From contig NZ_JAMZDX010000006.1 in assembly GCF_024172095.1 (NCBI RefSeq), forward strand, positions 434,001 to 498,000: 64,000 nucleotides of DNA, in the 5' to 3' direction. Within the stretch, counting starts at the first letter, position 1. Every line of letters starts with the position of its first letter. The notes under the pieces were generated by a model. That model saw nothing but the letters and a program-made list of their open reading frames with translations. It was not told the origin of the DNA and made no database searches. The stretch is from Kitasatospora cinereorecta (GTDB taxonomy: Bacteria; Actinomycetota; Actinomycetes; Streptomycetales; Streptomycetaceae). A program made the position numbers and the translations under genes. Of the stretch, positions 1 to 64,000 are shown piece after piece.

Positions 1-1737
<1,737 letters not shown>

Positions 1738-1738
<1 letters not shown>

Positions 1739-2415
1739 CAGGCGTTCACCAGCTGCTTGAGGACGGAAGTGAAGAAGCCCAGGCCCTCGGTGGTCGGGCC
1801 GGTGAGCGGCTCCACGGCGTGCTCGGGGTGCGGCATCAGGCCGACCACGTTGCCGGCGGCGTTGGTGATGCCGGCGATGTCGCGGTAGGAGCCGTTGGGG
1901 TTCACGTCGACGTAGCGCGCGACGACGCGGCCCTCGGCCTCGAGCGCGTCCAGCACGTGCTCGTCGGCGACGAAGCGGCCCTCGCCGTTCTTCAGCGGGA
2001 CGACGATTTCCTGGCCCGCCGAGTAATCCCGGGTCCAGGCGGTACCGGCGTTCTCGATGCGCAGCTTCTGGTCGCGGCAGATGAAGTGCAGCGAGTCGTT
2101 GCGGGTGAGCGCGCCGGGCAGCAGGTGCGATTCGCAGAGCACCTGGAAGCCGTTGCAGATACCGAGGACCGGCATTCCCAGCTTCGCCTGCTCGATGATG
2201 GTCTCCATCACCGGGGAGAAGCGGGAGATGGCCCCGCAGCGCAGATAGTCGCCGTAGGAGAATCCGCCCGGCAGGACGACCGCGTCGACCTGGTGGAGGT
2301 CCTTGTCGCGGTGCCAGAGGGCGACCGGCTCGGCGCCGGCCAGCCGGACCGCGCGCTGTGCGTCGCGGTCGTCGAGGGAACCGGGGAAAGTGACGACGCC
2401 GACTCGGGTGGTCAC
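1738..2415 (-). CDS. purQ: Phosphoribosylformylglycinamidine synthase glutaminase subunit PurQ
   Basis: Class I glutamine amidotransferase of 225 residues that hydrolyses glutamine and channels ammonia to PurL. The nucleophile motif GICNGFQ places the catalytic Cys at residue 87. The His/Glu pair of the triad is in MPHPEH near residues 196-198. The length is typical of stand-alone PurQ. Its start overlaps the purS stop by four bases (ATGA at 2412-2415) and its stop overlaps the purL start, so the three genes form one tightly coupled operon. Confidence 0.98.
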
Positions 2416-2672
2416 TTGCCGTCCTCCTCGACGCGGACGGTGAAGTCCTCGATCACGGTGTTGGCGAGGAAGGTCTCGGCGGCTTCGCGGATCCGGGCGA
2501 GCGCGGCGTCGTCCACCGGCCCCTCCAGTTCCAGCTCGAAACGCTTGCCCTGGCGGACGTCGGCGATCCCGGCGAAACCGAGACGCGGCAGCGCACGCTG
2601 CACCGCCTGTCCCTGGGGGTCGAGGATCTCCGGCTTGAGCATGACGTCGACTACGACGCGTGCCACTGGCAC
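2412..2672 (-). CDS. purS: Phosphoribosylformylglycinamidine synthase subunit PurS
   Basis: Small 86-residue protein that bridges PurQ and PurL in the FGAM synthase complex. It has the standard beginning [21 protein letters not shown] and the [20 protein letters not shown] core of the family. It is the first gene of the minus-strand purSQL operon, so the promoter should lie in the spacer between 2673 and about 2850. It overlaps purQ by four bases. Confidence 0.97.
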
Positions 2673-3089
2673 TCCCGGTGGTGATTGCGTGAAGGCGGGG
2701 GGACCTTCAGCCTACCTGGGCTTTCGGGTCGGATTGCGGGCCCGGGGGCGCGACGCGCGTAGACCTTCACCCCTTACGCCCCAAGGGTTCCAGGGCTCCC
2801 GGTCCACCCCGCGGGCCCCCTGCGCCCGCATCCGATTTCGTCGGTTTAATCCCTTCCGTAACGGACCGGTATCGAAGGCTCGGGGAAGCACGTGAATATC
2901 CGGAAAAAAGGAATCCGAGACTCTTCGATTTCCGCCCCCTTTGGGTGCAGAATAGGGCGACCGGCAGCCGGACGCGCCGCGCAGCGGCATGGCCCCCCAC
3001 GCCTGCCGCATGTGCCTGCACCACGGCACACCGGGCCGACGGGGCACCCGAACACCCGTCGGCCGAATTGCCCGAGAGGATTGACACCC
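2673..3089. promoter_or_regulatory. 417-bp divergent spacer between purS and the lsr2 paralogue, locally A/T-enriched
   Basis: No gene is supported here; the ORFs that run across it lack streptomycete codon bias. It must carry the purSQL promoter (minus strand) and the promoter of the lsr2-type gene (plus strand). The stretch from about 2835 to 2955 contains A/T-rich words (GGTTTAATCCC, GTGAATATCCGGAAAAAAGG, CAGAATAGGG) unlike the surrounding DNA. Lsr2 proteins prefer such DNA, so autoregulation is plausible. I cannot assign a clear -35/-10 pair. Confidence 0.5.
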
Positions 3090-3407
3090 ATGGCTCAGCG
3101 TGTAGTCGTCACGCTCTCCGACGACCTGGACGGCGGCGCCGCCGCGGAAACCGTCCACTTCGGTGTTGACGGGAAGTCGTACGAGATCGACCTGTCCGCT
3201 GACAACGCGGAAAAGCTGCGGGAGGCCCTCGCCCCGTTCGTCGCCGCCGGACGTCGGCAGAGCCGCAGCGGGAAGTCGTTCCGCCGCACCGCCCTGACCC
3301 CCGACCCCGCCGCGGTCCGGGCCTGGGCCCAGTCGAACGGCATGGAGCTGCCGGCCCGCGGCCGGATCCCGAAGCACGTGTACGAGGCGTTCGCCGAGGC
3401 GAACTGA
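3090..3407 (+). CDS. lsr2: Lsr2-family nucleoid-associated protein (probably the second paralogue, LsrL)
   Basis: A 105-residue H-NS-like xenogeneic silencer that dimerises through its N-terminus and bridges A/T-rich DNA. Seen: the N-terminal segment MAQRVVVTLSDDLDGG and the core VDGKSYEIDLS, a basic linker (GRRQSRSGKSFRR), and a C-terminal DNA-binding domain. That domain ends with the family's RGRIP hook (GRIPKHVYEAF). The ATG at 3090 was chosen because AGAGGA lies about 9 bases upstream and codon bias begins there. Streptomycetes carry two paralogues. From memory, the one beside purS is LsrL and the major Lsr2 is elsewhere; this assignment rests on neighbourhood only. Confidence 0.93.
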   Translation: MAQRVVVTLSDDLDGGAAAETVHFGVDGKSYEIDLSADNAEKLREALAPFVAAGRRQSRSGKSFRRTALTPDPAAVRAWAQSNGMELPARGRIPKHVYEAFAEAN

Positions 3408-3421
3408 CCCGTCCGGAGGGC

Positions 3422-3455
3422 CGCCCCACCCGGTCCGCCGCGGAAGGGTGGGGCG
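3422..3455 (+). terminator. Hairpin terminator after the lsr2-type gene
   Basis: Perfect 10-bp inverted repeat (3422-3431 with 3446-3455, CGCCCCACCC/GGGTGGGGCG) with a 14-nt loop, starting 14 nt after the stop codon. There is no U-tract, as is usual in streptomycetes. Confidence 0.6.
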
Positions 3456-3474
3456 AGCACTCCGATCGATGTTG

Positions 3475-3480
3475 TAGAGT
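3475..3480 (+). promoter_or_regulatory. Putative -10 element of the tRNA-Gly operon
   Basis: TAGAGT inside the A/T-rich stretch GTTGTAGAGTAATTC, about 54 nt before the first tRNA. It fits the TANNNT consensus; no convincing -35 hexamer is visible at the expected spacing. Confidence 0.4.
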
Positions 3481-3533
3481 AATTCTCGTCGCCAAGGGGA
3501 ACACCCCGGGAGCGGCCGGCGCCGAGGCGCCGT

Positions 3534-3606
3534 GCGGACGTGGCTCAGTTGGTAGAGCATCACCTTGCCAAGGTGAGGGTCGCGAGTTCGAATCTCGTCG
3601 TCCGCT
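3534..3606 (+). tRNA. tRNA-Gly (anticodon GCC), copy 1
   Basis: 73-nt cloverleaf. The acceptor stem GCGGACG pairs with CGTCCGC, the D-arm contains GGCTCAGTTGG, the anticodon loop TTGCCAA gives anticodon GCC, and the T-loop is GTTCGAATC. The discriminator base is T. CCA is not encoded. Confidence 0.97.
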
Positions 3607-3643
3607 CGCAGTGCCGAAAGGCGCAGCACAAGTGAATAGTCGT

Positions 3644-3716
3644 GCGGACGTGGCTCAGTTGGTAGAGCATCACCTTGCCAAGGTGAGGGTCGCGAGTTCG
3701 AATCTCGTCGTCCGCT
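3644..3716 (+). tRNA. tRNA-Gly (anticodon GCC), copy 2
   Basis: Identical in sequence to copy 1, offset by exactly 110 bp with a 37-bp spacer, and also without an encoded CCA. The two are presumably co-transcribed and end at the long hairpin that follows. Confidence 0.97.
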
Positions 3717-3721
3717 CCGAT

Positions 3722-3755
3722 GAAGAAGGGCCCCTCGATCGAGGGGCCCTTCTTC
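3722..3755 (+). terminator. Strong palindromic terminator of the tRNA-Gly operon
   Basis: A 34-bp perfect palindrome (arms of up to 17 bp centred at 3738/3739) begins six bases after the second tRNA and ends in TTCTTC. It is symmetrical and could stop transcription in both directions. Confidence 0.85.
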
Positions 3756-3770
3756 GTGCTGCCGGTCCCG

Positions 3771-3786
3771 GGTGACATTTGTCACC
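3771..3786. promoter_or_regulatory. Palindromic operator candidate upstream of the ABC/two-component operon
   Basis: GGTGACA-TT-TGTCACC is a perfect 7-bp inverted repeat with a 2-bp centre, located 79 bp upstream of the ABC ATPase start. LuxR/NarL-type response regulators bind such sites, and the operon encodes one. The link is inference. Confidence 0.45.
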
Positions 3787-3864
3787 GCCGACCCGTGGAT
3801 CCGCACCGGAGGCCGGTGACGGCGCGCACTGACCCCGCGCGGGGAGCGGCGGAACGCTGGATCC

Positions 3865-4836
3865 ATGACCGACTCCAGCCGCCCCGCCGTCGAGGCCGTG
3901 GGCCTGCACCGCCGCTACGGGCCCGCCGACGGCGCCGGTTTCGACGCCGTCCGCGGCCTCGACCTCACCGTCCACCGGGGCGAGCTGTTCGCCCTGCTCG
4001 GCACCAACGGCGCCGGCAAGACCTCCACCATGGAGCTGCTCGAAGGGCTCGCCGCGCCGACCGCCGGCGGCATCCGGGTGCTCGGCCACGACCCGTACCG
4101 GGAGCGGGCCGCGGTCCGGCCGCGGATCGGGATCATGCTCCAGGAGAGCGGCTTCCCCGGCGAGCTCACCGTGGCCGAGGCCGTCCGCTGCTGGGTCGGG
4201 CTGACCAGTCGGGCCCGGCCCGCCGACGAGGCCCTGGACCTGGTCGGCCTGCTGGACCGGCGCACGGTCCGGGTGAAGCAGCTCTCCGGCGGCGAGCGCC
4301 GCCGCCTCGACCTCGCCGTCGCCCTGCTCGGCCGGCCCGAACTGCTCTTCCTGGACGAGCCGAGCACCGGACTCGACCCCGAGGCCCGGGCCGCCGTCTG
4401 GCAGCTGGTGCGCGAGCTGCGGGCGCAGGGCACCACCGTGCTGCTCACCACGCACTACCTGGAGGAGGCCGAGGAGCTCGCCGACCGGCTGCTGATCATG
4501 CACCGGGGGCGGGCCGTGGTCTCCGGCACCGTCGCCGAGGTGATCGCCGGCCGCCCGTCCCGGATCAGCTTCGAACTGCCCGAGCGCAGCGGCCCGTACG
4601 GGGACCTCACGCTGCCGCCGCTGCCCGCCGCCGAGGTCACCGCCACCGGCCGCCGGGTCACCGTCCGCACCACCCGGCTCCAGGAGACCCTCACCGACCT
4701 GCTCGGCTGGGCGGCCCGCCACCAGGTCGCCCTCGGGGCGCTGGACGCCCGCAGCGCCTCCCTGGAGGAGGCCTTCCTCGCCATCGCCGCCGAGGCGGCC
4801 GGTGCCGCCCCCCTGCCGATCGGAGACCCGCGATGA
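3865..4836 (+). CDS. ABC transporter ATP-binding protein
   Basis: 323-residue ATPase of a drug/lipid-type exporter (DrrA/CcmA-like). The Walker A motif GTNGAGKT is at residues 46-53, the Q-loop is MLQESG (Q93), and the signature is LSGGERRR near 140-147. Walker B is LLFLDEP (D164, E165), followed by a D-loop STGLD. The C-terminal 100 residues are the accessory domain typical of DrrA-like ATPases. The stop overlaps the permease start (ATGA, 4833-4836), so the two are coupled. The downstream histidine kinase and regulator suggest membrane-stress control. The substrate is unknown. Confidence 0.95.
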   Translation: MTDSSRPAVEAVGLHRRYGPADGAGFDAVRGLDLTVHRGELFALLGTNGAGKTSTMELLEGLAAPTAGGIRVLGHDPYRERAAVRPRIGIMLQESGFPGELTVAEAVRCWVGLTSRARPADEALDLVGLLDRRTVRVKQLSGGERRRLDLAVALLGRPELLFLDEPSTGLDPEARAAVWQLVRELRAQGTTVLLTTHYLEEAEELADRLLIMHRGRAVVSGTVAEVIAGRPSRISFELPERSGPYGDLTLPPLPAAEVTATGRRVTVRTTRLQETLTDLLGWAARHQVALGALDARSASLEEAFLAIAAEAAGAAPLPIGDPR

Positions 4837-5627
4837 CCACCGTCACCGGCCGCCTGCTGGCCCTCGGCCGGGCCGAGGCGGCCCTGCTGCTGCGCAACCG
4901 CACCGCCTTGTTCACCGCGCTGCTGATGCCGCCGCTGATGCTCGCCGCGCTGCGCCCGATCCTCGACCAGCAGCGCGCCACCAGCCCCGGGCTGGACCTG
5001 CACGCCGCCCTGGTCGGCGGCCTGGCCGGGATCGTCCTGCTGTTCGTCGTCTACTACACGCTCACCGCCGCGTACGTGGGCCGCCGCAGCGAGCTGGTGC
5101 TCAAGCGGCTGCGCACCGGCGAGGCCCGGGACGGCGAGATCCTGCTCGGCACCGCCGTCCCCGCCGTCGTCCTCGCCGTGCTGCAGCTGGCCGTGCTCGG
5201 GGCGGCCTCCACCGCGCTGCTGGACCTGCCCGCGCCGGTCAACCCGGTGCTGCTGCTGGCCGGACTGGTGCTGGCGCTCGCCCTGCTGATCCCGCTGGCG
5301 GCGCTCTCCAGCGCCTTCACCAGGACCGTCGAGAGCGCCGGGCTCACCACGCTGCCGGTGCTGCTGGTCGCCCAGTTCGGCTCGGGCGTGCTGTTCCCGC
5401 TGGAGACCATGCCGGACGGGCTGGCGACCGTCTGCCGGCTGCTGCCCACCACCCCGGCCCTGCGGCTGATCCGGATCGGCTGGTTCGGCGGCGACGGCTC
5501 GGTGCCCGCCACCGGCTTCCTCGGCACCTGGTCCGCCGCCGCCCCGGCGCTGCTGCTCGCCGCCGCGTGGGCGCTGGTCGCGGTCTGGGCCGCCCACCGC
5601 TGGTTCCGCTGGGAGCCCCGGCGCTGA
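4833..5627 (+). CDS. ABC-2 type transporter permease
   Basis: 264-residue polytopic membrane protein with about six hydrophobic segments (e.g. LLMPPLMLAAL, GIVLLFVVYYTLTAAYVG, LLLAGLVLALALLIPLA, the C-terminal LLLAAAWALVAVWAA). It matches the ABC-2/DrrB permease layout and pairs with the ATPase just upstream, whose stop overlaps its start. It contains the conserved-type segment FPLETMPDGLATVCRLLPTTPALRLIR near the fifth helix. It would export a lipid or a hydrophobic drug, and is found in DesK/DesR-type operons. Confidence 0.92.
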   Translation: MTTVTGRLLALGRAEAALLLRNRTALFTALLMPPLMLAALRPILDQQRATSPGLDLHAALVGGLAGIVLLFVVYYTLTAAYVGRRSELVLKRLRTGEARDGEILLGTAVPAVVLAVLQLAVLGAASTALLDLPAPVNPVLLLAGLVLALALLIPLAALSSAFTRTVESAGLTTLPVLLVAQFGSGVLFPLETMPDGLATVCRLLPTTPALRLIRIGWFGGDGSVPATGFLGTWSAAAPALLLAAAWALVAVWAAHRWFRWEPRR

Positions 5628-5665
5628 ACCGGGCGCTCGGTGCGGCAGCCGGGTCCGTACTGCGG

Positions 5666-5693
5666 CGCCCGGCTGGTAACGCCCGGCTGGTAA
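5666..5693. repeat. Two tandem 14-bp direct repeats upstream of the histidine kinase gene
   Basis: CGCCCGGCTGGTAA occurs at 5666-5679 and again immediately at 5680-5693, ending 27 bp before the kinase start. The position suggests a regulatory site or an mRNA element in the permease-kinase gap, but it could be a simple duplication. Confidence 0.6.
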
Positions 5694-5720
5694 GAAGGAG
5701 CCCGATCGGGAGGGGAGCAC

Positions 5721-7007
5721 GTGGACGTGGCACGACCGGTCCGCCGCTGGCGGGCCACCGGCAAGCCGCAGCGCACCGAGCTGCTGGTCCGCTGGTCGCT
5801 GTACTCGGTGGCGGTGGCCCAGCCGCTGGTCACGCTCAGCCTGCTGGGCGGCCTGGTCGGCAGGAACGAGATCTCGCCGCTCGCCGTCCGGGTGGCCGTG
5901 TTCGGCAGCGTGCTGGCCGCCGCCGCCAACGTGGCGCTGTTCCGGGTCACCCTGCCCGCCTACCTGGGCCGCCGCGCCCGCCCGACCGGCTGGATCTGCG
6001 CCGCCGGCGCGCTCGCGCTGGCGGTCGGTACGGCCACCCTGGTGGTCGGCCCGCACCCCGGTCCGGACGGGCCGGCGGCCTTCTCCCCCGGTGTCCTGAC
6101 CGTCACCGTGTCCTTCTGGCTCGCCTCCGCCTCGCTGGGCCTCGCACCGGCCCGCGCGGCGGCCACCGGACTGGTGGGCCTGGCCCTGACCGCCGTCCCG
6201 CTGCTGGTGGCCGGCCTGTCACCGTTCGCCGTGCTCGGCCTGCTGATCGGCTCCGCGCTCGGCGCGCTGCTCGGCGGCGTCACCTACCGCAGCTCCGCCT
6301 GGATGGCCCGGGTGGTGTGGGAGCTCGACGCCGCCCGCGAGACCCAGGCCCGGCTGGCCGTCGCCGAGGAGCGGCTGCGCTTCTCCCGCGACCTGCACGA
6401 CGTGCTCGGCCGCAACCTCACCACGATCGCGCTGAAGAGCGAACTGGCCGTCCAACTCGCCCGCCGGGGCCGCCCGGAGGCCGCCGACCAGATGACCGAG
6501 GTGCAGCGGATCGCCCAGGAGTCGCACCGCGAGGTGCGCGAGGTGGTGCGCGGCTACCGCAGCGCCGACCTCCAGGCCGAGGTGACAGGCGCCCGGGCGG
6601 TGCTGCGCGCCGCCGACGTCGCCTGCGAGCTGGCCTTCACCACGGATCCCGCCGCGCTGCCCGTCACCGTCCAGTCGGTGCTGGGCTGGGTGGTCCGCGA
6701 GGCCGCCACCAACGTCCTGCGGCACAGCGAGGCCGCCCGCTGCGCGATCCGGCTCCGGACCGCCGACGGGGCCGTCGTGCTGGAGGTCGAGAACGACGGC
6801 GTACGGGCGGTGCCCGCCCAGCGCGGGGCCGACCCGACCGGGGCCGACCCGGGTGGGAGCGGCCTGGCCGGCCTGCGGGAACGGCTCTGCGCGTACGGCG
6901 GCGCGCTGGACGTCCCCGCCGCCGACCCGGGCACCTTCAAGGTCACCGCCACCCTGCCGCTCGCCCTGCCGCCCGCCCTGCCGGCCCCGGAGGTGCCGAC
7001 CCGATGA
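5721..7007 (+). CDS. DesK/NarX-type sensor histidine kinase
   Basis: 428-residue membrane kinase. About five or six hydrophobic segments (residues 25-190) are followed by a HisKA_3 dimerisation domain with the phospho-acceptor His at about residue 226 (FSRDLHDVLGRNL). The HATPase domain has an N-box EAATNVLRHSEA and a G-box GGSGLAGLRERL. The GTG start at 5721 follows a good ribosome site (GGGAGGGG). The stop overlaps the response regulator start by four bases. Sensing is probably intramembrane because no large extracellular domain is seen. The partner is the next gene, and the target is probably the ABC exporter. Confidence 0.94.
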   Translation: MDVARPVRRWRATGKPQRTELLVRWSLYSVAVAQPLVTLSLLGGLVGRNEISPLAVRVAVFGSVLAAAANVALFRVTLPAYLGRRARPTGWICAAGALALAVGTATLVVGPHPGPDGPAAFSPGVLTVTVSFWLASASLGLAPARAAATGLVGLALTAVPLLVAGLSPFAVLGLLIGSALGALLGGVTYRSSAWMARVVWELDAARETQARLAVAEERLRFSRDLHDVLGRNLTTIALKSELAVQLARRGRPEAADQMTEVQRIAQESHREVREVVRGYRSADLQAEVTGARAVLRAADVACELAFTTDPAALPVTVQSVLGWVVREAATNVLRHSEAARCAIRLRTADGAVVLEVENDGVRAVPAQRGADPTGADPGGSGLAGLRERLCAYGGALDVPAADPGTFKVTATLPLALPPALPAPEVPTR

Positions 7008-7618
7008 CCGACCCCGTCCGTGTGCTGCTGGCCGACGACGAGCACCTGATCCGCGGCGCACTGGCCGCCCTGCTCGCGCTGGAGGACGACATCACGGTGG
7101 TCGCCGAGGCCGCCTCCGGGCCGGAGGCCCTCGCCATGGCCGCCGCCCACCGGCCGGACGTCGCCGTGCTCGACCTGCAGATGCCCGGGCTGGACGGCAT
7201 CGAGGTGGCCGCCGAGCTGCGGCGACGGGTGCCCGAGTGCCGCACGATGATCGTCACCGGGCACGGGCGGCCCGGGTACCTCAAGCGCGCCCTGGAGGTC
7301 GGTGTCCGCGGCTTCCTGCCGAAGACCGTCTCCGCGTCGGATCTGGCCGGAATCATCCGTACCGTCCGGGCCGGCGGGCGGTACGTGGACCCCGAGCTGG
7401 CCGCCGACGCGATCAGCGCGGGCGACAGCCCGCTCACCCCGCGCGAGACCGACGTCCTGGAGCTCGCCGCCCACGGCACCTCGATCGCGGACATCGCCGC
7501 CCGGGCGGCGCTCTCCCCCGGGACGGTCCGCAACTACCTGTCCTCGGCGGCCACCAAACTCGGCGCGGAGAACCGGCACGCGGCGGTCCGGATCGCCCGC
7601 GAGCACGGCTGGATCTGA
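7004..7618 (+). CDS. NarL/DesR-family response regulator
   Basis: 204-residue regulator. The receiver domain has the acidic pair DD at 11-12, the phospho-acceptor D57 (VLDLQMPG) and a switch Thr in MIVTGHG. It is followed by a LuxR-type HTH (LTPRETDVLELAAHGTSIADIA...) at about residues 144-190. It overlaps the kinase stop (ATGA). It likely controls the upstream ABC operon; the GGTGACATTTGTCACC palindrome at 3771 is a candidate target. Confidence 0.95.
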   Translation: MTDPVRVLLADDEHLIRGALAALLALEDDITVVAEAASGPEALAMAAAHRPDVAVLDLQMPGLDGIEVAAELRRRVPECRTMIVTGHGRPGYLKRALEVGVRGFLPKTVSASDLAGIIRTVRAGGRYVDPELAADAISAGDSPLTPRETDVLELAAHGTSIADIAARAALSPGTVRNYLSSAATKLGAENRHAAVRIAREHGWI

Positions 7619-7636
7619 GAGTTCGGGCGAGCGAAC

Positions 7637-7712
7637 AGGGGCGCGAGGAACTGCGCGACCGGCCGACAGCTCAGGAAGAGCGATGGCTGGTCGCGCAGTT
7701 CCTCGCGCCCCT
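7637..7712. terminator. Long inverted repeat between convergent genes (bidirectional terminator)
   Basis: Perfect 24-bp arms (7637-7660 and 7689-7712) separated by 28 nt; each arm contains GGGGCGCGAGGAACTGCGCG or its complement. It lies between the response regulator (plus) and purC (minus), which converge here. This sequence family recurs widely in Streptomyces intergenic regions, and a shorter relative occurs at 53577-53612. Confidence 0.8.
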
Positions 7713-7724
7713 ACTCGGTTACCC

Positions 7725-8621
7725 CTACCAGCTGAGGCCGGTGAGGCGCTCGTACGCCTCGATGTACCGCGCCCGGGTGTGCTCCACGACGTCCGCCGGG
7801 AGGGCCGGCGGCGGCAGCTCGCCCTTGGGGTCCCAGCCGGAGGCGGGCGAGGCGAGCCAGTTGCGGATGATCTGCTTGTCGAAGGAGGGCTGGCTCTGCC
7901 CCGGCTTCCACTCGTCGGCGGGCCAGTAGCGCGAGGAGTCCGGCGTGAGCACTTCGTCGCCGATCACCAGCTCGCCGTCCAGCAGGCCGAACTCGAACTT
8001 GGTGTCGGCCAGGATGAGCCCCCGCTCACGGGCGATGTCCCGGGCGCGGCCGTAGACGGCGAGCGTGGTCTGCCGGAGGGTGGCGGCCAGTTCGGCGCCG
8101 ACCCGGCGGGCGGTCTCCTCGTAGGAGACGTTCTCGTCGTGCTCCCCGACCTCGGCCTTCAGCGCCGGGGTGTAGATCGGCGCGGGCAGCTCGGAGCCGT
8201 CCACCAGGCCGTCCGGGAGGGCGATGCCGCAGACGGTGCGGTCGGCCTCGTACTCCTTGAGGCCGGAGCCGGTGAGGTAGCCGCGGGCGACGCACTCGAC
8301 CGGGACCATCTCCAGGCTGCGGCAGATCATCGTCCGGCCCGCCCAGTCGGCGGGGGCGCCGGCCGGGACGTCGGTGGAGACCACGTGGTTGGGGACCAGG
8401 TCGGCGATCCGCTCGAACCACCACATCGACAGCTGGGTGAGGATCCGGCCCTTGTCGGGGATCTCGTTGGGCAGCACCCAGTCGAAGGCCGAGGTCCGGT
8501 CACTGGCCACCATCACCAGGTCGCCGTTCTCGGCCCGGTACAGGTCGCGCACCTTGCCGGTGTGCAGGTGGACCAGGCCGGGCACCTGGACCGGCTCGGG
8601 CTTGGTGACAAATCCGCTCAA
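7725..8621 (-). CDS. purC: Phosphoribosylaminoimidazole-succinocarboxamide synthase (SAICAR synthetase)
   Basis: 298-residue enzyme joining CAIR and aspartate with ATP in purine synthesis. Seen: the ATP-binding HTGKVRDLY (about 20-28), RTSAFDWVLPNEIPDKG (about 42-58), the catalytic-region segment VECVARGYLTGSG, and DTKFEFG. It is of the longer PurC type common in actinobacteria. It sits apart from purSQL, with the ABC operon between them. Confidence 0.97.
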   Translation of the reverse strand: MSGFVTKPEPVQVPGLVHLHTGKVRDLYRAENGDLVMVASDRTSAFDWVLPNEIPDKGRILTQLSMWWFERIADLVPNHVVSTDVPAGAPADWAGRTMICRSLEMVPVECVARGYLTGSGLKEYEADRTVCGIALPDGLVDGSELPAPIYTPALKAEVGEHDENVSYEETARRVGAELAATLRQTTLAVYGRARDIARERGLILADTKFEFGLLDGELVIGDEVLTPDSSRYWPADEWKPGQSQPSFDKQIIRNWLASPASGWDPKGELPPPALPADVVEHTRARYIEAYERLTGLSW

Positions 8622-8680
8622 GGTCAGTCCTCAGGGGAAAAGGAAGGGGAGCTGTGCGGCCGAGTCTTTCACGGCGCAGG

Positions 8681-10243
8681 TCAGCCCTCCTTGCAGAGGT
8701 GGTCCAGCAGGTTGGCGGTGGCCCGCTGGATCCGCTCGTCGGTGTGGCCGGGCCGGTCCAGGGCGGGCGACCAGGCGAAGGTGCCGGCGGCGAAGACATA
8801 CGCGCCGCTGGGGGCGCGGTAGAGCGAGGTCTCCTGGTGGGTGGTGCGGCCGGCCGAGTCGCGGTACGGGGAGTGGGCGAGCAGGATCCGCTCGGTGTGC
8901 TCGGGGAGCGCGACCTTGGGGAAGTAGCGGTCGGCCTCGCCGGCGACCAGGCCGGGCAACGGGTCGCCGTCGTGCAGGCCGGTGCCCTCCCAGAGCCAGT
9001 GGGAGGTGTTGCGGGCGATCAGCGGGACGGGCGAGGGGACGCTGCCGGCGTACTGGAGGCCGAGCAGGTGCTGCTCGGGTTCGCCGGCGTCGCGCCACAG
9101 GGCGCTGGCGCTGCCGGGGGCGCCGGCGGCGGGGCTGTCCGGGGGCAGCTTCTGGCGCTTGCGGCAGTTGAGCAGCCGGTGGGGTTCGCCGGAGGCGCCG
9201 GGGGTGAGGTCGACCCGCCAGTACATGGTGTTGGCGGAGAGGAAGACCAGCGAGGTGCCGCCGTCGCGGGCGCGTTCGACGGCGCGGCGCATCGGCTCGG
9301 ACCAGTACTCGTCGTGGCCGGGGAAGACCAGGGCCTTGTGCCGGGTCGGGTCGACCAGGCCGGCGTGCAGGTCGGTGGCGGTGGCGTAGGCGAGGTCGTA
9401 GCCGTAGCGCTCGGCCCAGCGGATGAAGTCGTAGGCGTGGCCGACGTGCAGCGGCAGGCCGGCGCCGGCGTGCGGGCGGTCGAAGGAGACGGTGACGGCG
9501 GCCTCGGCCTCACCGAGCAGCCGGCCGGTGCCGTCCCAGGCGTGGTAGAGGCTGGCGCCCTGGTGGCCGTCCTCGGGGAAGAGGTTGTAGGCCTGCCAGG
9601 TGACGTCGGGGATGACCAGGAGGAGTTCGGCGGCGTGCAGCCGGTCGGCGGGGTCGCGGACGGTGAACGGGATGTGGCTGCGGTCGCGGCCGTCGGCGGT
9701 GGTGAGCACGGCGACGTAGGCGCCCGGCCGCCAGTCCGGGGGGATCTGCAGCCGCCAGGACTGCCACCAGTGGTGGCAGGAGACGGTGCGGCCTACCACC
9801 AGCGGGGCGGCCTGGGCCATGCCGGCGATCAGCGGGCTGGAGTGCACCTGGCGGGCGCCGTCGCCGCCGTCGTGGCCGATCCGGTAGACGTCGACCTGGA
9901 ACTCGCGGGGCGGGTTGACGGTGACCCGGAGGTCGACCGCGCCGCCGGGGCGGATCACTCCGGCCGAGGCGAAGCCCTTGATCTGCTGGTCGACGTCGTC
10001 GGAGTTGCGGGGGGTGCCGACCGGCGGGGCGGGCCGGGTGCCGGGCGGCGGGTGCTGGCCGGGGGCGTCCACGCTGACGTACCAGGGGACGGCTGCCTCG
10101 CCCTCGGCCCGGTACGCGTCCGGGCTGCGCAGCCAGGGCAGCGGTCCCTGGCCGAACGGGTCGGACACGCCGTGCGCCAGCGTGCCGGACTCCCACCGCC
10201 GATTGCGTTCCGTCCCCACGCGCCCTCCCCACCACTGGCCCAT
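8681..10243 (-). CDS. N,N-dimethylformamidase beta-subunit-like protein
   Basis: About 520 residues resembling the large subunit (DMFA2-type) of N,N-dimethylformamidase. Characteristic stretches are DVTWQAYNLFPEDGHQGASLY, VSFDRPHAGAGL, FPGHDEYWSEPMRRAVERA and LSANTMYWRVDL. It has no signal peptide, and no small alpha-subunit gene is adjacent, so activity on DMF is not implied; many streptomycete homologues have no known substrate. The ATG at 10243 was chosen because codon bias is clear only after it. No good ribosome site is visible, and a GTG at 10267 is an alternative. Confidence 0.75.
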   Translation of the reverse strand: MGQWWGGRVGTERNRRWESGTLAHGVSDPFGQGPLPWLRSPDAYRAEGEAAVPWYVSVDAPGQHPPPGTRPAPPVGTPRNSDDVDQQIKGFASAGVIRPGGAVDLRVTVNPPREFQVDVYRIGHDGGDGARQVHSSPLIAGMAQAAPLVVGRTVSCHHWWQSWRLQIPPDWRPGAYVAVLTTADGRDRSHIPFTVRDPADRLHAAELLLVIPDVTWQAYNLFPEDGHQGASLYHAWDGTGRLLGEAEAAVTVSFDRPHAGAGLPLHVGHAYDFIRWAERYGYDLAYATATDLHAGLVDPTRHKALVFPGHDEYWSEPMRRAVERARDGGTSLVFLSANTMYWRVDLTPGASGEPHRLLNCRKRQKLPPDSPAAGAPGSASALWRDAGEPEQHLLGLQYAGSVPSPVPLIARNTSHWLWEGTGLHDGDPLPGLVAGEADRYFPKVALPEHTERILLAHSPYRDSAGRTTHQETSLYRAPSGAYVFAAGTFAWSPALDRPGHTDERIQRATANLLDHLCKEG

Positions 10244-10353
10244 CCGCCGGGAGTTGGCAATTGCCACGCGGATGTGCGTGTGGTCCAGCACACCACACCC
10301 CGATGGCGCTGCGTCACCCCACCGTAGCAACTGGTACTCGGCAACCGCCGTCG

Positions 10354-11841
10354 TCAGCCGGAGAGCCGTACCGGGCGTTCCAGCCGCACCCCGGCCCGCT
10401 CCAGCCAAGTGCGCAAGGGTTTGTCCTCGCCGTGTTCGACCGCGCCGACCACGGCGGCCGCGAGGTCGGCGCGGCGGCCGTCCAGCAGCAGGACCGGGCC
10501 GTCCAGCCAGTCCAGGCCGGGGGTCGCGGAGCCGGCGTCCACCGCGGCGCAGCAGACCGTCGCGGTGACGTGTTCGACCAGCAGCTCGCGTCCGCTGCGC
10601 ACGGGTGGCAGCGGGGGCGCGACCTTGGCGGCGCGCGCCACCTGGCCGGCCAGTGCGGCGGCCAGCTGCTCGGCCTCGCCGGCCGCCAGCCGGGCCAGCA
10701 GCCGGGCGAGGGTGGGCCGGGCGGCCCGGTCGTCGCCGAGGGCGGCCTGCAGGGCGGCGGCCTGGACCCGCCAGCCGCGGTCGACCACGTCGCGCGGGTA
10801 GTCGGTCCAGTCGAGCGCGCGCCAGCCCGCGGCGGGGACTTCGTGCAGCAGCTCGGCGGCGAGCAGCGAGACGGCGGCGTCGATGTCGCCGGGCTCCTCG
10901 AGCAGGTCGCAGGCGGGCCGGTCGCCGAGGCGGGTCTCGTAGCCGTCGGCGAGCCGGTCGCGGCGGGAGAGGTCGGTGAGGGCGGCGACCACGCCGGCGT
11001 TGAGGTGGGCGGGGTGGCGGCCGAGCCGCCAGGCGGGCAGGGCGACCCGGGTGAGCAGGCGGTCCCAGCCGGCGTAGGCCAGGCCGACCTGTTCCTGGGC
11101 GGCGATCCGCAGGCCGTAGTCGACGGCCCTGGCGTGCTCGGAGGCCCAGGCCGCGGCGGCCCGTTCCAGTTCGGAGGCGTGCTCGCGGCAGGCGGCCAGC
11201 AGGGCCCGGTTGATCCGGTCGACCAGGGCGGCGGGGCCCTTGCGGCCGCCGTCGATCGCGGCGTCCAGGCTGCGCAGGAAGCGGCGGGCGGCGGCGATCT
11301 CGGGGTCGGCCGCGGCGGCGGTGCCGGCCACCACGGGGGCCAGCAGGGCGCGCAGCTCGCCGGCGCGCATCCACCACAGGAAGGGCGAGCCGATCACCAG
11401 GACCGGTGCGGGCGTCCGATGGTGCCGGTCGGCCGGGCCGGGCGGCTCCTCCAGCCAGCTGTCGCAGTCCGGGGTGAGGGCGATGGCGGAGGGGGCGGGC
11501 ACCTCCAGCCGTTCGGCGAGTTCGCCGATCAGCCGGTACAGCTCGGGGGCGCAGGAGGTGTCCAGCGGGACGGTCGGGGTGGCCGGGGGGACGGCCCGGC
11601 GGTGCGAGCGGGCCACCAGGGCGGCGGTGAGCAGCGCCAGGGCGGCGACGGCGGCGACCGCCCAGCGGACGGCGTCCCAGGCCGGGGCGTCGGGGGATCC
11701 GGGCGCGCCGATCCGGCCGGTGAACCGCCCGGCTATGAGCACCACCGCGACGGCGGCGGGCAGGACGGCGGCGGCCAGGGCCCGTCCGCGGACCCGCAGA
11801 ACGGCCTGGGCACGTGCGCGTGCGGCGTCGACAGCGGCCAT
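10354..11841 (-). CDS. Uncharacterised membrane protein, possible peptidase-fold remnant
   Basis: About 495 residues. Two hydrophobic segments (ALAAAVLPAAVAVVLIAGRF and VAAVAALALLTAALVA) are followed by a long Ala/Leu/Arg-rich soluble domain. The layout resembles streptomycete M48-like membrane proteins, but I see no HExxH motif in the whole frame, so I would not call it a peptidase. The start at 11841 was chosen because the 21 codons upstream (to an ATG at 11904) have only about 57% G/C in third position against more than 90% in the body. A GAAGGGGG ribosome site lies about 11 bases upstream. It is downstream of purD on the same strand, behind a terminator. Confidence 0.6.
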   Translation of the reverse strand: MAAVDAARARAQAVLRVRGRALAAAVLPAAVAVVLIAGRFTGRIGAPGSPDAPAWDAVRWAVAAVAALALLTAALVARSHRRAVPPATPTVPLDTSCAPELYRLIGELAERLEVPAPSAIALTPDCDSWLEEPPGPADRHHRTPAPVLVIGSPFLWWMRAGELRALLAPVVAGTAAAADPEIAAARRFLRSLDAAIDGGRKGPAALVDRINRALLAACREHASELERAAAAWASEHARAVDYGLRIAAQEQVGLAYAGWDRLLTRVALPAWRLGRHPAHLNAGVVAALTDLSRRDRLADGYETRLGDRPACDLLEEPGDIDAAVSLLAAELLHEVPAAGWRALDWTDYPRDVVDRGWRVQAAALQAALGDDRAARPTLARLLARLAAGEAEQLAAALAGQVARAAKVAPPLPPVRSGRELLVEHVTATVCCAAVDAGSATPGLDWLDGPVLLLDGRRADLAAAVVGAVEHGEDKPLRTWLERAGVRLERPVRLSG

Positions 11842-12278
11842 CCGACGCGTCACCCCCTTCGCAGCCGATGGGAAACGATCAATACCGGTACGGGAAACGG
11901 CCATCACCGCCCCCGTTGATGCATGGTGCGTGGCACTTCTGACAGTTTTGACGCCCGCGTGCGGACCGGTGTTCCGGTTCGCCGCGGATTCCACCCGTCC
12001 TGGTGACGGGCGCGGGTGCCACCGCGTCCCCAGCATCCCCCCGGTGCGGCCCCGCCACGAGCGGCGGGGGCGACGGCACCACCCCGGGCCATCGCGACCC
12101 AGCGCACCCTACGACCGGTACCGGTGGCCCGTCAGCCGGATCCCCAAGACATCACCCGAAGGACTGGAATTCTTCCCCCGGCCGGGACGGCGGGCCCGGT
12201 CCGGGAACGCCGCGGGGCGCTGCGTCCGGACGGGTAGTCCGGGCGCAGCGCCCCGCGAAAGGCCTGGTCGGCGGCGGG
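11842..12278. other. 437-bp spacer between purD and the membrane protein gene
   Basis: It holds the purD terminator (12211-12257) and, on its left side, the promoter region of the minus-strand membrane protein. The segment 11870-11960 has lower G/C (CGATCAATACCGG, TTCTGACAGTTTTGAC). The word GGGAAACG occurs twice (about 11870 and 11893). No gene with streptomycete codon bias is present, and no confident -35/-10 pair is seen. Confidence 0.5.
12211..12257 (-). terminator. purD terminator
   Basis: 21-bp stem (12211-12231 with 12237-12257) with a single G-U pair and a 5-nt loop, 22 nt beyond the purD stop codon. It is one of the strongest hairpins in the window. Confidence 0.85.
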
Positions 12279-13523
12279 TCAGCCGGCGGCCTTGGCGGCG
12301 ATGTCGGTGCGGTGCTGGGCGCCCTTGAAGGAGATCCGCTCGACCCCCCGGTAGGCCTTGGCGCGGGCCTCGGCGAGGTCCTCGCCGGTCGCGGTGACCG
12401 ACAGGACGCGGCCGCCCGCGGTGAGCACCTCGCCGTCGGCGCCGAACCGGGTGCCGGCGTGCAGTACGAAGGCGGTGCCGTCGGCCTCGGCCTCGGCGAG
12501 GCCGTCGATCGGGTCGCCGGTGCGGGGCGCGGCGGGGTAGCCCTCGGAGGCCATCACCACGGTGACGGCGGCGCCGTCGCTCCAGCGCAGCGGCTCCAGC
12601 TCGGCCAGGGTGCCCTTGGCGGCGGCGAGCAGGACGCCGGCCAGCGGGGTGCGCAGCCGGGCCAGCACGACCTGGGTCTCCGGGTCGCCGAAGCGGGCGT
12701 TGAACTCGATCACCCGGGTGCCGCGGCCGGTCAGTGCCAGGCCGGCGTACAGCAGGCCGGAGAAGGGAGTACCGCGACGGCGCAGCTCGTCCACGGTGGG
12801 CTGCAGGACGGTGTCCAGCACCTCCTGGACCAGGCCCTCGGGGGCCCAGGGCAGCGGGGAGTAGGCGCCCATGCCGCCGGTGTTGGGGCCCTCGTCGCCG
12901 TCCAGGGCGCGCTTGAAGTCCTGGGCGGGGACCAGCGGGAGCACGGTGGTGCCGTCGGTGATCGCGAACAGCGAGACCTCGGGGCCGTCGAGGTACTCCT
13001 CGATGACCACGCGGTCGCAGCTCGCGGCGTGGGCCAGGGCGGCCGCGCGGTCGGAGGTGACCACGACGCCCTTGCCGGCGGCCAGGCCGTCGTCCTTCAC
13101 CACATAGGGGGCGCCGAAGGCGTCGAGGGCCTCGGCGGCCTCCTCGGCGGTGAGGCAGACGTAGGAGCGGGCGGTGGGGACGCCGGCGCCGGCCATCACG
13201 TCCTTGGCGAAGGCCTTGGAGCCCTCCAGCTGGGCGGCCTCGGCGGAGGGGCCGAAGACCGGGATGCCGGCCGCGCGCAGCGGGTCGGCGACGCCGGCCA
13301 CCAGCGGGGCCTCCGGGCCGACCACGACCAGGTCGGCGGCGAGTTCCCGGGCCAGCTCGGTGACGGCCGCGCCGTCCAGCTGGTCGACCGGGTGGACCGT
13401 CGCCACCTGCGCGATCCCGGCGTTGCCCGGGGCGCAGTGGAGCTCGGTCACGTCGGGATCTTGGGACAGGGAGCGGCACAGGGCGTGTTCGCGGGCGCCG
13501 CCGCCGATGACGAGGACCTTCAC
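12279..13523 (-). CDS. purD: Phosphoribosylamine-glycine ligase (GAR synthetase)
   Basis: 414-residue ATP-grasp enzyme making GAR from phosphoribosylamine and glycine. The N-terminus [16 protein letters not shown] is diagnostic, followed by [18 protein letters not shown], the ATP-grasp strands ([36 protein letters not shown]) and [10 protein letters not shown]. The GTG at 13523 was chosen because the family begins here and because a TACCCT -10 lies 8 nt upstream without a ribosome site, which suggests a leaderless mRNA. ORF extension to 13595 would add residues foreign to the family. Confidence 0.97.
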
Positions 13524-13860
13524 GCTTGGCAAGGGTAGTCGCTGGTGGAACCTCCAATAGCAGGCGCTATGCCCGCTCCGGAGTTGGAGGAACATCCAAG
13601 ACCCGCGTGGAGTCAGGTTGGCGGCCGCACTTCACCTCGCTCGGAAGAGTGAAATCCAGCCACCCGCCGAAACCCTCTCACCTCGCGTTCCGGACGTGAA
13701 TTCCCATAACGATCACCGGGGAAGCGGCCCCACGGTCAGCCATTTGGCGGTAAGAAGTGCTTCGACACACTGTCAGCCCCACACACAGTCAGAAACCTCT
13801 ACCGTCAGTCCCGGTGACCGCCGGGCCTCCGCCGTCACACCGCCACAGGGAGCGCCACAG
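13524..13860. promoter_or_regulatory. 337-bp divergent spacer between purD and the SLATT gene
   Basis: No gene supported. On the minus strand TACCCT (13532-13537) is the likely purD -10. On the plus strand TACCGT (13800-13805) is a possible -10 for the SLATT gene. The region also carries repeated CACACA/TGTCAG words (13765-13790). I see no clear purine-repressor-type palindrome. Confidence 0.45.
13532..13537 (-). promoter_or_regulatory. -10 element of purD, leaderless type
   Basis: TACCCT on the minus strand with 8 nt between the hexamer and the GTG start. The same hexamer sits at the same distance before pcnA (63458) and 7 nt before the MATE gene (45785). Confidence 0.55.
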
Positions 13861-14646
13861 GTGAGCCAGCCGGAAATGCAGCCCGAGGAAAGTGCCTGGG
13901 GCAAGGAGGTCGGGGACGACGACCCGCCCGTCCTGCCCGCCACCGGACGGACCCCGACCCGTCGCCGCACCGACCTGAGCGCCCGCCAGTTCCCGCTGGG
14001 CGACTGGGGCGAGCCGGCCGAGCGGCTGGAGGAGCTCTACCGCTGGTCGGAGGAGCGGGCGGTCGAGGCGATCGAGTGGTACCGCAGGGACCGGGTCTGG
14101 AAGCGGCGGTGGGCCCGGGTGCTGCGTTTCGGCTCGGCCGTCTTCGCGGTCGGCGGGGTCGCCGGCCCGCTGGTCGCCCTCACCGGGACGCTGGACCGGG
14201 CGCTGGAGTACGGCTACGCGGGGCTGGCGCTGTCCGCGGCCTGCCTGCTGGCCGACCGGGCCTTCGGGCTGACCTCCGGCTGGATGCGGGACGTGTCCAC
14301 CTCGCAGGCGCTGCAACGGCGCCTGGAGGCCTTCCAGTTCGACTGGGCCTCGGAGTGCGTGCGCGAGGTGCTCGGCCCCACCGAGGGCACCGCCGGCGAG
14401 GCCGCCGAGCGCTGTCTGGGGGTGCTGCGGCGCTTCTGCGAGGACGTCTCGGAGCTGGTCCGCACCGAGACCTCGGAGTGGATGCTGGAGTTCCGGGCCG
14501 GGATGACCCAGCTGCCCACCCAGGCCCCCGGCAGCTGGGGCGGGCGGTCCGAGGGCGGCATGGGCGCCCAGGTCCGCGTCCTGCCGGCGCCGGGCACCCG
14601 GCCGACCATGCCGCGCCAGCGGCCCCCGGAGGGACCGCTCCGCTGA
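13861..14646 (+). CDS. SLATT-domain 2-TM membrane protein
   Basis: 261 residues. A soluble acidic/basic N-terminus (1-85) contains the helix EPAERLEELYRWSEERAVEAIEWYRRDRVWKRR. TM1 (about 88-108) and TM2 (about 116-136) follow, then a cytosolic helical tail with STSQALQRRLEAFQFDWASE. This layout, two close helices after a long charged helix, is that of SLATT proteins, which are predicted pore-forming effectors in nucleotide-sensing conflict systems. No SLOG, SMODS or nucleotidyltransferase partner is adjacent. The GTG at 13861 was chosen for the AGGGAGC site 8 bases upstream and the onset of codon bias. Confidence 0.7.
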   Translation: MSQPEMQPEESAWGKEVGDDDPPVLPATGRTPTRRRTDLSARQFPLGDWGEPAERLEELYRWSEERAVEAIEWYRRDRVWKRRWARVLRFGSAVFAVGGVAGPLVALTGTLDRALEYGYAGLALSAACLLADRAFGLTSGWMRDVSTSQALQRRLEAFQFDWASECVREVLGPTEGTAGEAAERCLGVLRRFCEDVSELVRTETSEWMLEFRAGMTQLPTQAPGSWGGRSEGGMGAQVRVLPAPGTRPTMPRQRPPEGPLR

Positions 14647-14686
14647 CCTGCGGCGCAAGCCCCGGCCGGCGGCGCGGGACGCCGCC

Positions 14687-15334
14687 TCAGGCGAAGACCA
14701 CCATGGAGCCCTGGGTGACGCTGCGGGTCGCCGCCGCGTAGAGGCCGGCCCAGGCGTGCCGCTCCCGGGCGTAGGGGTGGACGTCGTCCAGCGGCGGCCC
14801 GAAGGGCTGCTCCAGCTCGGTCGGGTTGAGCGGGCGGGTGGGGGCCGGCGGGTTGAGCACGTCGATCCCCAACACCGGTGCCACCGCCTGCAGTTCGCGC
14901 AGCAGGCCGTACGAGGATCCGAGCGGGCCACCGGCCGCGAGCAGGCCGTCGTCGACCAGCGGGACGGCGAAGTCCACCGGCACGTAGGCGCCCGCGTGGT
15001 CGAAGTGCCATACCAGGTGCGACTGTTCGGCCGTCGACTCGAACATCTCCAGCAGCTGCTCGTAGTCACCACCGAGCGCGTCCACCGGTGTGATCTCGAA
15101 GCCGGTGATGCCCAACATGTAGGCCCGGCGCAGGAAGTGGAGCGAGTCGTAGTCGAAGGCGGCTATCGCCTCCACCTCGCCGCTGAAGCCCGGTACGTAG
15201 CCGTGCACCGGCACGGCCGGCAGGCCGTGCGAGGCCAGCACACCATTGTAGCGGGCGAGATCGTCCCGGAACGGGTTCTCCGGGTTGTGGGTCAGCACGT
15301 CCACGAGCGGGACGAGCCAGAGGTCGCAGGCCAT
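14687..15334 (-). CDS. Conserved hypothetical protein
   Basis: 215 residues beginning MACDLWLVPLVDVLTHNPENPF. It is a soluble, slightly acidic protein with no signal peptide or membrane segment. The motif-like stretches FDYDSLHFLRRAYMLGITGFEITP and SSYGLLRELQAVAPVLGID are unfamiliar to me as a named domain. An ATG four codons upstream (15346) is possible, but GGAGAGG abuts it directly. It is convergent with the SLATT gene and separated from the GntR gene by 44 bp on the same strand, so it could be co-transcribed with it. Confidence 0.7.
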   Translation of the reverse strand: MACDLWLVPLVDVLTHNPENPFRDDLARYNGVLASHGLPAVPVHGYVPGFSGEVEAIAAFDYDSLHFLRRAYMLGITGFEITPVDALGGDYEQLLEMFESTAEQSHLVWHFDHAGAYVPVDFAVPLVDDGLLAAGGPLGSSYGLLRELQAVAPVLGIDVLNPPAPTRPLNPTELEQPFGPPLDDVHPYARERHAWAGLYAAATRSVTQGSMVVFA

Positions 15335-15378
15335 GGGCCGGCTCATCCTCTCCGACGGGCGGGCAACGACGGCCCACC

Positions 15379-16359
15379 CTACCGGCCCGGCGCCGACTCC
15401 CCGTTCCCCGCCCGGGGCGGCCGGAGCGGGTACCCGGGGTGCTGCGCCGGCGGGTGCGCCGGGTCCGGGGAGTCCGGCGAGGCGAACCGGGGCATCGGCA
15501 CCATGCCCAGCCCCACCTCCGCCGCCGTCTCCCGCGCGGCCGTCTCCCGCGCCAGCGTCTCCCGGACCACCGGGTCGGGGCCGTCCCCGGCGGCCGGCGC
15601 CGCCGTCCCGGGCTCGCGCAGCAGCGGGAGCACCTCGACCCCGTCCAGCGGCTTGCCCAGCAGTCCGGCCAGCAGCTCCAGCGTGAACCGGTTGTAGTCG
15701 TTGACGATGCGGTGGGCGCCGACCGGGTCCCGGGCCTCGATCCGGTCGACCAGCTCGCCGTGGCGGTCCCAGCACACCCCCCTCAGCTCGCCGGCCGCCC
15801 GCAGGTGCGGAGCGGCGAACATCCAGGACTGCACCCGCAGCCAGCCCAGGTAGCCGGCGATCCGGTCGTTGCACAGCAGCGCCGCCGCCTCCCGCCAGAA
15901 CCGCAGGTCGCAGCCGACCATCACGTCCAGCTGGCCGGCCCGGGAGGCCCGGGAGGCGGCCTCGGCGCGGCGGCGCAGCGAGGAGAGCCGGGCCCAGTCG
16001 TAGCGGCCGATCCGGGCCGCCAGGTGGCGCAGCGCGTTGTCGGTCAGCAGCGCGCGGGCCTCGAAGATCTCCAGGAAGTCGTCCCAGCCGTACGCGGGCA
16101 CGGTGAAGCCGCGGTGGTGCTCGGTGGTGAGCAGGCCCTGCGCGGCCAGGTCGACCAGCGCCTCGCGGGCCGGGGTGGCGGAGACGCCGTACAGCTCGGC
16201 GATCTCCTTGACGGTGAAGTTGCGTCCGGCCGGGAAGCGGCCGGCCATCATCTCCTCGCGCAGCGCCTCGGCGATCTGCTCGCGGAGGCTGTTGCGCCGG
16301 ATCGCGGAGCGGCCCTCACCGGGCTCCCCGCCGCCGTACAGCCCGTTGCCGACCGTCAT
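15379..16359 (-). CDS. GntR-family (FadR/FCD) transcriptional regulator
   Basis: 326 residues. The N-terminal winged HTH (RRNSLREQIAEALREEMMAGRFPAGRNFTVKEIAELYGVSATPAREAL) is followed by an FCD ligand-binding domain. His and Asp residues suited to metal or carboxylate binding occur in it (e.g. VVGC-type Asp near LDVMVGCDLRFW and the RHGELVDRIEARD segment). The extra 60-residue Pro/Glu-rich tail is not part of the family core. Ligand unknown. The start at 16359 has GGGGGTGGACGG just upstream. Confidence 0.88.
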   Translation of the reverse strand: MTVGNGLYGGGEPGEGRSAIRRNSLREQIAEALREEMMAGRFPAGRNFTVKEIAELYGVSATPAREALVDLAAQGLLTTEHHRGFTVPAYGWDDFLEIFEARALLTDNALRHLAARIGRYDWARLSSLRRRAEAASRASRAGQLDVMVGCDLRFWREAAALLCNDRIAGYLGWLRVQSWMFAAPHLRAAGELRGVCWDRHGELVDRIEARDPVGAHRIVNDYNRFTLELLAGLLGKPLDGVEVLPLLREPGTAAPAAGDGPDPVVRETLARETAARETAAEVGLGMVPMPRFASPDSPDPAHPPAQHPGYPLRPPRAGNGESAPGR

Positions 16360-16522
16360 CCGTCCACCCCCTCCCGCGCCCGCCGAACCGATCCGTCCGG
16401 GCTCACACCTGCCCGAAAATCGCGCACAGGCTACCCAAGACCGGCAATCCGGACCAAGCCCCCGCCCCTGAGCGGGCTCCGGACCCGCTCGGCGCGGCCC
16501 GTCAGCGCCGGGCCGCGGCCCG

Positions 16523-17335
16523 TCAGCGCTGGACCGGGGCCGGGATGCCGAGCAGGCGATCGCGGTGCACGGGGAACTCCGCCCGGGCCTTGGCCACCTC
16601 GGCCGGGTCCAGTTCCACGGTGAGCACCTGCTCCTCGGCACCGGCCTCGCCCAGCACCCGGCCCCACGGGTCGACCACGATGCTGGCGCCCGCCTGCTCC
16701 ACTCCCCCGTGGGTGCCCGCGGTGTTGCAGGCCAGCACGTACGCCTGCTCCTCCACCGCGCGGGCCCGGGCCAGCAGCGTCCAGTGCTCCCGGCGGCGGG
16801 CCGGCCAGGCGGCCGGGACCACCAGCAGCTCGGCCCCGCCGTCCAGCAGCGCCCGGAACAGCTCCGGGAAGCGCAGGTCGTAGCAGGTGGCCAGGCCCAG
16901 GGTGGCGAAGTCGGTGGCGGCGGTGACGATCTCCTGGCCGGCGCCCATCGCGACCGCCTCGCCGCTGTCGAAGCCGAAGCGGTGGATCTTGCGGTAGGTG
17001 TGCGCCAGCTCGCCGTCGGGGGCGAACAGCAGCGAGGTGTTGTAGATCGGACCGTCCGGGTCGCGTTCGACGATCGAACCCGCGTGCACCCAGGCGCCGA
17101 TCGCCTTGGCGGCCGCCGACATCGCCTCCGCGGTCGGCCCGTCCAGCGCCTCGGCCCCCTGCGACCAGAGCTCGTAGGCGAAGCCGCCGAGCGCCCAGAG
17201 TTCGGGCAGGATCACCAGGTCGGCGCCCTCCTGGGCGCGCACCAGCGCCGCGGCCCGGGCCCGCCGCTCGGCGGGCGGCTCCGCATCGGAGACCGCGAGT
17301 TGGATCAATGAAGCGCGCACAGTACCACCGTCCAC
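16523..17335 (-). CDS. Carbon-nitrogen (nitrilase-superfamily) hydrolase
   Basis: About 270 residues with the Glu-Lys-Cys triad at about E45 (VILPELWALGG), K116 (TYRKIHRFGFDSGE) and C151 (LATCYDLRFPELFR). The HRFGFDSGE segment is typical of omega-amidase / deaminated-glutathione or 2-oxoglutaramate amidase-like members, so a small amide substrate is likely. The start at 17335 (GTG) is proposed because TAGGAC lies 7 nt upstream, fitting leaderless starts elsewhere in the window; a GTG at 17320 is the alternative. It is divergent from the DinB-type enzyme. Confidence 0.88.
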   Translation of the reverse strand: MDGGTVRASLIQLAVSDAEPPAERRARAAALVRAQEGADLVILPELWALGGFAYELWSQGAEALDGPTAEAMSAAAKAIGAWVHAGSIVERDPDGPIYNTSLLFAPDGELAHTYRKIHRFGFDSGEAVAMGAGQEIVTAATDFATLGLATCYDLRFPELFRALLDGGAELLVVPAAWPARRREHWTLLARARAVEEQAYVLACNTAGTHGGVEQAGASIVVDPWGRVLGEAGAEEQVLTVELDPAEVAKARAEFPVHRDRLLGIPAPVQR

Positions 17336-17342
17336 GGCAAGA

Positions 17343-17348
17343 GTCCTA
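17343..17348 (-). promoter_or_regulatory. Putative -10 element for the nitrilase-family gene
   Basis: TAGGAC on the minus strand, 7 nt before the GTG at 17335. It matches TANNNT at five of six positions if the last base is relaxed. Confidence 0.35.
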
Positions 17349-17475
17349 CGATCGTCACCCGAAAGCGCTGCCCTGCTCACACCGGGCAGCGTAACGTGCC
17401 GGTAGCGCGTCCGCCCGGGAGTCCCCGCGGCCCGGACCGCGAGCGACGGAAGCCTACGGAGGGCCGGAGATTCCC

Positions 17476-18309
17476 GTGACGGACAACCAGACCGTGCAGT
17501 CCTACATCGACGCCTGGACGCATTCCGTCGAAGCGATAACCGAGCTGCTGGCCCCCGTCCCGACCGACTCGTGGAACCGGCCCACCGAGTGCCCCGGCTG
17601 GTCCGTCCGCGACGTGGTCTCGCACATCATCGGCGTCGAGTCCGAGCTGCTCGGCGACCCGCGGCCGATCCACTCGCTCCCCGGCGACCTGCGCCACGTC
17701 ACCGGCGAGTACGCCCGCTACATCGAGCTCCCGGTCGACAAGCGCCGCTGCCACACCCCGATCGAGGTGATCAGCGAGCTGGAGTACACGGTCATCCGGC
17801 GCTCCCGGGCGCTGCGCAACGCCCGCCACGAACCCGGCGACCTGGTCCGCTGGCCGGCCGGTCCGCTCTCCGAGGACGTCCCGTACGTCGAACTGCTGCG
17901 TCGGCGCGCCGGCGACGTCTGGGTGCTCGAGCAGGACCTGCGGCGCGCGCTGCGCACCCCCGGCAACCTCTCCGCCCCCGGCGCCCTGGTCACCCGCGAC
18001 CTGTTGCTGCAGGGCCTGCCGGACGTGGTCGCCAAGCGGGCCGGCGCCCCGGCCGGCACCACCGTCGCCTTCGAGGTGACCGGACCGGTCGGCTTCCTGC
18101 GCACCGTCCGGGTCGACGCGAGCGGCCGCGGCACCGTCGACGAGTCCGTGGTCCTCGGCCCGGACACGCGGATCACCCTCGACTGGGAGACCTTCGTCCG
18201 ACTCGCCTGCGGCCGGGTCCGCCCGGAAGCGGTCGGTGACCGCCTGCGCTTTGCGGGCGACCACGAACTATCGACGAGGGTTCTGGCCCACTTCTCACAG
18301 AAGCCCTGA
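17476..18309 (+). CDS. Maleylpyruvate isomerase-family (DinB-like, mycothiol-dependent type) protein
   Basis: 277 residues. The DinB/MDMPI N-terminal domain has the WNRPTECPGWSVRDVVSHIIGVE motif, in which the His contributes to the metal site. The C-terminal half (VTGPVGFLRTVRVDASG ... ITLDWETFVRLACGR) is the sterol-carrier-like domain of this family. The GTG at 17476 has GGAG spaced about 9 bases upstream. Members handle mycothiol conjugates; the substrate here is unknown. Confidence 0.88.
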   Translation: MTDNQTVQSYIDAWTHSVEAITELLAPVPTDSWNRPTECPGWSVRDVVSHIIGVESELLGDPRPIHSLPGDLRHVTGEYARYIELPVDKRRCHTPIEVISELEYTVIRRSRALRNARHEPGDLVRWPAGPLSEDVPYVELLRRRAGDVWVLEQDLRRALRTPGNLSAPGALVTRDLLLQGLPDVVAKRAGAPAGTTVAFEVTGPVGFLRTVRVDASGRGTVDESVVLGPDTRITLDWETFVRLACGRVRPEAVGDRLRFAGDHELSTRVLAHFSQKP

Positions 18310-18462
18310 TCAGACGGGTTACATATGACTAGTGGCATCGCGCACTGACGCACTCGGGCGCCGCACTTCGCGCCTCCGTACGACCGCGCCACCCCGTCAC
18401 GCTCACCCGTTCGGCCTCGTTTGTCCGGGCAGCCCATCACCGAGAGTGAAGGAGGGGCAGCC

Positions 18463-19284
18463 TTGAACGACGAGGCCGACATGGTGCTGGTGCACTCCCA
18501 CTTCCCCGTCACGGGGGACCCGATCCGGGTCGTCATGATCGACGGCGAGCCCTGGTTCGCCACGGCGGACGTCTGCCGGGTGCTCGAACACACCAACCCG
18601 AGCAAGGCCGTCCGCGGCATCGGACGGGAACACCAGCGCACCGTGAATACCCGAACCATTTCCCTTACCGATGGTTCGGGTATTCCCGAAGCCGCAGGTC
18701 AGCAGCACCGCGGACGCGGGAACCCACTGCTCGGCGTGATCAGCGAGGCGGGGCTCTACACGCTCCTGCTGCGTTCGAACAAGCCGAACGCCCGGCCGTT
18801 CCAGGACTGGGTCACGGGCGAGCTGCTGCCGTCCGTGCGGCGGGGTGACACCGACGGACCGTGGCACCGTCGGCGCATGGCCGAGACCCTGGCCGAGGCG
18901 ATCGGACAGGAGGTCGACATCCTCGCCGAGTTCGACCACGACACCGTCTTCGGGATCAACGTCCGCTCGGACGGGACGGTGCACTGCCGACACGGCGAGA
19001 TGGAGTTCGTGATGCCGTCGCCGGAGGAGGACAGCGGGCCGCCGTACGGCGGGTACTTCCGCTGCCCGAGCGTGGAGAGGGTGGGGATCCGCGGCGGTCG
19101 GGCGATCCCGCGGTGCGCCAAGCTGAAGCTGGTCGACCTGACCACGCACCTGGCGTACGCCCGGCTGCAGGCGCCCCGCCGCCAGCCGGACGGCGGCCCG
19201 CTGGTGTTCGAGTACGGGCGGGCCCGGATCTACGGCGAGGCGCCCGACATCGCCGCGCTGATGCGGGAGATGGGCGAGCTGTAG
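18463..19284 (+). CDS. BRO-N domain antirepressor-like DNA-binding protein
   Basis: 273 residues. The BRO-N domain (about 12-130) has the hallmarks VVMIDGEPWFATADVCRVLEHTNPSKAV and VISEAGLYTLLLRSNKPNARPFQDWVTGELLPSVRR. An unfamiliar C-terminal domain follows, with VFGINVRSDGTVHC and YGGYFRCPSVERVGIRGGRAIPRC. BRO-N proteins are usually phage antirepressors, but no other phage gene is near, so this looks like a resident or domesticated copy. The TTG at 18463 was chosen because a perfect AAGGAGG sits 7 bases upstream; the frame opens earlier at 18421. A 15-bp inverted repeat lies within the gene at 18645-18685. Confidence 0.85.
   Translation: MNDEADMVLVHSHFPVTGDPIRVVMIDGEPWFATADVCRVLEHTNPSKAVRGIGREHQRTVNTRTISLTDGSGIPEAAGQQHRGRGNPLLGVISEAGLYTLLLRSNKPNARPFQDWVTGELLPSVRRGDTDGPWHRRRMAETLAEAIGQEVDILAEFDHDTVFGINVRSDGTVHCRHGEMEFVMPSPEEDSGPPYGGYFRCPSVERVGIRGGRAIPRCAKLKLVDLTTHLAYARLQAPRRQPDGGPLVFEYGRARIYGEAPDIAALMREMGEL
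18645..18685. repeat. Perfect 15-bp inverted repeat inside the BRO-N gene
   Basis: GAATACCCGAACCAT (18645-18659) and its exact complement at 18671-18685, separated by 11 nt. It lies in a local drop in G/C. It encodes a loop of the BRO-N domain (about residues 62-75), so the conservation is at DNA/RNA level rather than required by the protein fold. Confidence 0.8.
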
Positions 19285-19315
19285 CGGCCTGCCCGACCGG
19301 TCGCCGCGGTCCCGT

Positions 19316-20677
19316 TCAGCGCGGGGTCGCGGCGACCTTCCGCCGCAGGCGCAGGATCATGGCGCTGCCGAGCAGCAGCGGCAGGAACTGGAAGCAGAAC
19401 GCCAGCCGGTAGGCGCCCGCGGTGTAGCCGTCCCCGTGGGAGAGGGCGTCGAGCAGCACGCCGATGCCGAGCAGGGTGATCATCGCGCCGACGAAGCCGC
19501 CCATGTTGGCGATGCCGGAGGCGGTGCCGATTCGCTCCACCGGGTTGGCGGAGCGGGCGTAGTCGAGGCCGATCAGCGAGGCGGGGCCGTTGCTGCCCAT
19601 CACCAGGACCAGGGCGACCAGCAGCCAGGTCGGCGGGTGCCCGCCGGGCCAGGCGAGGGCGAGGGCCCAGACGGTGCCGGTGGCGGCGAGGACGCTCAGC
19701 GCGACGGGCATCCGCAGGGCGGCGGAGCGGGAGACCAGCCGGCCGAAGAGCAAGCCGAACGCCATGCTCGCCAGCACCAGCAGGCTGAGCATCCCACCGG
19801 CGGCGGCGCGGGTCATGCCCTGGGCCTCGACCAGGTAGGGCAGGCCCCAGAGCAGTCCGAAGGCGGCGGCGGGGAAGGCGGTGGTGAAGTGCACCCACAG
19901 GCCGAGCCGGGTGCCGGGTTCGCGCCAGGAGTCGCGGATCTGCCGCCGGACCGAGAGCCGGCGACCGGGGGCGGCGGGCGCGGCGGTGCCGGGCGGGGCC
20001 TCCCGCAGGGCGAGCGCCACCAGGGCGAAGACGCCGACGCCGGCCAGCGCGATGGTGCCGAAGGTACGGGTCCACCCGGCGGTGTGCAGGGCCTGGGCGA
20101 GGACCACGGTGGTGACCAGGTTGCCGCCGGTGCCGACGAAGCCGGTGAGCTGGGCGACCAGCGGGTTGCGGGCGGGCGGGAACCAGCGGGCGGCGACCCG
20201 CAGGACGCTGATGAAGGTCATCGCGTCGCCGCAGCCGAGCACGGCCCGGGAGGCGAGCGCGGGCCCGTACGCGTCGGACAGGGCGAAGGCGAGCTGGCCG
20301 GCGCTCATCAGCAGGGCGCCGAGCAGCAGCACCCGGCGCGGACCGAAGCGGTCGACCAGCAGGCCGACCGGGATCTGCATGGCCGCGTAGACCAGGACCT
20401 GCAGGATCGAGAAGGTGGAGAGCGCGGAGGCCCCGATGGAGAACCGGGCGGCGGCGTCCAGGCCGGCGACGCCGAGGCTGGTGCGGTGCACCACGGCGAG
20501 GACGTAGACCAGGGAGCCGATCGACCAGGCCAGCCAGGCGGCGCGCCCACCGGGCGGGACGAGCACCTCCGTGACGGCACGGGGCGCGGGTACCGCGCCG
20601 GCGGCCGCGGCGGGCACGGCCGATACGGCGGACACGGACGGTGCGGACGGGGCGGTGCCTGGCGGGTCCACGGTCAT
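19316..20677 (-). CDS. Major facilitator superfamily transporter
   Basis: 453 residues with a 45-residue hydrophilic Ala/Pro-rich N-terminus and about 12 membrane helices. The loop 2-3 motif GLLVDRFGPRRVLLLG is the MFS signature. It resembles the OPA/nitrate-like branch (HRTSLGVAGLDAAARF, GCGDAMTFISVLRVAARWFPPARNP). Substrate unknown. TAGCCT lies 9 nt before the ATG, so the mRNA may have a very short leader. It is a single gene, convergent with the BRO-N gene. Confidence 0.92.
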   Translation of the reverse strand: MTVDPPGTAPSAPSVSAVSAVPAAAAGAVPAPRAVTEVLVPPGGRAAWLAWSIGSLVYVLAVVHRTSLGVAGLDAAARFSIGASALSTFSILQVLVYAAMQIPVGLLVDRFGPRRVLLLGALLMSAGQLAFALSDAYGPALASRAVLGCGDAMTFISVLRVAARWFPPARNPLVAQLTGFVGTGGNLVTTVVLAQALHTAGWTRTFGTIALAGVGVFALVALALREAPPGTAAPAAPGRRLSVRRQIRDSWREPGTRLGLWVHFTTAFPAAAFGLLWGLPYLVEAQGMTRAAAGGMLSLLVLASMAFGLLFGRLVSRSAALRMPVALSVLAATGTVWALALAWPGGHPPTWLLVALVLVMGSNGPASLIGLDYARSANPVERIGTASGIANMGGFVGAMITLLGIGVLLDALSHGDGYTAGAYRLAFCFQFLPLLLGSAMILRLRRKVAATPR

Positions 20678-20768
20678 AGTGGATCCAGGCTAGTCATCCC
20701 ATCAAATGATCTATTCGCCGGGTCGCAGGTCGGTGCGGGTGGCCGCGCGATCGACGCCCGACGGCCGG

Positions 20769-22007
20769 TCAGCCCGCCACGGTCCAGCTCACCGAGCGCG
20801 TCATGTACTGGGCGCGGAACGCCTCGTCGCGGACCCAGTCGGTGGTGTCCCGCACGGTCGCGGTGACCGTCACCTTGCGGCCGGGGGCGAGGCCCAGCGC
20901 GCCGGTGTCCAGCCAGCTGTGGTCGAGCGCGGTGGACTCCACCGGCCTGCCGTCCACCGTCCAGTCCACCTGCAGCTGCCGCTGACCGCTCAGCGCCACC
21001 GGGTGGACGCTCAGCCGGGGCCGGCCGGTGACGGCGCCGGCGGCCGGGTCGGGGGCGTCCATCGGCCGCACCCGGCGGTAGATCTGCTCGATGATCGCCT
21101 CGCGCGAGGGCAGGTTGTACGTCCCGCCGAGGGTGCGCATCACCGAGTCCGCGGTGGGCCGGTAGAGGCCGTTGCCGCTGCGGTAGGCGCCGACCGTGCC
21201 GGCGCCGTCGGGCGAGGCGGCGCCGATCCACCGCCACCACTTGGTGCGGGTCCGCAGCATCTCGTCGGCGTCCACGGTGGCCAGGTTCGGGTAGTCGGAG
21301 TCGGTCGGCGCGCTGTCGTACTCGTCGCCGAGGTCGCCGATGGTGTGCCCGATCTCGTGCTGGATGATCCGCCCGGCGTCCGGGCTGCCACCGGCCAGCG
21401 TGGTCACCCCGGTCCCGCCGGCGCCGCCGTACTCGGTCGAGTTGGCCAGGGCGATCAGGTACTGCGGCCCGTCCCCCGCGCCCGCGTACCGGGCGGTGGC
21501 GTCCTCGTCGGCGCACAGCAGCCGGGCGGTGCCCTCGCACCAGAAGTGCATGCCCAGCGGGGTGGTCGGGTTGTTGCCGCCCGGCTCGCTCTCGGCGATG
21601 CCGGAGGCCGAGGAGACCACGTCGACCCGCCGTATGTTGAAGAAGCCCTGGTAGGTGCGGAACGGCTCGATGTCCAGCAGGGCGCGCCAGGCCCGGTCCG
21701 CCTGGTCCCGGAACAGGCTCTGCTGGATGTCGGTGTAGCCGTCGCCGAGCAGCACCAGGGTGATCCGGTTGGCCGGGTCGCCGGAGAGCTTCAGGTCGAC
21801 CGTGGGGGCGGCGCCGCGGGCCCGCAGGTCGGCGGGGTGCGACCGGTCGGGCGGCGCCGCGCGGTCGGTGACCTGGCCGATCGGCGGGCCTATCACCGTG
21901 GAGGGCGCGGGGGAGGCCAGTTCCAGCGCCGCGGGCAGCACGGCCGCGGTGAGCAGCACCAGGGCGGCGGCGCTGCGCATCACGGGTCCGGGATTGCCAG
22001 ACGTCAT
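20769..22007 (-). CDS. Secreted M64-family metallopeptidase
   Basis: 412 residues. An N-terminal signal peptide or anchor (RSAAALVLLTAAVLPAALELA) is followed by an M64 (IgA-peptidase) catalytic domain. The zinc motif HEIGHTIGDLGDEY has H217, E218, H221 and D228. The upstream segments LVLLGDGYT and FNIRRVDVVSS are typical of M64. The C-terminal 110 residues form a beta-rich domain. It is probably a secreted or surface protease for nutrient scavenging; real targets are unknown. Confidence 0.92.
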   Translation of the reverse strand: MTSGNPGPVMRSAAALVLLTAAVLPAALELASPAPSTVIGPPIGQVTDRAAPPDRSHPADLRARGAAPTVDLKLSGDPANRITLVLLGDGYTDIQQSLFRDQADRAWRALLDIEPFRTYQGFFNIRRVDVVSSASGIAESEPGGNNPTTPLGMHFWCEGTARLLCADEDATARYAGAGDGPQYLIALANSTEYGGAGGTGVTTLAGGSPDAGRIIQHEIGHTIGDLGDEYDSAPTDSDYPNLATVDADEMLRTRTKWWRWIGAASPDGAGTVGAYRSGNGLYRPTADSVMRTLGGTYNLPSREAIIEQIYRRVRPMDAPDPAAGAVTGRPRLSVHPVALSGQRQLQVDWTVDGRPVESTALDHSWLDTGALGLAPGRKVTVTATVRDTTDWVRDEAFRAQYMTRSVSWTVAG

Positions 22008-22152
22008 ACGCGGGCGTCCTCGCTGCGACGGTCACCCGGCCGGACGCTCGGGTGGATGGTCGCTCAGACGTACCCGGTTCAGGCCGTGACCCGGCCGTGG
22101 ACCTGCGAATCTCCCCCGGGCGGAGCAATCGCGGCGGGCCCGGGCCGCCTCG

Positions 22153-23382
22153 TCAGGCGCGGCGCCGGGCGGTCAGCGCCAGGTGGGTGGCCAGACCCAG
22201 CAGCAGGCCCCAGAAGGCCGCGCCGATGCCGAACAGGCTCATCCCGGAGGCGGTGGTCAGGAAGGTCACCACGGCCCCGTCCCGGCCCTCCTCGGCCGCC
22301 ACCGCGCCGGCCAGGCTGCCCTGGAACGAGGCCAGCAGGGCGACTCCGGCGACCAGCGCGATCAGGGCGTGCGGCAGGCCGGTGAACAGGCTGACCAGCA
22401 CCCCGCCGAAGGTACCCACCAGCAGGTAGAGCACACCGGCGGACATCCCGGCCACGTAGCGGCGGCGCGGGTCGGGGTGGCTCTCCGGGCTGGTGCAGAT
22501 CGCGGCGGTGATCGCGGCCAGGTTGACCCCGGGCGAGCCGAACGGCGCCAGCAGCACCGACACGCCTCCGGTGGAGCCGATCAGCAGCCGGTCGTCCGGC
22601 TGGTAGCCGGAGGCCCGCATGATGCCGAGGCCGGGCGCGTTCTGCGAGGCCAGCGCGACGATGGCGAGCGGCAGCGCCAGCCCGACCAGGGCCGGTCCGG
22701 AGAACGCGGGGACGGTGAACACCGGCCGGACCGGGCCGCCGGCGCCCAGGTGCAGCGGCAGCCCGGAGGTCGCCGCGGCCAGTGCGGCGCCGACCAGCAG
22801 CGCGAGGGGCACGGCGTAGCGCGGCAGCAGGCGCTTGGCGAGCAGGAACGCCGCGAGGCCGCCCACCACCAGCACCGGGGCGGCGCGCAGCTCGGTGAAG
22901 ATGCCGGCGCCGAAGGAGAACAGGATGCCGGCCAGCATCGCGTGGACGATCCCCGCCGGGATGGCCCGGATCAGCCGCCCGAACAGACCGGTCACCCCGA
23001 ACAGCGCCACCGCGACGTTGGCCACCAGGAAGGCGCCGACCGCCTCCCGGTACGGGTACGCGCCGAGGCTGCCCACCAGCAGGGCGGCGCCCGGCGTGGA
23101 CCAGGCGGTGATCACCGGGGTGCGGGTCCACCAGCTGAGCAGCAGGCAGGTCAGTCCGCTGCCGATCGAGACGGCCCAGATCCAGGAGGCGGTGTGCGGC
23201 TGGTCCAGCCGTCCGGCGGCGGCCGCGGCGAGGACCACGACCAGCGGGCCGGAGAAGGAGACCGCGATGCACACCAGGCCGGCCAGCAGGGCCGGGAGCG
23301 AGGCGTCCCGGCGCAGCGAGGGTCGCCCGTGGTCCTCGGTGCGTACGGCTCCGGCCTGTGTCGCTGTCTGCTGTTCCGCCAC
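22153..23382 (-). CDS. benE: BenE-family benzoate/H+ symporter-like transporter
   Basis: 409 residues with 11-12 hydrophobic helices. Family-type segments are SWIWAVSIGSGLTCLLLSWWTRTPVITAWSTPGAALL, MLAGILFSFGAGIF, and ALASQNAPGLGIMRASGY. Members import benzoate or related aromatics. No aromatic catabolic genes are adjacent, so the substrate is uncertain. It is transcribed away from the sortase-anchored protein gene, with a 154-bp spacer between them. Confidence 0.9.
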   Translation of the reverse strand: MAEQQTATQAGAVRTEDHGRPSLRRDASLPALLAGLVCIAVSFSGPLVVVLAAAAAGRLDQPHTASWIWAVSIGSGLTCLLLSWWTRTPVITAWSTPGAALLVGSLGAYPYREAVGAFLVANVAVALFGVTGLFGRLIRAIPAGIVHAMLAGILFSFGAGIFTELRAAPVLVVGGLAAFLLAKRLLPRYAVPLALLVGAALAAATSGLPLHLGAGGPVRPVFTVPAFSGPALVGLALPLAIVALASQNAPGLGIMRASGYQPDDRLLIGSTGGVSVLLAPFGSPGVNLAAITAAICTSPESHPDPRRRYVAGMSAGVLYLLVGTFGGVLVSLFTGLPHALIALVAGVALLASFQGSLAGAVAAEEGRDGAVVTFLTTASGMSLFGIGAAFWGLLLGLATHLALTARRRA

Positions 23383-23454
23383 CCGGGCAGTATCCCGGAG
23401 GGCCGCGGCGAGGTCGCGGAAAATTTTTCGGAACCACCTGCAACCCCGCCGGGG

Positions 23455-23468
23455 GATGGACGTCCATC
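23455..23468. promoter_or_regulatory. 14-bp perfect palindrome in the benE/surface-protein spacer
   Basis: GATGGACGTCCATC, centred 75 bp before the surface protein start. An A/T run (GAAAATTTTTC, 23419-23429), rare in this genome, lies 25 bp upstream. Both could be regulatory; no factor can be named. Confidence 0.4.
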
Positions 23469-23536
23469 AGGGTGAGGGCACCGGGAGGGACCGGAGCCGA
23501 CTTCCACTCACACGCCGTCCTGGGGGGACTCCTGTC

Positions 23537-24373
23537 ATGCGTGCGCCCGCTATCTCCCGCTTTGTCGCCACCTCTGCCGCTGCCGTCGTGCTCGGCATCG
23601 GCCTCCCGCTGCTGTCCGGCACCGGCACCGCCTGGGCCTGCGGCGACGAGCAGAACACCAGCGTCGAGGCGCTGCCGGAGCAGCACGCGACCCGTCCGGT
23701 CATCGCGTTCATCGCTCCCACGCCCGGTTCGATGACGGCGGGCGGCAAGGTCGAGATCGGTCTCGAGGTGGTCAACACCACCGGTCAGGCGTACCAGCGC
23801 TTCGCGCCGACCCTCGATTTCTACGACGTCGGGGGTCCGACCAACATCAGTGACCTGAGCCTCGAGGTCATGAAGGACGGGCAGTGGATTCCGCTCAAGC
23901 TGCGTCCGGGCTGCGACCCGACCCGGATCGGTGACACCTCGCCGCTCGCCGCGCCGCTCGCCGACGGCGCCACCCGCCGGTACCTCTTCCGCTTCGGGGT
24001 GACGGACCGGCTCGAGACCGCGATCACCATGCGTGTGTACGGCGGCCTGAGCGGGAACGGCCAGGTCCCGACGTTCGACATGGCGGTCAAGCCGTCGAAG
24101 CCGGCCGAGCAGCCCACTTCCCGGCCGACGGCGAGCACGGCGCCCACGACGCCGGCCCCGGCCGTCCCGGCCGCCGTCACCACCACCGCGGCGGCCGCTC
24201 CGGCGGCCACTGCGACCGCCACCGCGAGCACGGAGCCGGCCGCGGCCCCGCAGCAGGAGCTGGCCTCCACCGGGCCGTCCTCGGTCACCGGCTTCCTGTT
24301 CGCCTCGGCGCTGGCCTCGCTGGCACTGGGCGGCGGGGTGCTCTACGGCGTGCGCCGGATCACCAAGGGCTGA
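23537..24373 (+). CDS. Sortase-anchored (LAxTG) cell-surface protein
   Basis: 278 residues. A signal peptide (about 1-34, cut near TAWA-CGDE) and a beta-sandwich-like domain (about 45-195, IGLEVVNTTGQAYQRFAPTLDFY...) come first. An Ala/Thr/Pro-rich linker follows, then LASTG at 242-246, a hydrophobic helix and the basic end VRRITKG. LAxTG is the motif of class E sortases in streptomycetes. The role of the globular domain is unknown. The ATG at 23537 follows GGGGGGA. Confidence 0.85.
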   Translation: MRAPAISRFVATSAAAVVLGIGLPLLSGTGTAWACGDEQNTSVEALPEQHATRPVIAFIAPTPGSMTAGGKVEIGLEVVNTTGQAYQRFAPTLDFYDVGGPTNISDLSLEVMKDGQWIPLKLRPGCDPTRIGDTSPLAAPLADGATRRYLFRFGVTDRLETAITMRVYGGLSGNGQVPTFDMAVKPSKPAEQPTSRPTASTAPTTPAPAVPAAVTTTAAAAPAATATATASTEPAAAPQQELASTGPSSVTGFLFASALASLALGGGVLYGVRRITKG

Positions 24374-24386
24374 GCCCCCGAGAACG

Positions 24387-24426
24387 GCCGATGGCCCCTG
24401 CTCCGGCGGGAGCAGGGGCCATCGGC
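24387..24426. terminator. Bidirectional terminator between the surface protein and bkd genes
   Basis: Perfect 18-bp stem (24387-24404 with 24409-24426) with a GGCG tetraloop, located between two convergent genes. Confidence 0.9.
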
Positions 24427-24441
24427 GTGTCACCGGCGGGG

Positions 24442-25884
24442 TCAGCCCCAGGTGATCAGTCGCTTCGGGAACTCCAGGATCGCCGCGATGTCGGCGAGCA
24501 CCTTGGAGCCGAGCTCGCCGTCGACCAGGCGGTGGTCGAAGGAGAGCGCGAGCGTGGTGACCTGGCGGGGCACCACCTTGCCCTTGTGGACCCACGGCAT
24601 GTCCCGGACCGCGCCGAAGGCCAGGATGGCGGCCTCGCCGGGGTTGAGGATCGGGGTGCCGGTGTCGACGCCGAAGACGCCGACGTTGGTGATGGTGATC
24701 GAGCCGCCGGTCATGTCGGCCGGCGAGGTCTTGCCCTGGCGGGCGGTGTCGACCAGGTCGCCGAGCGAGATCGCCAGCTGGGACAGCGTCTTGGCGCCGG
24801 CGTCCTTGATGTTCGGCACGATCAGGCCGCGCGGGGTGGCCGCGGCGATGCCGAGGTTGACCGCGCCCTTGATGACGATCTCCTGGGCCGCCTCGTCCCA
24901 GGCCGCGTTGATCTCCGGGTGGCGCTTGACCGCGGTCAGCAGCGCCTTGGCGACCAGCAGCAGCGGGCTGACCCGGACGCCGGCGCCCAGCTCTCCGCTC
25001 TGCTTGAGCTTGGCGACCAGCTTCATCGTGCGGGTCACGTCGACCTGGACGAACTCGGTGACGTGCGGCGCGGTGAAGGCCGAGGAGACCATCGCGGCCG
25101 CCGTTGCCTTGCGCACGCCCTTGATCGGCACCCGGACGTCGCCGGACCCGGTGGGCAGCTCGACCGGGGCGGCGGCCACCGGAGCGGCCGGCGCGACGGC
25201 CGGCGTCTCCACCACCGGCGCGGGGGCCGGGGCTGCGGCGGCGTGCACGTCCTCGCGGGTGATCACGCCGCCGGGGCCGGTCGGCACCACGGCGCGCAGG
25301 TCGATCCCGAGGTCCTTGGCCAGCTTGCGCACCGGCGGCTTGGCCAGCGGCCGGTCCTCGGCCGGAGCCGACGCCGGGGCGGACACCTGGGCCGGCACCA
25401 CGGGGGCCACCGGAGCCGGGGCTGCCGGGGCCACGGGAGCCGCGGCCGCCGGGGTCACCGGAGCGCTCGCGGCGGGGGCCGGAGCGGTGCGGCGGGCCCG
25501 GCGCTGGGCGGTGCCGGTGCGCGGGCCGTAGCCGACCAGCACCTCGCGGCGCTCGGGCTCGGTCTCCGCCGCCGGGGCGGCGGCGGACGCCGGGGCGGCC
25601 GGTGCCGGGGCCTCGGCCGGAGCCGCACCCTCGACGGCCACCGCGATGATCACGGTGCCGACGTCGACGGTGGCACCCTCCGGGAAGTGCAGCGCCTCGA
25701 CCGTGCCGGTGAACGGGATCGGCAGCTCGACCGCCGCCTTGGCGGTCTCCACCTCGCAGACCACCTGGCCGTCGGTGACGGTGTCGCCCGGCTTGACGTA
25801 CCAGGTGAGGATCTCCGCCTCGGTGAGGCCCTCGCCCACGTCGGGCATCTTGAACTCGCGGAGCGAGCGAACAGCGTTGGTCAT
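24442..25884 (-). CDS. bkdC: Branched-chain 2-oxoacid dehydrogenase E2 (dihydrolipoamide acyltransferase)
   Basis: 480 residues. The lipoyl domain (1-82) has the lipoylated Lys at about 49 in VETAKAAVE. Ala/Pro linkers flank a peripheral subunit-binding domain (KPPVRKLAKDLGIDLRAVVPTGPGG). The acyltransferase core ends with the catalytic SFDHRLVDG (H451). It transfers branched acyl groups to CoA, feeding branched fatty acid and polyketide starters. GGAGAGCGAG lies just before the ATG. Order is E1alpha-E1beta-E2 with a 14-bp gap after E1beta. From memory, S. coelicolor has two bkd clusters, and this neighbourhood matches the one beside SCO3818. Confidence 0.95.
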   Translation of the reverse strand: MTNAVRSLREFKMPDVGEGLTEAEILTWYVKPGDTVTDGQVVCEVETAKAAVELPIPFTGTVEALHFPEGATVDVGTVIIAVAVEGAAPAEAPAPAAPASAAAPAAETEPERREVLVGYGPRTGTAQRRARRTAPAPAASAPVTPAAAAPVAPAAPAPVAPVVPAQVSAPASAPAEDRPLAKPPVRKLAKDLGIDLRAVVPTGPGGVITREDVHAAAAPAPAPVVETPAVAPAAPVAAAPVELPTGSGDVRVPIKGVRKATAAAMVSSAFTAPHVTEFVQVDVTRTMKLVAKLKQSGELGAGVRVSPLLLVAKALLTAVKRHPEINAAWDEAAQEIVIKGAVNLGIAAATPRGLIVPNIKDAGAKTLSQLAISLGDLVDTARQGKTSPADMTGGSITITNVGVFGVDTGTPILNPGEAAILAFGAVRDMPWVHKGKVVPRQVTTLALSFDHRLVDGELGSKVLADIAAILEFPKRLITWG

Positions 25885-25898
25885 TCTCGCTCTCCGGT

Positions 25899-26873
25899 TC
25901 AGAAGGCCATCGCGCGGTCGACAGCGTCGAGCACACGGTCCAGGTCGGGCAGGAAGGTCTCTTCCACCCGGGACGGCGGGTAGGGGGCGAAGTAGCCGCC
26001 GACCCGCAGGATCGGCGCCTCCAGGTGGTAGAAGCACTTCTCGGTCAGGCGGGCGGCCAGCTCGGCGCCCATGCCCAGGAAGACCGGCGCCTCGTGCACC
26101 ACGATGCCGCGCCCGGTGCGCTTGAGGGACTCCTCGACGGTGGCGAAGTCGACCGGCGACAGCGAGCGCAGGTCGACGACCTCCAGGCGGCGGCCGTCCT
26201 GCTCGGCGGCCGCGGCGGCCTCCTGGCAGACCTTGACCATCGGGCCGTACGCGATCAGGGTCGCGTCGGTGCCCTGGCGGACCACCCGGGCCGAGTGCAG
26301 CGGGATCAGCGGGTCGTCGCCGACCTCGCCCTTGTCCCAGTAGCGGCGCTTGGGCTCCAGGAAGATCACCGGGTCGTCCGACTCGATGGACTGGCGGAGC
26401 ATCCAGTGCGCGTCGTGCGCGTTGGAGGGGCTGACCACGCGCAGACCGGCGGTGTGCGCGAAGTACGCCTCGTGCGACTCGCTGTGGTGCTCGACCGCGC
26501 CGATGCCGCCGCCGTACGGGATGCGGACGGTGATCGGCATCTTCACGTGGCCGAGGGCGCGGGCGTGCATCTTCGCCAGCTGGGTGACGATCTGGTCGAA
26601 GGCCGGGTAGACGAAGCCGTCGAACTGGATCTCCACCACCGGGCGGTAGCCGCGCAGGGCGAGGCCGATCGCGGTGCCCATGATGCCGGACTCGGCGAGC
26701 GGGGTGTCGATGACCCGGTCGTCGCCGAAGTCCTTCTGCAGGCCGTCGGTGATCCGGAAGACGCCGCCGAGCTTGCCGATGTCCTCGCCCATCAGGACGG
26801 TCTTCGGGTCGTTCTCGAGCGACTTGCGCAGGGCCTCGTTGAGCGCCTTGGCGATGCTGAGCTGAGCGGTCAT
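25899..26873 (-). CDS. bkdB: Branched-chain 2-oxoacid dehydrogenase E1 beta subunit
   Basis: 324 residues, transketolase-type beta subunit. The segments LMGEDIGKLGGVFRITDGLQ, DTPLAESGIMGTAIGLALRG, EIQFDGFVYPAFDQIV and VRIPYGGGIGAVEHHSES are diagnostic of 2-oxoisovalerate rather than pyruvate dehydrogenase. The start shares one base with the E1alpha stop (26873), so translation is coupled. Confidence 0.96.
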   Translation of the reverse strand: MTAQLSIAKALNEALRKSLENDPKTVLMGEDIGKLGGVFRITDGLQKDFGDDRVIDTPLAESGIMGTAIGLALRGYRPVVEIQFDGFVYPAFDQIVTQLAKMHARALGHVKMPITVRIPYGGGIGAVEHHSESHEAYFAHTAGLRVVSPSNAHDAHWMLRQSIESDDPVIFLEPKRRYWDKGEVGDDPLIPLHSARVVRQGTDATLIAYGPMVKVCQEAAAAAEQDGRRLEVVDLRSLSPVDFATVEESLKRTGRGIVVHEAPVFLGMGAELAARLTEKCFYHLEAPILRVGGYFAPYPPSRVEETFLPDLDRVLDAVDRAMAF

Positions 26874-28021
26874 CAGTGGTGCTCCCCACCCTCGAAGGAG
26901 GCCGCGTAGTCGAGGTACTCGGCGCGTTCCTCGTCCACCAGCGTGTGCGGCTCGCTGTAGACGTGGTCGAAGATCAGGGTCGGGTCGGGGTCCGGCATGG
27001 AGCGGACGCCCTCGCGCACGCGCAGGCCCAGCTTCTCGCTCTCGGCCTCGACCTCGGCGAAGAACGCCTCGTCGGCGAGGCCCTCCTTCTCCAGGTGCGC
27101 CTTCAGCCGGAGGATCGGGTCCTTGGCCTTCCAGGCCTCGGTCTCCTCGTTGAGCCGGTAGCGGGTCGGGTCGTCGGAGGTGGTGTGCGCGCCCATGCGG
27201 TAGGTGAAGGCCTCGATCAGCACCGGGCCCTGGCCGGTCCGGGCGTGGTCGAGCGCCCAGCGGGTGACCGCGAGGCAGGCCAGCACGTCGTTGCCGTCCA
27301 CCCGGACGCCGGGGAAGCCGAAGCCGGCGGCGCGGCGGTAGAGCGGGATGCGGGTCTGCACCGTGGTGGGCTCGGAGATCGCCCACTGGTTGTTCTGGCA
27401 GAAGAAGACCACCGGCGAGTTGTACACCGAGGCGAAGGTGAAGGCCTCGTTCACGTCGCCCTGGCTGGAGGCGCCGTCGCCGAAGTAGGCGATGACCGCG
27501 TCGTCCGCGCCGTCCTTGGTGATGCCCATCGCGTATCCGGTGGCGTGCAGGGTCTGCGAGCCGATCACGATGGTGTAGAGGTGGAAGTTCTTCTCGTTGG
27601 GGTCCCAGCCGCCGTGGTTCACACCGCGGAACATGCCGAGCAGGTTCAGCGGGTCCACGTCGCGGCACCAGGCCACACCGTGCTCCCGGTAGGTCGGGAA
27701 GGCGTAGTCGCCCGGTCGCATCGCGCGACCGGAACCGACCTGGGCGGCTTCCTGACCGAGCAGCGAAGCCCACAGGCCCAGCTCGCCCTGGCGCTGCAGC
27801 GAGGTGGCCTCGGCGTCGAAACGCCGGACCAGCACCAGGTCGCGGTAGAGCGCGCGCAGCTCCTCGGGGGTGGTCGTCAGCGGGAAGTCCGGGTGCTCGA
27901 CCCGGTCACCTTCCGGCGTGAGCAGCTGTACGAGCTCCGGCGCGGCGGAGCCGGCCTGGAGGTTGTCAGGGACGGAGGGGGCGGCCTTCTTGCGCGCCCT
28001 CGCCGTGCTTTTGACGGTCAC
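26873..28021 (-). CDS. bkdA: Branched-chain 2-oxoacid dehydrogenase E1 alpha subunit
   Basis: 382 residues with the thiamine-diphosphate motif GDG...NN (FGDGASSQGDVNEAF ... VVFFCQNN) and the branched-chain-type phosphorylation loop region YRMGAHTTSDDPTRYR. The GTG at 28021 was preferred over the GTG at 28027 because GAGGAG is spaced 5 bases before it and abuts the other. The gene is first in the bkdABC operon and is divergent from the response regulator. Confidence 0.95.
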   Translation of the reverse strand: MTVKSTARARKKAAPSVPDNLQAGSAAPELVQLLTPEGDRVEHPDFPLTTTPEELRALYRDLVLVRRFDAEATSLQRQGELGLWASLLGQEAAQVGSGRAMRPGDYAFPTYREHGVAWCRDVDPLNLLGMFRGVNHGGWDPNEKNFHLYTIVIGSQTLHATGYAMGITKDGADDAVIAYFGDGASSQGDVNEAFTFASVYNSPVVFFCQNNQWAISEPTTVQTRIPLYRRAAGFGFPGVRVDGNDVLACLAVTRWALDHARTGQGPVLIEAFTYRMGAHTTSDDPTRYRLNEETEAWKAKDPILRLKAHLEKEGLADEAFFAEVEAESEKLGLRVREGVRSMPDPDPTLIFDHVYSEPHTLVDEERAEYLDYAASFEGGEHH

Positions 28022-28336
28022 GTTCACTCCTCGGTCTGTCCGGCCGCCCGGGGTCGCCGGTGACCGGTCCGGTCACCTCCTCGCAGGGTGCACGTGGGTG
28101 TGCGCACCGATTGCGGGTAGGTGGTGTTCCGATTCCGACGGCGGCCCTCACGAGAACGTTACCCAGCGACGACCCTTGGCGCGCTTGAGCTAGGACGTCC
28201 TAGTTGTTCTCGGACGAGCGCCGCAGGTGTGGTGCGGCTCTCGTTTTCACTGCCGTCAGGACACCTGCGCACGTTATCCGGGCAGAGCCTCCTGCGTAAG
28301 GGGGTAACAGGCATCGATTTGTGCGAGGCTTTGCAA
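28022..28336. promoter_or_regulatory. 315-bp divergent spacer between bkdA and the orphan response regulator
   Basis: No gene supported. It contains the perfect palindrome CTAGGACGTCCTAG (28190-28203) near its middle. Such a shared position suits a regulator acting on either or both promoters. Clear -35/-10 hexamers are not evident on either strand. Confidence 0.5.
28190..28203. promoter_or_regulatory. Palindromic operator candidate CTAGGACGTCCTAG
   Basis: 14-bp perfect palindrome about 134 bp upstream of the response regulator gene and 169 bp upstream of bkdA. The GGAC/GTCC half-sites recall DevR/DosR-type boxes, but the spacing differs, so the match is weak. Confidence 0.4.
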
Positions 28337-28996
28337 ATGAGCGATAACGGACATATCAGGGTCTTTCTCCTCGATGATCACGAGGTGGTGCGCCGCGGCG
28401 TACACGACCTGCTGTCCACCGAGGGGGACGTCGAGGTGGTCGGCGAGGCCGGGACGGCCGCCGAGGCGCTCGCCCGGATCCCCGCGGTCCGGCCGGACGT
28501 GGCGGTGCTGGACGTCCGGCTGCCGGACGGCAACGGCGTCGAGGTCTGCCGCGAGGTGCGCTCGATCGACCCCTCGATCCGCTGCCTGATGCTCACCTCG
28601 TTCTCCGACGACGAGGCGCTGTTCGACGCGATCATGGCGGGGGCGTCCGGCTATGTCCTGAAAGCGATCCGCGGCACCGACCTGCTCGCGGCGGTCCGCG
28701 ACGTGGCGGCCGGCAAGTCGCTGCTCGACCCGGTCGCCACCAGCCGGGTGCTGGAGCGGCTGCGCGAGGGCGGCGAGAAGGAGGACGAACGGCTCGCCCA
28801 GTTGACGAAGCAGGAGCGCCGGATCCTGGACCTGATCGGCGAGGGCATGACCAACCGGCAGATCGGCAACGAGCTCCACCTGGCCGAGAAGACCGTGAAG
28901 AACTACGTCAGCAGCCTGCTCGCGAAGATGGGTATGGAGCGCCGGACCCAGGCGGCCGCCTACGTGGCCCGCCGCCAGGCCGATCATCATCACTGA
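28337..28996 (+). CDS. Orphan NarL/DevR-family response regulator
   Basis: 219 residues. The receiver domain has acidic D13/D14, phospho-acceptor D59 ([11 protein letters not shown]), the LTSFSDDEA switch and K-containing VLKAIRG. The LuxR HTH is [43 protein letters not shown]. No histidine kinase is adjacent. The position beside bkdABC matches, as I remember it, S. coelicolor SCO3818, an orphan regulator that has been linked to antibiotic production. GAGG lies about 10 bases upstream of the ATG. Confidence 0.94.
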
Positions 28997-29039
28997 TCAG
29001 ATCGGTGACGGTATGTCAAGTCGCTATCACGCCGAGTAT

Positions 29040-29045
29040 TAGTCT
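29040..29045 (+). promoter_or_regulatory. -10 element of the APH-fold kinase gene, leaderless type
   Basis: TAGTCT within TATTAGTCTCGG, 7 nt before the GTG at 29053; no ribosome site is present. Confidence 0.45.
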
Positions 29046-29052
29046 CGGCTCC

Positions 29053-30138
29053 GTGACGTACGGTCAGATCATCGCCCTCGCGCCCGCCCGTCCCGACGCG
29101 GCCGCTCCCCCTGTCGGAACCCTCAGCCCCCCGGTCGCGCACGCCGCCGTCGCCGGGGTGCTCCGCTCCTACCGCACCGCCCCGATCGTGGCGGTCGCAC
29201 CGGTGGCCGAAGGACTGCTCAACCGCGGCTACCGGGTCGCCACCCAGACCGGCGACTACTTCCTCAAGTGCTACGTGGACCAGGCCACCGCGGGTCGGGC
29301 GGCGATCGCCGCCCAGCACGCCGCCACCGCGGCGCTGCGGACGCTCGGCCTGCCGGCCGTCGCCCCGCTGGCCGCCCGGGACGGCCGGACGGTCACCGCG
29401 CACGGCGGCCGGCTGTTCGGCCTCTACCCGTGGGTGGAGGGGGAGCACCGGCACGGCGCCGAACTCGAACCGCAGGGGTGCGCCGCGCTCGGCGCGCTGC
29501 TGGGGCACGTCCACGGCGCGCTCGCCGAGGTCTGCGCCCCTGTCCGGCAGCCGTCCGGAGTGCTCTCGGCCGACCCGGAGGAGACCGCCCGGATCGTCTC
29601 CGACCTGCGCGACCGCGCCCGGGCCAACCGCCCGTACGGGGAGTTCGACGCCCTCGCCGAGCGGCGGCTGACCGAGCGGCTGGAGCTGCTGGCCGCGTAC
29701 GGGCACCGCCGCCCCGGCCGGGCGGACGCCCCGCCCACCGGCTGGACGCACGGCGACTTCCACGGGCTCAACCTGCTGCACCGCGGCGACCAGGTGGTCG
29801 CGGTGCTGGACTGGGACAAGCTCGGCCTGCACCCCACCGCCGAGGAGGCGGTCCGGGCCGCGACCCTGCTGTTCAACGACCGCGCGAGCGGCGTGCTGGA
29901 CCTGGGCCGGGTGCGCCACTACGCCCGCGCCTACCGGGCCTGCGGCGCCGCCGACGCCGAGCAGGTGGCCGCCGCCGTCCACCGGGTGTGGTGGGAGCGG
30001 CTGAACGACCTGTGGATGCTGCAGTGGCGCTACCAACGCCGCGACCTGAGGGCCGACCCGCTCTTCCCCGCCTCGGCCGGGCAGCTGACCTGGTGGTGCG
30101 AGGAGTACGAGCAGGTGCTGGACGCCTTCACCAACTGA
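29053..30138 (+). CDS. Aminoglycoside phosphotransferase (APH)/choline kinase-fold protein
   Basis: 361 residues. N-lobe: GLLNRGYRVATQTGDYFLKCYVD, with the ATP-binding Lys. Brenner's catalytic motif is HGDFHGLNLL (D235), and the metal site is VVAVLDWDKLG. It is a small-molecule kinase of unknown substrate, not evidence of drug resistance. The GTG at 29053 was chosen over an upstream GTG at 29005 because of the TAGTCT -10 seven bases before it. It follows the response regulator by 56 bp. Confidence 0.85.
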   Translation: MTYGQIIALAPARPDAAAPPVGTLSPPVAHAAVAGVLRSYRTAPIVAVAPVAEGLLNRGYRVATQTGDYFLKCYVDQATAGRAAIAAQHAATAALRTLGLPAVAPLAARDGRTVTAHGGRLFGLYPWVEGEHRHGAELEPQGCAALGALLGHVHGALAEVCAPVRQPSGVLSADPEETARIVSDLRDRARANRPYGEFDALAERRLTERLELLAAYGHRRPGRADAPPTGWTHGDFHGLNLLHRGDQVVAVLDWDKLGLHPTAEEAVRAATLLFNDRASGVLDLGRVRHYARAYRACGAADAEQVAAAVHRVWWERLNDLWMLQWRYQRRDLRADPLFPASAGQLTWWCEEYEQVLDAFTN

Positions 30139-30148
30139 GCGGACGGGG

Positions 30149-30174
30149 CGCCACCCCGCGGGGGCGGGGTGGCG
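30149..30174. terminator. Bidirectional terminator between the APH-fold gene and a kinase gene
   Basis: Perfect 11-bp stem (CGCCACCCCGC / GCGGGGTGGCG) with a GGGG loop between convergent genes. Confidence 0.85.
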
Positions 30175-30181
30175 GGACCGG

Positions 30182-31897
30182 TCAGCCGGACGTGGTGCCC
30201 TTGGTGGGCGGCGGGGCGGTGGGGCTGCTCGGGGCGGTCTGGCTGGTGGTCGGGGTCGGCGTGTGGGTCGACGTGGACGAGCTGCTCGGGCTGGCCGAGG
30301 CGGAGGCCGAGGCCGAGGGCGAGGCCGAGCGGGAGGCCGACGGCGACGGGATGAAGGTCTGCTGCTCGGTCGGACGGTTGGTGCTCTGGCTCCGGGTGGG
30401 CGCCTGGGTGGTCGGCCGCTCGGACGGGGTGCTGGGGGTCGAGGTCACCGTGACGGTCGGCTGCGGGGTCACCGGCGGCGTGGTCGGCTTGTCGCTGTTG
30501 GTCAGCGCCAGCGCGATGCCCACGGTGGCGGCCAGCAGCACCGCGATCACGCCCAGCGCCCAGCCCCACGGGTTGCGGCGCTTGGAGCCGTCGCCGCCCC
30601 CGTTGCCGCCTCCCCCGCCGTGGCCGGGGCCGCCGGTGTCGCCCCCGCCCGGGCCCGAGACGCCGGGGTACGGCTGGGCCGGGGTCCGGTAGGGCGAGGT
30701 GACCTGGTACGGCATCGCCTCGGTCGGGCCGGTGCGGCCGACCGCGCCGAACGGTTCGGTGACCGAGGTACCGCCGCTCGCCGGGCCCTCGAAGCCGGGG
30801 TAGTTGCCGGTGTTGCCGGAGGCCGCGGCGGCCAGCCCGGCGGCGGCCGCGGCAGCGGCGGCACCCGTCGCGTACCCGGCGCCGCCGGTGCCGTGCATCT
30901 CGCGCAGCGCGTGCTGCAGGTGGGCGCGGAACTCGTCGGCGGTCTGGAACCGGTCGTCCGGGTTCTTCTCCAGCGCGCGCAGCACCAGCGCGTCCAGCTG
31001 CGGCGGCACCCGGTCGTTGGCCCGCGAGGGCTGCACCGGGGCGTCCTGCACATGCTGGTAGACCACCGACAGCGGGGTGTCGCCGGTGAACGGCGGCCGC
31101 AGGGTGAGCAGTTCGTAGAGCATGCAGCCGGCCGCGTACAGGTCGGAGCGATGGTCCACCGACTTGCCGAGGGCCTGCTCCGGCGAGAGGTACTGCGGGG
31201 TGCCCATGACCATGCCGGTCTGGGTCATGGTGGAGGCCGCGCCGGTCAGCGCCCGGGCGATGCCGAAGTCCATCACCTTGACCGCACCGGTGGTGGTGAT
31301 GATGACGTTGGCGGGCTTGATGTCCCGGTGCACGATGCCGTGCCGGTGGCTGTAGGAGAGCGCCTCCAGCACCCCGGCGGTGATGATCAGCGCCTGGTCG
31401 ACCGGCGGCGCCTCCTCGTCCACCAGCAGTTCGCGGACGGTGCGGCCCTCGACCAGCTCCATCACGATGTACGGAGTGGTCTCCCCGTCCTCGCCGTGCT
31501 CCTCGCCGGTGTCGTAGACCGCGACGATCGAGTGGTGGTTCAGCGAGGCGACCGAGTGTGCCTCGCGGGTGAAGCGCAGCCGGGCGGTGTCGTCCTGGGC
31601 CAGCTCGGGGCGGAGCAGCTTCACGGCGACGGTGCGGCCGAGGCGGACGTCCTGGGCGGCGAAGACCTCCGCCATTCCGCCGCGGCCGAGCTTGCGGGTC
31701 AGCCGGTAGCGGCCCTCGCCGAGGGTGCCGAGCGGGGCGGCCGTGCCGCGTGCGGGGGTGCCGGCGCCCGCGGGCAGGACCGTGGTCTCGGCATCGGCGT
31801 CCGGCTCGCCGGCCGGCGCCGGGGCGTCGGCCCCGGGTTCGCCCGCCTTGGGGTGCTGCTCCGCCTCGCTGTCGCCCGGCTGCTCAGTCTGACCCAT
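30182..31897 (-). CDS. Receptor-type Ser/Thr protein kinase 1
   Basis: 571 residues. A 60-residue acidic/Pro N-terminal tail precedes the kinase domain (about 64-330). It has glycine loop LGRGGMAEVF, ATP-binding K93, catalytic HRDIKPAN (D192) and DFG. The activation loop is rich in Thr/Met (ASTMTQTGMVMGTPQYLSPEQ). A Gly/Ala linker is followed by one TM helix (WGWALGVIAVLLAATVGIALAL) and an extracellular Thr/Ser/Pro-rich tail. PASTA domains are absent, so ligand sensing is not by the PknB/muropeptide route. A second kinase of similar design lies directly upstream on the same strand. Confidence 0.94.
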   Translation of the reverse strand: MGQTEQPGDSEAEQHPKAGEPGADAPAPAGEPDADAETTVLPAGAGTPARGTAAPLGTLGEGRYRLTRKLGRGGMAEVFAAQDVRLGRTVAVKLLRPELAQDDTARLRFTREAHSVASLNHHSIVAVYDTGEEHGEDGETTPYIVMELVEGRTVRELLVDEEAPPVDQALIITAGVLEALSYSHRHGIVHRDIKPANVIITTTGAVKVMDFGIARALTGAASTMTQTGMVMGTPQYLSPEQALGKSVDHRSDLYAAGCMLYELLTLRPPFTGDTPLSVVYQHVQDAPVQPSRANDRVPPQLDALVLRALEKNPDDRFQTADEFRAHLQHALREMHGTGGAGYATGAAAAAAAAGLAAAASGNTGNYPGFEGPASGGTSVTEPFGAVGRTGPTEAMPYQVTSPYRTPAQPYPGVSGPGGGDTGGPGHGGGGGNGGGDGSKRRNPWGWALGVIAVLLAATVGIALALTNSDKPTTPPVTPQPTVTVTSTPSTPSERPTTQAPTRSQSTNRPTEQQTFIPSPSASRSASPSASASASASPSSSSTSTHTPTPTTSQTAPSSPTAPPPTKGTTSG

Positions 31898-32008
31898 CGC
31901 TCCTCGCCCCGGGCAGTCGCTCGGCGCGCAGTCGCCCTGTCGGTTCCGTCCCCGGAAACGCTACCGCGTCCGGCCGTCACCCGTGGAACGGTGCGGCCGG
32001 ACCCCCCA

Positions 32009-33496
32009 TCAGATCAGGCCGTCCCCCTGGGCGGATCCACCCAGGTCGAGGACGGTGGCGGGGCGGGGCGCCCCGTACGGGTTGTCGGTGGTGCTCTTGG
32101 ACCCGGCGGTGGCGGCGATCGCCACGATGACGACGGCCAGCACGATGACGCCGACGATGACGCCCACCACGATCAGCGCGGTCGAGCAGCCGCCGTTGTT
32201 GGCGGTCCGGGTGGGCGTGAACTGCGGCCCCGGCATCGGCCGCACCGGGTTGACCTGCTGCTGCGGGAAGGGCTGCGGGGTGTGCGGCGCCTGCGGGTAC
32301 GGCGGCGGGGTCTGCGGGAAGGGCTGCGGGGTGTGCGGCGCCTGGGCCTGCGGGAACGGCTGCGGGGTCTGCGGCGCCTGCGGGAAGGGCTGCGGGGTCT
32401 GCGGGTACGGCGGCGGAGTCTGCGGCGCCGGGTACGGGCCCGGCGTGGCGTACGGCGGCGGGGTCTGCGGACCGGGCTGGTACGGCTGCTGCACCTGCGG
32501 CGCCGGGGTGCGCAGATCGCCGGTCACCTGCGGGAAGTTGGCCAGCGACGGCGCGGCGTGCACCGAGCGCGGGCCCTCGCTGATCACCAGCGGGGTGGAG
32601 GCCTGCAGCGGCGTGCCGCCCTGCTCGCCCCCGGCCACCCGCTCGACCTCCTCGCGCATCGCGGCGGCGCTCGGGAAGCGGTGCGCCGGGTCCTTGCGCA
32701 ACGCGCGGGCGACCAGCGCGTCCACCGCGGGGGTGACCGCGCGGTTCAGCGTGGACGGCGCGGGCGGCGCCTCCTGGACGTGCTTGTAGGCGATCGAGAA
32801 GGCCGAGTCGCCGTCGAACGGCAGCTGCCCGCTGAGCAGTTCGAACAGCATGCAGCCGACCGAGTAGAGGTCGGAACGGGCGTCCACGCTCTTGCCGAGG
32901 GCCTGCTCGGGCGAGAGGTACTGCGGGGTGCCGACCACCATGCCGGTCTGGGTCATCGAGGTGACCCCGGACTGCAGCGCGCGGGCGATGCCGAAGTCCA
33001 TCACCTTGACGACGCCCTTGGAACTGACCATCACATTGCCGGGCTTGATGTCGCGGTGGACCAGGCCCTGGTCGTGCGAGGCCTCCAGCGCGGACAGCAC
33101 GGCCGCGGTGATCTTCAGCGCCTGCTCGGTCGGCATCGCGCCGTACCGGGTGACCGCGTCGTCCAGCACGTCCTTGAGCGCCTGGCCCTCGACGTACTCC
33201 ATGACGATGTACGGGGTGGCGGTGCCGTCGGCCGCGACGTCCTCGCCGGAGTCGAAGACCGAGACGATGTTGATGTGCTGGAGCCGCGCCACCGCCTGCG
33301 CCTCGCGCCGGAAGCGCTCCTTGAACGAAGCCTCCCGGCCCAGTTCGGTGTGCAGGGTCTTCACCGCGACCTGGCGGTCCAGCACGCTGTCGTACGCCAG
33401 GTGCACGGAGGCCATGCCGCCCTGGCCGAGCAGGCGCTGCAGCACATAGCGACCGTTGCCCAGGGAGTGGCCCTCGGCCGTGGTGCCGTCACTCAT
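32009..33496 (-). CDS. Receptor-type Ser/Thr protein kinase 2
   Basis: 495 residues. Kinase domain (about 15-280) with LGQGGMASVHL, K46, HRDIKPGN (D149) and DFG. The activation loop VTSMTQTGMVVGTPQYLSPEQ is nearly identical to that of kinase 1. A roughly 120-residue Pro/Gln-rich repeat region (PQTPQPFPQAP-like units) precedes a single TM helix (IVVGVIVGVIVLAVVIVAIAAT) and a short outer tail. It has no PASTA domains. The near-identity of activation loops suggests recent duplication or shared trans-phosphorylation. The ATG at 33496 follows GGGGGACC. Confidence 0.93.
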   Translation of the reverse strand: MSDGTTAEGHSLGNGRYVLQRLLGQGGMASVHLAYDSVLDRQVAVKTLHTELGREASFKERFRREAQAVARLQHINIVSVFDSGEDVAADGTATPYIVMEYVEGQALKDVLDDAVTRYGAMPTEQALKITAAVLSALEASHDQGLVHRDIKPGNVMVSSKGVVKVMDFGIARALQSGVTSMTQTGMVVGTPQYLSPEQALGKSVDARSDLYSVGCMLFELLSGQLPFDGDSAFSIAYKHVQEAPPAPSTLNRAVTPAVDALVARALRKDPAHRFPSAAAMREEVERVAGGEQGGTPLQASTPLVISEGPRSVHAAPSLANFPQVTGDLRTPAPQVQQPYQPGPQTPPPYATPGPYPAPQTPPPYPQTPQPFPQAPQTPQPFPQAQAPHTPQPFPQTPPPYPQAPHTPQPFPQQQVNPVRPMPGPQFTPTRTANNGGCSTALIVVGVIVGVIVLAVVIVAIAATAGSKSTTDNPYGAPRPATVLDLGGSAQGDGLI

Positions 33497-33646
33497 GGTC
33501 CGTGGTCCCCCTTGGCGCGAAACGTCCCGAAGGGGGCCAGGGTATCGGCTCCGGGCGCTGCCGACGCGCGGCCCCCGCTCGGTGGTACGGGGTGCCGCGC
33601 GGCTCACTGCAGCTCCGTCCACGGAGCGAATGACGGGGCGCGGGCG

Positions 33647-33716
33647 GGCTGCAGGTGCGGGGTTGCAGGCGCCGGGCTGCAGGCGCCGGGTTACGGGTGC
33701 CGGGTTACAGGTAGGG
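33647..33716. repeat. Five tandem 14-bp repeats overlapping the 3' end of bpa
   Basis: Units start at 33647, 33661, 33675, 33689 and 33703, with consensus GGYTGCAGGCGCCG. The last unit covers the bpa stop codon and its final residues, so the coding end of bpa appears to have been duplicated outward as a decaying minisatellite. Confidence 0.75.
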
Positions 33717-34298
33717 GCCCGAGCGGATGCCGCGGCCGGGACCGGGCTCCTCCTCGTCGAGCTCGCCGCCGTGCAGTCCGGGCGGCAGGGCCCGGCGCAT
33801 CTGTTCCAGCTGCGCGCGGGCGGCCATCTGCTGGGCGAACAGCGCGGTCTGGATGCCGTGGAACAGGCCCTCCAGCCAGCCGACCAGCTGGGCCTGGGCG
33901 ATCCGCAGCTCCGCCTCGGTGGGGATGGTGTCGTCGGTGAAGGGGAGCGAGAGCCGCTCCAACTCCTCGACCAGCTCGGGGGCGAGGCCGAGTTCCAGCT
34001 CCTTGATCGAGCTGGCGTGGATCTCCTTCAGCCGGACCCGGCTGGCCTCGTCCAACGGGGCCTGCCGGACCTCCTCCAGCAGCTGCTTGATCATGCTGCC
34101 GATCCGCATCACCTTGGCCGGCTGCTCGACCATCTCGGTCACCGGCAGTTCGCGCGGCTCCACCGCCTCGTCACCACCTCTGCCCAGGCCGACACCGGCC
34201 GTCATGCCGACGGGCATCCCGTCGGGACCGACGATCAGCACCTTGGGGGTCTCCTCCGAGGGCTCCTGCTGCGACCGTTCGTTCATCGAGGGGGTCAT
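33705..34298 (-). CDS. bpa: Bacterial proteasome activator (Bpa/PafE family)
   Basis: 197 residues. Bpa forms an ATP-independent ring that opens the 20S proteasome gate for unfolded proteins. The helical core (VMRIGSMIKQLLEEVRQAPLDEASRVRLKEIHASSIKELELGL and the helix before LPPGLHGG) is the family's. The C-terminus GPYL resembles the conserved GQYL gate-opening tail with a penultimate-type Tyr. The ATG at 34298 was chosen because TTGACC (34329-34334), 17 bp, then ATATGA (34306-34311) lie just upstream. That leaves 7 nt and indicates a leaderless mRNA. Confidence 0.9.
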   Translation of the reverse strand: MTPSMNERSQQEPSEETPKVLIVGPDGMPVGMTAGVGLGRGGDEAVEPRELPVTEMVEQPAKVMRIGSMIKQLLEEVRQAPLDEASRVRLKEIHASSIKELELGLAPELVEELERLSLPFTDDTIPTEAELRIAQAQLVGWLEGLFHGIQTALFAQQMAARAQLEQMRRALPPGLHGGELDEEEPGPGRGIRSGPYL

Positions 34299-34305
34299 GG
34301 CTCCT

Positions 34306-34334
34306 TCATATGCTTCGTCCGTCGCGCGGGTCAA
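34306..34334 (-). promoter_or_regulatory. bpa promoter, leaderless type
   Basis: -35 TTGACC and -10 ATATGA with a 17-bp spacer on the minus strand; the transcription start is predicted at the A of the ATG. It is one of the best sigma-70-type promoters in the window. Confidence 0.6.
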
Positions 34335-34425
34335 CGAACCGGGCCCGGTGATCGTCCCACACCCCGGACGCGCCGGACGGGCAAACGGCGAGCCGCCGTG
34401 CCCGCCGGGCGGGCCCGTACCGCCG

Positions 34426-35367
34426 TCAGCGGCGGCGCAGCCGCAGGCCGATCAGCAGCAGGCCGCAGCCGATCAGGGTGAGACCGGTGCCCAGCGGCAG
34501 TTGCAGCGCGGAGGGGTCGCTCCAGTGCAGCGGGACGGCGGCCTCGGCCTCCGGGCGGGCCTGGGCCTCGATCTGCGGCTGGTCCCCAGCAGGCGGGTCG
34601 ACCGGGAGCGCGGAGTCCGATCCACCGGCCTGCGGCGGGAGCGCGAGGTCGTCCCCGGGTGCCCCGGTGGAGCCGTCGGCCGGGTCCTCGGCGGTCGGGG
34701 ACGGCGGCTCCTGCGGCATCGGGGCCAGCTGCGGCTGGTGCCGCATGCCGCCCTCGCCGTGCGGGACCCGCGGGTACGCCGCCGACGCGGACGGGGACGC
34801 GTCGGGGCTCTCCGACGGCGTGGTGGACGTGGACGGGGAGGGGCTCGCCGGATCCGAGGCGGAGGCCGAGGGGTCCGGCTGCTCGGTGGCCCCGCCGGAG
34901 GGCGAGGGGGTGGACCGGGTGGGCGCGGCGGTCGGCGGGCAGGTCCCGGACGGGTCGTCGCCGGCCGGCGCGGAGTCGGTGGGCAGGACGTCGGGCAGCG
35001 AGGGCAGGACGTCGGGCATCGTGGGCAGGGCGGGAACGTTCGGCGGCAGCGCGACCATCGGCAGCAGCGCACCGGCCGACTGCGCCGCGGCGAGGGCCTG
35101 GGCGACCGCCAGGGCGGACACCGGCGTGGACACCGTCTCCGCCGCCGGTCCCTGCGCCGGAGTTCCCTGCGCCGGAGCTCCCTGCGCCGCCGGGGCCCGG
35201 CCCGCGCCGGCCGGATCGACGGCCAGTGCGGGGCCGGCCAGGAGCAGCGGCAGGGCCAGCCCGACGCCGGTCAGGGCCACCCGGCAGCGGGCGCCCACGG
35301 GCAGAAGGGAGGGGGCCGCGGAGGACACCGCGGCGAATGCTGAGCGCGTGTACGGAAGTGCAGCCAT
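34426..35367 (-). CDS. Secreted Pro/Ser/Ala-rich surface protein with C-terminal anchor
   Basis: 313 residues. A long signal peptide ends near ALA at 47-49 and is followed by a low-complexity region rich in Pro, Ser, Ala and Asp. The C-terminus is LPLGTG (from residue 290), then a hydrophobic helix and the basic end LRLRRR. That end resembles a cell-wall sorting signal, but the motif differs from LPxTG and LAxTG. Function unknown. Confidence 0.75.
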   Translation of the reverse strand: MAALPYTRSAFAAVSSAAPSLLPVGARCRVALTGVGLALPLLLAGPALAVDPAGAGRAPAAQGAPAQGTPAQGPAAETVSTPVSALAVAQALAAAQSAGALLPMVALPPNVPALPTMPDVLPSLPDVLPTDSAPAGDDPSGTCPPTAAPTRSTPSPSGGATEQPDPSASASDPASPSPSTSTTPSESPDASPSASAAYPRVPHGEGGMRHQPQLAPMPQEPPSPTAEDPADGSTGAPGDDLALPPQAGGSDSALPVDPPAGDQPQIEAQARPEAEAAVPLHWSDPSALQLPLGTGLTLIGCGLLLIGLRLRRR

Positions 35368-35481
35368 GGAAAGCAGATCCTTCCGACGGCCGAACGCACC
35401 ACGGTCCGTTCGAGGGCGGAACAGCTCTGGACCAGCGTCACACAGTCGGACATTCCGGGCATGTCGGGCGGATTCGGCGGC

Positions 35482-35967
35482 TCACAGCTCCCGGTACATC
35501 AGGTGCAGCCCTACCCTCCCCAGCGTCGGGTGGTCGAAGGCCCCCGGCACGGTGCCGAGCACCTGGAAACCGAGCCGGCGGTAGAGCCGGACCGCCGCCT
35601 CGTTGCTCTCCACCACCGCGTTGAACTGCATCCCGGCGAACCCGCGCGCCCCGGCCCAGGCCAGTGCGTCCTGGCACAGCGCCGCACCGACGCCGCGGCC
35701 CCGGGCGCCCGCGGCGACCATGAAGCTCGCGGTCGACACGTGCGCGCCGGGCCCGGAACGGTTGGCGCCCATCTTCGCGGTGCCCAGCACCCGGTCGCCC
35801 TCGACCGCCACCACGGTCCGCCCCGGTACGGGCTCGAGCCAGGTCTGCCGCGCCTGCTCCTCGGTCATCGCGGGGTCGTAGACGAAGGTCTCCTCGGCCC
35901 GGACCACCTCGCGGACGATGCTCCAGACCTGGGGCCAGTCGGCCTCGGTGAACTCACGGATCTCCAT
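35482..35967 (-). CDS. GNAT-family N-acetyltransferase
   Basis: 161 residues with the acetyl-CoA-binding motif VAAGARGRGVGAALC (R/Q-x-x-G-x-G/A) and the C-terminal FNAVVESNEAAVRLYRRLGFQ. Substrate unknown; the YDPAMTEEQARQTW segment is common in uncharacterised streptomycete GNATs. The ATG at 35967 is preceded by TAGCGT at 7 nt and by no ribosome site, so it is probably leaderless. Confidence 0.92.
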   Translation of the reverse strand: MEIREFTEADWPQVWSIVREVVRAEETFVYDPAMTEEQARQTWLEPVPGRTVVAVEGDRVLGTAKMGANRSGPGAHVSTASFMVAAGARGRGVGAALCQDALAWAGARGFAGMQFNAVVESNEAAVRLYRRLGFQVLGTVPGAFDHPTLGRVGLHLMYREL

Positions 35968-35974
35968 GGTCCGC

Positions 35975-35980
35975 ACGCTA
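35975..35980 (-). promoter_or_regulatory. -10 element of the GNAT gene, leaderless type
   Basis: TAGCGT on the minus strand, 7 nt before the ATG. Confidence 0.45.
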
Positions 35981-36028
35981 ACCGGCCGACCGGCCCCGGT
36001 CCCCCGAATTTGCGCCCCCAGGGCCGTC

Positions 36029-37006
36029 TCAGGCCCGCAGCACGACCTTGCCGACCTGCTCGCCCGCCTCGACCACCCGGTGCGCCTCGGCGGCGTCGGC
36101 GAGCGGCAGCACCCGGTCCACCACCGGCTTCACCACACCGGCCTCCAGCAGCGGCCACACGTGCTCGCGGACGGCGGCGACGATGGCGGCCTTCTCCCCC
36201 AGCGGGCGGCCGCGCAGGTTGGTCGCGGCCACCGCGGCGCGCTTGCGCAGCAGGGTGCCGAGGTCGAGCTCGCCCTTGACCCCGCCCTGCAGGCCGATGA
36301 TCACCAGTCGGCCGTTGACCGCCAGGGCGTCCACGTTCCGCTGCAGGTACTTGGCGCCCATGATGTCCAGGATCACGTCGGCCCCGGCCCCGCCGGTCGC
36401 CTCCCGGACCGCCTCGACGAAGTCCTGCTCGCGGTAGTCGATGCCCACGTCCGCGCCCAACTCGGCGCAGCGGGCCAGCTTCTGCGGGCTGCCGGCGGTC
36501 ACCAGCACCCGGGCTCCGACTGCCTTGGCGAGCTGGACGGCCATGGTGCCGATCCCGCTGCCGCCGCCGTGCACGAGCACCGTCTCGGCCGGCCGCAGGT
36601 GCGCCACCATGAACAGGTTGGACCAGACCGTGCAGGCCACCTCGGGCAGCGCCGCCGCCTCCACCGCGGTCAGCCCCTTGGGCACCGGCAGCAGCTGCCC
36701 GACCGGCACCACCACCTGCTGCGCGTAGCCGCCGCCGACCAGCAGCGCGCACACCTCGTCGCCGACCGCCCACCCGGCGACGCCCGGGCCGAGCGCCGCG
36801 ATCCGGCCGGCGCACTCCAGTCCGGGGTAGGGCGAACTGCCGGGCGGCGGGTCGTAGAAGCCCTGGCGCTGCAGCAGGTCGGCGCGGTTGACGGCGGTGG
36901 CCGCCACCTCGACCAGGACCTCGCCCGCCCCGGGCACGGGATCGGGCACCTCGGCCCACGTCAACGCCTCGGGTCCACCGGGCTGAGGGATCGTCATCGC
37001 ATGCAT
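36029..37006 (-). CDS. NAD(P)H-quinone oxidoreductase (zeta-crystallin/PIG3 type)
   Basis: 325-residue medium-chain reductase without the catalytic zinc ligands. Seen: NRADLLQRQGFYDPPPGSSPYPGLECAG near the N-terminus and the nucleotide-binding VHGGGSGIGTMAVQLAKAVGARV. It probably reduces quinones or enones with NADPH. It is a single gene; the K+ channel gene diverges from it with a 195-bp spacer. Confidence 0.93.
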   Translation of the reverse strand: MHAMTIPQPGGPEALTWAEVPDPVPGAGEVLVEVAATAVNRADLLQRQGFYDPPPGSSPYPGLECAGRIAALGPGVAGWAVGDEVCALLVGGGYAQQVVVPVGQLLPVPKGLTAVEAAALPEVACTVWSNLFMVAHLRPAETVLVHGGGSGIGTMAVQLAKAVGARVLVTAGSPQKLARCAELGADVGIDYREQDFVEAVREATGGAGADVILDIMGAKYLQRNVDALAVNGRLVIIGLQGGVKGELDLGTLLRKRAAVAATNLRGRPLGEKAAIVAAVREHVWPLLEAGVVKPVVDRVLPLADAAEAHRVVEAGEQVGKVVLRA

Positions 37007-37188
37007 GCCCCGAAACTACTCGGCGGCCCGCCCGAATCCGGCACCATCCACCGGCGGGCCCGCCGGATCCGCCAGGACGATCCAGGGGCGCCACCCGACC
37101 CGGGGCGACCCGGGTCGTCGCGGGAGCGCGCGCCCTCGGCCGCGTGTGAGGCACGGCGGGGCGCCCGTCCGTGGGGCGTCCCGCACCG

Positions 37189-37194
37189 CATCCT
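37189..37194 (+). promoter_or_regulatory. Putative -10 element of the K+ channel gene
   Basis: CATCCT, 7 nt before the GTG at 37202, with no ribosome site; first-position deviation from TANNNT. Confidence 0.35.
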
Positions 37195-37201
37195 TGACCC
37201 T

Positions 37202-38224
37202 GTGCCGGACCCGAACCCGCCCACCGTCGCCCTGCCCACCCGGCCGGCCCGGCCTCCGCTGCGCCAGGTCCTCAAGCGCCTCGCACTGGCGCTGGGCGTC
37301 CTGCTCCTGACCACTCTGATCGTCTGGGCCGACCACGACGGGTACCACGACAACGCGGATGCGGCCGTGTCCCTGCTGGACGCCGCCTACTACGCCACCG
37401 TCACCCTCTCCACCACCGGGTACGGCGACATCACCCCGGTCAGCGACAGCGCCCGCCTGGTCAACATCCTGGTGATCACCCCGCTGCGGGTGCTCTTCCT
37501 GATCATCCTGGTCGGCACCACCCTCGAAGTGCTGACCGAACGCACCCGCCGGCAGTGGCGGATCCGACGCTGGAGGTCCTCCGTGCGCGAGCACACCGTC
37601 GTGATCGGCTACGGCACCAAGGGCCGCAGCGCGGTGTCCGCCCTGCTCGGCCAGGGCGTGGAGGCCTCCTCGATCGTGGTGGTCGACCCGCAGTCCCGGG
37701 CCGTCGACCAGGCCACCCGGGACGGTCTGACCGGCGTGGTCGGCGACGCCACCCGGACCGAGACCCTGCTGCGCGCCGAACTGCCCCGCGCCGCACGGGT
37801 GGTGGTCGCCCCCGAACGCGACGACACCGCCGCCCTGATCACCCTGACCGCCCGCCAGCTCAACCGCGGCGCCACCGTGGTCGCCGCCGTCCGCGAGGAC
37901 GAGAACGCCCCGCTGCTGCGCCAGAGCGGCGCCGACGTGGTGGTCACCAGCTCCAGCTCGGCCGGGCGGCTGCTCGGCATGTCGATGCTCAGCCCGCACG
38001 CCGGCTCGGTGATGGAGGACCTGCTCACCTACGGCCGCGGCCTGGACGTGGTGGAACGCCCGGTCACCCGCGCCGAGGCCGGACACAGCCCGCGGGAGAG
38101 CGGCGACCTGGTGGTCGCGGTGGTCCGCGGGCGGCGGCTGCTCAACTACACCGAACCGGAGGTCGCCACCCTCCAGCTGACCGACCGGCTGATCGTCATC
38201 AGACCGGCCGGCCTGCCGCAGTAG
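37202..38224 (+). CDS. Two-TM potassium channel with RCK/TrkA-N domain
   Basis: 340 residues. TM1 (LALALGVLLLTTLIVW), pore helix and selectivity filter TTGYGD (71-76), then TM2 (LVNILVITPLRVLFLIILVGTTLEVL). A Rossmann TrkA-N domain (VVIGYGTKGRSAVSALLGQG ... VVVDPQ) and a TrkA-C-like end complete it. It is a ligand-gated K+ channel of MthK-like design. The GTG at 37202 is judged from the N-terminal frame and the CATCCT hexamer 7 nt upstream. Confidence 0.92.
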   Translation: MPDPNPPTVALPTRPARPPLRQVLKRLALALGVLLLTTLIVWADHDGYHDNADAAVSLLDAAYYATVTLSTTGYGDITPVSDSARLVNILVITPLRVLFLIILVGTTLEVLTERTRRQWRIRRWRSSVREHTVVIGYGTKGRSAVSALLGQGVEASSIVVVDPQSRAVDQATRDGLTGVVGDATRTETLLRAELPRAARVVVAPERDDTAALITLTARQLNRGATVVAAVREDENAPLLRQSGADVVVTSSSSAGRLLGMSMLSPHAGSVMEDLLTYGRGLDVVERPVTRAEAGHSPRESGDLVVAVVRGRRLLNYTEPEVATLQLTDRLIVIRPAGLPQ

Positions 38225-38259
38225 CCGACCGCGGGCGCACCGGGGGACGGCCGATCCGG

Positions 38260-39516
38260 TCAGGGAAGCGTGAGCAGCTCGGTGCGGCCGCCCGCCGGTA
38301 CCCCGCCCGGGGGCACCACGGCCAACGCCTCGGCCAGCGCCAGCCCGCGCAGCATCGCCGGCCCGTCGAAGGCCAGCGGCACCACCCCGTCCTCCCGCCG
38401 GACCACCGGCAGCAGCCGGGTGTCCGCCGGGTGCCCGGGCAGGTCGACCGCGGCCCGCTCGATCCGCTCCCGGCCCGCGCCGGTCGGACGCCCGCTCAGC
38501 GCGGCCAGCAGCGGCAGCGCCAGGGTCACCGTGCCCGCCACCGCCGCCAGCGGATTGCCGGGCAGCCCGACCAGCCGGCGCCCGCCGGGCAGCTCGGCCA
38601 GCAGCATCGGATGCCCCGGCCGGACGGCCACCCCGTCCACCAGCAGGTGCCCGCCGGTCGCCTCCAGCGCGGCGTGCAGGAAGTCCACCGGACCGGCCGC
38701 GGTACCGCCGGTGGTCAGCACCACGTCGGCGGGCGAGTGCCGGATCGCGTCCCGCAGCAGCCCGAAGTCGTCCCGGACGTAGCGCCGGCCCAGCACCTCG
38801 GCCCCGGCCGCCGCCAGCAGCGGGGGCAGCAGCGGCCCCAGCGCGTCCCGTACCCGGCCGGGCCCGGGCAGCCCCGACTCCTGCAGCTCGTCGCCGAGCA
38901 CCAGCAGCTCGACCGTCGGCCGCCGTCGCACCGTCAGCGCGTCGTGCCCGGCCGCCGATGCCAGCCCCAGCACCGCCGGGGTGACCACCGTTCCGGCCGG
39001 CAGCAGCTCGTCGCCGCACCGGCACTCCTGCCCGCGCGGCCGTACGTCCTGGCCGGGCCCCACCGCTCCGCGCAGCAGCCCGCCCTCCCCGCCGTCGCCG
39101 GGCTCGGCGTCGCCGGGCTCCACGCGGCCGTGCTCGCGGCGCAGGACCCCGGTCGCGCCGGGCGGGAGCTGGGCGCCGGTGGCGATCTCGACCGCCTCGC
39201 CGTCGGCCAGCGGACGGCAGCGCTCACCGGCCAGCAGGCGGCCGGTCAGCCGCCACGGGCCGGGTCCGGCCACCGCCCAGCCGTCCATCGCCGAGGTGTC
39301 GAAGGCGGGCAGGTCGGTGAGCGCGGTCAGCGGCTCGGCCAGGGTGCGGCCGAGCGCAGCGACGGGCCCGAGCAGCTCGGCGGGCAGCGGCGCACCGGCC
39401 CGCCGGGCCGCTCGCCGGGCCTGCGGCCAGGGGGCGTGCCGGAGCGTCGGATCGGCCCGCGGGCCGTCCGCGTCGACCGGCCGGTCCACCGGGCGCAGCG
39501 AGTCCACCGGATTCAC
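38260..39516 (-). CDS. moeA: Molybdopterin molybdenumtransferase MoeA
   Basis: 418 residues. MoeA inserts molybdate into adenylated molybdopterin. Seen: FDTSAMDGWAVAG, EIATGAQLPPGATGVL, the MPT-binding core LTTGGTAAGPVDFL and GLPGNPLAAVAG. The middle insert (about 130-165) is Gly/Cys-rich and longer than usual. The stop of DUF6457 overlaps its GTG start by four bases, so it is co-translated with that gene. Confidence 0.93.
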   Translation of the reverse strand: MNPVDSLRPVDRPVDADGPRADPTLRHAPWPQARRAARRAGAPLPAELLGPVAALGRTLAEPLTALTDLPAFDTSAMDGWAVAGPGPWRLTGRLLAGERCRPLADGEAVEIATGAQLPPGATGVLRREHGRVEPGDAEPGDGGEGGLLRGAVGPGQDVRPRGQECRCGDELLPAGTVVTPAVLGLASAAGHDALTVRRRPTVELLVLGDELQESGLPGPGRVRDALGPLLPPLLAAAGAEVLGRRYVRDDFGLLRDAIRHSPADVVLTTGGTAAGPVDFLHAALEATGGHLLVDGVAVRPGHPMLLAELPGGRRLVGLPGNPLAAVAGTVTLALPLLAALSGRPTGAGRERIERAAVDLPGHPADTRLLPVVRREDGVVPLAFDGPAMLRGLALAEALAVVPPGGVPAGGRTELLTLP

Positions 39517-39797
39517 GTCCCCGCCGGCCCCTCGCCGGTCGCCTCGGCCTCGGTCCGCGCGGCCCAGCGGTCGGCCAGCTCCGCGACCCGGGCACCGGCG
39601 GCGGCCACCGCATCCGGGCCGCCACCGGCCTGGGCGGCCGCGTAGCCGACCAGGAAGGCGGTCAGCGGCGCCGCGGGGCGGTCCACCCCGTGCGCGACCA
39701 CCCGGGCGAGGTCCAGCAGGCCGCGGACGTCGACCTCCAGGTCGATCCCCAGCTCGGTGCTGACCTCGGTGATCCAGTCGTCCAGCGTGCGCTCCAT
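39513..39797 (-). CDS. Small DUF6457-like protein of the molybdenum cofactor cluster
   Basis: 94 residues beginning MERTLDDWITEVSTELG. All-helical and acidic, with the conserved segments LLDLARVVAHGVDRPAAPLTAFLVGYAAA. In actinomycetes such proteins sit next to mobA/moeA genes, here overlapping moeA. The function is unknown; a role in molybdopterin handling is inferred from context only. Confidence 0.8.
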   Translation of the reverse strand: MERTLDDWITEVSTELGIDLEVDVRGLLDLARVVAHGVDRPAAPLTAFLVGYAAAQAGGGPDAVAAAGARVAELADRWAARTEAEATGEGPAGT

Positions 39798-39947
39798 AGC
39801 CCCATGCTGCCCGAAACCCCGCCCCCGGGGGTGCCCCACCCCGTGAGCATCGCGCGTCGTTCCGCTCACTGTGTCAGCTCGCCCGCGGTGAGCCGGGCCG
39901 GCTCTCCCGCGGTGAGCCCGGCCGCGTGCCCGGCCCGAGGACCCGGT

Positions 39948-40529
39948 TCAGCTCCCGGTCCCGGCACGGTCGCGCTCCTCGGCCTGGGCCAGCTCCTCCC
40001 AGGTGTCGCAGTCGTAGGCGACGCCCTCCGGGTCGGCCAGCCGGAGCAGGTGCAGGCCGCCGAGCAGCCGGCGCAGCGGCTGTCCGGCCGGGTCGCCGAG
40101 CCGGCTCAGCGCGGCGCGCAGCGGCGCGGTCCGGTACGCGGCGGCCAGCGGCTGGTCCCGTCCGGCGGCGTCCACCAGCAGGGCGCCGTCGGCGTCGGCC
40201 AGCCCGGCGAGCAGCCGCTCGACGGTGGGCCGGTCGAGGAAGGGCAGGTCGGCGGCGAACAGCAGCACCCGTTCCGCGTCCACCAGCGCCAGCCCGGCCG
40301 CGACCGCGGCGACCGGGCCGCCGCCGGGCGGCTCCTCCCGGGTCCAGCGCACCCCGCCGCGGGCGGTCGCCCGCTCCGGGCCGACCACCACCACCTGCCG
40401 GGCCTGCGCGCACGCGTCCAGCACCCGGTCCAGCAGGGTCCGACCGCCGACCGCCAGCCCCGGCTTGTCCACCCCGCCCACCCGGCGCCCGGCCCCACCC
40501 GCCAGCACCACCGCGTCATACGCCGTCAT
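39948..40529 (-). CDS. mobA: Molybdenum cofactor guanylyltransferase (MobA-like NTP transferase)
   Basis: 193 residues with the nucleotidyltransferase signature VVLAGGAGRRVGGVDKPGL, the GGGPVAAVAAGL nucleotide loop and the metal-binding DLPF at the DMP-equivalent position. It would convert molybdopterin to MGD. It lies on the same strand as the DUF6457/moeA pair, 150 bp upstream of it. The start at 40529 agrees with the family. Confidence 0.9.
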   Translation of the reverse strand: MTAYDAVVLAGGAGRRVGGVDKPGLAVGGRTLLDRVLDACAQARQVVVVGPERATARGGVRWTREEPPGGGPVAAVAAGLALVDAERVLLFAADLPFLDRPTVERLLAGLADADGALLVDAAGRDQPLAAAYRTAPLRAALSRLGDPAGQPLRRLLGGLHLLRLADPEGVAYDCDTWEELAQAEERDRAGTGS

Positions 40530-40593
40530 GCCGCCAGTATCCGCCCGCCGCCCCACGGCCCGGGACGGCCGCCCCACGCCCCACCGGAACCGC

Positions 40594-41529
40594 CTACTCC
40601 TCGCCGTCCTCGACGATCTCCGCGTCGACGATCCCGTCCTCGTCCGCCACCGGGTACGGCGTCGTGTTCGCGGCGGCCCCCAGCTCCAGGATCGCCGGCA
40701 GGGTGAGCCCGCCGTACCGCTCGTTGACCGCTGCGGCCAGCGCCTCCGGGTCGTGCGGGTGGGCGCGCAGCGCCCGGTCGAAGTCCCTCAGGTACGCGTC
40801 GGTGAAGGAGAGCACCCGCATCGCGTCGTCGTCCGCCCCCGGCGCCCGGTGCCCGGCGATCACCCGGTCGACGCCGAGGTCGGCGATCCGGGCCAGGTTG
40901 CCCGCCCAGACGGCCCGCTCGGCCGGACCGGTGTCGGCCGTCCACACGTGGGTGCCGTTGTAGACGAAGTCGCCGCCCACCACGGTGCGGATGCTCGGCA
41001 CGTGCGCCAGCGTCGAGTCCGCGCAGTCGCCCTGCCCCAGCTGCAGCACCCGGATCAGCTGCCGGTCGAGCATCAGCGGCTGCGGCAGCAGCGGGGCGGG
41101 CACCAGCGGCTGGTCCGGGATGTCGTCCCCGTACACCGGCTTCCACTGGGCGACCTTCGCCTCCGCGGTGCGGACGATCCCCGCCACCACCTCCGGCGCG
41201 GCCAGCAGCTGCGCACCGGGGAAGAGCCGCAGCACCTCCTCGGCGCCGAAGTAGTGGTCCGGGTGCTGGTGGGTGACGACGACGGCGAGCAGCTGCCGGT
41301 TCTTGCCGGCGATCCACTCCGCCAGTTCACGTCCGGCGCTGCGGGTCAGCTGGGCGTCGAAGAGGATCGCCGCCTGCTCCCCCATGACCAGCGTCGAAGT
41401 GGCGAAGAAGGCCGTCTCCGGGCCGGTGAAGACGTCCACCTCCAACGGCCGCACCGGCGGGTACCCGTCGGGCGCGCCGTGGCCCGGCCGGTCCCCTCCG
41501 GCGGTCGGGTCGGGCGGGAACGCCGTCAC
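40594..41529 (-). CDS. MBL-fold metallo-hydrolase
   Basis: 311 residues. The metal motif is THQHPDH (about 86-92), with further ligands in GGDFVYNGTHVW (Asp) and VIAGHRAPG (His). It lacks a signal peptide, so it is cytosolic. The extended N-terminus and C-terminal tail are Asp/Glu-rich. Substrate unknown. The GTG at 41529 follows GAGGGAGC. Confidence 0.9.
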   Translation of the reverse strand: MTAFPPDPTAGGDRPGHGAPDGYPPVRPLEVDVFTGPETAFFATSTLVMGEQAAILFDAQLTRSAGRELAEWIAGKNRQLLAVVVTHQHPDHYFGAEEVLRLFPGAQLLAAPEVVAGIVRTAEAKVAQWKPVYGDDIPDQPLVPAPLLPQPLMLDRQLIRVLQLGQGDCADSTLAHVPSIRTVVGGDFVYNGTHVWTADTGPAERAVWAGNLARIADLGVDRVIAGHRAPGADDDAMRVLSFTDAYLRDFDRALRAHPHDPEALAAAVNERYGGLTLPAILELGAAANTTPYPVADEDGIVDAEIVEDGEE

Positions 41530-41731
41530 TGCAGCTCCCTCGTGGCTCCGGTCCGCGGGCCGCGCGGGCCCCTGTCCGTACCAGCTTGGGAGGTGGCAGG
41601 GGCCGTCGCCGGGTAGGCGCGCCCAGGAGAGTGATCATCTGCCCGGTCGGCCGCGCACGGCGGGGACGGTGCGCCCGGTAGAGGCGCCGAGCGCCCCGTC
41701 GGGGGCGCGGGGCGGCCTTCCGGGCGTCGGC

Positions 41732-41737
41732 TAGAGT
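41732..41737 (+). promoter_or_regulatory. Putative manA -10 element
   Basis: TAGAGT, 51 bp before the manA ATG; a -35 match is poor. The rest of the 259-bp spacer (41530-41788) holds no recognised gene. Confidence 0.35.
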
Positions 41738-41788
41738 CGGAGCCCTTCAATCCGGACAACCACCGCAGGAACGAGCAAGGAGCACGCC

Positions 41789-42982
41789 ATGGACAGGCTC
41801 CGCAACGCGGTCCGCCCCTACGCCTGGGGATCGGTCACCGCCATCCCCGCGCTGCTGGGGCAGGCGCCGAGCGGCGAGCCCCAGGCCGAGCTCTGGATGG
41901 GGGCCCACCCCGGCGACTCGTCCGAGGTCGACCGCGGCGCCGGCGCCCGCCCGCTCTCCGAGGTGATCGCCGCCGACCCCGAGGGCGAGCTCGGCGCCGC
42001 CTCGGTGGCCAAGTTCGGCCCCACCCTGCCGTTCCTGCTGAAGGTGCTGGCCGCCGGCGCCCCGCTCTCCCTGCAGGCCCACCCGACCCTCGACCAGGCC
42101 CGGGCCGGCTTCGCCGACGAGGAGGCCCGCGGCATCCCGCTGGACGCCCCGCACCGCAACTACCGCGACGCCAACCACAAGCCCGAACTCATCTGCGCCC
42201 TGGACGACTTCGAGGGCCTGTGCGGCTTCCGCAGCCCCGCCGCCACCGCCGACCTGATGGCCTCCCTCGGCGCCCCCGCGCTGGAGCCGCTGATCGACAT
42301 CCTGCGCGGCAAGCCGGAGTCCGAGGCGCTGCGCGAGGTGCTCGCCACCGTCCTGTCGATGACCGGCGCCGAGGCCGAGCACACCGTCGCCCAGGTCGCC
42401 GAGGCGATCGAGGCCGCCGCCCCCGGCGACAGCGGCGGCACCCTGGCCGGCTACGCCTACGCCGCCCGCGAGTTCCCCGGCGACACCGGACTGCTGGCCG
42501 CCCTGCTGCTCAACCACGTGGTCCTGCGGCCCGGCGAGGCGCTCTACCTCGGCGCCGGCGTGCCGCACGCCTACCTGCGCGGTACCGGGGTCGAGATCAT
42601 GGCCAACTCCGACAACGTGCTGCGCTGCGGGCTCACCCCCAAGCACGTGGACGTCCCCGAGCTGCTCCGGGTGGTCGAGTTCGGCGCGACCGACCCGGAC
42701 GTGCTGCGCCCGGAGCCCGACGCCCACGGCGAGCGGCTCTACCCGGTGCCGATCGACGAGTTCCGGATCTCCCGCTACGTCCTCGGCACCCGGTCCGCCC
42801 CGCTGACCGGCGACGCCCCGCAGATCCTGCTCTGCACCGATGGCACCGCCGAGCTGACCGCCGCCGACGGCACCGCCCTCACCCTGACCCGCGGTCAGTC
42901 GGCCTTCCTCCCCGCCACCGGCACCACCACCGTGCTGCAGGGTCCGGGCGCCACCGTCTTCCGCGCCACCGTCACCCTCTGA
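41789..42982 (+). CDS. manA: Mannose-6-phosphate isomerase, class I
   Basis: 397 residues. Interconverts fructose-6-P and mannose-6-P, feeding GDP-mannose for glycoproteins and lipoglycans. The zinc-site segments are FLLKVLAAGAPLSLQAHPT, NHKPELICAL, GVPHAYLRGTGVEIMANSDNVLR. AAGGAG is spaced 7 bases before the ATG. A GT87-like mannosyltransferase is encoded elsewhere in the window (52009-53550), but a link is only inference. Confidence 0.96.
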   Translation: MDRLRNAVRPYAWGSVTAIPALLGQAPSGEPQAELWMGAHPGDSSEVDRGAGARPLSEVIAADPEGELGAASVAKFGPTLPFLLKVLAAGAPLSLQAHPTLDQARAGFADEEARGIPLDAPHRNYRDANHKPELICALDDFEGLCGFRSPAATADLMASLGAPALEPLIDILRGKPESEALREVLATVLSMTGAEAEHTVAQVAEAIEAAAPGDSGGTLAGYAYAAREFPGDTGLLAALLLNHVVLRPGEALYLGAGVPHAYLRGTGVEIMANSDNVLRCGLTPKHVDVPELLRVVEFGATDPDVLRPEPDAHGERLYPVPIDEFRISRYVLGTRSAPLTGDAPQILLCTDGTAELTAADGTALTLTRGQSAFLPATGTTTVLQGPGATVFRATVTL

Positions 42983-43070
42983 CGGCCCCTCGGCCCGCCC
43001 CTTCGCCCTGGCGGTGGTCCTCGCCGCGCCGGTCCGTCCGTTGGGGACCGACTCACGGAATGCTGGCGCC

Positions 43071-43637
43071 ATGCGGAAACTCATCTACGGCATGAACCTG
43101 ACCCTGGACGGCTACATCGCCGCGCCCGGCGACGACATCGGCTGGAGCGGACCGCCCAGCGACGAGCTGTTCCAGTGGTGGCTCGACCACGAGCGGGCGA
43201 GCAGCCTGTCGCTGTACGGGCGCAAGCTGTGGCAGACGATGAGCTCCTACTGGCCGACCGGCGACCGGCAGCCCGACGCCACCCCGGCGGAGATCGCGTT
43301 CGCGCGGAACTGGCGGGACACGCCGAAGGTGGTGTTCTCCTCGACGATCGACCAGGTCGACTGGAACACCCGCCTGGTCACCGGCGACGCGATCGCCGAG
43401 ATCACCCGGCTCAAGGCCGAGGACGGCGGTCCGATGGACATCGGCGGCGCGACGCTCGCCGGAGCGGCCATGCGCGCCGGGCTGATCGACGAATACGTGA
43501 TCGCCACCCACCCGGTCCTGGTGGGCGGCGGCACGCCGTTCTTCACCGCGCTGGACAGCTGGGTGAACCTGAACCTGGTGGAGACGCGGACGTTTCCCGG
43601 CGGCGTGGTCCTGACCAGGTACGAGACCAGGCGCTGA
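43071..43637 (+). CDS. Dihydrofolate reductase-fold (RibD C-terminal type) protein
   Basis: 188 residues of the RibD_C/DHFR superfamily. The start MRKLIYGMNLTLDGYIAAPGDDI, DIGGATLAGAAMRAGLIDEY and VLVGGGTPFF are characteristic. It is a stand-alone reductase of unknown substrate, common in actinomycetes. It is convergent with dnaB. Confidence 0.92.
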   Translation: MRKLIYGMNLTLDGYIAAPGDDIGWSGPPSDELFQWWLDHERASSLSLYGRKLWQTMSSYWPTGDRQPDATPAEIAFARNWRDTPKVVFSSTIDQVDWNTRLVTGDAIAEITRLKAEDGGPMDIGGATLAGAAMRAGLIDEYVIATHPVLVGGGTPFFTALDSWVNLNLVETRTFPGGVVLTRYETRR

Positions 43638-43674
43638 GCGGCTTCCCGCTGTCGCACGGCCCGGATGCCGCGTG

Positions 43675-43695
43675 AGCCCGCGGTGTCAGCGGGCT
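43675..43695. terminator. Weak hairpin between the DHFR-fold gene and dnaB
   Basis: AGCCCGC/GCGGGCT, 7-bp stem with a 7-nt loop, between two convergent genes. Confidence 0.4.
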
Positions 43696-43706
43696 TCCAC
43701 ACCACC

Positions 43707-45344
43707 TCAGGTGACGTCGCGGGTCATGTCGACGAAGCGGGAGTAGTGGCCCTGGAAGGCCACCGTGATGGTGGCGGTGGGGCCGTTACGGTGCTTGGCC
43801 ACGATCAGGTCGGCCTCGCCGGCGCGCGGGGACTCCTTCTCGTACGCGTCCTCGCGGTGCAGCAGGATGACCATGTCGGCGTCCTGCTCGATCGAGCCGG
43901 ATTCGCGGAGGTCGGAGACCATCGGCTTCTTGTCCGTACGCTGCTCGGGTCCACGGTTCAGCTGGGAGAGCGCGATGACCGGCAGCTCCAGCTCCTTGGC
44001 CAGCAGCTTGAGGTTACGGGACATGTCCGAGACCTCCTGCTGGCGGCTCTCGGCGCGGCGCGAGCCACCGGACTGCATCAGCTGGAGGTAGTCGATGACG
44101 ACCAGTCTCAGGTCGTTGCGCTGCTTGAGGCGTCGGCACTTGGCCCGGATCTCCATCATCGACAGGTTCGGCGAATCGTCGATGTAGAGCGGGGCGTTGG
44201 TGACGTCGGGCATCCGCCGGGCGACCCGGGTCCAGTCGTCGTCGGTCATGTTGCCGGAGCGCATGTGGTGCAGCGCGACCCGGGCCTCGGCCGACAGCAG
44301 GCGCATGGCGATCTCGTTGCGCCCCATTTCGAGCGAGAAGACCACGCTCGGCAGCTGGTTGTGGATCGAGGCGGCGCGGGCGAAGTCCAGCGCCAGGGTG
44401 GACTTACCCATGGCGGGTCGGGCCGCGATGACGATCATCTGGCCGGGGTGCAGGCCGTTGGTGAGGGCGTCGAAGTCGGCGAAACCGGTGGGGACGCCGG
44501 ACATCTGGCCGGCCCGGGAGCCGATGGCCTCGATCTCGTCGAGGGCGCCCTCCATGATCTCGGAGAGCGGGGCGTAGTCCTCGTTGGTGCGCTGCTCGGT
44601 GACGGCGTAGATCTCGGCCTGGGCGGCGTTGACGATCTCGTCCACGTCGCCCTCGCCGGCGTAGCCCATGCCCGCGATCCGGGTGCCGGCCTCGACCAGG
44701 CGGCGCAGCACGGCGCGCTCGTGGACGATCTCGGCGTAGTACTCGGCGTTGGCCGCGGTGGGCACCGAGTTGACCAGGGTGTGCAGGTAGGAGGCGCCGC
44801 CGACGCGGGCGAGCTCGCCGCGCTTGGTGAGCTCGCCGGCGACGGTGATCGGGTCGGCCGGCTCGCCGCGGGCGTAGAGGTCGAGGATGGCGCCGTGGAT
44901 CAGCTCGTGGGCGGGCCGGTAGTAGTCGGCGGGCTTGAGCACCTCGACCACGTCGGCGATGGCGTCCTTGGAGAGCAGCATGCCGCCGAGGACGGACTGC
45001 TCGGCCGCCAGGTCCTGCGGCGGGACGCGCTCGAAGCCGTCGCCGGCGCCGCCGCGGTCGTCCCGGTCGCCGTCGCGCCGGTCGCCGCCGCCCTTCCCCT
45101 GGAAGCCCTTGCCCTGGTAGCCCTTGCCGTCGCGGCCGCCCTGGCCGTCGCGCTGGGAGAAGCCCCCGCCCTGACCGCCCTGGCCGTCGCGCTGCGGGAA
45201 GCTCCCCTCCCGGCGGCGGCTGACCGGCAGGCGGTCGCCGGGGACGTCGGGGAAGGCGTCCGGGGAGAAGGCGTCGTCGGACGGCTGCCAGTCGTCCTCC
45301 GGCGGCGGCGGGACGTCGTGGTCGTCGTACTGGGGGCCGGTCAC
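43707..45344 (-). CDS. dnaB: Replicative DNA helicase DnaB
   Basis: 545 residues. The N-terminal DnaB domain (about 105-205, VPPQDLAAEQSVLGGMLL) is followed by the RecA-like helicase domain with Walker A ARPAMGKST (K314), Walker B LVVIDYLQLM and the arginine-finger segment. No intein interrupts it. An unusual Gly/Gln/Lys/Asp-rich extension (about residues 45-100, with FSQRDGQGG- and QGKG-type repeats) precedes the N-domain. The GTG at 45344 was chosen for the GGGGAT site and the SDRLPVSRRR-type beginning; the frame opens further upstream. A DnaA-box cluster lies in its upstream region. Confidence 0.96.
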   Translation of the reverse strand: MTGPQYDDHDVPPPPEDDWQPSDDAFSPDAFPDVPGDRLPVSRRREGSFPQRDGQGGQGGGFSQRDGQGGRDGKGYQGKGFQGKGGGDRRDGDRDDRGGAGDGFERVPPQDLAAEQSVLGGMLLSKDAIADVVEVLKPADYYRPAHELIHGAILDLYARGEPADPITVAGELTKRGELARVGGASYLHTLVNSVPTAANAEYYAEIVHERAVLRRLVEAGTRIAGMGYAGEGDVDEIVNAAQAEIYAVTEQRTNEDYAPLSEIMEGALDEIEAIGSRAGQMSGVPTGFADFDALTNGLHPGQMIVIAARPAMGKSTLALDFARAASIHNQLPSVVFSLEMGRNEIAMRLLSAEARVALHHMRSGNMTDDDWTRVARRMPDVTNAPLYIDDSPNLSMMEIRAKCRRLKQRNDLRLVVIDYLQLMQSGGSRRAESRQQEVSDMSRNLKLLAKELELPVIALSQLNRGPEQRTDKKPMVSDLRESGSIEQDADMVILLHREDAYEKESPRAGEADLIVAKHRNGPTATITVAFQGHYSRFVDMTRDVT

Positions 45345-45521
45345 GCGAAATCCCCGATCAGCGAATGCGGTGCGAGTTGGTGCGGGCCTGTCCGATGGCG
45401 CATCCTCATTTCTTACGCCATCGGGAGGACAAAGTCCGGCCCCCGGCGGGCGGTGTCGCGCGGCCACACAGGTCTGGTCCTCGCCCACGCTACGGGGGGT
45501 GGGGGCGTTCCTCCAAGGTGG

Positions 45522-45610
45522 TTATCCACAGGCTGTGTGGATAACCGAGCCGCCGCTGTGGAGAACCGGCCCAAAGCTGTGAACAACCCTGTGGACACCT
45601 CTGTGGATAA
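45522..45610. promoter_or_regulatory. Cluster of six DnaA-box-like sites upstream of dnaB
   Basis: TTATCCACA at 45522-45530 (plus). On the other strand: TGTGGATAA at 45536-45544, TGTGGAGAA at 45557-45565, TGTGAACAA at 45578-45586, TGTGGACAC at 45590-45598 and TGTGGATAA at 45602-45610. The first two form an inverted pair. Three match TTATCCACA exactly and the others differ by one or two bases. A seventh (TGTGGATGA) is at 45775-45783. Confidence 0.8.
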
Positions 45611-45760
45611 CCACACGATCGCGTTGGTGTCAACTCGCTGACCTGGCACTACTCCGCCCACCGCCTGTGCATGAGAATTTCTTCACACAGGCCGCGAGGC
45701 GCTCGCCACACCGTTCGAGCGACCGTTCGATCGGGGTGGCGAGTAATAGGCCACAGGCAC

Positions 45761-45790
45761 TTGTGCCACTTACCTGTGGATGACTACCCT
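45761..45790 (+). promoter_or_regulatory. MATE gene promoter, leaderless type, overlapping a DnaA-box-like site
   Basis: -35 TTGTGC (45761-45766), 18-bp spacer, -10 TACCCT (45785-45790), then 7 nt to the ATG at 45798. The seventh DnaA-box-like sequence (45775-45783) lies between the two hexamers. Confidence 0.55.
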
Positions 45791-45797
45791 AACCTTC

Positions 45798-47147
45798 ATG
45801 ACCACCGCCACCGACCGCCGCACCCAGGGCCGCGCGGACCGACGTCGCCACGACCGGGAGATCCTCGCCCTGGCCGTGCCAGCCTTCGGCGCGCTGGTCG
45901 CCGAGCCGCTCTTCCTGATGGCCGACTCCGCCATCGTCGGCCACCTGGGCACCGCCCAGCTGGCCGGTCTGGGCGTGGCCTCGGCCGCGCTCACCACCGC
46001 GACCGGCGTGTTCGTGTTCCTCGCGTACGCCACCACCGCCGCGGTCGCCCGCCGGATCGGCGCCGGCGACCGCCGGGCCGCGATCCAGCAGGGCATGGAC
46101 GGCATCTGGCTCGCGCTGATCCTCTCGGTCGCCGTGGTGGCACTCACCCTGGCCCTGGCACCGCAGGCGGCCGCCGCGCTCGGCGCCTCCCCCACCGCCG
46201 CCCCGTACGCGGTCACCTATCTGCGGATCAGCGCGCTCGGCGTGCCGGCCATGCTGATGGTGCTGGCCGCCACCGGTGTGCTGCGCGGACTGCAGGACAC
46301 CCGCACCCCGCTGCTGGTGGCGATCGGCGGCTTCGGCGCCAACCTGCTGCTCAACGTCGGCCTGGTGTACGGCGCCGGGCTGGGCGTGGCCGGCTCCGCC
46401 TGGGGCACCGTACTGGCCCAGAACGGCATGGCCGCGGTCTACCTGCTGGTCGTCGTCCGCGGCGCCCGCCGGGAGGGGGCGGGCCTGCGGCCGGACGCCG
46501 CGGGCATCCGGGCCTGTGCCCGCACCGGCGGCCCACTGGTGGTGCGGACGATCAGCCTGCGGGCTTCCCTGCTGGTGGCCACCGCGGTGGCGGCGAACCT
46601 GGGCGACGCCGAGGTGGCCGCGCACCAGATCACCATGACGGTGTGGTCCTTCGTGGCCTTCGCGCTGGACGCGACAGCCATCGCCGGGCAGGCGATCATC
46701 GGCCGCTTCCTGGGCGCCGGCGACGCGCCCGGGGCCCGCGCGGCGACCCGGCGGATGGTCCAGTGGGGCATCGGCTCCGGCGTGCTCTTCGGACTGCTGA
46801 TGGTGGCGGCCCGCCCGCTGTACGTCCCGCTGTTCAGCTCCGACCCGCAGGTCCGGCACCAGCTGGCGGCGGTGCTGCTGCTGGCCGCGCTCACCCAGCC
46901 GGTGGGCGGGCTGGTCTTCGTCCTGGACGGGGTGCTGATGGGCGCCGGCGACGGCGGCTACCTGGCCTGGGCCATGCTGGCCACCTTCGCGGTCTTCACC
47001 CCGGCGGCGCTGGCCGCTGTGGCACTCGGCGGCGGACTGGTCGGGCTCTGGTGGGCGATGAACCTGTTCATGCTGGTCCGCGCCGCCTTCCTGGGCCACC
47101 GGGCCCGCACCGGCCGCTGGCTGGTCACCGGCGCCGTCCGCGCCTGA
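45798..47147 (+). CDS. MATE-family efflux transporter (DinF-like)
   Basis: 449 residues with 12 helices and the MATE hallmarks EPLFLMADSAIVGHLGTAQLAGLGVA and GVLRGLQDTRTPLLVAIGGFGANLLLNVGLVYG. It probably exports cationic compounds using an ion gradient. The ATG at 45798 was chosen over an in-frame ATG at 45780 because of the promoter described separately. Confidence 0.93.
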   Translation: MTTATDRRTQGRADRRRHDREILALAVPAFGALVAEPLFLMADSAIVGHLGTAQLAGLGVASAALTTATGVFVFLAYATTAAVARRIGAGDRRAAIQQGMDGIWLALILSVAVVALTLALAPQAAAALGASPTAAPYAVTYLRISALGVPAMLMVLAATGVLRGLQDTRTPLLVAIGGFGANLLLNVGLVYGAGLGVAGSAWGTVLAQNGMAAVYLLVVVRGARREGAGLRPDAAGIRACARTGGPLVVRTISLRASLLVATAVAANLGDAEVAAHQITMTVWSFVAFALDATAIAGQAIIGRFLGAGDAPGARAATRRMVQWGIGSGVLFGLLMVAARPLYVPLFSSDPQVRHQLAAVLLLAALTQPVGGLVFVLDGVLMGAGDGGYLAWAMLATFAVFTPAALAAVALGGGLVGLWWAMNLFMLVRAAFLGHRARTGRWLVTGAVRA

Positions 47148-47190
47148 CACCCGGCCCCCCTGCCGTCCGACGAGCACCCCGAAACGCACC

Positions 47191-47222
47191 GAGGGCCGGA
47201 CTCCCGAAGGAGTCCGGCCCTC
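47191..47222. terminator. Bidirectional terminator between MATE and rplI
   Basis: Perfect 14-bp stem (47191-47204 with 47209-47222) with a CGAA tetraloop between convergent genes. Confidence 0.9.
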
Positions 47223-47245
47223 AGCAGCAAGAGCTACGGCTGAGC

Positions 47246-47692
47246 TCAGGCGGCGACGACGTTGACGTCGAGGTCGGCCTGGACATCGGCGTGCAGCTTG
47301 ACCGAGACCTTGTGGGTGCCCACGGTCTTGATCGGCGAGGCGATCGCGACGGCGCGCTTGTCCACGACCGGGCCGTCGGCGGCCTTGATGGCCTCGACGA
47401 CGTCGGCCTGGGTCACCGAGCCGAACAGGCGGCCGGCGTCGCCGGAGCGAACGGCCAGCTTGACCTGCAGGCCCTCGAGCTTGGCCTTGACCTCGTTGGC
47501 GGCCTCGAGGGTCTGGATGGCGTGGATCTTCCGGGCGCGACGGATGGCGTCGACGTCCTTCTGACCGCCCTTGGTCCAGCGGATGGCGAAGCCACGCGGG
47601 ACCAGGAAGTTGCGGGCGTAGCCGTCCTTGACCTCGACGACCTCGCCGGCGCTGCCGAGGCCGGGGACCTCGTGAGTGAGGATGATCTTCAT
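47246..47692 (-). CDS. rplI: 50S ribosomal protein bL9
   Basis: 148 residues; N-domain [34 protein letters not shown], long helix, and C-domain ending with [17 protein letters not shown]. It is last in the rpsF-ssb-rpsR-rplI operon, 17 bp after rpsR. Confidence 0.98.
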
Positions 47693-47709
47693 TCTTCGGT
47701 CACCCTCTC

Positions 47710-47946
47710 TTAGCGCGTGGTGGAGGTGTAGGGCAGCAGGGCCATCTCACGGCTGTTCTTCACGGCCGTGGCGACGTCACGCTGGTGCTGGGTGCAGTTG
47801 CCGGTGACCCGGCGGGCACGGATCTTGCCGCGGTCGGAGATGAACTTCCGCAGCAGGTTCGTGTCCTTGTAGTCAACGTAGTTGACCTTGTCCTTGCAGA
47901 AGACGCAAACCTTCTTCTTCGGCTTGCGAGCAGGCGGCTTCGCCAT
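47710..47946 (-). CDS. rpsR: 30S ribosomal protein bS18, zinc-type
   Basis: 78 residues. It retains C14, C17, C51 and H54 (VCVFCK and CTQH), the zinc-binding C+ form; streptomycetes usually also carry a C- paralogue elsewhere. It is embedded in the ribosomal/ssb operon, 62 bp after ssb. A CCGGGC/GCCCGG hairpin in the gap may attenuate. Confidence 0.98.
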
Positions 47947-48008
47947 CGAGTGCTCCAGTGAGTACGAAATCTGTCAGCGATACCGGGCGAGAGCCCGGCC
48001 CGCACCGC

Positions 48009-48593
48009 TTAGAACGGAGGCTCTTCCGAGTAGCCGCCACCGGACGGGGCACCCCAGCTGCCGCCACCCTGGTTGCCACCAGAGGGAGCGCTGGACGCCC
48101 ACGGGTCGTCGGACGGGCCGGACTGGCCACCGGAGCCACCGCCCCAGTTGCCGCCCTGCTGGCCGCCGCCGTACCCGCCGCCCTGCTGGCCGCCGCCGAA
48201 GCCGCCACCGCCGCCGGGACCGCCGGAGCGGTTGGCGCGGGTGACCTTGGCGGTCGCCGAGCGCAGGCTCGGGCCGACCTCGTCGACCTCGACCTCGAAG
48301 ACCGTCCGCTTCTCGCCTTCCTTGGTCTCGTAAGACCGCTGGCGCAGTCGGCCCTGCACGATGACGCGCATGCCGCGCTGCAGCGACTCGGCCACGTTCT
48401 CCGCCGGCTGACGCCAGACGTTGCACGTGAGGAAGAGGCTCTCGCCGTCCTTCCACTCGTTCGTCTGGCGGTCGAAGGTGCGCGGGGTGGACGCGATACG
48501 GAACTTCGCGACCGCCGCACCCGACGGGGTGAAGCGCAGCTCGGGGTCGTCGACGAGGTTGCCGACGAGGGTGATGACGGTCTCGCCTGCCAT
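48009..48593 (-). CDS. ssb: Single-stranded DNA-binding protein
   Basis: 194 residues. The OB-fold (about 1-110, [35 protein letters not shown]) is followed by a long Gly/Gln-rich linker (GGGQQGG repeats) and the acidic tail SEEPPF that recruits replication proteins. The neighbourhood identifies it as the main replicative SSB. It is separated from rpsF by 106 bp that include a parS site. Confidence 0.97.
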
Positions 48594-48638
48594 GTGGTGA
48601 TGACCTCTCGGAAAAGGAGTTCTGCGGTGCTCGTCAGC

Positions 48639-48658
48639 GATGTTTCACGTGAAACATC
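48639..48658. promoter_or_regulatory. parS: parS centromere site 1
   Basis: The consensus 14-mer GTTTCACGTGAAAC (48642-48655) is perfect, extended to the palindrome GATGTTTCACGTGAAACATC. ParB binds such sites for oriC segregation. It lies inside the ribosomal operon, between rpsF and ssb. Confidence 0.93.
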
Positions 48659-48699
48659 GGACGCGAGCCACCTGGCGCCCTAGGGCGTCAGGAGGTGGC

Positions 48700-48990
48700 T
48701 CAGTGGGTGTCCGGGCGCAGGACCTTGGTCCGCAGAACCTGCTCGCTCAGGCTGAGCTGGCGGTCAAGCTCGTTGACGACCTCCGGCGTGGCCTTCAGGT
48801 CGATGACCGAGTAGATGCCCTCGGACTGCTTCTTGATCTCGTACGCCAGACGGCGACGGCCCCAGGTGTCGATCTTCTCAACCTTGCCGCCACCGTTGCG
48901 GACGACGTTGAGGAAGTTCTCGATCAGGGGGGAGACAGCGCGCTCCTCGACCGAGGGGTCGAGGATGACCATCACCTCGTAGTGACGCAT
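48700..48990 (-). CDS. rpsF: 30S ribosomal protein bS6
   Basis: 96 residues, [19 protein letters not shown] ... [22 protein letters not shown]. First gene of the operon. AAAGGAGGTGG precedes the ATG at 48990. Confidence 0.98.
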
Positions 48991-49020
48991 GGGGAACCCA
49001 CCTCCTTTGGACTCAGCGGC

Positions 49021-49035
49021 CACGGCATTTCCGTG
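49021..49035 (-). ncRNA. Candidate S6:S18 leader hairpin in the rpsF mRNA
   Basis: On the minus strand the leader contains CACGG-AAATG-CCGTG, a 5-bp stem with a 5-nt loop and nearby CCG motifs, about 30 nt before rpsF. S6:S18 complexes repress rpsF operons by binding a CCG-bearing hairpin. The match is loose. Confidence 0.3.
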
Positions 49036-49107
49036 ACAGGAGGGTTGTGCAGCGTCGGCACCGGCGATGGGCATGGAGAACCACGCCTACACCAGTGCAG
49101 AGAGTTC

Positions 49108-49137
49108 AGCCTACCGGTTCGCACCACCCGTTCACAA
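49108..49137 (-). promoter_or_regulatory. rpsF operon promoter
   Basis: -35 TTGTGA and -10 TAGGCT on the minus strand with an 18-bp spacer. The start would be about 110 nt before rpsF, leaving a leader long enough for regulation. Confidence 0.55.
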
Positions 49138-49240
49138 AAGACTTCGGGGTTGTGATCAGGGCCATATCGGTCGCAATCTGGACGGAACGGCAGAATGCCG
49201 CCCTCCAGCCGGAGCGTCCTCCACCAGGAGGTGGGTCCTC

Positions 49241-49546
49241 ATGGCGCAGACCGTCCACCGAATGCCCGCGATCACGCTGAACACCGACGGCCACCCGCAC
49301 CCGCGGGAGAACACCCTGGTCGTCCTGACCGGGGTGCTCGGCCTGATCTCCCTCGTCACCGCGTTCTTCTACAACCTGCACATCCTGTCCTCGTGGACCG
49401 GCCTGATCGGCATCGGCACCGGTGCGGCCGGCATGTGGCTGTCGGTGACCACGGCCGAGCGGTTCGCCGTGGTGATCTCGTTCGGCGCCTCGGCGCTCGG
49501 GTTCTACCTCGCCATGTCGCACGGCGGCCTGTTCGGCGGCGTGTAA
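49241..49546 (+). CDS. Small conserved membrane protein
   Basis: 101 residues with three hydrophobic segments (LVVLTGVLGLISLVTAFFY, WTGLIGIGTGAAGMWLSV, AVVISFGASALGFYLAM). No known catalytic motif. A clear AGGAGG ribosome site and ATG at 49241. It is divergent from rpsF and lies upstream of the femX gene; function unknown. Confidence 0.85.
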   Translation: MAQTVHRMPAITLNTDGHPHPRENTLVVLTGVLGLISLVTAFFYNLHILSSWTGLIGIGTGAAGMWLSVTTAERFAVVISFGASALGFYLAMSHGGLFGGV

Positions 49547-49736
49547 CCGTCCCTCCGCGCCGGGAGCGGGTGCATCCCGCACTCCCGGCGCGTAACCTCC
49601 GACGCCCTCCCCGCGTAGTACCTGTGCACAGGTTGGCGGGGAGGGCGTCGCGCGTCCGGCCGGCCACCCCGAAACGGACCATTCGGACGATAGGGTCATT
49701 CCCTGGACCGGCCGACCGAGGAGGAGCACAGCACAG

Positions 49737-50855
49737 ATGGACCTGCGCCTGAGGACGATCACCCGCGAGGAACACCTGAAGTTCATCCAGAGCCGCCCCT
49801 CGGCCAGCCACATGCAGGTGCCCTCCTGGGCCGATGTGAAGGCCGAGTGGCGCTCCGAGAGCCTCGGCTGGTTCGACGGCTCCGGCGAGATGGTCGGCGC
49901 CGGCCTGGTGCTCTACCGCCAGCTGCCCAAGCTCAAGCGCTACCTGGCGTACCTGCCCGAGGGCCCGGTGATCGACTGGTTCGACCGGGACCTCGAACAG
50001 TGGCTGCAGCCGATGCTGGCGCACCTGAAGTCCCAGGGCGCCTTCTCGGTGAAGATGGGCCCGCCGGTGGTGGTGCGCCGCTGGGAGGCCTCCACCATCA
50101 AGGAGGCGATCGCGAGCGCCGACGCCAAGCGGCTGCGCGACGTCGAGCCGGACTGGTACGAGCCGCGCGCCTTCGAGGTGGCCGACCGACTGCGCAAGGC
50201 CGGCTGGCTGCAGGGCGAGGACGGCGGCGCCGGCTTCGGCGACGTCCAGCCCCGGTACGTCTTCCAGGTACCGCTGGGCGGCCGCTCGCTGGACGACGTC
50301 CAGGGCGGCTTCAACCAGCTGTGGCGCCGCAACATCAAGAAGGCCGAGAAGAGCGGCGTCGAGGTGGTCCAGGGCGGCTACGAGGACCTCGCGGTCTTCC
50401 ACAAGCTGTACGTGGTCACCGCCGAGCGCGACCACTTCACCCCGCGTCCGCTGCTGTACTTCCAGCGGATGTGGCAGGCGCTGACCGCCGAGGACCCGAA
50501 CCGGATGCGCCTGTACATCGCGTACCACGAGGGCGAGCCGCTGGCCGCGACCACCATGCTCACGGTCGGCGAGCATGTCTGGTACTCCTACGGCGCCTCC
50601 GCCAACCACAAGCGCGAGGTCAAGCCGTCCAACGCGATCCAGTGGCGGATGATTCGCGACTCCTACGCGCTCGGCGCGAGCGTGTACGACCTGCGCGGCA
50701 TCAGCGACACGCTCGACGAGGACGACCACCTTTTCGGCCTGATCCAGTTCAAGGTGGGCACCGGCGGCCAGGCCGCCGAGTACCTGGGCGAGTGGGACTT
50801 CCCGCTCAACAAGCTGCTGCACAAGGCGCTCGACCTCTACATGTCGCGGCGCTGA
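49737..50855 (+). CDS. femX: FemAB-family peptidoglycan branch aminoacyltransferase (FemX-like)
   Basis: 372 residues of the FemAB family, using aminoacyl-tRNA to attach the cross-bridge residue (glycine in streptomycetes) to lipid II. Seen: FIQSRPSASHMQVPSWADVK, FNQLWRRNIKKAEKSGVEV, YDLRGISDTLDEDDHLFGLIQFKVGTGG, the classic family motifs. GAGGAGGAG is 11 bases before the ATG. A -10-like TAGGGT is at 49691-49696. The next gene is an alanine racemase homologue, so the pair acts in wall synthesis. Confidence 0.92.
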   Translation: MDLRLRTITREEHLKFIQSRPSASHMQVPSWADVKAEWRSESLGWFDGSGEMVGAGLVLYRQLPKLKRYLAYLPEGPVIDWFDRDLEQWLQPMLAHLKSQGAFSVKMGPPVVVRRWEASTIKEAIASADAKRLRDVEPDWYEPRAFEVADRLRKAGWLQGEDGGAGFGDVQPRYVFQVPLGGRSLDDVQGGFNQLWRRNIKKAEKSGVEVVQGGYEDLAVFHKLYVVTAERDHFTPRPLLYFQRMWQALTAEDPNRMRLYIAYHEGEPLAATTMLTVGEHVWYSYGASANHKREVKPSNAIQWRMIRDSYALGASVYDLRGISDTLDEDDHLFGLIQFKVGTGGQAAEYLGEWDFPLNKLLHKALDLYMSRR

Positions 50856-50892
50856 CCGAACCTCACGTGAGAGCTCCCGGGGAGAGTTTCCG

Positions 50893-51948
50893 ATGACCCT
50901 GTCGATGTACGTGGACACCGAGCGGTGGCAGGCCCACCAGCGTGCCCTGCTCGCCGAGTTCCCCGGCCTGGTGCCGGTCGCCAAGGGCAACGGATACGGA
51001 TTCGGGAACGTCCGCCTCGCCGAGGAGGCGGCCCGGCTCGGCAGCCCGATGCTGGCCGTCGGCACCGCGGCGGAGGCCGCCGCGGTGGCCGGGGCCTTCC
51101 CCGGCGACCTGCTGGTGCTGACGCCGTACCGGGCGGGCGAGCCGGACGCCGGGCTGCCGGCCGGCCGGGTGGTGCGGACGGTCGCCCACGCCGAGGTGCT
51201 GGCCGCACTACCGGCCGGCTCCCGGGTGGTGGTGGAGTGCATGACCTCGATGCGCCGGCACGGTGTCGCGCCCGCCGACCTGCCCCGGCTGTCCACCGGA
51301 CACCTGGAGTTGGAGGGCTTCGCCCTGCACCTGCCGCTGGACCGGCCGGACGGGTCCGACCCGGTGGCGGAGTGCGCCCAGTGGGTCCGGGCGATCGCCG
51401 CGGCCGGGCTGCCGACCCGCACCGTCTACCTGAGCCACCTCGGCGCGAAGGACGTCGCCCGGCTGGGCCTGCTCTTCCCGGACACCGTGTTCCGCTCCCG
51501 GATCGGCACCCGGCTGTGGCTCGGCGACCACGAGGCCCTGCAGTCCCGGGCCACCGTCCTGGACGTCACCCCGGTGGCCCGCGGCGACCGCTACGGCTAC
51601 CGCCAGCACAAGGCGCCGTCCGACGGCCACCTGCTGGTGGTCACCGGCGGCACCGCGCACGGGGTCGGCCTGGAGGCGCCCAAGTACGTGCACGGGGTGG
51701 TGCCGCGCGCCAAGGGCCTGGCCCGGGCCGGCCTCGCCACGGTGAACCGCACGCTCTCCCCCTACCTGTGGGAGGGGCGCCAGCTCTGGTTCGCCGAGCC
51801 GCCGCACATGCAGGTGTCGATCCTCTTCCTGCCGGGCGAGGCGAAGCCGCCGGCGGTGGGGGACGAACTCGTCCTCCAGGTCCGGCACACCACCACGCAC
51901 TTCGACCGGGTGGCCGACCGGCGCAGCGCCGACCGCCAGGCGGCCTGA
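50893..51948 (+). CDS. Alanine racemase-like fold-type III PLP protein
   Basis: 351 residues. N-terminal alanine racemase-type barrel with the PLP lysine in VPVAKGNGYGFGNVRLAEEA (canonical: VKANAYGHG), and the C-terminal beta domain ends VGDELVLQVRHTTTHFDR. The length is near Alr, but the lysine motif differs and the catalytic Tyr region is not recognisable. Because it follows femX by 37 bp on the same strand, a wall precursor role is likely, but racemisation of alanine is not certain. Confidence 0.75.
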   Translation: MTLSMYVDTERWQAHQRALLAEFPGLVPVAKGNGYGFGNVRLAEEAARLGSPMLAVGTAAEAAAVAGAFPGDLLVLTPYRAGEPDAGLPAGRVVRTVAHAEVLAALPAGSRVVVECMTSMRRHGVAPADLPRLSTGHLELEGFALHLPLDRPDGSDPVAECAQWVRAIAAAGLPTRTVYLSHLGAKDVARLGLLFPDTVFRSRIGTRLWLGDHEALQSRATVLDVTPVARGDRYGYRQHKAPSDGHLLVVTGGTAHGVGLEAPKYVHGVVPRAKGLARAGLATVNRTLSPYLWEGRQLWFAEPPHMQVSILFLPGEAKPPAVGDELVLQVRHTTTHFDRVADRRSADRQAA

Positions 51949-51962
51949 GCCACCGCAGCACG

Positions 51963-51993
51963 GAGCCCGGCCGCGCCACGCGCGGCCGGGCTC
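51963..51993. terminator. Bidirectional terminator between the racemase-like gene and GT87 gene
   Basis: Perfect 13-bp stem (51963-51975 with 51981-51993), 5-nt loop, between convergent genes. Confidence 0.88.
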
Positions 51994-52008
51994 GGCGCTT
52001 CCCGGAAG

Positions 52009-53550
52009 TCAGCGCTTGGTGGTGTCGACCTCCACCAGCCAGTCGAGTTCGCCCTCGGGGGCGTACTCGGCGTAGCTCTCGTCCTCGCGCAGGCGGCGCG
52101 CGGTGCCGAGCACGAAGCGGTCGGGGGCGAAGTCCAGCACGCCGCCGGAGGGGTCGTCGCTGCCGTCCCAGCGGACCGGGTCGCGGTCCGGGTGCAGGAT
52201 GTCGCGGACCACCAGGAAGCAGAGGTAGAGCGTGCCGACCAGGTGCAGCACGATCGCCAGGTGGTACCAGTCCTGGCCGATGCCGTGCTGCTTGGAGTCG
52301 CCGCTGTAGGCCAGGTAGGACCAGACGCCGAGGAAGTACAGCACCTCGCAGGTCTGCCAGATCAGGAAGTCGCGCCAGCGCGGCCGGGCCAGCGCGGCCA
52401 GCGGGACCAGCCAGAGCACGTACTGCGGCGAGTAGACCTTGTTGGTGAGCACGAAGGCGGCGACCACCAGGAAGGCCAGCTGGGCCAGGCGCGGGCGGCG
52501 CGGCGCGCTGAGGGCGAGCCAGCCGACGCCCAGGCAGCACAGCACCAGCAGCGCGCCGATCCAGGTGTTCAGCGTGGACAGTTGCCGGCCGCGGTCCTGC
52601 ATCAGGATCAGCCAGAAGGACCCGAAGTCCTCCTTGCGGGTCTGGCTGAAGGTGTAGAACGTCGCCCAGCCCTTGAAGTTGGCGGCCATGATCGGCAGGT
52701 CGACCAGCAGCCAGGCGGCGGTCGCACCGCCGAGCGCCTGGCCGAACGCCCGCCACCTGCCGGACCGCCAGCAGAGCACCAGGATCGGTCCGAGCAGCAG
52801 CACCGGATAGAGCTTGGCGGCGGTGGCCAGCCCGATGAACACGCCCGCCCAGCCGGGGCGGGAGCCGGACCAGTAGGCCATCGCCACGGCGGTGAGGGCG
52901 ACCGCCAGCAGGTCCCAGTTGATGGTGGAGTCCAGCGCCAGGCAGGGCGCCAGCGCGAACAGCAGGGCGTCCCAGGGGCGGCGGCGGTGGGTGCGGGAGA
53001 GCGCCACCACGGTGACCACCGCGCAGACCATCAGCATCCCGGCGTTGACCATCCAGAACCACTGCTCGCGGTCCTGGATGGTGCCGCCGGTGGTGGTCAG
53101 CCAGGCCGCGATCTGCATGAACAGGCCGGTCAGCACCGGGTACTCGAGGTACTGCATGTCCGGCGAGGGCTGCGGCAGCGGGTCCAGGTACGGGTGCAGC
53201 CCGTCGGCGAAGCCGCGGCCCGAGAACAGGTGCGGGATGTCGCTGTAACAGGCGTGGGTGTACTGGGTGGTGGCGCCGTGGAACCAGCCGTCCTCGTAGC
53301 AGGGCAGCTTCTGCATCATGCCCAGCACGTAGGTGGCGATGGCGATCAGGACCAGGAACTTGGCCGGCGTCCACCAGTTCACACCGAGCAGCGCGCGCCG
53401 TCCGGGCGGCCCGCCGAACACCTCGCTGCCGGCCGCGGAGACCGGGTCCTCGTCCGCGGGAACGACCACGGTGTTGGGCAGCGGTCCTTCGGCCGGCACC
53501 GCGGCGGGCCCGGGAGTCTCGTCACGCGTGCTGGACGTCATGGCGGACAT
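52009..53550 (-). CDS. GT87-family (polyprenyl-P-sugar dependent) membrane glycosyltransferase
   Basis: 513 residues with about ten membrane helices. A first-loop segment after TM1 with Asp/Tyr residues (YEDGWFHGATTQYTHACYSDIPH) and the LEYPVLTGLFMQIAAWL / LDSTINWDLLAVAL segments match GT87/GT-C enzymes. It is the homologue of mycobacterial Rv0051, which sits next to ponA1 there as well. It may extend a wall or lipid glycan. The start at 53550 (ATG) is the first in frame with codon bias. Confidence 0.85.
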   Translation of the reverse strand: MSAMTSSTRDETPGPAAVPAEGPLPNTVVVPADEDPVSAAGSEVFGGPPGRRALLGVNWWTPAKFLVLIAIATYVLGMMQKLPCYEDGWFHGATTQYTHACYSDIPHLFSGRGFADGLHPYLDPLPQPSPDMQYLEYPVLTGLFMQIAAWLTTTGGTIQDREQWFWMVNAGMLMVCAVVTVVALSRTHRRRPWDALLFALAPCLALDSTINWDLLAVALTAVAMAYWSGSRPGWAGVFIGLATAAKLYPVLLLGPILVLCWRSGRWRAFGQALGGATAAWLLVDLPIMAANFKGWATFYTFSQTRKEDFGSFWLILMQDRGRQLSTLNTWIGALLVLCCLGVGWLALSAPRRPRLAQLAFLVVAAFVLTNKVYSPQYVLWLVPLAALARPRWRDFLIWQTCEVLYFLGVWSYLAYSGDSKQHGIGQDWYHLAIVLHLVGTLYLCFLVVRDILHPDRDPVRWDGSDDPSGGVLDFAPDRFVLGTARRLREDESYAEYAPEGELDWLVEVDTTKR

Positions 53551-53576
53551 ACTGCCGCACGGTTCGGCGCAAACGA

Positions 53577-53612
53577 ACAGGGGCGCGGGGAAACTGCTCC
53601 CCGCGCCCCTGT
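53577..53612. terminator. Hairpin downstream of the PBP gene
   Basis: Perfect 15-bp arms (53577-53591 with 53598-53612) with an AACTGC loop; a shorter relative of the repeat at 7637-7712. It ends the minus-strand PBP transcript and lies just before the GT87 start. Confidence 0.8.
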
Positions 53613-53623
53613 GTCGGCTGTCG

Positions 53624-56266
53624 CTACTGCCCCGGCACCCCTCCGGGACTGGCCGGTGCGGTGTCGGTCGCGGTGCCCGTGGCGGTGCCGGACTTGGACG
53701 GCTTCGGGCCCCTGGTCGGGCACAGACCGGGCACCAGGCAGGTCTGCGAGGCCGACGCCGACGGCGAGGTGCTCGGGCTCGGCCCGGTGGTGGCGCTCGG
53801 CGTCGGGTCGGTGGGAGCGGTGGCCGCGGCGGTCGGCGACGCCGAGTCCGAGGCGGACGCGGACGGGCTGGCCGAGAAGCCGGAGGAGTTGACCTGCTGG
53901 CCGAACGGCTCCGGGTCCGGGAAGTCGGCCTTCGGCTGGTTGGCCAGCGCGACCTTCATGTACCGGGTGAAGATGTCGGTCGGGAAGTCACCACCGTGGA
54001 CGGACTCGTGGCCGGCCGTGCCGTTCAGCGAGAGCAGCTGGGGCTTGCCCGGCTCCTCCCGCCACATGCCGACCGAGGTGGCCAGCTGCGGGGTGTATCC
54101 GGTCCACCAGGCCGAGGTGCCGGCGTCGGTGGTACCGGTCTTGCCGGCCACCGGGCGGCCCAACTGGTTGGTCTTGGTACCGGTACCGGCCTTGGCCACG
54201 TTCTCCAGCACGTCGGTGATGTTGTCCGCGACGGCCTGGTCGAGCACGGTCTTCGGCGGGTTCTTGGCGAAGGTCGGCAGCTCCTTGCCGTCCTTCAGCA
54301 CCTTGCCGACCGAGTACGGGTCGTTCTGCTGCCCGCGGGCGGCGAAGACGGAGTACGCGGAGGCCATCCGGATCGCGCTCGGCGTCGAGGTGCCCAGCGG
54401 GTAGGTGATGGTCGAGGAGGGCGCCAGGCTCTCCTTGCGCAGGCCCAGCGAGAGCACCATCTTCTCGACGTTGGAGCCGCCGACGTCCTGCCCGAGCTGG
54501 ACGAACGGGACGTTGTACGAGAACTGCATCGCCTTCTTCAGCGTCACGTAGCCGGGCTTGCCCGGGCTGTCGTTCTTCTGGTGGTAGGGCTTGCCGTCGT
54601 CGCCCATGACCGGGGCGCCGTCCTTGTTGTGGATCTCGGACTTGTCGTCGGCCAGGTACTGCGAGTCGGAGTTGATCCGGGCCGGCTTGCCGTCCGGGCC
54701 GTTCTGGGTGAGCACGCCGTACTGCATCGCGGTGGCCAGCACGAAGGGCTTGAACGTCGAACCGACCGGGATACCGGTGGAGTCGGCGTTGTTGGTGTAG
54801 TGGCCGTTCTCGATGCCGTCGCCGCCGTAGATCGCCACGATCCGGCCGTCACCGGGCACCACCGAGGCGGCACCGACCTGGACGAACTTGTCCGCCTCGC
54901 GCTTGTCCGGCTTCAGCGACTCGGACTTGACGTCGTCGACCGCCTTCTTCAGCGCGTCGACCTTGTCCTTCTCGAAGGTCGTGTAGATCTGGAAGCCGCC
55001 GCGGTCGATCACCTGCTGGGTGAGCGACGGGTCCTTGCTGGTCAGGTACTTGTTGGCGGTCTCGACGAGGTAGTAGACCTCGCCGTTCATCGTCGCCGAT
55101 GCCTTCTGCTTGACCGGATCCGGGAAGTCGGTGCACTTGTTGCGCTCGTCCTGGGTGAGCGCCTTGGTGACCACCATCCGGTCCAGGATCCACTTCCAGC
55201 GAGCCACCGCCCGGTCGTGGTTGGCCGTGCTCAGCGACGGGTCGTAGAGCGCGGCGCCCTTGAGCAGACCCGCGAGCATGGCGCCCTGGCAGGCGTTCAG
55301 ATCCTTGGCGTCGACACCGTAGTAGGCCTGGGCGGCGGCCTGGATGCCGGTCGAGCCGCGGCCGTACCAGCTGGTGTTCAGGTAGCCGGTGAGGATCTCG
55401 TCCTTGCCCTTCTCACCGTTGATCTTCAGGGTGATGAAGAACTCCTTGAGCTTCCGGGTCAGGGTCTGATCCTGGCTCAGGTAGGCGTTCTTCACGTACT
55501 GCTGGGTGATGGTCGAGCCACCCTGGGTCTCGCCGCCGGTCGCCATGTTGTAGACGGCGCGGGCGATGCCCTTGGGGTCGATGCCGCTGTCGGTGCGGAA
55601 GGTCTCGTTCTCCGCGGCGATGACGGCGTCCTGCGCCGGGCGGCTTATCGCGGAGAGCTCGACCAGCTGCCGGTTGGTGTCGCCCTTGCGGGTCATCTCC
55701 GAACCGTCGGCCCAGTAGTAGATGTTGTTCTGGTCGTGGATCAGGTCCTTCGGGTTCGGCACCGGCGTCATGGCGTACGCGGCACCGACCGCGGCCACAC
55801 CGCCGCCGAAGAAGACCAGGAAGAGGGTGATGACCTGCTTCCAGGACGGGATCCAGCGCTTGAACCCGCTCTTGCCGAACCGCGGGTAGTCGATGAAGCG
55901 CTTCTTGCCCGGCTTGCCGTCGCGACCACCGGGACCGCTGCCGGCCCCGCCGCCGCGGCGACCGCCGCCGCCCGAACCGCCCGCACCGCCCGCACCGCCC
56001 GGGCCGCCCGGGCCGCCCGCGTCCGCGGGTCCGCCCCGGCGGCCGCCCTGCCGGCGCATCTCGGCGCGGGTCAGCCGCGGCTGCTGGGCGGTCTCCCGCA
56101 CACCGCGACGGATCCCCTCGGAGCGCAGCTCGTCGCCCCCGGACCGGTCGTAACTGGGAGCGCCCTCCACCGGGCTTCCGTAGGCGTACGGACGCCCGCT
56201 GTCAGGGCCGCGGCCCGGGGGCTGTTCGCCGCCCGGGTTGGTCGGCCTCCGCCGCTGTCCGCTCAT
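53624..56266 (-). CDS. ponA: Class A penicillin-binding protein (bifunctional transglycosylase/transpeptidase)
   Basis: 880 residues. A basic/Gly-rich cytoplasmic tail (1-130) precedes a TM helix (about 140-165). The GT51 domain has Glu219 in AAENETFRTDSGID and TQGGSTITQQYVKN. The transpeptidase has S503 in GSTFKPF, SYN (MQFSYNVP) and KTGT (K709). An extracellular Ser/Pro/Thr-rich tail ends the protein. The GT51 motif differs from the common E-D-x-x-F-x-x-H. The gene is divergent from padR and matches the actinobacterial ponA1 position. Confidence 0.95.
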   Translation of the reverse strand: MSGQRRRPTNPGGEQPPGRGPDSGRPYAYGSPVEGAPSYDRSGGDELRSEGIRRGVRETAQQPRLTRAEMRRQGGRRGGPADAGGPGGPGGAGGAGGSGGGGRRGGGAGSGPGGRDGKPGKKRFIDYPRFGKSGFKRWIPSWKQVITLFLVFFGGGVAAVGAAYAMTPVPNPKDLIHDQNNIYYWADGSEMTRKGDTNRQLVELSAISRPAQDAVIAAENETFRTDSGIDPKGIARAVYNMATGGETQGGSTITQQYVKNAYLSQDQTLTRKLKEFFITLKINGEKGKDEILTGYLNTSWYGRGSTGIQAAAQAYYGVDAKDLNACQGAMLAGLLKGAALYDPSLSTANHDRAVARWKWILDRMVVTKALTQDERNKCTDFPDPVKQKASATMNGEVYYLVETANKYLTSKDPSLTQQVIDRGGFQIYTTFEKDKVDALKKAVDDVKSESLKPDKREADKFVQVGAASVVPGDGRIVAIYGGDGIENGHYTNNADSTGIPVGSTFKPFVLATAMQYGVLTQNGPDGKPARINSDSQYLADDKSEIHNKDGAPVMGDDGKPYHQKNDSPGKPGYVTLKKAMQFSYNVPFVQLGQDVGGSNVEKMVLSLGLRKESLAPSSTITYPLGTSTPSAIRMASAYSVFAARGQQNDPYSVGKVLKDGKELPTFAKNPPKTVLDQAVADNITDVLENVAKAGTGTKTNQLGRPVAGKTGTTDAGTSAWWTGYTPQLATSVGMWREEPGKPQLLSLNGTAGHESVHGGDFPTDIFTRYMKVALANQPKADFPDPEPFGQQVNSSGFSASPSASASDSASPTAAATAPTDPTPSATTGPSPSTSPSASASQTCLVPGLCPTRGPKPSKSGTATGTATDTAPASPGGVPGQ

Positions 56267-56465
56267 CTCTCAGCCACTCCTCGGTACCCGCAGGTGGTCC
56301 TCGTGCACACGCGACAGCGTACGCACCCCTGAAACCGGACCAATCAGGCACCGGGGACGAAGACCCACGAATCGACGGCAGATCATTACACGCCCGTTGC
56401 CCAACATCCTGTGATCACTGTTACGCGTGCCCCCCTTGCCCGTTCCGTGACCCAGGTTTACTGTT

Positions 56466-56504
56466 CTCGATATATCGAGCCGATACATCGGCGCGACACA
56501 TCGG
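56466..56504. promoter_or_regulatory. Three-unit PadR operator candidate, period 13 bp
   Basis: CGATATATCGA (56468-56478), CGATACATCGG (56481-56491) and CGACACATCGG (56494-56504) recur at exactly 13-bp spacing. The first lies in the perfect 14-bp palindrome CTCGATATATCGAG (56466-56479). All are just before the likely padR -10 (CATAGT, 56510) and in the shared ponA/padR spacer. Confidence 0.7.
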
Positions 56505-56537
56505 TCCGGCATAGTGTGGGGAAGGGAGGCCGACAGC

Positions 56538-57212
56538 ATGACGAGGCGCTCGGGTGTGCTGGAGTTCGCCGTCCTCGGCCTGCTCCACGATGCACCGATG
56601 CACGGCTACGAGCTGCGCAAGCGTCTCAACGTCCTGCTCGGCTCGTTCCGGGCGTTCTCCTACGGAACGCTCTACCCCTGCCTGAAGAGCCTGGTGGCCC
56701 AGGGTTTCCTGGTCGAGGACAACCCGGACGTCGAGTACGTTCCGGCCACCGCCCTCAACGGCAAGCGCTCGAAGATCGTCTACCGGCTCTCCCCGGAGGG
56801 CAAGGAACGCTTCGAGGAGCTGCTCGCCGAGTCCGGGCCCGAGGCCTGGGAGGACGAGCACTTCGGTGTCCGCTTCGCCTTCTTCGGCCAGACCGACCGG
56901 GCCGTGCGCATGCGCGTCCTGGAGGGTCGCCGCAGCCGGCTGGAGGAGCGGCTGGAGCGGATGCGGAGTTCGATCGCCCGCACCCGCGAACGGTTCGACG
57001 ACTACACGCTGGAGCTCCAGCGGCACGGTCTGGAGTCGGTGGAACGCGAGGTCCGCTGGCTCAACGAGCTGATCGAGACCGAGCGCGCCACCCGCACCGG
57101 GCGGACGGGCGCCGGCCAGAAGACTTCGGACGGCCGTGGCCAGGAGGCCGGGTCCTCGGACCCGCCGAGGCCACCGCACGACCGCCCGGGGCGCTCCGAC
57201 CTGGAGCGCTGA
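56538..57212 (+). CDS. PadR-family transcriptional regulator
   Basis: 224 residues. The winged [24 protein letters not shown] and [18 protein letters not shown] is followed by a C-terminal coiled-coil-rich dimerisation region ([21 protein letters not shown]) and a disordered basic tail. PadR proteins repress their own promoter. It is located between ponA and ino1 as in other actinobacteria. GGGAGG precedes the ATG at 56538. Confidence 0.93.
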
Positions 57213-57342
57213 CACGCCGCGTCGGCCCTGTGCGCGCGGCGGGTGGAGGGCGCTCCGTGCGCCCGTCAGACAGTCAGAACAGATGTTGAACGAGGAACCA
57301 CCGCACCACGGCGGACCTCATGAGATTCAGGGAGCAACCGGA

Positions 57343-58425
57343 ATGGGTTCGGTTCGCGTAGCCATCGTCGGCGTGGGCAACTGCGCCGCCTCGCTGGTGC
57401 AGGGTGTCGAGTACTACAAGGACGCCGACCCGGCCGGTAAGGTCCCGGGCCTGATGCACGTGCAGTTCGGCGAGTACCACGTCAGCGACGTGGAGTTCGT
57501 CGCCGCCTTCGACGTCGACGCCAAGAAGGTCGGCTTCGACCTGGCCGACGCCATCGGCAACAGCGAGAACAACACCATCAAGATCTGCGACGTGCCGCCG
57601 ACCGGCGTCACCGTCCAGCGCGGCCACACCCTCGACGGTCTGGGCAAGTACTACCTGGAGACCATCGAGGAGTCCGACGAGGCCCCGGTCGACGTCGTGC
57701 AGGTCCTCAAGGACCAGCAGGTCGACGTCCTCGTCTGCTACCTGCCGGTGGGCTCCGAGGCCGCCGCCAAGTTCTACGCGCAGTGCGCCATCGACGCCAA
57801 GGTCGCCTTCGTGAACGCCCTCCCGGTGTTCATCGCCGGCACCAAGGAGTGGGCGGACAAGTTCACCGAGGCCGGCGTGCCGATCGTCGGTGACGACATC
57901 AAGTCCCAGGTCGGCGCCACCATCACCCACCGTGTGATGGCCAAGCTGTTCGAGGACCGCGGTGTCATCCTCGAGCGCACCATGCAGCTGAACGTCGGCG
58001 GCAACATGGACTTCAAGAACATGCTCGAGCGCGAGCGCCTGGAGTCCAAGAAGATCTCCAAGACCCAGGCTGTCACCTCGCAGATCCGCGACCGTGAGCT
58101 GGGCGCCAAGAACGTCCACATCGGCCCGTCCGACTACGTCGCGTGGCTCGACGACCGCAAGTGGGCGTACGTCCGCCTCGAGGGCCGCGCCTTCGGCGAC
58201 GTTCCGCTGAACCTCGAGTACAAGCTCGAGGTCTGGGACTCCCCGAACTCGGCCGGTGTCATCATCGACGCCGTGCGCGCCGCGAAGATCGCCAAGGACC
58301 GCGGCATCGGCGGCCCGATCCTGTCGGCGTCCTCGTACTTCATGAAGTCCCCGCCGGTGCAGTACTTCGACGACGAGGCCAAGGAGAACGTCGAGAAGTT
58401 CATCCGCGGCGAGGTCGAGCGCTGA
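57343..58425 (+). CDS. ino1: Myo-inositol-1-phosphate synthase
   Basis: 360 residues. NAD-dependent cyclisation of glucose-6-phosphate to inositol phosphate, the source of mycothiol and phosphatidylinositol. Seen: [46 protein letters not shown] and [13 protein letters not shown]. The ATG at 57343 begins the family consensus and follows GGGAGC; an earlier ORF start at 57136 adds non-family residues. It is on the same strand as padR, 130 bp after it. Confidence 0.97.
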
Positions 58426-58490
58426 GCGCAGCGAAGCCTGCTCGCTGTTCGGCCTGAGCGCTGAGCATTCGGGCTGATGCGCCAACTGTG

Positions 58491-58516
58491 GGGCCCCGGT
58501 CGTCAGACCGGGGCCC
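58491..58516 (+). terminator. ino1 terminator
   Basis: Perfect 11-bp stem (58491-58501 with 58506-58516) with a GTCA loop, 65 nt after the stop. Confidence 0.85.
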
Positions 58517-58530
58517 TGCACCGTTTGTTG

Positions 58531-58556
58531 GCCGATGTTTCACGTGAAACATCGGC
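58531..58556. promoter_or_regulatory. parS: parS centromere site 2
   Basis: Perfect GTTTCACGTGAAAC (58537-58550) within a 26-bp palindrome, 9.9 kb from site 1. It is intergenic, between ino1 and the MFS gene. Confidence 0.93.
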
Positions 58557-58579
58557 ACCGGGCGTGGCACCCTTGGCGG

Positions 58580-59875
58580 GTGATCACCGACAGCAGCCGG
58601 CCCGAGGAGGCGACCCTCCGCGGGCTGCTGCACGGCCGGGACTTCCGCCGCCTGCTCGCCGTCCGGATGCTCTCCCAGCTCTCCGACGGCGTCTTCCAGG
58701 TCTCGCTGGCCGCGTCCGTCATCTTCTCGCCGGAGAAGGAGTCCTCCCCCGCGGACATCGCCGCCGTGCTCGCGGTGATGCTGCTGCCGTTCTCGGTGAT
58801 CGGCCCGTTCGCCGGAGTGATGCTGGACCGCTGGCGTCGTCGCCAGGTTCTCCTGCTCGGCAACCTGGCCCGTTTCGTCCTCGGCCTGGCAACTGCCGGG
58901 CTGCTTCTCGCCAACGCCTCCGATCAGCTCTTCCTGATGGCCGCGTTGCTGGTCACAGCGCTCAACCGCTTCATCCTGGCCGGCCTGTCGGCCGCCCTGC
59001 CCCGGGTGGTGGAGCCAGGGGGGCTGGTTACCGCCAACGCGCTCTCCCCCACCCTGGGTACCGTCGCGGCCGCCGCCGGCGGAGGCCTCGGCTTCGTGGT
59101 CCATCAGCTCCTGCCGCCCGGCGGGCGGACCGACGCCGCCCTGGTCACCGTGGCCGCGATGCTGTACCTGTCCGCCGCGCTGGCCGCCCAGCGGATCTCC
59201 CCCGACCTGCTCGGCCCGGAGATCCATCCCGACCGGCCCTCACTGGCCGAGGCCCTCGGCACCGCCTGGCACGAGCTGCTGGCCGGCGTGCGCCACCTGG
59301 TCCGCGACTGCCGTCCGGCGGTCCACGCGCTCGCCGCCGTCACGGTCGCCCGGTTCTGCTACGGCGTGCTGATCGTGGTGGTGCTGATGCTCTCCCGGTA
59401 CACCTTCAACGGCGCCGAGGACAGCGCCGGGGGGCTGGCGACCCTCGGCCGGGCGGTGCTCTTCTCCGCGGTCGGCTTCTTCCTGGCCGCCGTGGTCAGC
59501 CCCTGGTGCACCCGCCGGCTCGGCCTCACCGGCTGGATGACCACCTGCCTGGCCGCGGCCGCCGTCTTCGTCCCCGCCCTGGGCCTGCCGTTCGCCGAGG
59601 TCCCGGCGATGATCGCCGCCCTGCTGCTCGGGCTGGTCACCCAGGGCACCAAGATCTGCGCCGACACCCTGGTCCAGGAGTCGGTGGAGGACGAGTACCG
59701 GGGACGCGTCTTCGCCATCTACGACGTGCTGTTCAACGTCTCGTTCGTCGCCGCGGCCGGCGTGACCGCCGCGGTCCTCCCGTTGAACGGCCGATCGGCG
59801 GCGGTGGTGATCGGCGTCGCGGTGGTGTACGCCCTGGGCGCGGTTCTCTACTCCCGCGCGGCCCGACGCGGCTGA
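58580..59875 (+). CDS. MFS transporter, multidrug-type
   Basis: 431 residues with about 12 helices; MFS motif after TM2 (GVMLDRWRRRQVLLLGN). The GTG at 58580 was chosen. An ATG at 58535 in the same frame lies inside parS and would start MFHVKHRH, a translation of the parS site with no protein meaning. CACCCT is 6 nt before the GTG, resembling the leaderless pattern. Substrate unknown. Confidence 0.88.
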   Translation: MITDSSRPEEATLRGLLHGRDFRRLLAVRMLSQLSDGVFQVSLAASVIFSPEKESSPADIAAVLAVMLLPFSVIGPFAGVMLDRWRRRQVLLLGNLARFVLGLATAGLLLANASDQLFLMAALLVTALNRFILAGLSAALPRVVEPGGLVTANALSPTLGTVAAAAGGGLGFVVHQLLPPGGRTDAALVTVAAMLYLSAALAAQRISPDLLGPEIHPDRPSLAEALGTAWHELLAGVRHLVRDCRPAVHALAAVTVARFCYGVLIVVVLMLSRYTFNGAEDSAGGLATLGRAVLFSAVGFFLAAVVSPWCTRRLGLTGWMTTCLAAAAVFVPALGLPFAEVPAMIAALLLGLVTQGTKICADTLVQESVEDEYRGRVFAIYDVLFNVSFVAAAGVTAAVLPLNGRSAAVVIGVAVVYALGAVLYSRAARRG

Positions 59876-59950
59876 CGGCCCGGCACCTCGCTAGGGTACG
59901 GGGGCGCGCCGTCGCGGCGCGCCTGCCAACAACCAACGGGGAACCCTGCC

Positions 59951-61051
59951 TTGACGTCGCCCTACCCGCCCAACAACCCGTACTCCGCGCCGCCCGGCGC
60001 GCCCGTTCCCCCGCAGCCGGGGTACGGCCAGCCGCCCTACGGCGCACCCGTCCCGCCCCCGCCGCCGGCCGGTTACGGCTACCCCGCCGTGCCGCCCCCG
60101 CCGCCGGGCCCGCAGGCGCAGCCGGGACCGTACGCCCAGCCCGCACCGCTCGCTCAGCCCGCGCAGCCCTACGGCCAGCCCGGCGCGTACGCCCAGCCGG
60201 CGCCGCCGTACGGGCAGCCCGCTCCGTACGGACAGCCGGCGCCGTACGGGCAGCCGGGGCCGTTCGGCCAGCCTGCCCCGGCCGGAATGCTCAGCTGCCG
60301 CTTCTGCGGCGGGTTCCCGGCGGTCGAGGCCACCGTGCGCGGCCACCGCGGACTGATCATCATCATGCAGTTCCTGAAGCAGCCCGGACCGTTCTGCCGC
60401 ACCTGCGGTCTCGCGGTGCTGCGCGACATGTCCGCCAAGACCCTGGTCCGCGGTTGGTGGGGCTACTTCTCCTCGGTGATCACCCCGATCACCCTGCTGC
60501 GCAACATCGGCGCCTACAACAAGATCAAGGCCCTGCCCCCGGCCACCCCGGGCACCCTCGGCCCGCAGCTCGACCCGGGCAAGCCGCTGACCCAGCGGCC
60601 GGCGATCCTGATGCTGCTGTTCCCGATCCTGTCCTGGGGCTTCGTCTTCACCATGCTGCTGATCGGTGCCTTCGCCGACCGGCCCACCCCGGCGCCGTAC
60701 CACTACACCCCCACCCCCGGCTACAGCTCCTCCGCCCCGCGTCCGACCCACAGCGGGTCCGCGAGCCCCGGCGGCAGCGGCAGCACCGGCGGCACGGTCA
60801 GCACCGCGGTGGCCGGCGACTGCATCCACAACGCGGGCACGGACTCCGACCCGATCGTCAACGTGGTGCCCTGTACCGGCGCCACCGCCGACTACAAGGT
60901 GCTCGCCAAGGTCCGCGGCACCACCGACGGCCGCGGCTCCTGCGAGAAGTACCCCGACAGCGACTCCAACTTCGTCCACGACTCCACCGGGTCCGACGAC
61001 TGGGTCCTCTGCCTGAAGTCCCTCAAGCCCGGCAGCGGCGGCACCTCCTGA
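59951..61051 (+). CDS. LppU/SCO3897-family protein
   Basis: 366 residues from a TTG. The Pro/Gln/Tyr-rich disordered N-terminus (1-115; PYGQPAPYGQP-like repeats) comes first. Then come a zinc-ribbon-like pair (SCRFCGG ... CRTCG), a helical segment, one TM helix (AILMLLFPILSWGFVFTMLLIGAF) and an extracellular domain with four Cys (GDCIHN, PCTG, SCEK, LCLKS). That C-terminal domain is the LppU-like part. TAGGGT (about 59892) is a possible -10. Role unknown. Confidence 0.82.
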   Translation: MTSPYPPNNPYSAPPGAPVPPQPGYGQPPYGAPVPPPPPAGYGYPAVPPPPPGPQAQPGPYAQPAPLAQPAQPYGQPGAYAQPAPPYGQPAPYGQPAPYGQPGPFGQPAPAGMLSCRFCGGFPAVEATVRGHRGLIIIMQFLKQPGPFCRTCGLAVLRDMSAKTLVRGWWGYFSSVITPITLLRNIGAYNKIKALPPATPGTLGPQLDPGKPLTQRPAILMLLFPILSWGFVFTMLLIGAFADRPTPAPYHYTPTPGYSSSAPRPTHSGSASPGGSGSTGGTVSTAVAGDCIHNAGTDSDPIVNVVPCTGATADYKVLAKVRGTTDGRGSCEKYPDSDSNFVHDSTGSDDWVLCLKSLKPGSGGTS

Positions 61052-61058
61052 CACCCCA

Positions 61059-61093
61059 CCGCGACTGACTTCCTCGAAGGAAGTCAGTCGCGG
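61059..61093. terminator. Bidirectional terminator after the LppU-family gene
   Basis: Near-perfect 15-bp stem (61059-61073 with 61079-61093), with loop TCGAA or CGA, between convergent genes. Confidence 0.88.
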
Positions 61094-61106
61094 CCCGTCG
61101 CCTCGC

Positions 61107-61814
61107 TCAGCCCAGCAGCTCGTCGAGGTCCTCGTCCGCGCCCTCGTCGAGGGCCCGCATCAACCGCACCCGCCGCCGGGCGACCGCCTTCGCGTCGTCG
61201 TCGAGCACCATCCGCTCGAGCCGGTCCACCCGGTCGGCCACCGCGTCCAGCTTGCTGCTGTTGCGCCCGACCTCGGCCGCCAACGCGTTCAGCAACGGCA
61301 CCACCGCCGTGCCGATCACCTTCCGGACCACGCTCTCGGCCACCCGTGCCACCGCCGCGTCGACACTGCCCTCGGGCGGGTTCTCCACAGGCGGTGCGGG
61401 TGGCTTTTCCACTGCCTCGCGACGGGCGGTCTCCTCGACGTCGAGCAGGTGGCAGCGCACCTGACGTGCGACTTCGCTGTCGCGCAGCAGCATTGCGGCG
61501 TTCAGCACGGCACGCCGGGTGAACAGCGCCAGGGACCGCGCCCGCGACTGGATTCCACTGAGTTGCTTGAAGTAACCCAGTTGCACGCCGCTGACGACCC
61601 GGTACCCGTTGGCCGTGAGCTCCTGCCGATGGTCGAACACCATCGCCTTGATCACCGTCTCGTCGACGCCGAAGTACGCCGCCACGCCCTGCGTCGTGAC
61701 GTGCATCCCGTCCGGCAGCAGCGCCAGGGCCTTCACCCGGTCGAGCACCTCGACGCGTTCGACAACCCGGGCCCGCATGGTCGGGGATTCCAGCAGCACC
61801 GCGTCCACAGCCAT
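61107..61814 (-). CDS. Phage-type antirepressor-like DNA-binding protein
   Basis: 235 residues. An HTH-like segment (HVTTQGVAAYFGVDETVIKAMVFDHRQELTANG) is followed by SLALFTRRAVLNAAMLLRDSEVARQVRCHLLDVEE, the tail-domain style of antirepressors. A predicted coiled-coil and a highly charged tail follow. It is unlike its core neighbours but shares their codon bias, so it is resident rather than recent. A hairpin overlaps its ribosome site. ATG at 61814 with GAGGAG 10 bases upstream. Confidence 0.75.
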   Translation of the reverse strand: MAVDAVLLESPTMRARVVERVEVLDRVKALALLPDGMHVTTQGVAAYFGVDETVIKAMVFDHRQELTANGYRVVSGVQLGYFKQLSGIQSRARSLALFTRRAVLNAAMLLRDSEVARQVRCHLLDVEETARREAVEKPPAPPVENPPEGSVDAAVARVAESVVRKVIGTAVVPLLNALAAEVGRNSSKLDAVADRVDRLERMVLDDDAKAVARRRVRLMRALDEGADEDLDELLG

Positions 61815-61827
61815 GGCCGTGTCGCTC

Positions 61828-61848
61828 CTCTCGCTCCGCGAGCGGGAG
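61828..61848 (-). promoter_or_regulatory. Inverted repeat overlapping the ribosome site of the antirepressor-like gene
   Basis: CTCTCGCTC / GAGCGGGAG (one mismatch, G-U in RNA), 3-nt centre. Its left side overlaps the GAGGAG site at 61825-61830, so it could be an operator or translational control. Confidence 0.4.
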
Positions 61849-61961
61849 ACCGTCCCCCGCCCTCGAACAGAAGGCAACACGGCCATGACTCAGCCGATCA
61901 CCCGATCGACGGCGATCAACACGATCGAGCGGATTTGCTCAAGCGACTCACGTACCAGCCG

Positions 61962-63449
61962 TCACTGCTGTCCCGCCCACCACTCGCGGAGGGCGGCGAC
62001 GGCGGTGTCGTGGTCCATCGGGCCGTGCTCCAGGCGCAGCTCCAACAGGTGCTTGTAGGCCTGGCCGACGGCGGGGCCGGGCTTGAGGTCGAGGAGCTGC
62101 ATGATCTGGTTGCCGTCGAGCGCGGGGCGGATCGCGTCCAGTTCCTCCTGCGCCTTCAGCGTGGTGATCCGCTCCTCCAGGGAGTCGTACGTCCGCGCCA
62201 GCGCCGCCGCCTTCTTCTTGTTGCGGGTGGTGCAGTCGGAGCGGGTCAGCTTGTGGAGGCGCTCGAGCAGCGGGCCGGCGTCGGTGACGTAGCGGCGGAC
62301 GGCGGAGTCGGTCCACTCGCCGCCGCCGTAGCCGTGGAAGCGCAGGTGGAGCTCGACCAGGTGGGAGACCTCGTCGACCATGTCCTTGGAGTACTTGAGG
62401 TCGCGCATCCGCTTGCGGGTCATCTTGGCGCCGACCACCTCGTGGTGGTGGAAGGAGACCCGGCCGTCCGGCTCGAAGCGGCGGGTGCGCGGCTTGCCGA
62501 TGTCGTGCAGCAGCGCGGCGAGCCGCAGGACGAGGTCGGGCCCGTCGGTCTCCAGCGCGATGGCCTGCTCCAGGACGGTGAGCGAGTGCTCGTAGACGTC
62601 CTTGTGGCGGTGGTGCTCGTCGCGCTCCAGGCGCAGCGCGGGCAGTTCGGGCAGCACGTGGTCGGCGAGGCCGGTGTCGACCAGGAGCCGCAGGCCCTTG
62701 ACCGGGTGGGCGGCGAGCAGCAGCTTGTTGAGTTCGGCCTGGACGCGCTCGGCGGAGACGATGGTGATCCGCTCGGCCATGGCGGTCATCGCGGCGACCA
62801 CCTCGGGGGCGGGGTCGAAGTCCAGCTGGGCGGCGAACCGGGCGGCGCGCATCATCCGCAGCGGGTCGTCGGAGAAGGACTCCTCGGGGGTGGCGGGGGT
62901 GCGCAGCACCCGGGCCTCGAGGTCCTCCAGGCCGTGGTGGGGGTCGACGAAGCCGCGGCCGGGCAGGTCGACGGCCATCGCGTTGACGGTGAAGTCGCGG
63001 CGGACCAGGTCCTGCTCGATGGTGTCGCCGTAGGTGACCTCGGGCTTGCGGGAGGTGCGGTCGTACGCCTCGCTGCGGTAGGTGGTGATCTCGATCAGGA
63101 AGGAGCCGTCGGCGGTGTCCTTGCGGGCGCCGACGGTGCCGAAGGCGATGCCGACGTCCCAGACGGCGTCCGCCCAGCCCTTGACCAGCTTGAGGACCTG
63201 TTGCGGGCGGGCGTCGGTGGTGAAGTCCAGGTCGTTGCCGAGCCGGCCCAGCAGGGCGTCCCGTACCGAGCCGCCGACCAGCGCGAGGCGGAAGCCGGCC
63301 GACTCGAAGCGGCGGGCGATCTCGTCGGCGACCGGGGAGACCCGGAGCAGTTCCTGCAGCCCGAGGGCCTGCGCCTCGGTGAGGCCCGGGAGGGCGGCCG
63401 GGGCTGCGATGCTGGAATGATTGGCGCTGGAGGCGTTGGCAGTGGACAC
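61962..63449 (-). CDS. pcnA: CCA-adding tRNA nucleotidyltransferase / poly(A) polymerase family
   Basis: 495 residues. The class II nucleotidyltransferase core has LVGGSVRDALLG (GGS 59-61) and DLD (73-75), RRDFTVNAMAVDL, and an HD domain (LLHDIGKPRTRRF). Such enzymes add CCA to tRNA; both tRNA-Gly genes here lack encoded CCA and need it. The GTG at 63449 is preceded by TACCCT at 8 nt (leaderless). Confidence 0.95.
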   Translation of the reverse strand: MSTANASSANHSSIAAPAALPGLTEAQALGLQELLRVSPVADEIARRFESAGFRLALVGGSVRDALLGRLGNDLDFTTDARPQQVLKLVKGWADAVWDVGIAFGTVGARKDTADGSFLIEITTYRSEAYDRTSRKPEVTYGDTIEQDLVRRDFTVNAMAVDLPGRGFVDPHHGLEDLEARVLRTPATPEESFSDDPLRMMRAARFAAQLDFDPAPEVVAAMTAMAERITIVSAERVQAELNKLLLAAHPVKGLRLLVDTGLADHVLPELPALRLERDEHHRHKDVYEHSLTVLEQAIALETDGPDLVLRLAALLHDIGKPRTRRFEPDGRVSFHHHEVVGAKMTRKRMRDLKYSKDMVDEVSHLVELHLRFHGYGGGEWTDSAVRRYVTDAGPLLERLHKLTRSDCTTRNKKKAAALARTYDSLEERITTLKAQEELDAIRPALDGNQIMQLLDLKPGPAVGQAYKHLLELRLEHGPMDHDTAVAALREWWAGQQ

Positions 63450-63457
63450 GGCTCACA

Positions 63458-63463
63458 AGGGTA
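63458..63463 (-). promoter_or_regulatory. -10 element of pcnA, leaderless type
   Basis: TACCCT on the minus strand, 8 nt before the GTG start, as for purD. Confidence 0.5.
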
Positions 63464-63654
63464 CGTGCCCGGCCTCCCCCGCCGCTTTCGCGTTTCGCCC
63501 GCCGGGGTGCGTCCGGTCAGCTTCCGGCCCGCAACACTGCGGGCCCGGCCGCGTCGTTACCATGCCTGGGGGACGCTCCTCGGGGGCCCGGTGCCACCGG
63601 GCGACCGCGGCGGTGCGTGAACTGATCGAGCACGATCGAGAACGGCGAGGACGC

Positions 63655-64000
63655 GTGGACGAGCGGACCGGGCGGAGCGTTGGAGGGCGCGCGCTTCGCG
63701 GACGGCGCACGGGGCGGCTGGCCAGGGCCGCCGCCTCCGCGCTGGTGGCGGGCGGCCTGCTGGCGACCTCTGCCGCGACCACCGCGTCGGCCGTCGGTTC
63801 GGTGCTGACGGCGTCCCCCGAGTACCCGGCCACCATCGAGATCGACACGGTGACGCCGCAGAGCGCCGCCGACAACGGCACCGTGGTGGTGACCGGCAAG
63901 GTCACCAACTCGGGCAAGTCCACGCTGAAGTCCCCGACCGTCGCGGTACGCGGCCCGGTCCAGGGCCGGCCGCTGAAGACCCGCAGCGACCTCAACCTGA
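63655..64000 (+). CDS. DUF6049-type secreted/membrane protein (5' part only)
   Basis: About 115 residues are visible; the rest lies right of base 64000. An N-terminal basic region and a signal peptide (RAAASALVAGGLLATSAATTASA) are followed by an Ig-like fold start (IEIDTVTPQSAADNGTVVVTGKVTNSG). The position after pcnA matches the family, usually followed by murJ. GTG at 63655 with GAGGAC upstream. Confidence 0.75.
   Translation, partial: MDERTGRSVGGRALRGRRTGRLARAAASALVAGGLLATSAATTASAVGSVLTASPEYPATIEIDTVTPQSAADNGTVVVTGKVTNSGKSTLKSPTVAVRGPVQGRPLKTRSDLNL

Follow-up and report, generated by a model that had tools for sequence, protein, structure and literature searches.

The dnaB/MATE spacer and its DnaA boxes

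The window (the whole 64-kb stretch of Kitasatospora cinereorecta DNA analysed here) contains a spacer between two divergent genes. On the minus strand lies dnaB (43707..45344), the gene for the replicative helicase, whose product matches the Pfam families DnaB_C (1.4e-106) and DnaB N-terminal (1e-34). Its likely start is the GTG at 45344, and the longest ORF opens at 45488. On the plus strand lies a gene for a MATE-family efflux protein (45798..47147; Pfam MatE, 4.2e-46), with a gene for ribosomal protein L9 (Pfam) beyond it. The spacer holds seven 9-mers that resemble the DnaA box, each at most one mismatch away from TTRTCCACA. Six of them fall within 89 bp (45522-45610): box 1 (TTATCCACA, 45522..45530) on the plus strand and, all on the minus strand, box 2 (TTATCCACA, 45536..45544), box 3 (TTCTCCACA, 45557..45565), box 4 (TTGTTCACA, 45578..45586), box 5 (GTGTCCACA, 45590..45598) and box 6 (TTATCCACA, 45602..45610). 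Boxes 1 and 2 are convergent, 14 bp apart. Box 7 (TCATCCACA, 45775..45783, minus strand) lies on the MATE side. The initial annotation had listed the same seven 9-mers, six of them in 89 bp and two of these as an inverted pair, next to a replicative helicase gene, and all of this is confirmed.

If one mismatch to TTATCCACA or TTGTCCACA is allowed, the 64-kb window has 10 sites; seven of the 10 are in the spacer, as are all three exact copies of TTRTCCACA in the window (each of them TTATCCACA; boxes 3, 4, 5 and 7 are the non-exact ones). The exact form TTGTCCACA, given in a review table as the high-affinity form of S. coelicolor, is absent from the spacer cluster, and box 3 fits the TT(G/C)TCCACA of the same review. 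When the window was shuffled 100 times (first-order Markov), the maximum number of sites per 89 bp was one in 95 shuffles and two in the other five, against six observed. When 280 kb of the same contig are scanned in 400-bp windows (step 100), at least six sites occur only in the dnaB spacer (three windows) and at oriC (six windows).

Predicted promoters on both sides of the spacer

The promoter hexamers of dnaB were assigned from conservation; a simple sigma-70 scan lists no promoter at these hexamers. Between box 1 and dnaB, the minus-strand hexamers TTGGAG (45511..45516) and TAGCGT (45487..45492) likely represent the -35 and -10 of dnaB, as judged from an alignment of 39 Streptomycetaceae sequences (rows). 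TTGG is kept in all 39 rows, and so is TANNGT, in the forms TACCGT (28 rows), TAGCGT (five), TACGGT (five) and TAACGT (one). The predicted -35 lies 18 bp before the -10 here, with a spacing of 17 nt in 33/39 rows and 18 nt in 6/39. Box 1 ends 5 bp from the predicted -35, a gap shared by 38 rows and widened to 6 bp in the remaining one. In S. coelicolor, dnaB is a member of the modelled HrdB regulon (PMC6344877), which agrees with our reading of the hexamers. From the sequence, the dnaB transcript is predicted to start near 45480. Its predicted leader contains a perfect 9-bp inverted repeat (CCGATGGCG / CGCCATCGG; 45392-45424, minus strand) with a 15-nt loop, and many aligned rows have a related GTGCC/GGCAC stretch nearby.

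On the MATE side, the aligned rows point to a plus-strand -35 (TTGTGC, 45761..45766) that lies 18 bp before a -10 (TACCCT, 45785..45790). Box 7 is located between these predicted hexamers, in line with the earlier placement of a seventh box inside the MATE promoter. The box also overlaps ATG 45780, the opening codon of the listed MATE ORF. The likely start of the MATE gene is ATG 45798 rather than ATG 45780, a choice guided by the promoter position. Because the predicted -10 ends 7 nt before ATG 45798, the MATE mRNA may be leaderless.

Conservation in Streptomycetaceae

The spacer alignment is composed of the window and 38 Streptomycetaceae loci (L001-L037 and L040), taken from the best 80 of 589 dnaB loci. 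Rows were excised around the word TGTGGATAA, which anchors them at box 1; all 38 loci contain this word, and none was dropped. One locus titled Saccharothrix (L002) was grouped with the Streptomycetaceae on the strength of 87% identity in DnaB, and a locus titled Streptomyces yangpuensis (L076, DnaB 69% identical) was counted among the non-Streptomycetaceae. The former, on a contig titled Saccharothrix sp. ST-888, is a streptomycete-type dnaB locus; the contig of the latter, with no boxes upstream of its DnaB gene, is perhaps a contamination.

Box positions have a mean conservation of 1.75 bits (n=59), versus 1.01 bits for the other spacer positions (n=375), and the linkers within the cluster have a mean of 1.03 bits. 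Shifting the box mask circularly gives a sum as high as the observed one in only one of 433 cases. The initial annotation had named low conservation of the boxes in related genomes as the result that would count against it, and the boxes turn out to be well conserved on average. Single boxes vary in this respect. Box 1 is identical in 39/39 rows, box 3 is an unchanged 9-mer in 32/39, and the place of box 7 keeps a TCCACA core in 39/39 with a variable third base. At box 2, 19/39 rows have TCGTCCACA and 9/39 have TCATCCACA. Box 6 appears as TTGTTCACA (16 rows), TTGTCCACA (15), TTATCCACA (five) or two other box forms, and is absent from one row. Boxes 4 and 5 are weak in relatives, where TCGTGCACA and CTGTCCACC are their most frequent forms; firm conservation is therefore limited to about four of the six cluster boxes. 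Ranked by conservation among 430 spacer 9-mers, boxes 1 to 7 take places 1, 31, 11, 40, 80, 37 and 21, and the spacer therefore has further conserved stretches. Two conserved blocks, 45638-45645 (CAGGTCAG) and 45664-45684 (T-rich, running into TGCACAG), are not full DnaA boxes.

Box density across the class Actinomycetes

Boxes are enriched upstream of dnaB well beyond the family. Among the best 80 of 589 loci, 42 are filed outside Streptomycetaceae; in these, the 700-bp stretches preceding the DnaB match contain 173 boxes in 29.4 kb, versus 76 boxes in 433.6 kb elsewhere (33.6-fold enrichment). We also hand-picked 40 class genomes from 158 (25 family handles contributed one genome each, six contributed two each and one contributed three); at least one box is present in 39/40 of their dnaB upstream regions. 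For 30 of these 40 genomes, the density upstream of dnaB is 5.22 per kb (94 boxes in 18 kb; Markov expectation 4.5 boxes), with at least two boxes in 25/30, and the density upstream of dnaA is 4.72 per kb. Comparison places in the same 30 genomes give 0.11 (FtsZ 5'), 0.11 (FtsZ 3'), 0.06 (SerS 5'), 0.23 (SerS 3') and 0.17 (CrgA 5') boxes per kb. Genomes from outside the class show weak enrichment: their dnaB upstream regions contain 21 boxes in 18 kb (1.17 per kb, vs 0.34 elsewhere), with at least one box in 16/30 loci and at least two in 5/30.

Some members of the class have few boxes or none. Among the regions outside Streptomycetaceae, 5/82 have no box and 13/82 have fewer than two; Blastococcus and Modestobacter loci (L051, L054 and L064) have zero to two, and three loci (L070, L076 and L079) have no upstream boxes. 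The convergent 14-bp pair is not class-wide, being found in 7/82 regions outside Streptomycetaceae.

A fixed distance between box and predicted promoter

Beyond the family, the distance between box and promoter can be followed with a strict pattern, TTGnnn-N16-19-TAnnnT. Retaining one box-promoter combination per region, we find that this pattern begins 4-8 nt after a box in 31/77 box-bearing regions outside Streptomycetaceae, and in no region at 0-3 or 9-15 nt. In 1000 rotations of the box positions the count has a mean of 3.3 and a maximum of 9, vs the 31 observed. Within these 31 regions the distance depends on strand, with 7-8 nt after plus-strand boxes and 4-6 nt after minus-strand ones. 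The strict pattern is missing after the box in the other 46/77 regions. The 31 regions are not independent, since 16 are from Microbacteriaceae and five are titled Arthrobacter (record names); one is from Pedococcus, one from Jiangella and eight are others, which belong to six further family handles that possibly overlap the named families. The named loci are placed in families by genus.

Two features of a DnaA-regulated dnaB promoter are thus found: DnaA boxes cluster upstream of the gene, and their position with respect to the promoter hexamers is conserved, in 39/39 Streptomycetaceae rows and, by the strict pattern, in only 31/77 other regions. We found no report of a class-wide box-to-promoter distance in the open literature, in searches that did not query the distance itself, and this distance is no topic of the available extracts of the mycobacterial account (PMC7738170).

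Other box clusters in the genome

Exact TTRTCCACA sites number 45 in the 8.64-Mb genome (9 contigs), compared with eight for the reversed control pattern. They gather around the origin, with 19/45 within 150 kb of oriC vs 1.56 expected if uniform. The origin itself (C6:517492-518056) has 19 sites with at most one mismatch and lies between ORFs that we take, from their sequences, to encode DnaA and DnaN. A distance of 38 kb separates it from the dnaB spacer. A comparison of 20 closed streptomycete chromosomes puts dnaB at the edge of the conserved island around oriC (PMC8743542).

We scanned 280 kb around the dnaB spacer for runs of at least three sites. Besides those of the dnaB spacer and oriC, one such run lies upstream of dnaA (C6:515287-515525), and another comprises three sites, each with at most one mismatch, within or next to a PASTA-kinase-like ORF (C6:537148-537252). 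A third, of four boxes, is located 3' of crgA, between the convergent rhomboid and crgA genes (C6:533616-533796, or L085:13616-13796). Boxes at this place recur across the class, with a density of 3.94 per kb, presence in 27/30 class genomes and at least two boxes in 21/30. Rv0011c is CrgA. This identity, the position of the cluster here and its presence in 27/30 genomes suggest that the crgA 3' cluster is the counterpart of the mycobacterial Rv0010c-Rv0011c site. We found no report in the open literature of a streptomycete counterpart of this DnaA site 3' of crgA.

A further run of six boxes occupies the serS/pheA spacer (C6:658672-659031, or L091:18672-19031). By its neighbourhood, this cluster is a candidate counterpart of the second mycobacterial site, one that is not class-wide. 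As a class-wide counterpart of the Rv3843c site it was rejected, with one box in 17.4 kb upstream of serS over 30 genomes; SerS 5' was used as a comparison place after that rejection.

DnaA as a probable regulator of dnaB

DnaA binding upstream of dnaB in mycobacteria and box clusters outside oriC in S. coelicolor are already in print. In M. tuberculosis, the region upstream of dnaB is among the five most enriched DnaA regions in vitro, and the homologous five regions were recovered in M. smegmatis by ChIP-seq (PMC7738170). The M. tuberculosis DnaA variant I282T shows weaker binding upstream of dnaB together with lower dnaB expression (PMC7738170), an effect from one mutant in one species that could be indirect. 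The neighbouring gene is the same in mycobacteria (Rv0057 region, PMC7738170), where DnaA binding upstream has been shown in vitro and in vivo, and the class-level genomes compared here have dense boxes at the same place. Unlike the mycobacterial system as published, the present spacer has a divergent MATE gene with box 7 at its start, and its boxes are predicted from sequence. Further afield, a review reports that predicted boxes precede dnaB in Caulobacter, where dnaB is a gene of the DnaA regulon (PMC8203912); the boxes and the DnaA dependence (Hottes 2005, via the same review) are like those considered here, in another phylum.

We consider it probable that the spacer is a DnaA-responsive promoter region of dnaB, probably activated by DnaA and possibly also titrating it. 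DnaA would bind the box group at 45522-45610, probably cooperatively; a single box is bound weakly by S. coelicolor DnaA (PMC4285127). The box next to the -35 would put DnaA about 42-50 bp upstream of the predicted start near 45480. From box 1, DnaA would touch RNA polymerase, most likely activating dnaB, and helicase supply would follow the DnaA level. Activators commonly contact polymerase from a site centred about 45 bp before the transcription start. For this species, we infer both the binding of DnaA and its direction of action, activation and not repression. On the other side of the spacer, box 7 would let DnaA hinder MATE transcription from between the predicted -35 and -10. The earlier suggestion that dnaB transcription is tied to DnaA gains support from the conserved abutment of box and predicted -35 and from the mycobacterial binding and expression data. 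DnaA is likely not the only input to dnaB, because in S. coelicolor the upstream region carries methylated cytosine and 5-aza-dC raises the dnaB transcript (PMC10148868).

The cluster could instead mainly store or inactivate DnaA after initiation, in the manner of datA, with its proximity to the dnaB promoter being incidental. Seven boxes 38 kb from oriC form a dense, early-replicated site outside the origin, and the genome-wide concentration of exact sites near oriC (19/45 within 150 kb) fits such a role. So does the crgA 3' cluster, which recurs class-wide though it is located between convergent genes in this genome; box clusters can therefore persist without a promoter. In M. tuberculosis, the genes flanking the corresponding Rv0010c-Rv0011c site are both unchanged in dnaA mutants (PMC7738170), and a review mentions datA-like clusters in S. 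coelicolor (PMC5742627). The S. coelicolor clusters (Smulczyk-Krawczyszyn 2006, PMC1595370), likewise in Streptomyces and outside oriC, repress untimely initiation according to the review that cites them. E. coli datA is, like the spacer, a box cluster outside oriC; it works with IHF and DnaA-ATP hydrolysis. What storage leaves unexplained is the spacing of 4-8 nt between box and -35, the 39/39 identity of the promoter-proximal box and the change of dnaB expression in mycobacteria, and we regard it as a rather unlikely main function. As a secondary role, the cluster may soak up DnaA soon after initiation, since at 38 kb from oriC it is copied early.

Repression of dnaB, by bending or crowding of its promoter as in repressive autoregulation of dnaA, we judge improbable. 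DnaA is stated to autoregulate through its own promoter in Streptomyces lividans (PMC8203912; the direction is not given there), and the box density upstream of dnaA about equals that upstream of dnaB. Yet the boxes end 5-6 bp short of the -35 without covering it, and in M. tuberculosis I282T weaker binding goes with lower, not higher, dnaB expression (PMC7738170). A second or former replication origin is hardly credible: the densest 100 bp hold as many boxes as the densest at oriC (6 vs 6), but 60-bp windows spanning the spacer have an AT fraction of 0.23-0.47, without any AT-rich block or unwinding element, and there are seven boxes vs the 19 at oriC, itself located between the ORFs read as dnaA and dnaN.

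As for earlier descriptions of the S. coelicolor clusters, they were reportedly named H69, H24 and D78 after cosmids. The dnaB spacer could correspond to H24, the crgA site to H69 and the serS/pheA site to D78; nothing relevant came up when the open literature was searched under the names of the clusters and cosmids.

A possible ancestral set of DnaA targets near oriC

Returning to a DnaA-responsive dnaB promoter, we lean slightly towards a wider reading, in which the class Actinomycetes retains an ancestral set of DnaA targets close to oriC: the dnaA promoter, a dnaB promoter locked to a box and the cluster 3' of crgA. At dnaB, a box locked 4-8 bp upstream of the -35 would allow DnaA to activate its helicase partner directly. 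The crgA 3' cluster, with no promoter here, would act in DnaA titration or in coupling to division. It would be the counterpart of the Rv0010c-Rv0011c site, mutations of which affect isoniazid susceptibility. If DnaA activates dnaB by a fixed contact across the class, then the supply of helicase is coupled to the potential for initiation. Such control of dnaB, if true, is testable by a few base changes.

A composite motif with paired boxes

A composite motif, GGGTGA-N5-GTTRTCCACA-N7-GTTRTCCACA, has two DnaA-like boxes 17 bp apart and occurs in seven copies in the genome with zero to two mismatches (reversed control, 0). The copies (L291-L297) are at C1:331364, C1:963397, C3:858895, C6:198161, C3:952321, C1:970072 and C1:1184819. 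They neighbour an SLBB/HHH ComEA-like gene followed by ComEC (Pfam Competence), YraN-ComM, a gene with weak ParA-like matches, DUF6099, rpsB and an mscL-like ORF (by eye). The motif may be the signature of a regulon of the competence type and not of DnaA sites. With at most two mismatches, it is present in 6/41 genomes of the family, from two genera.
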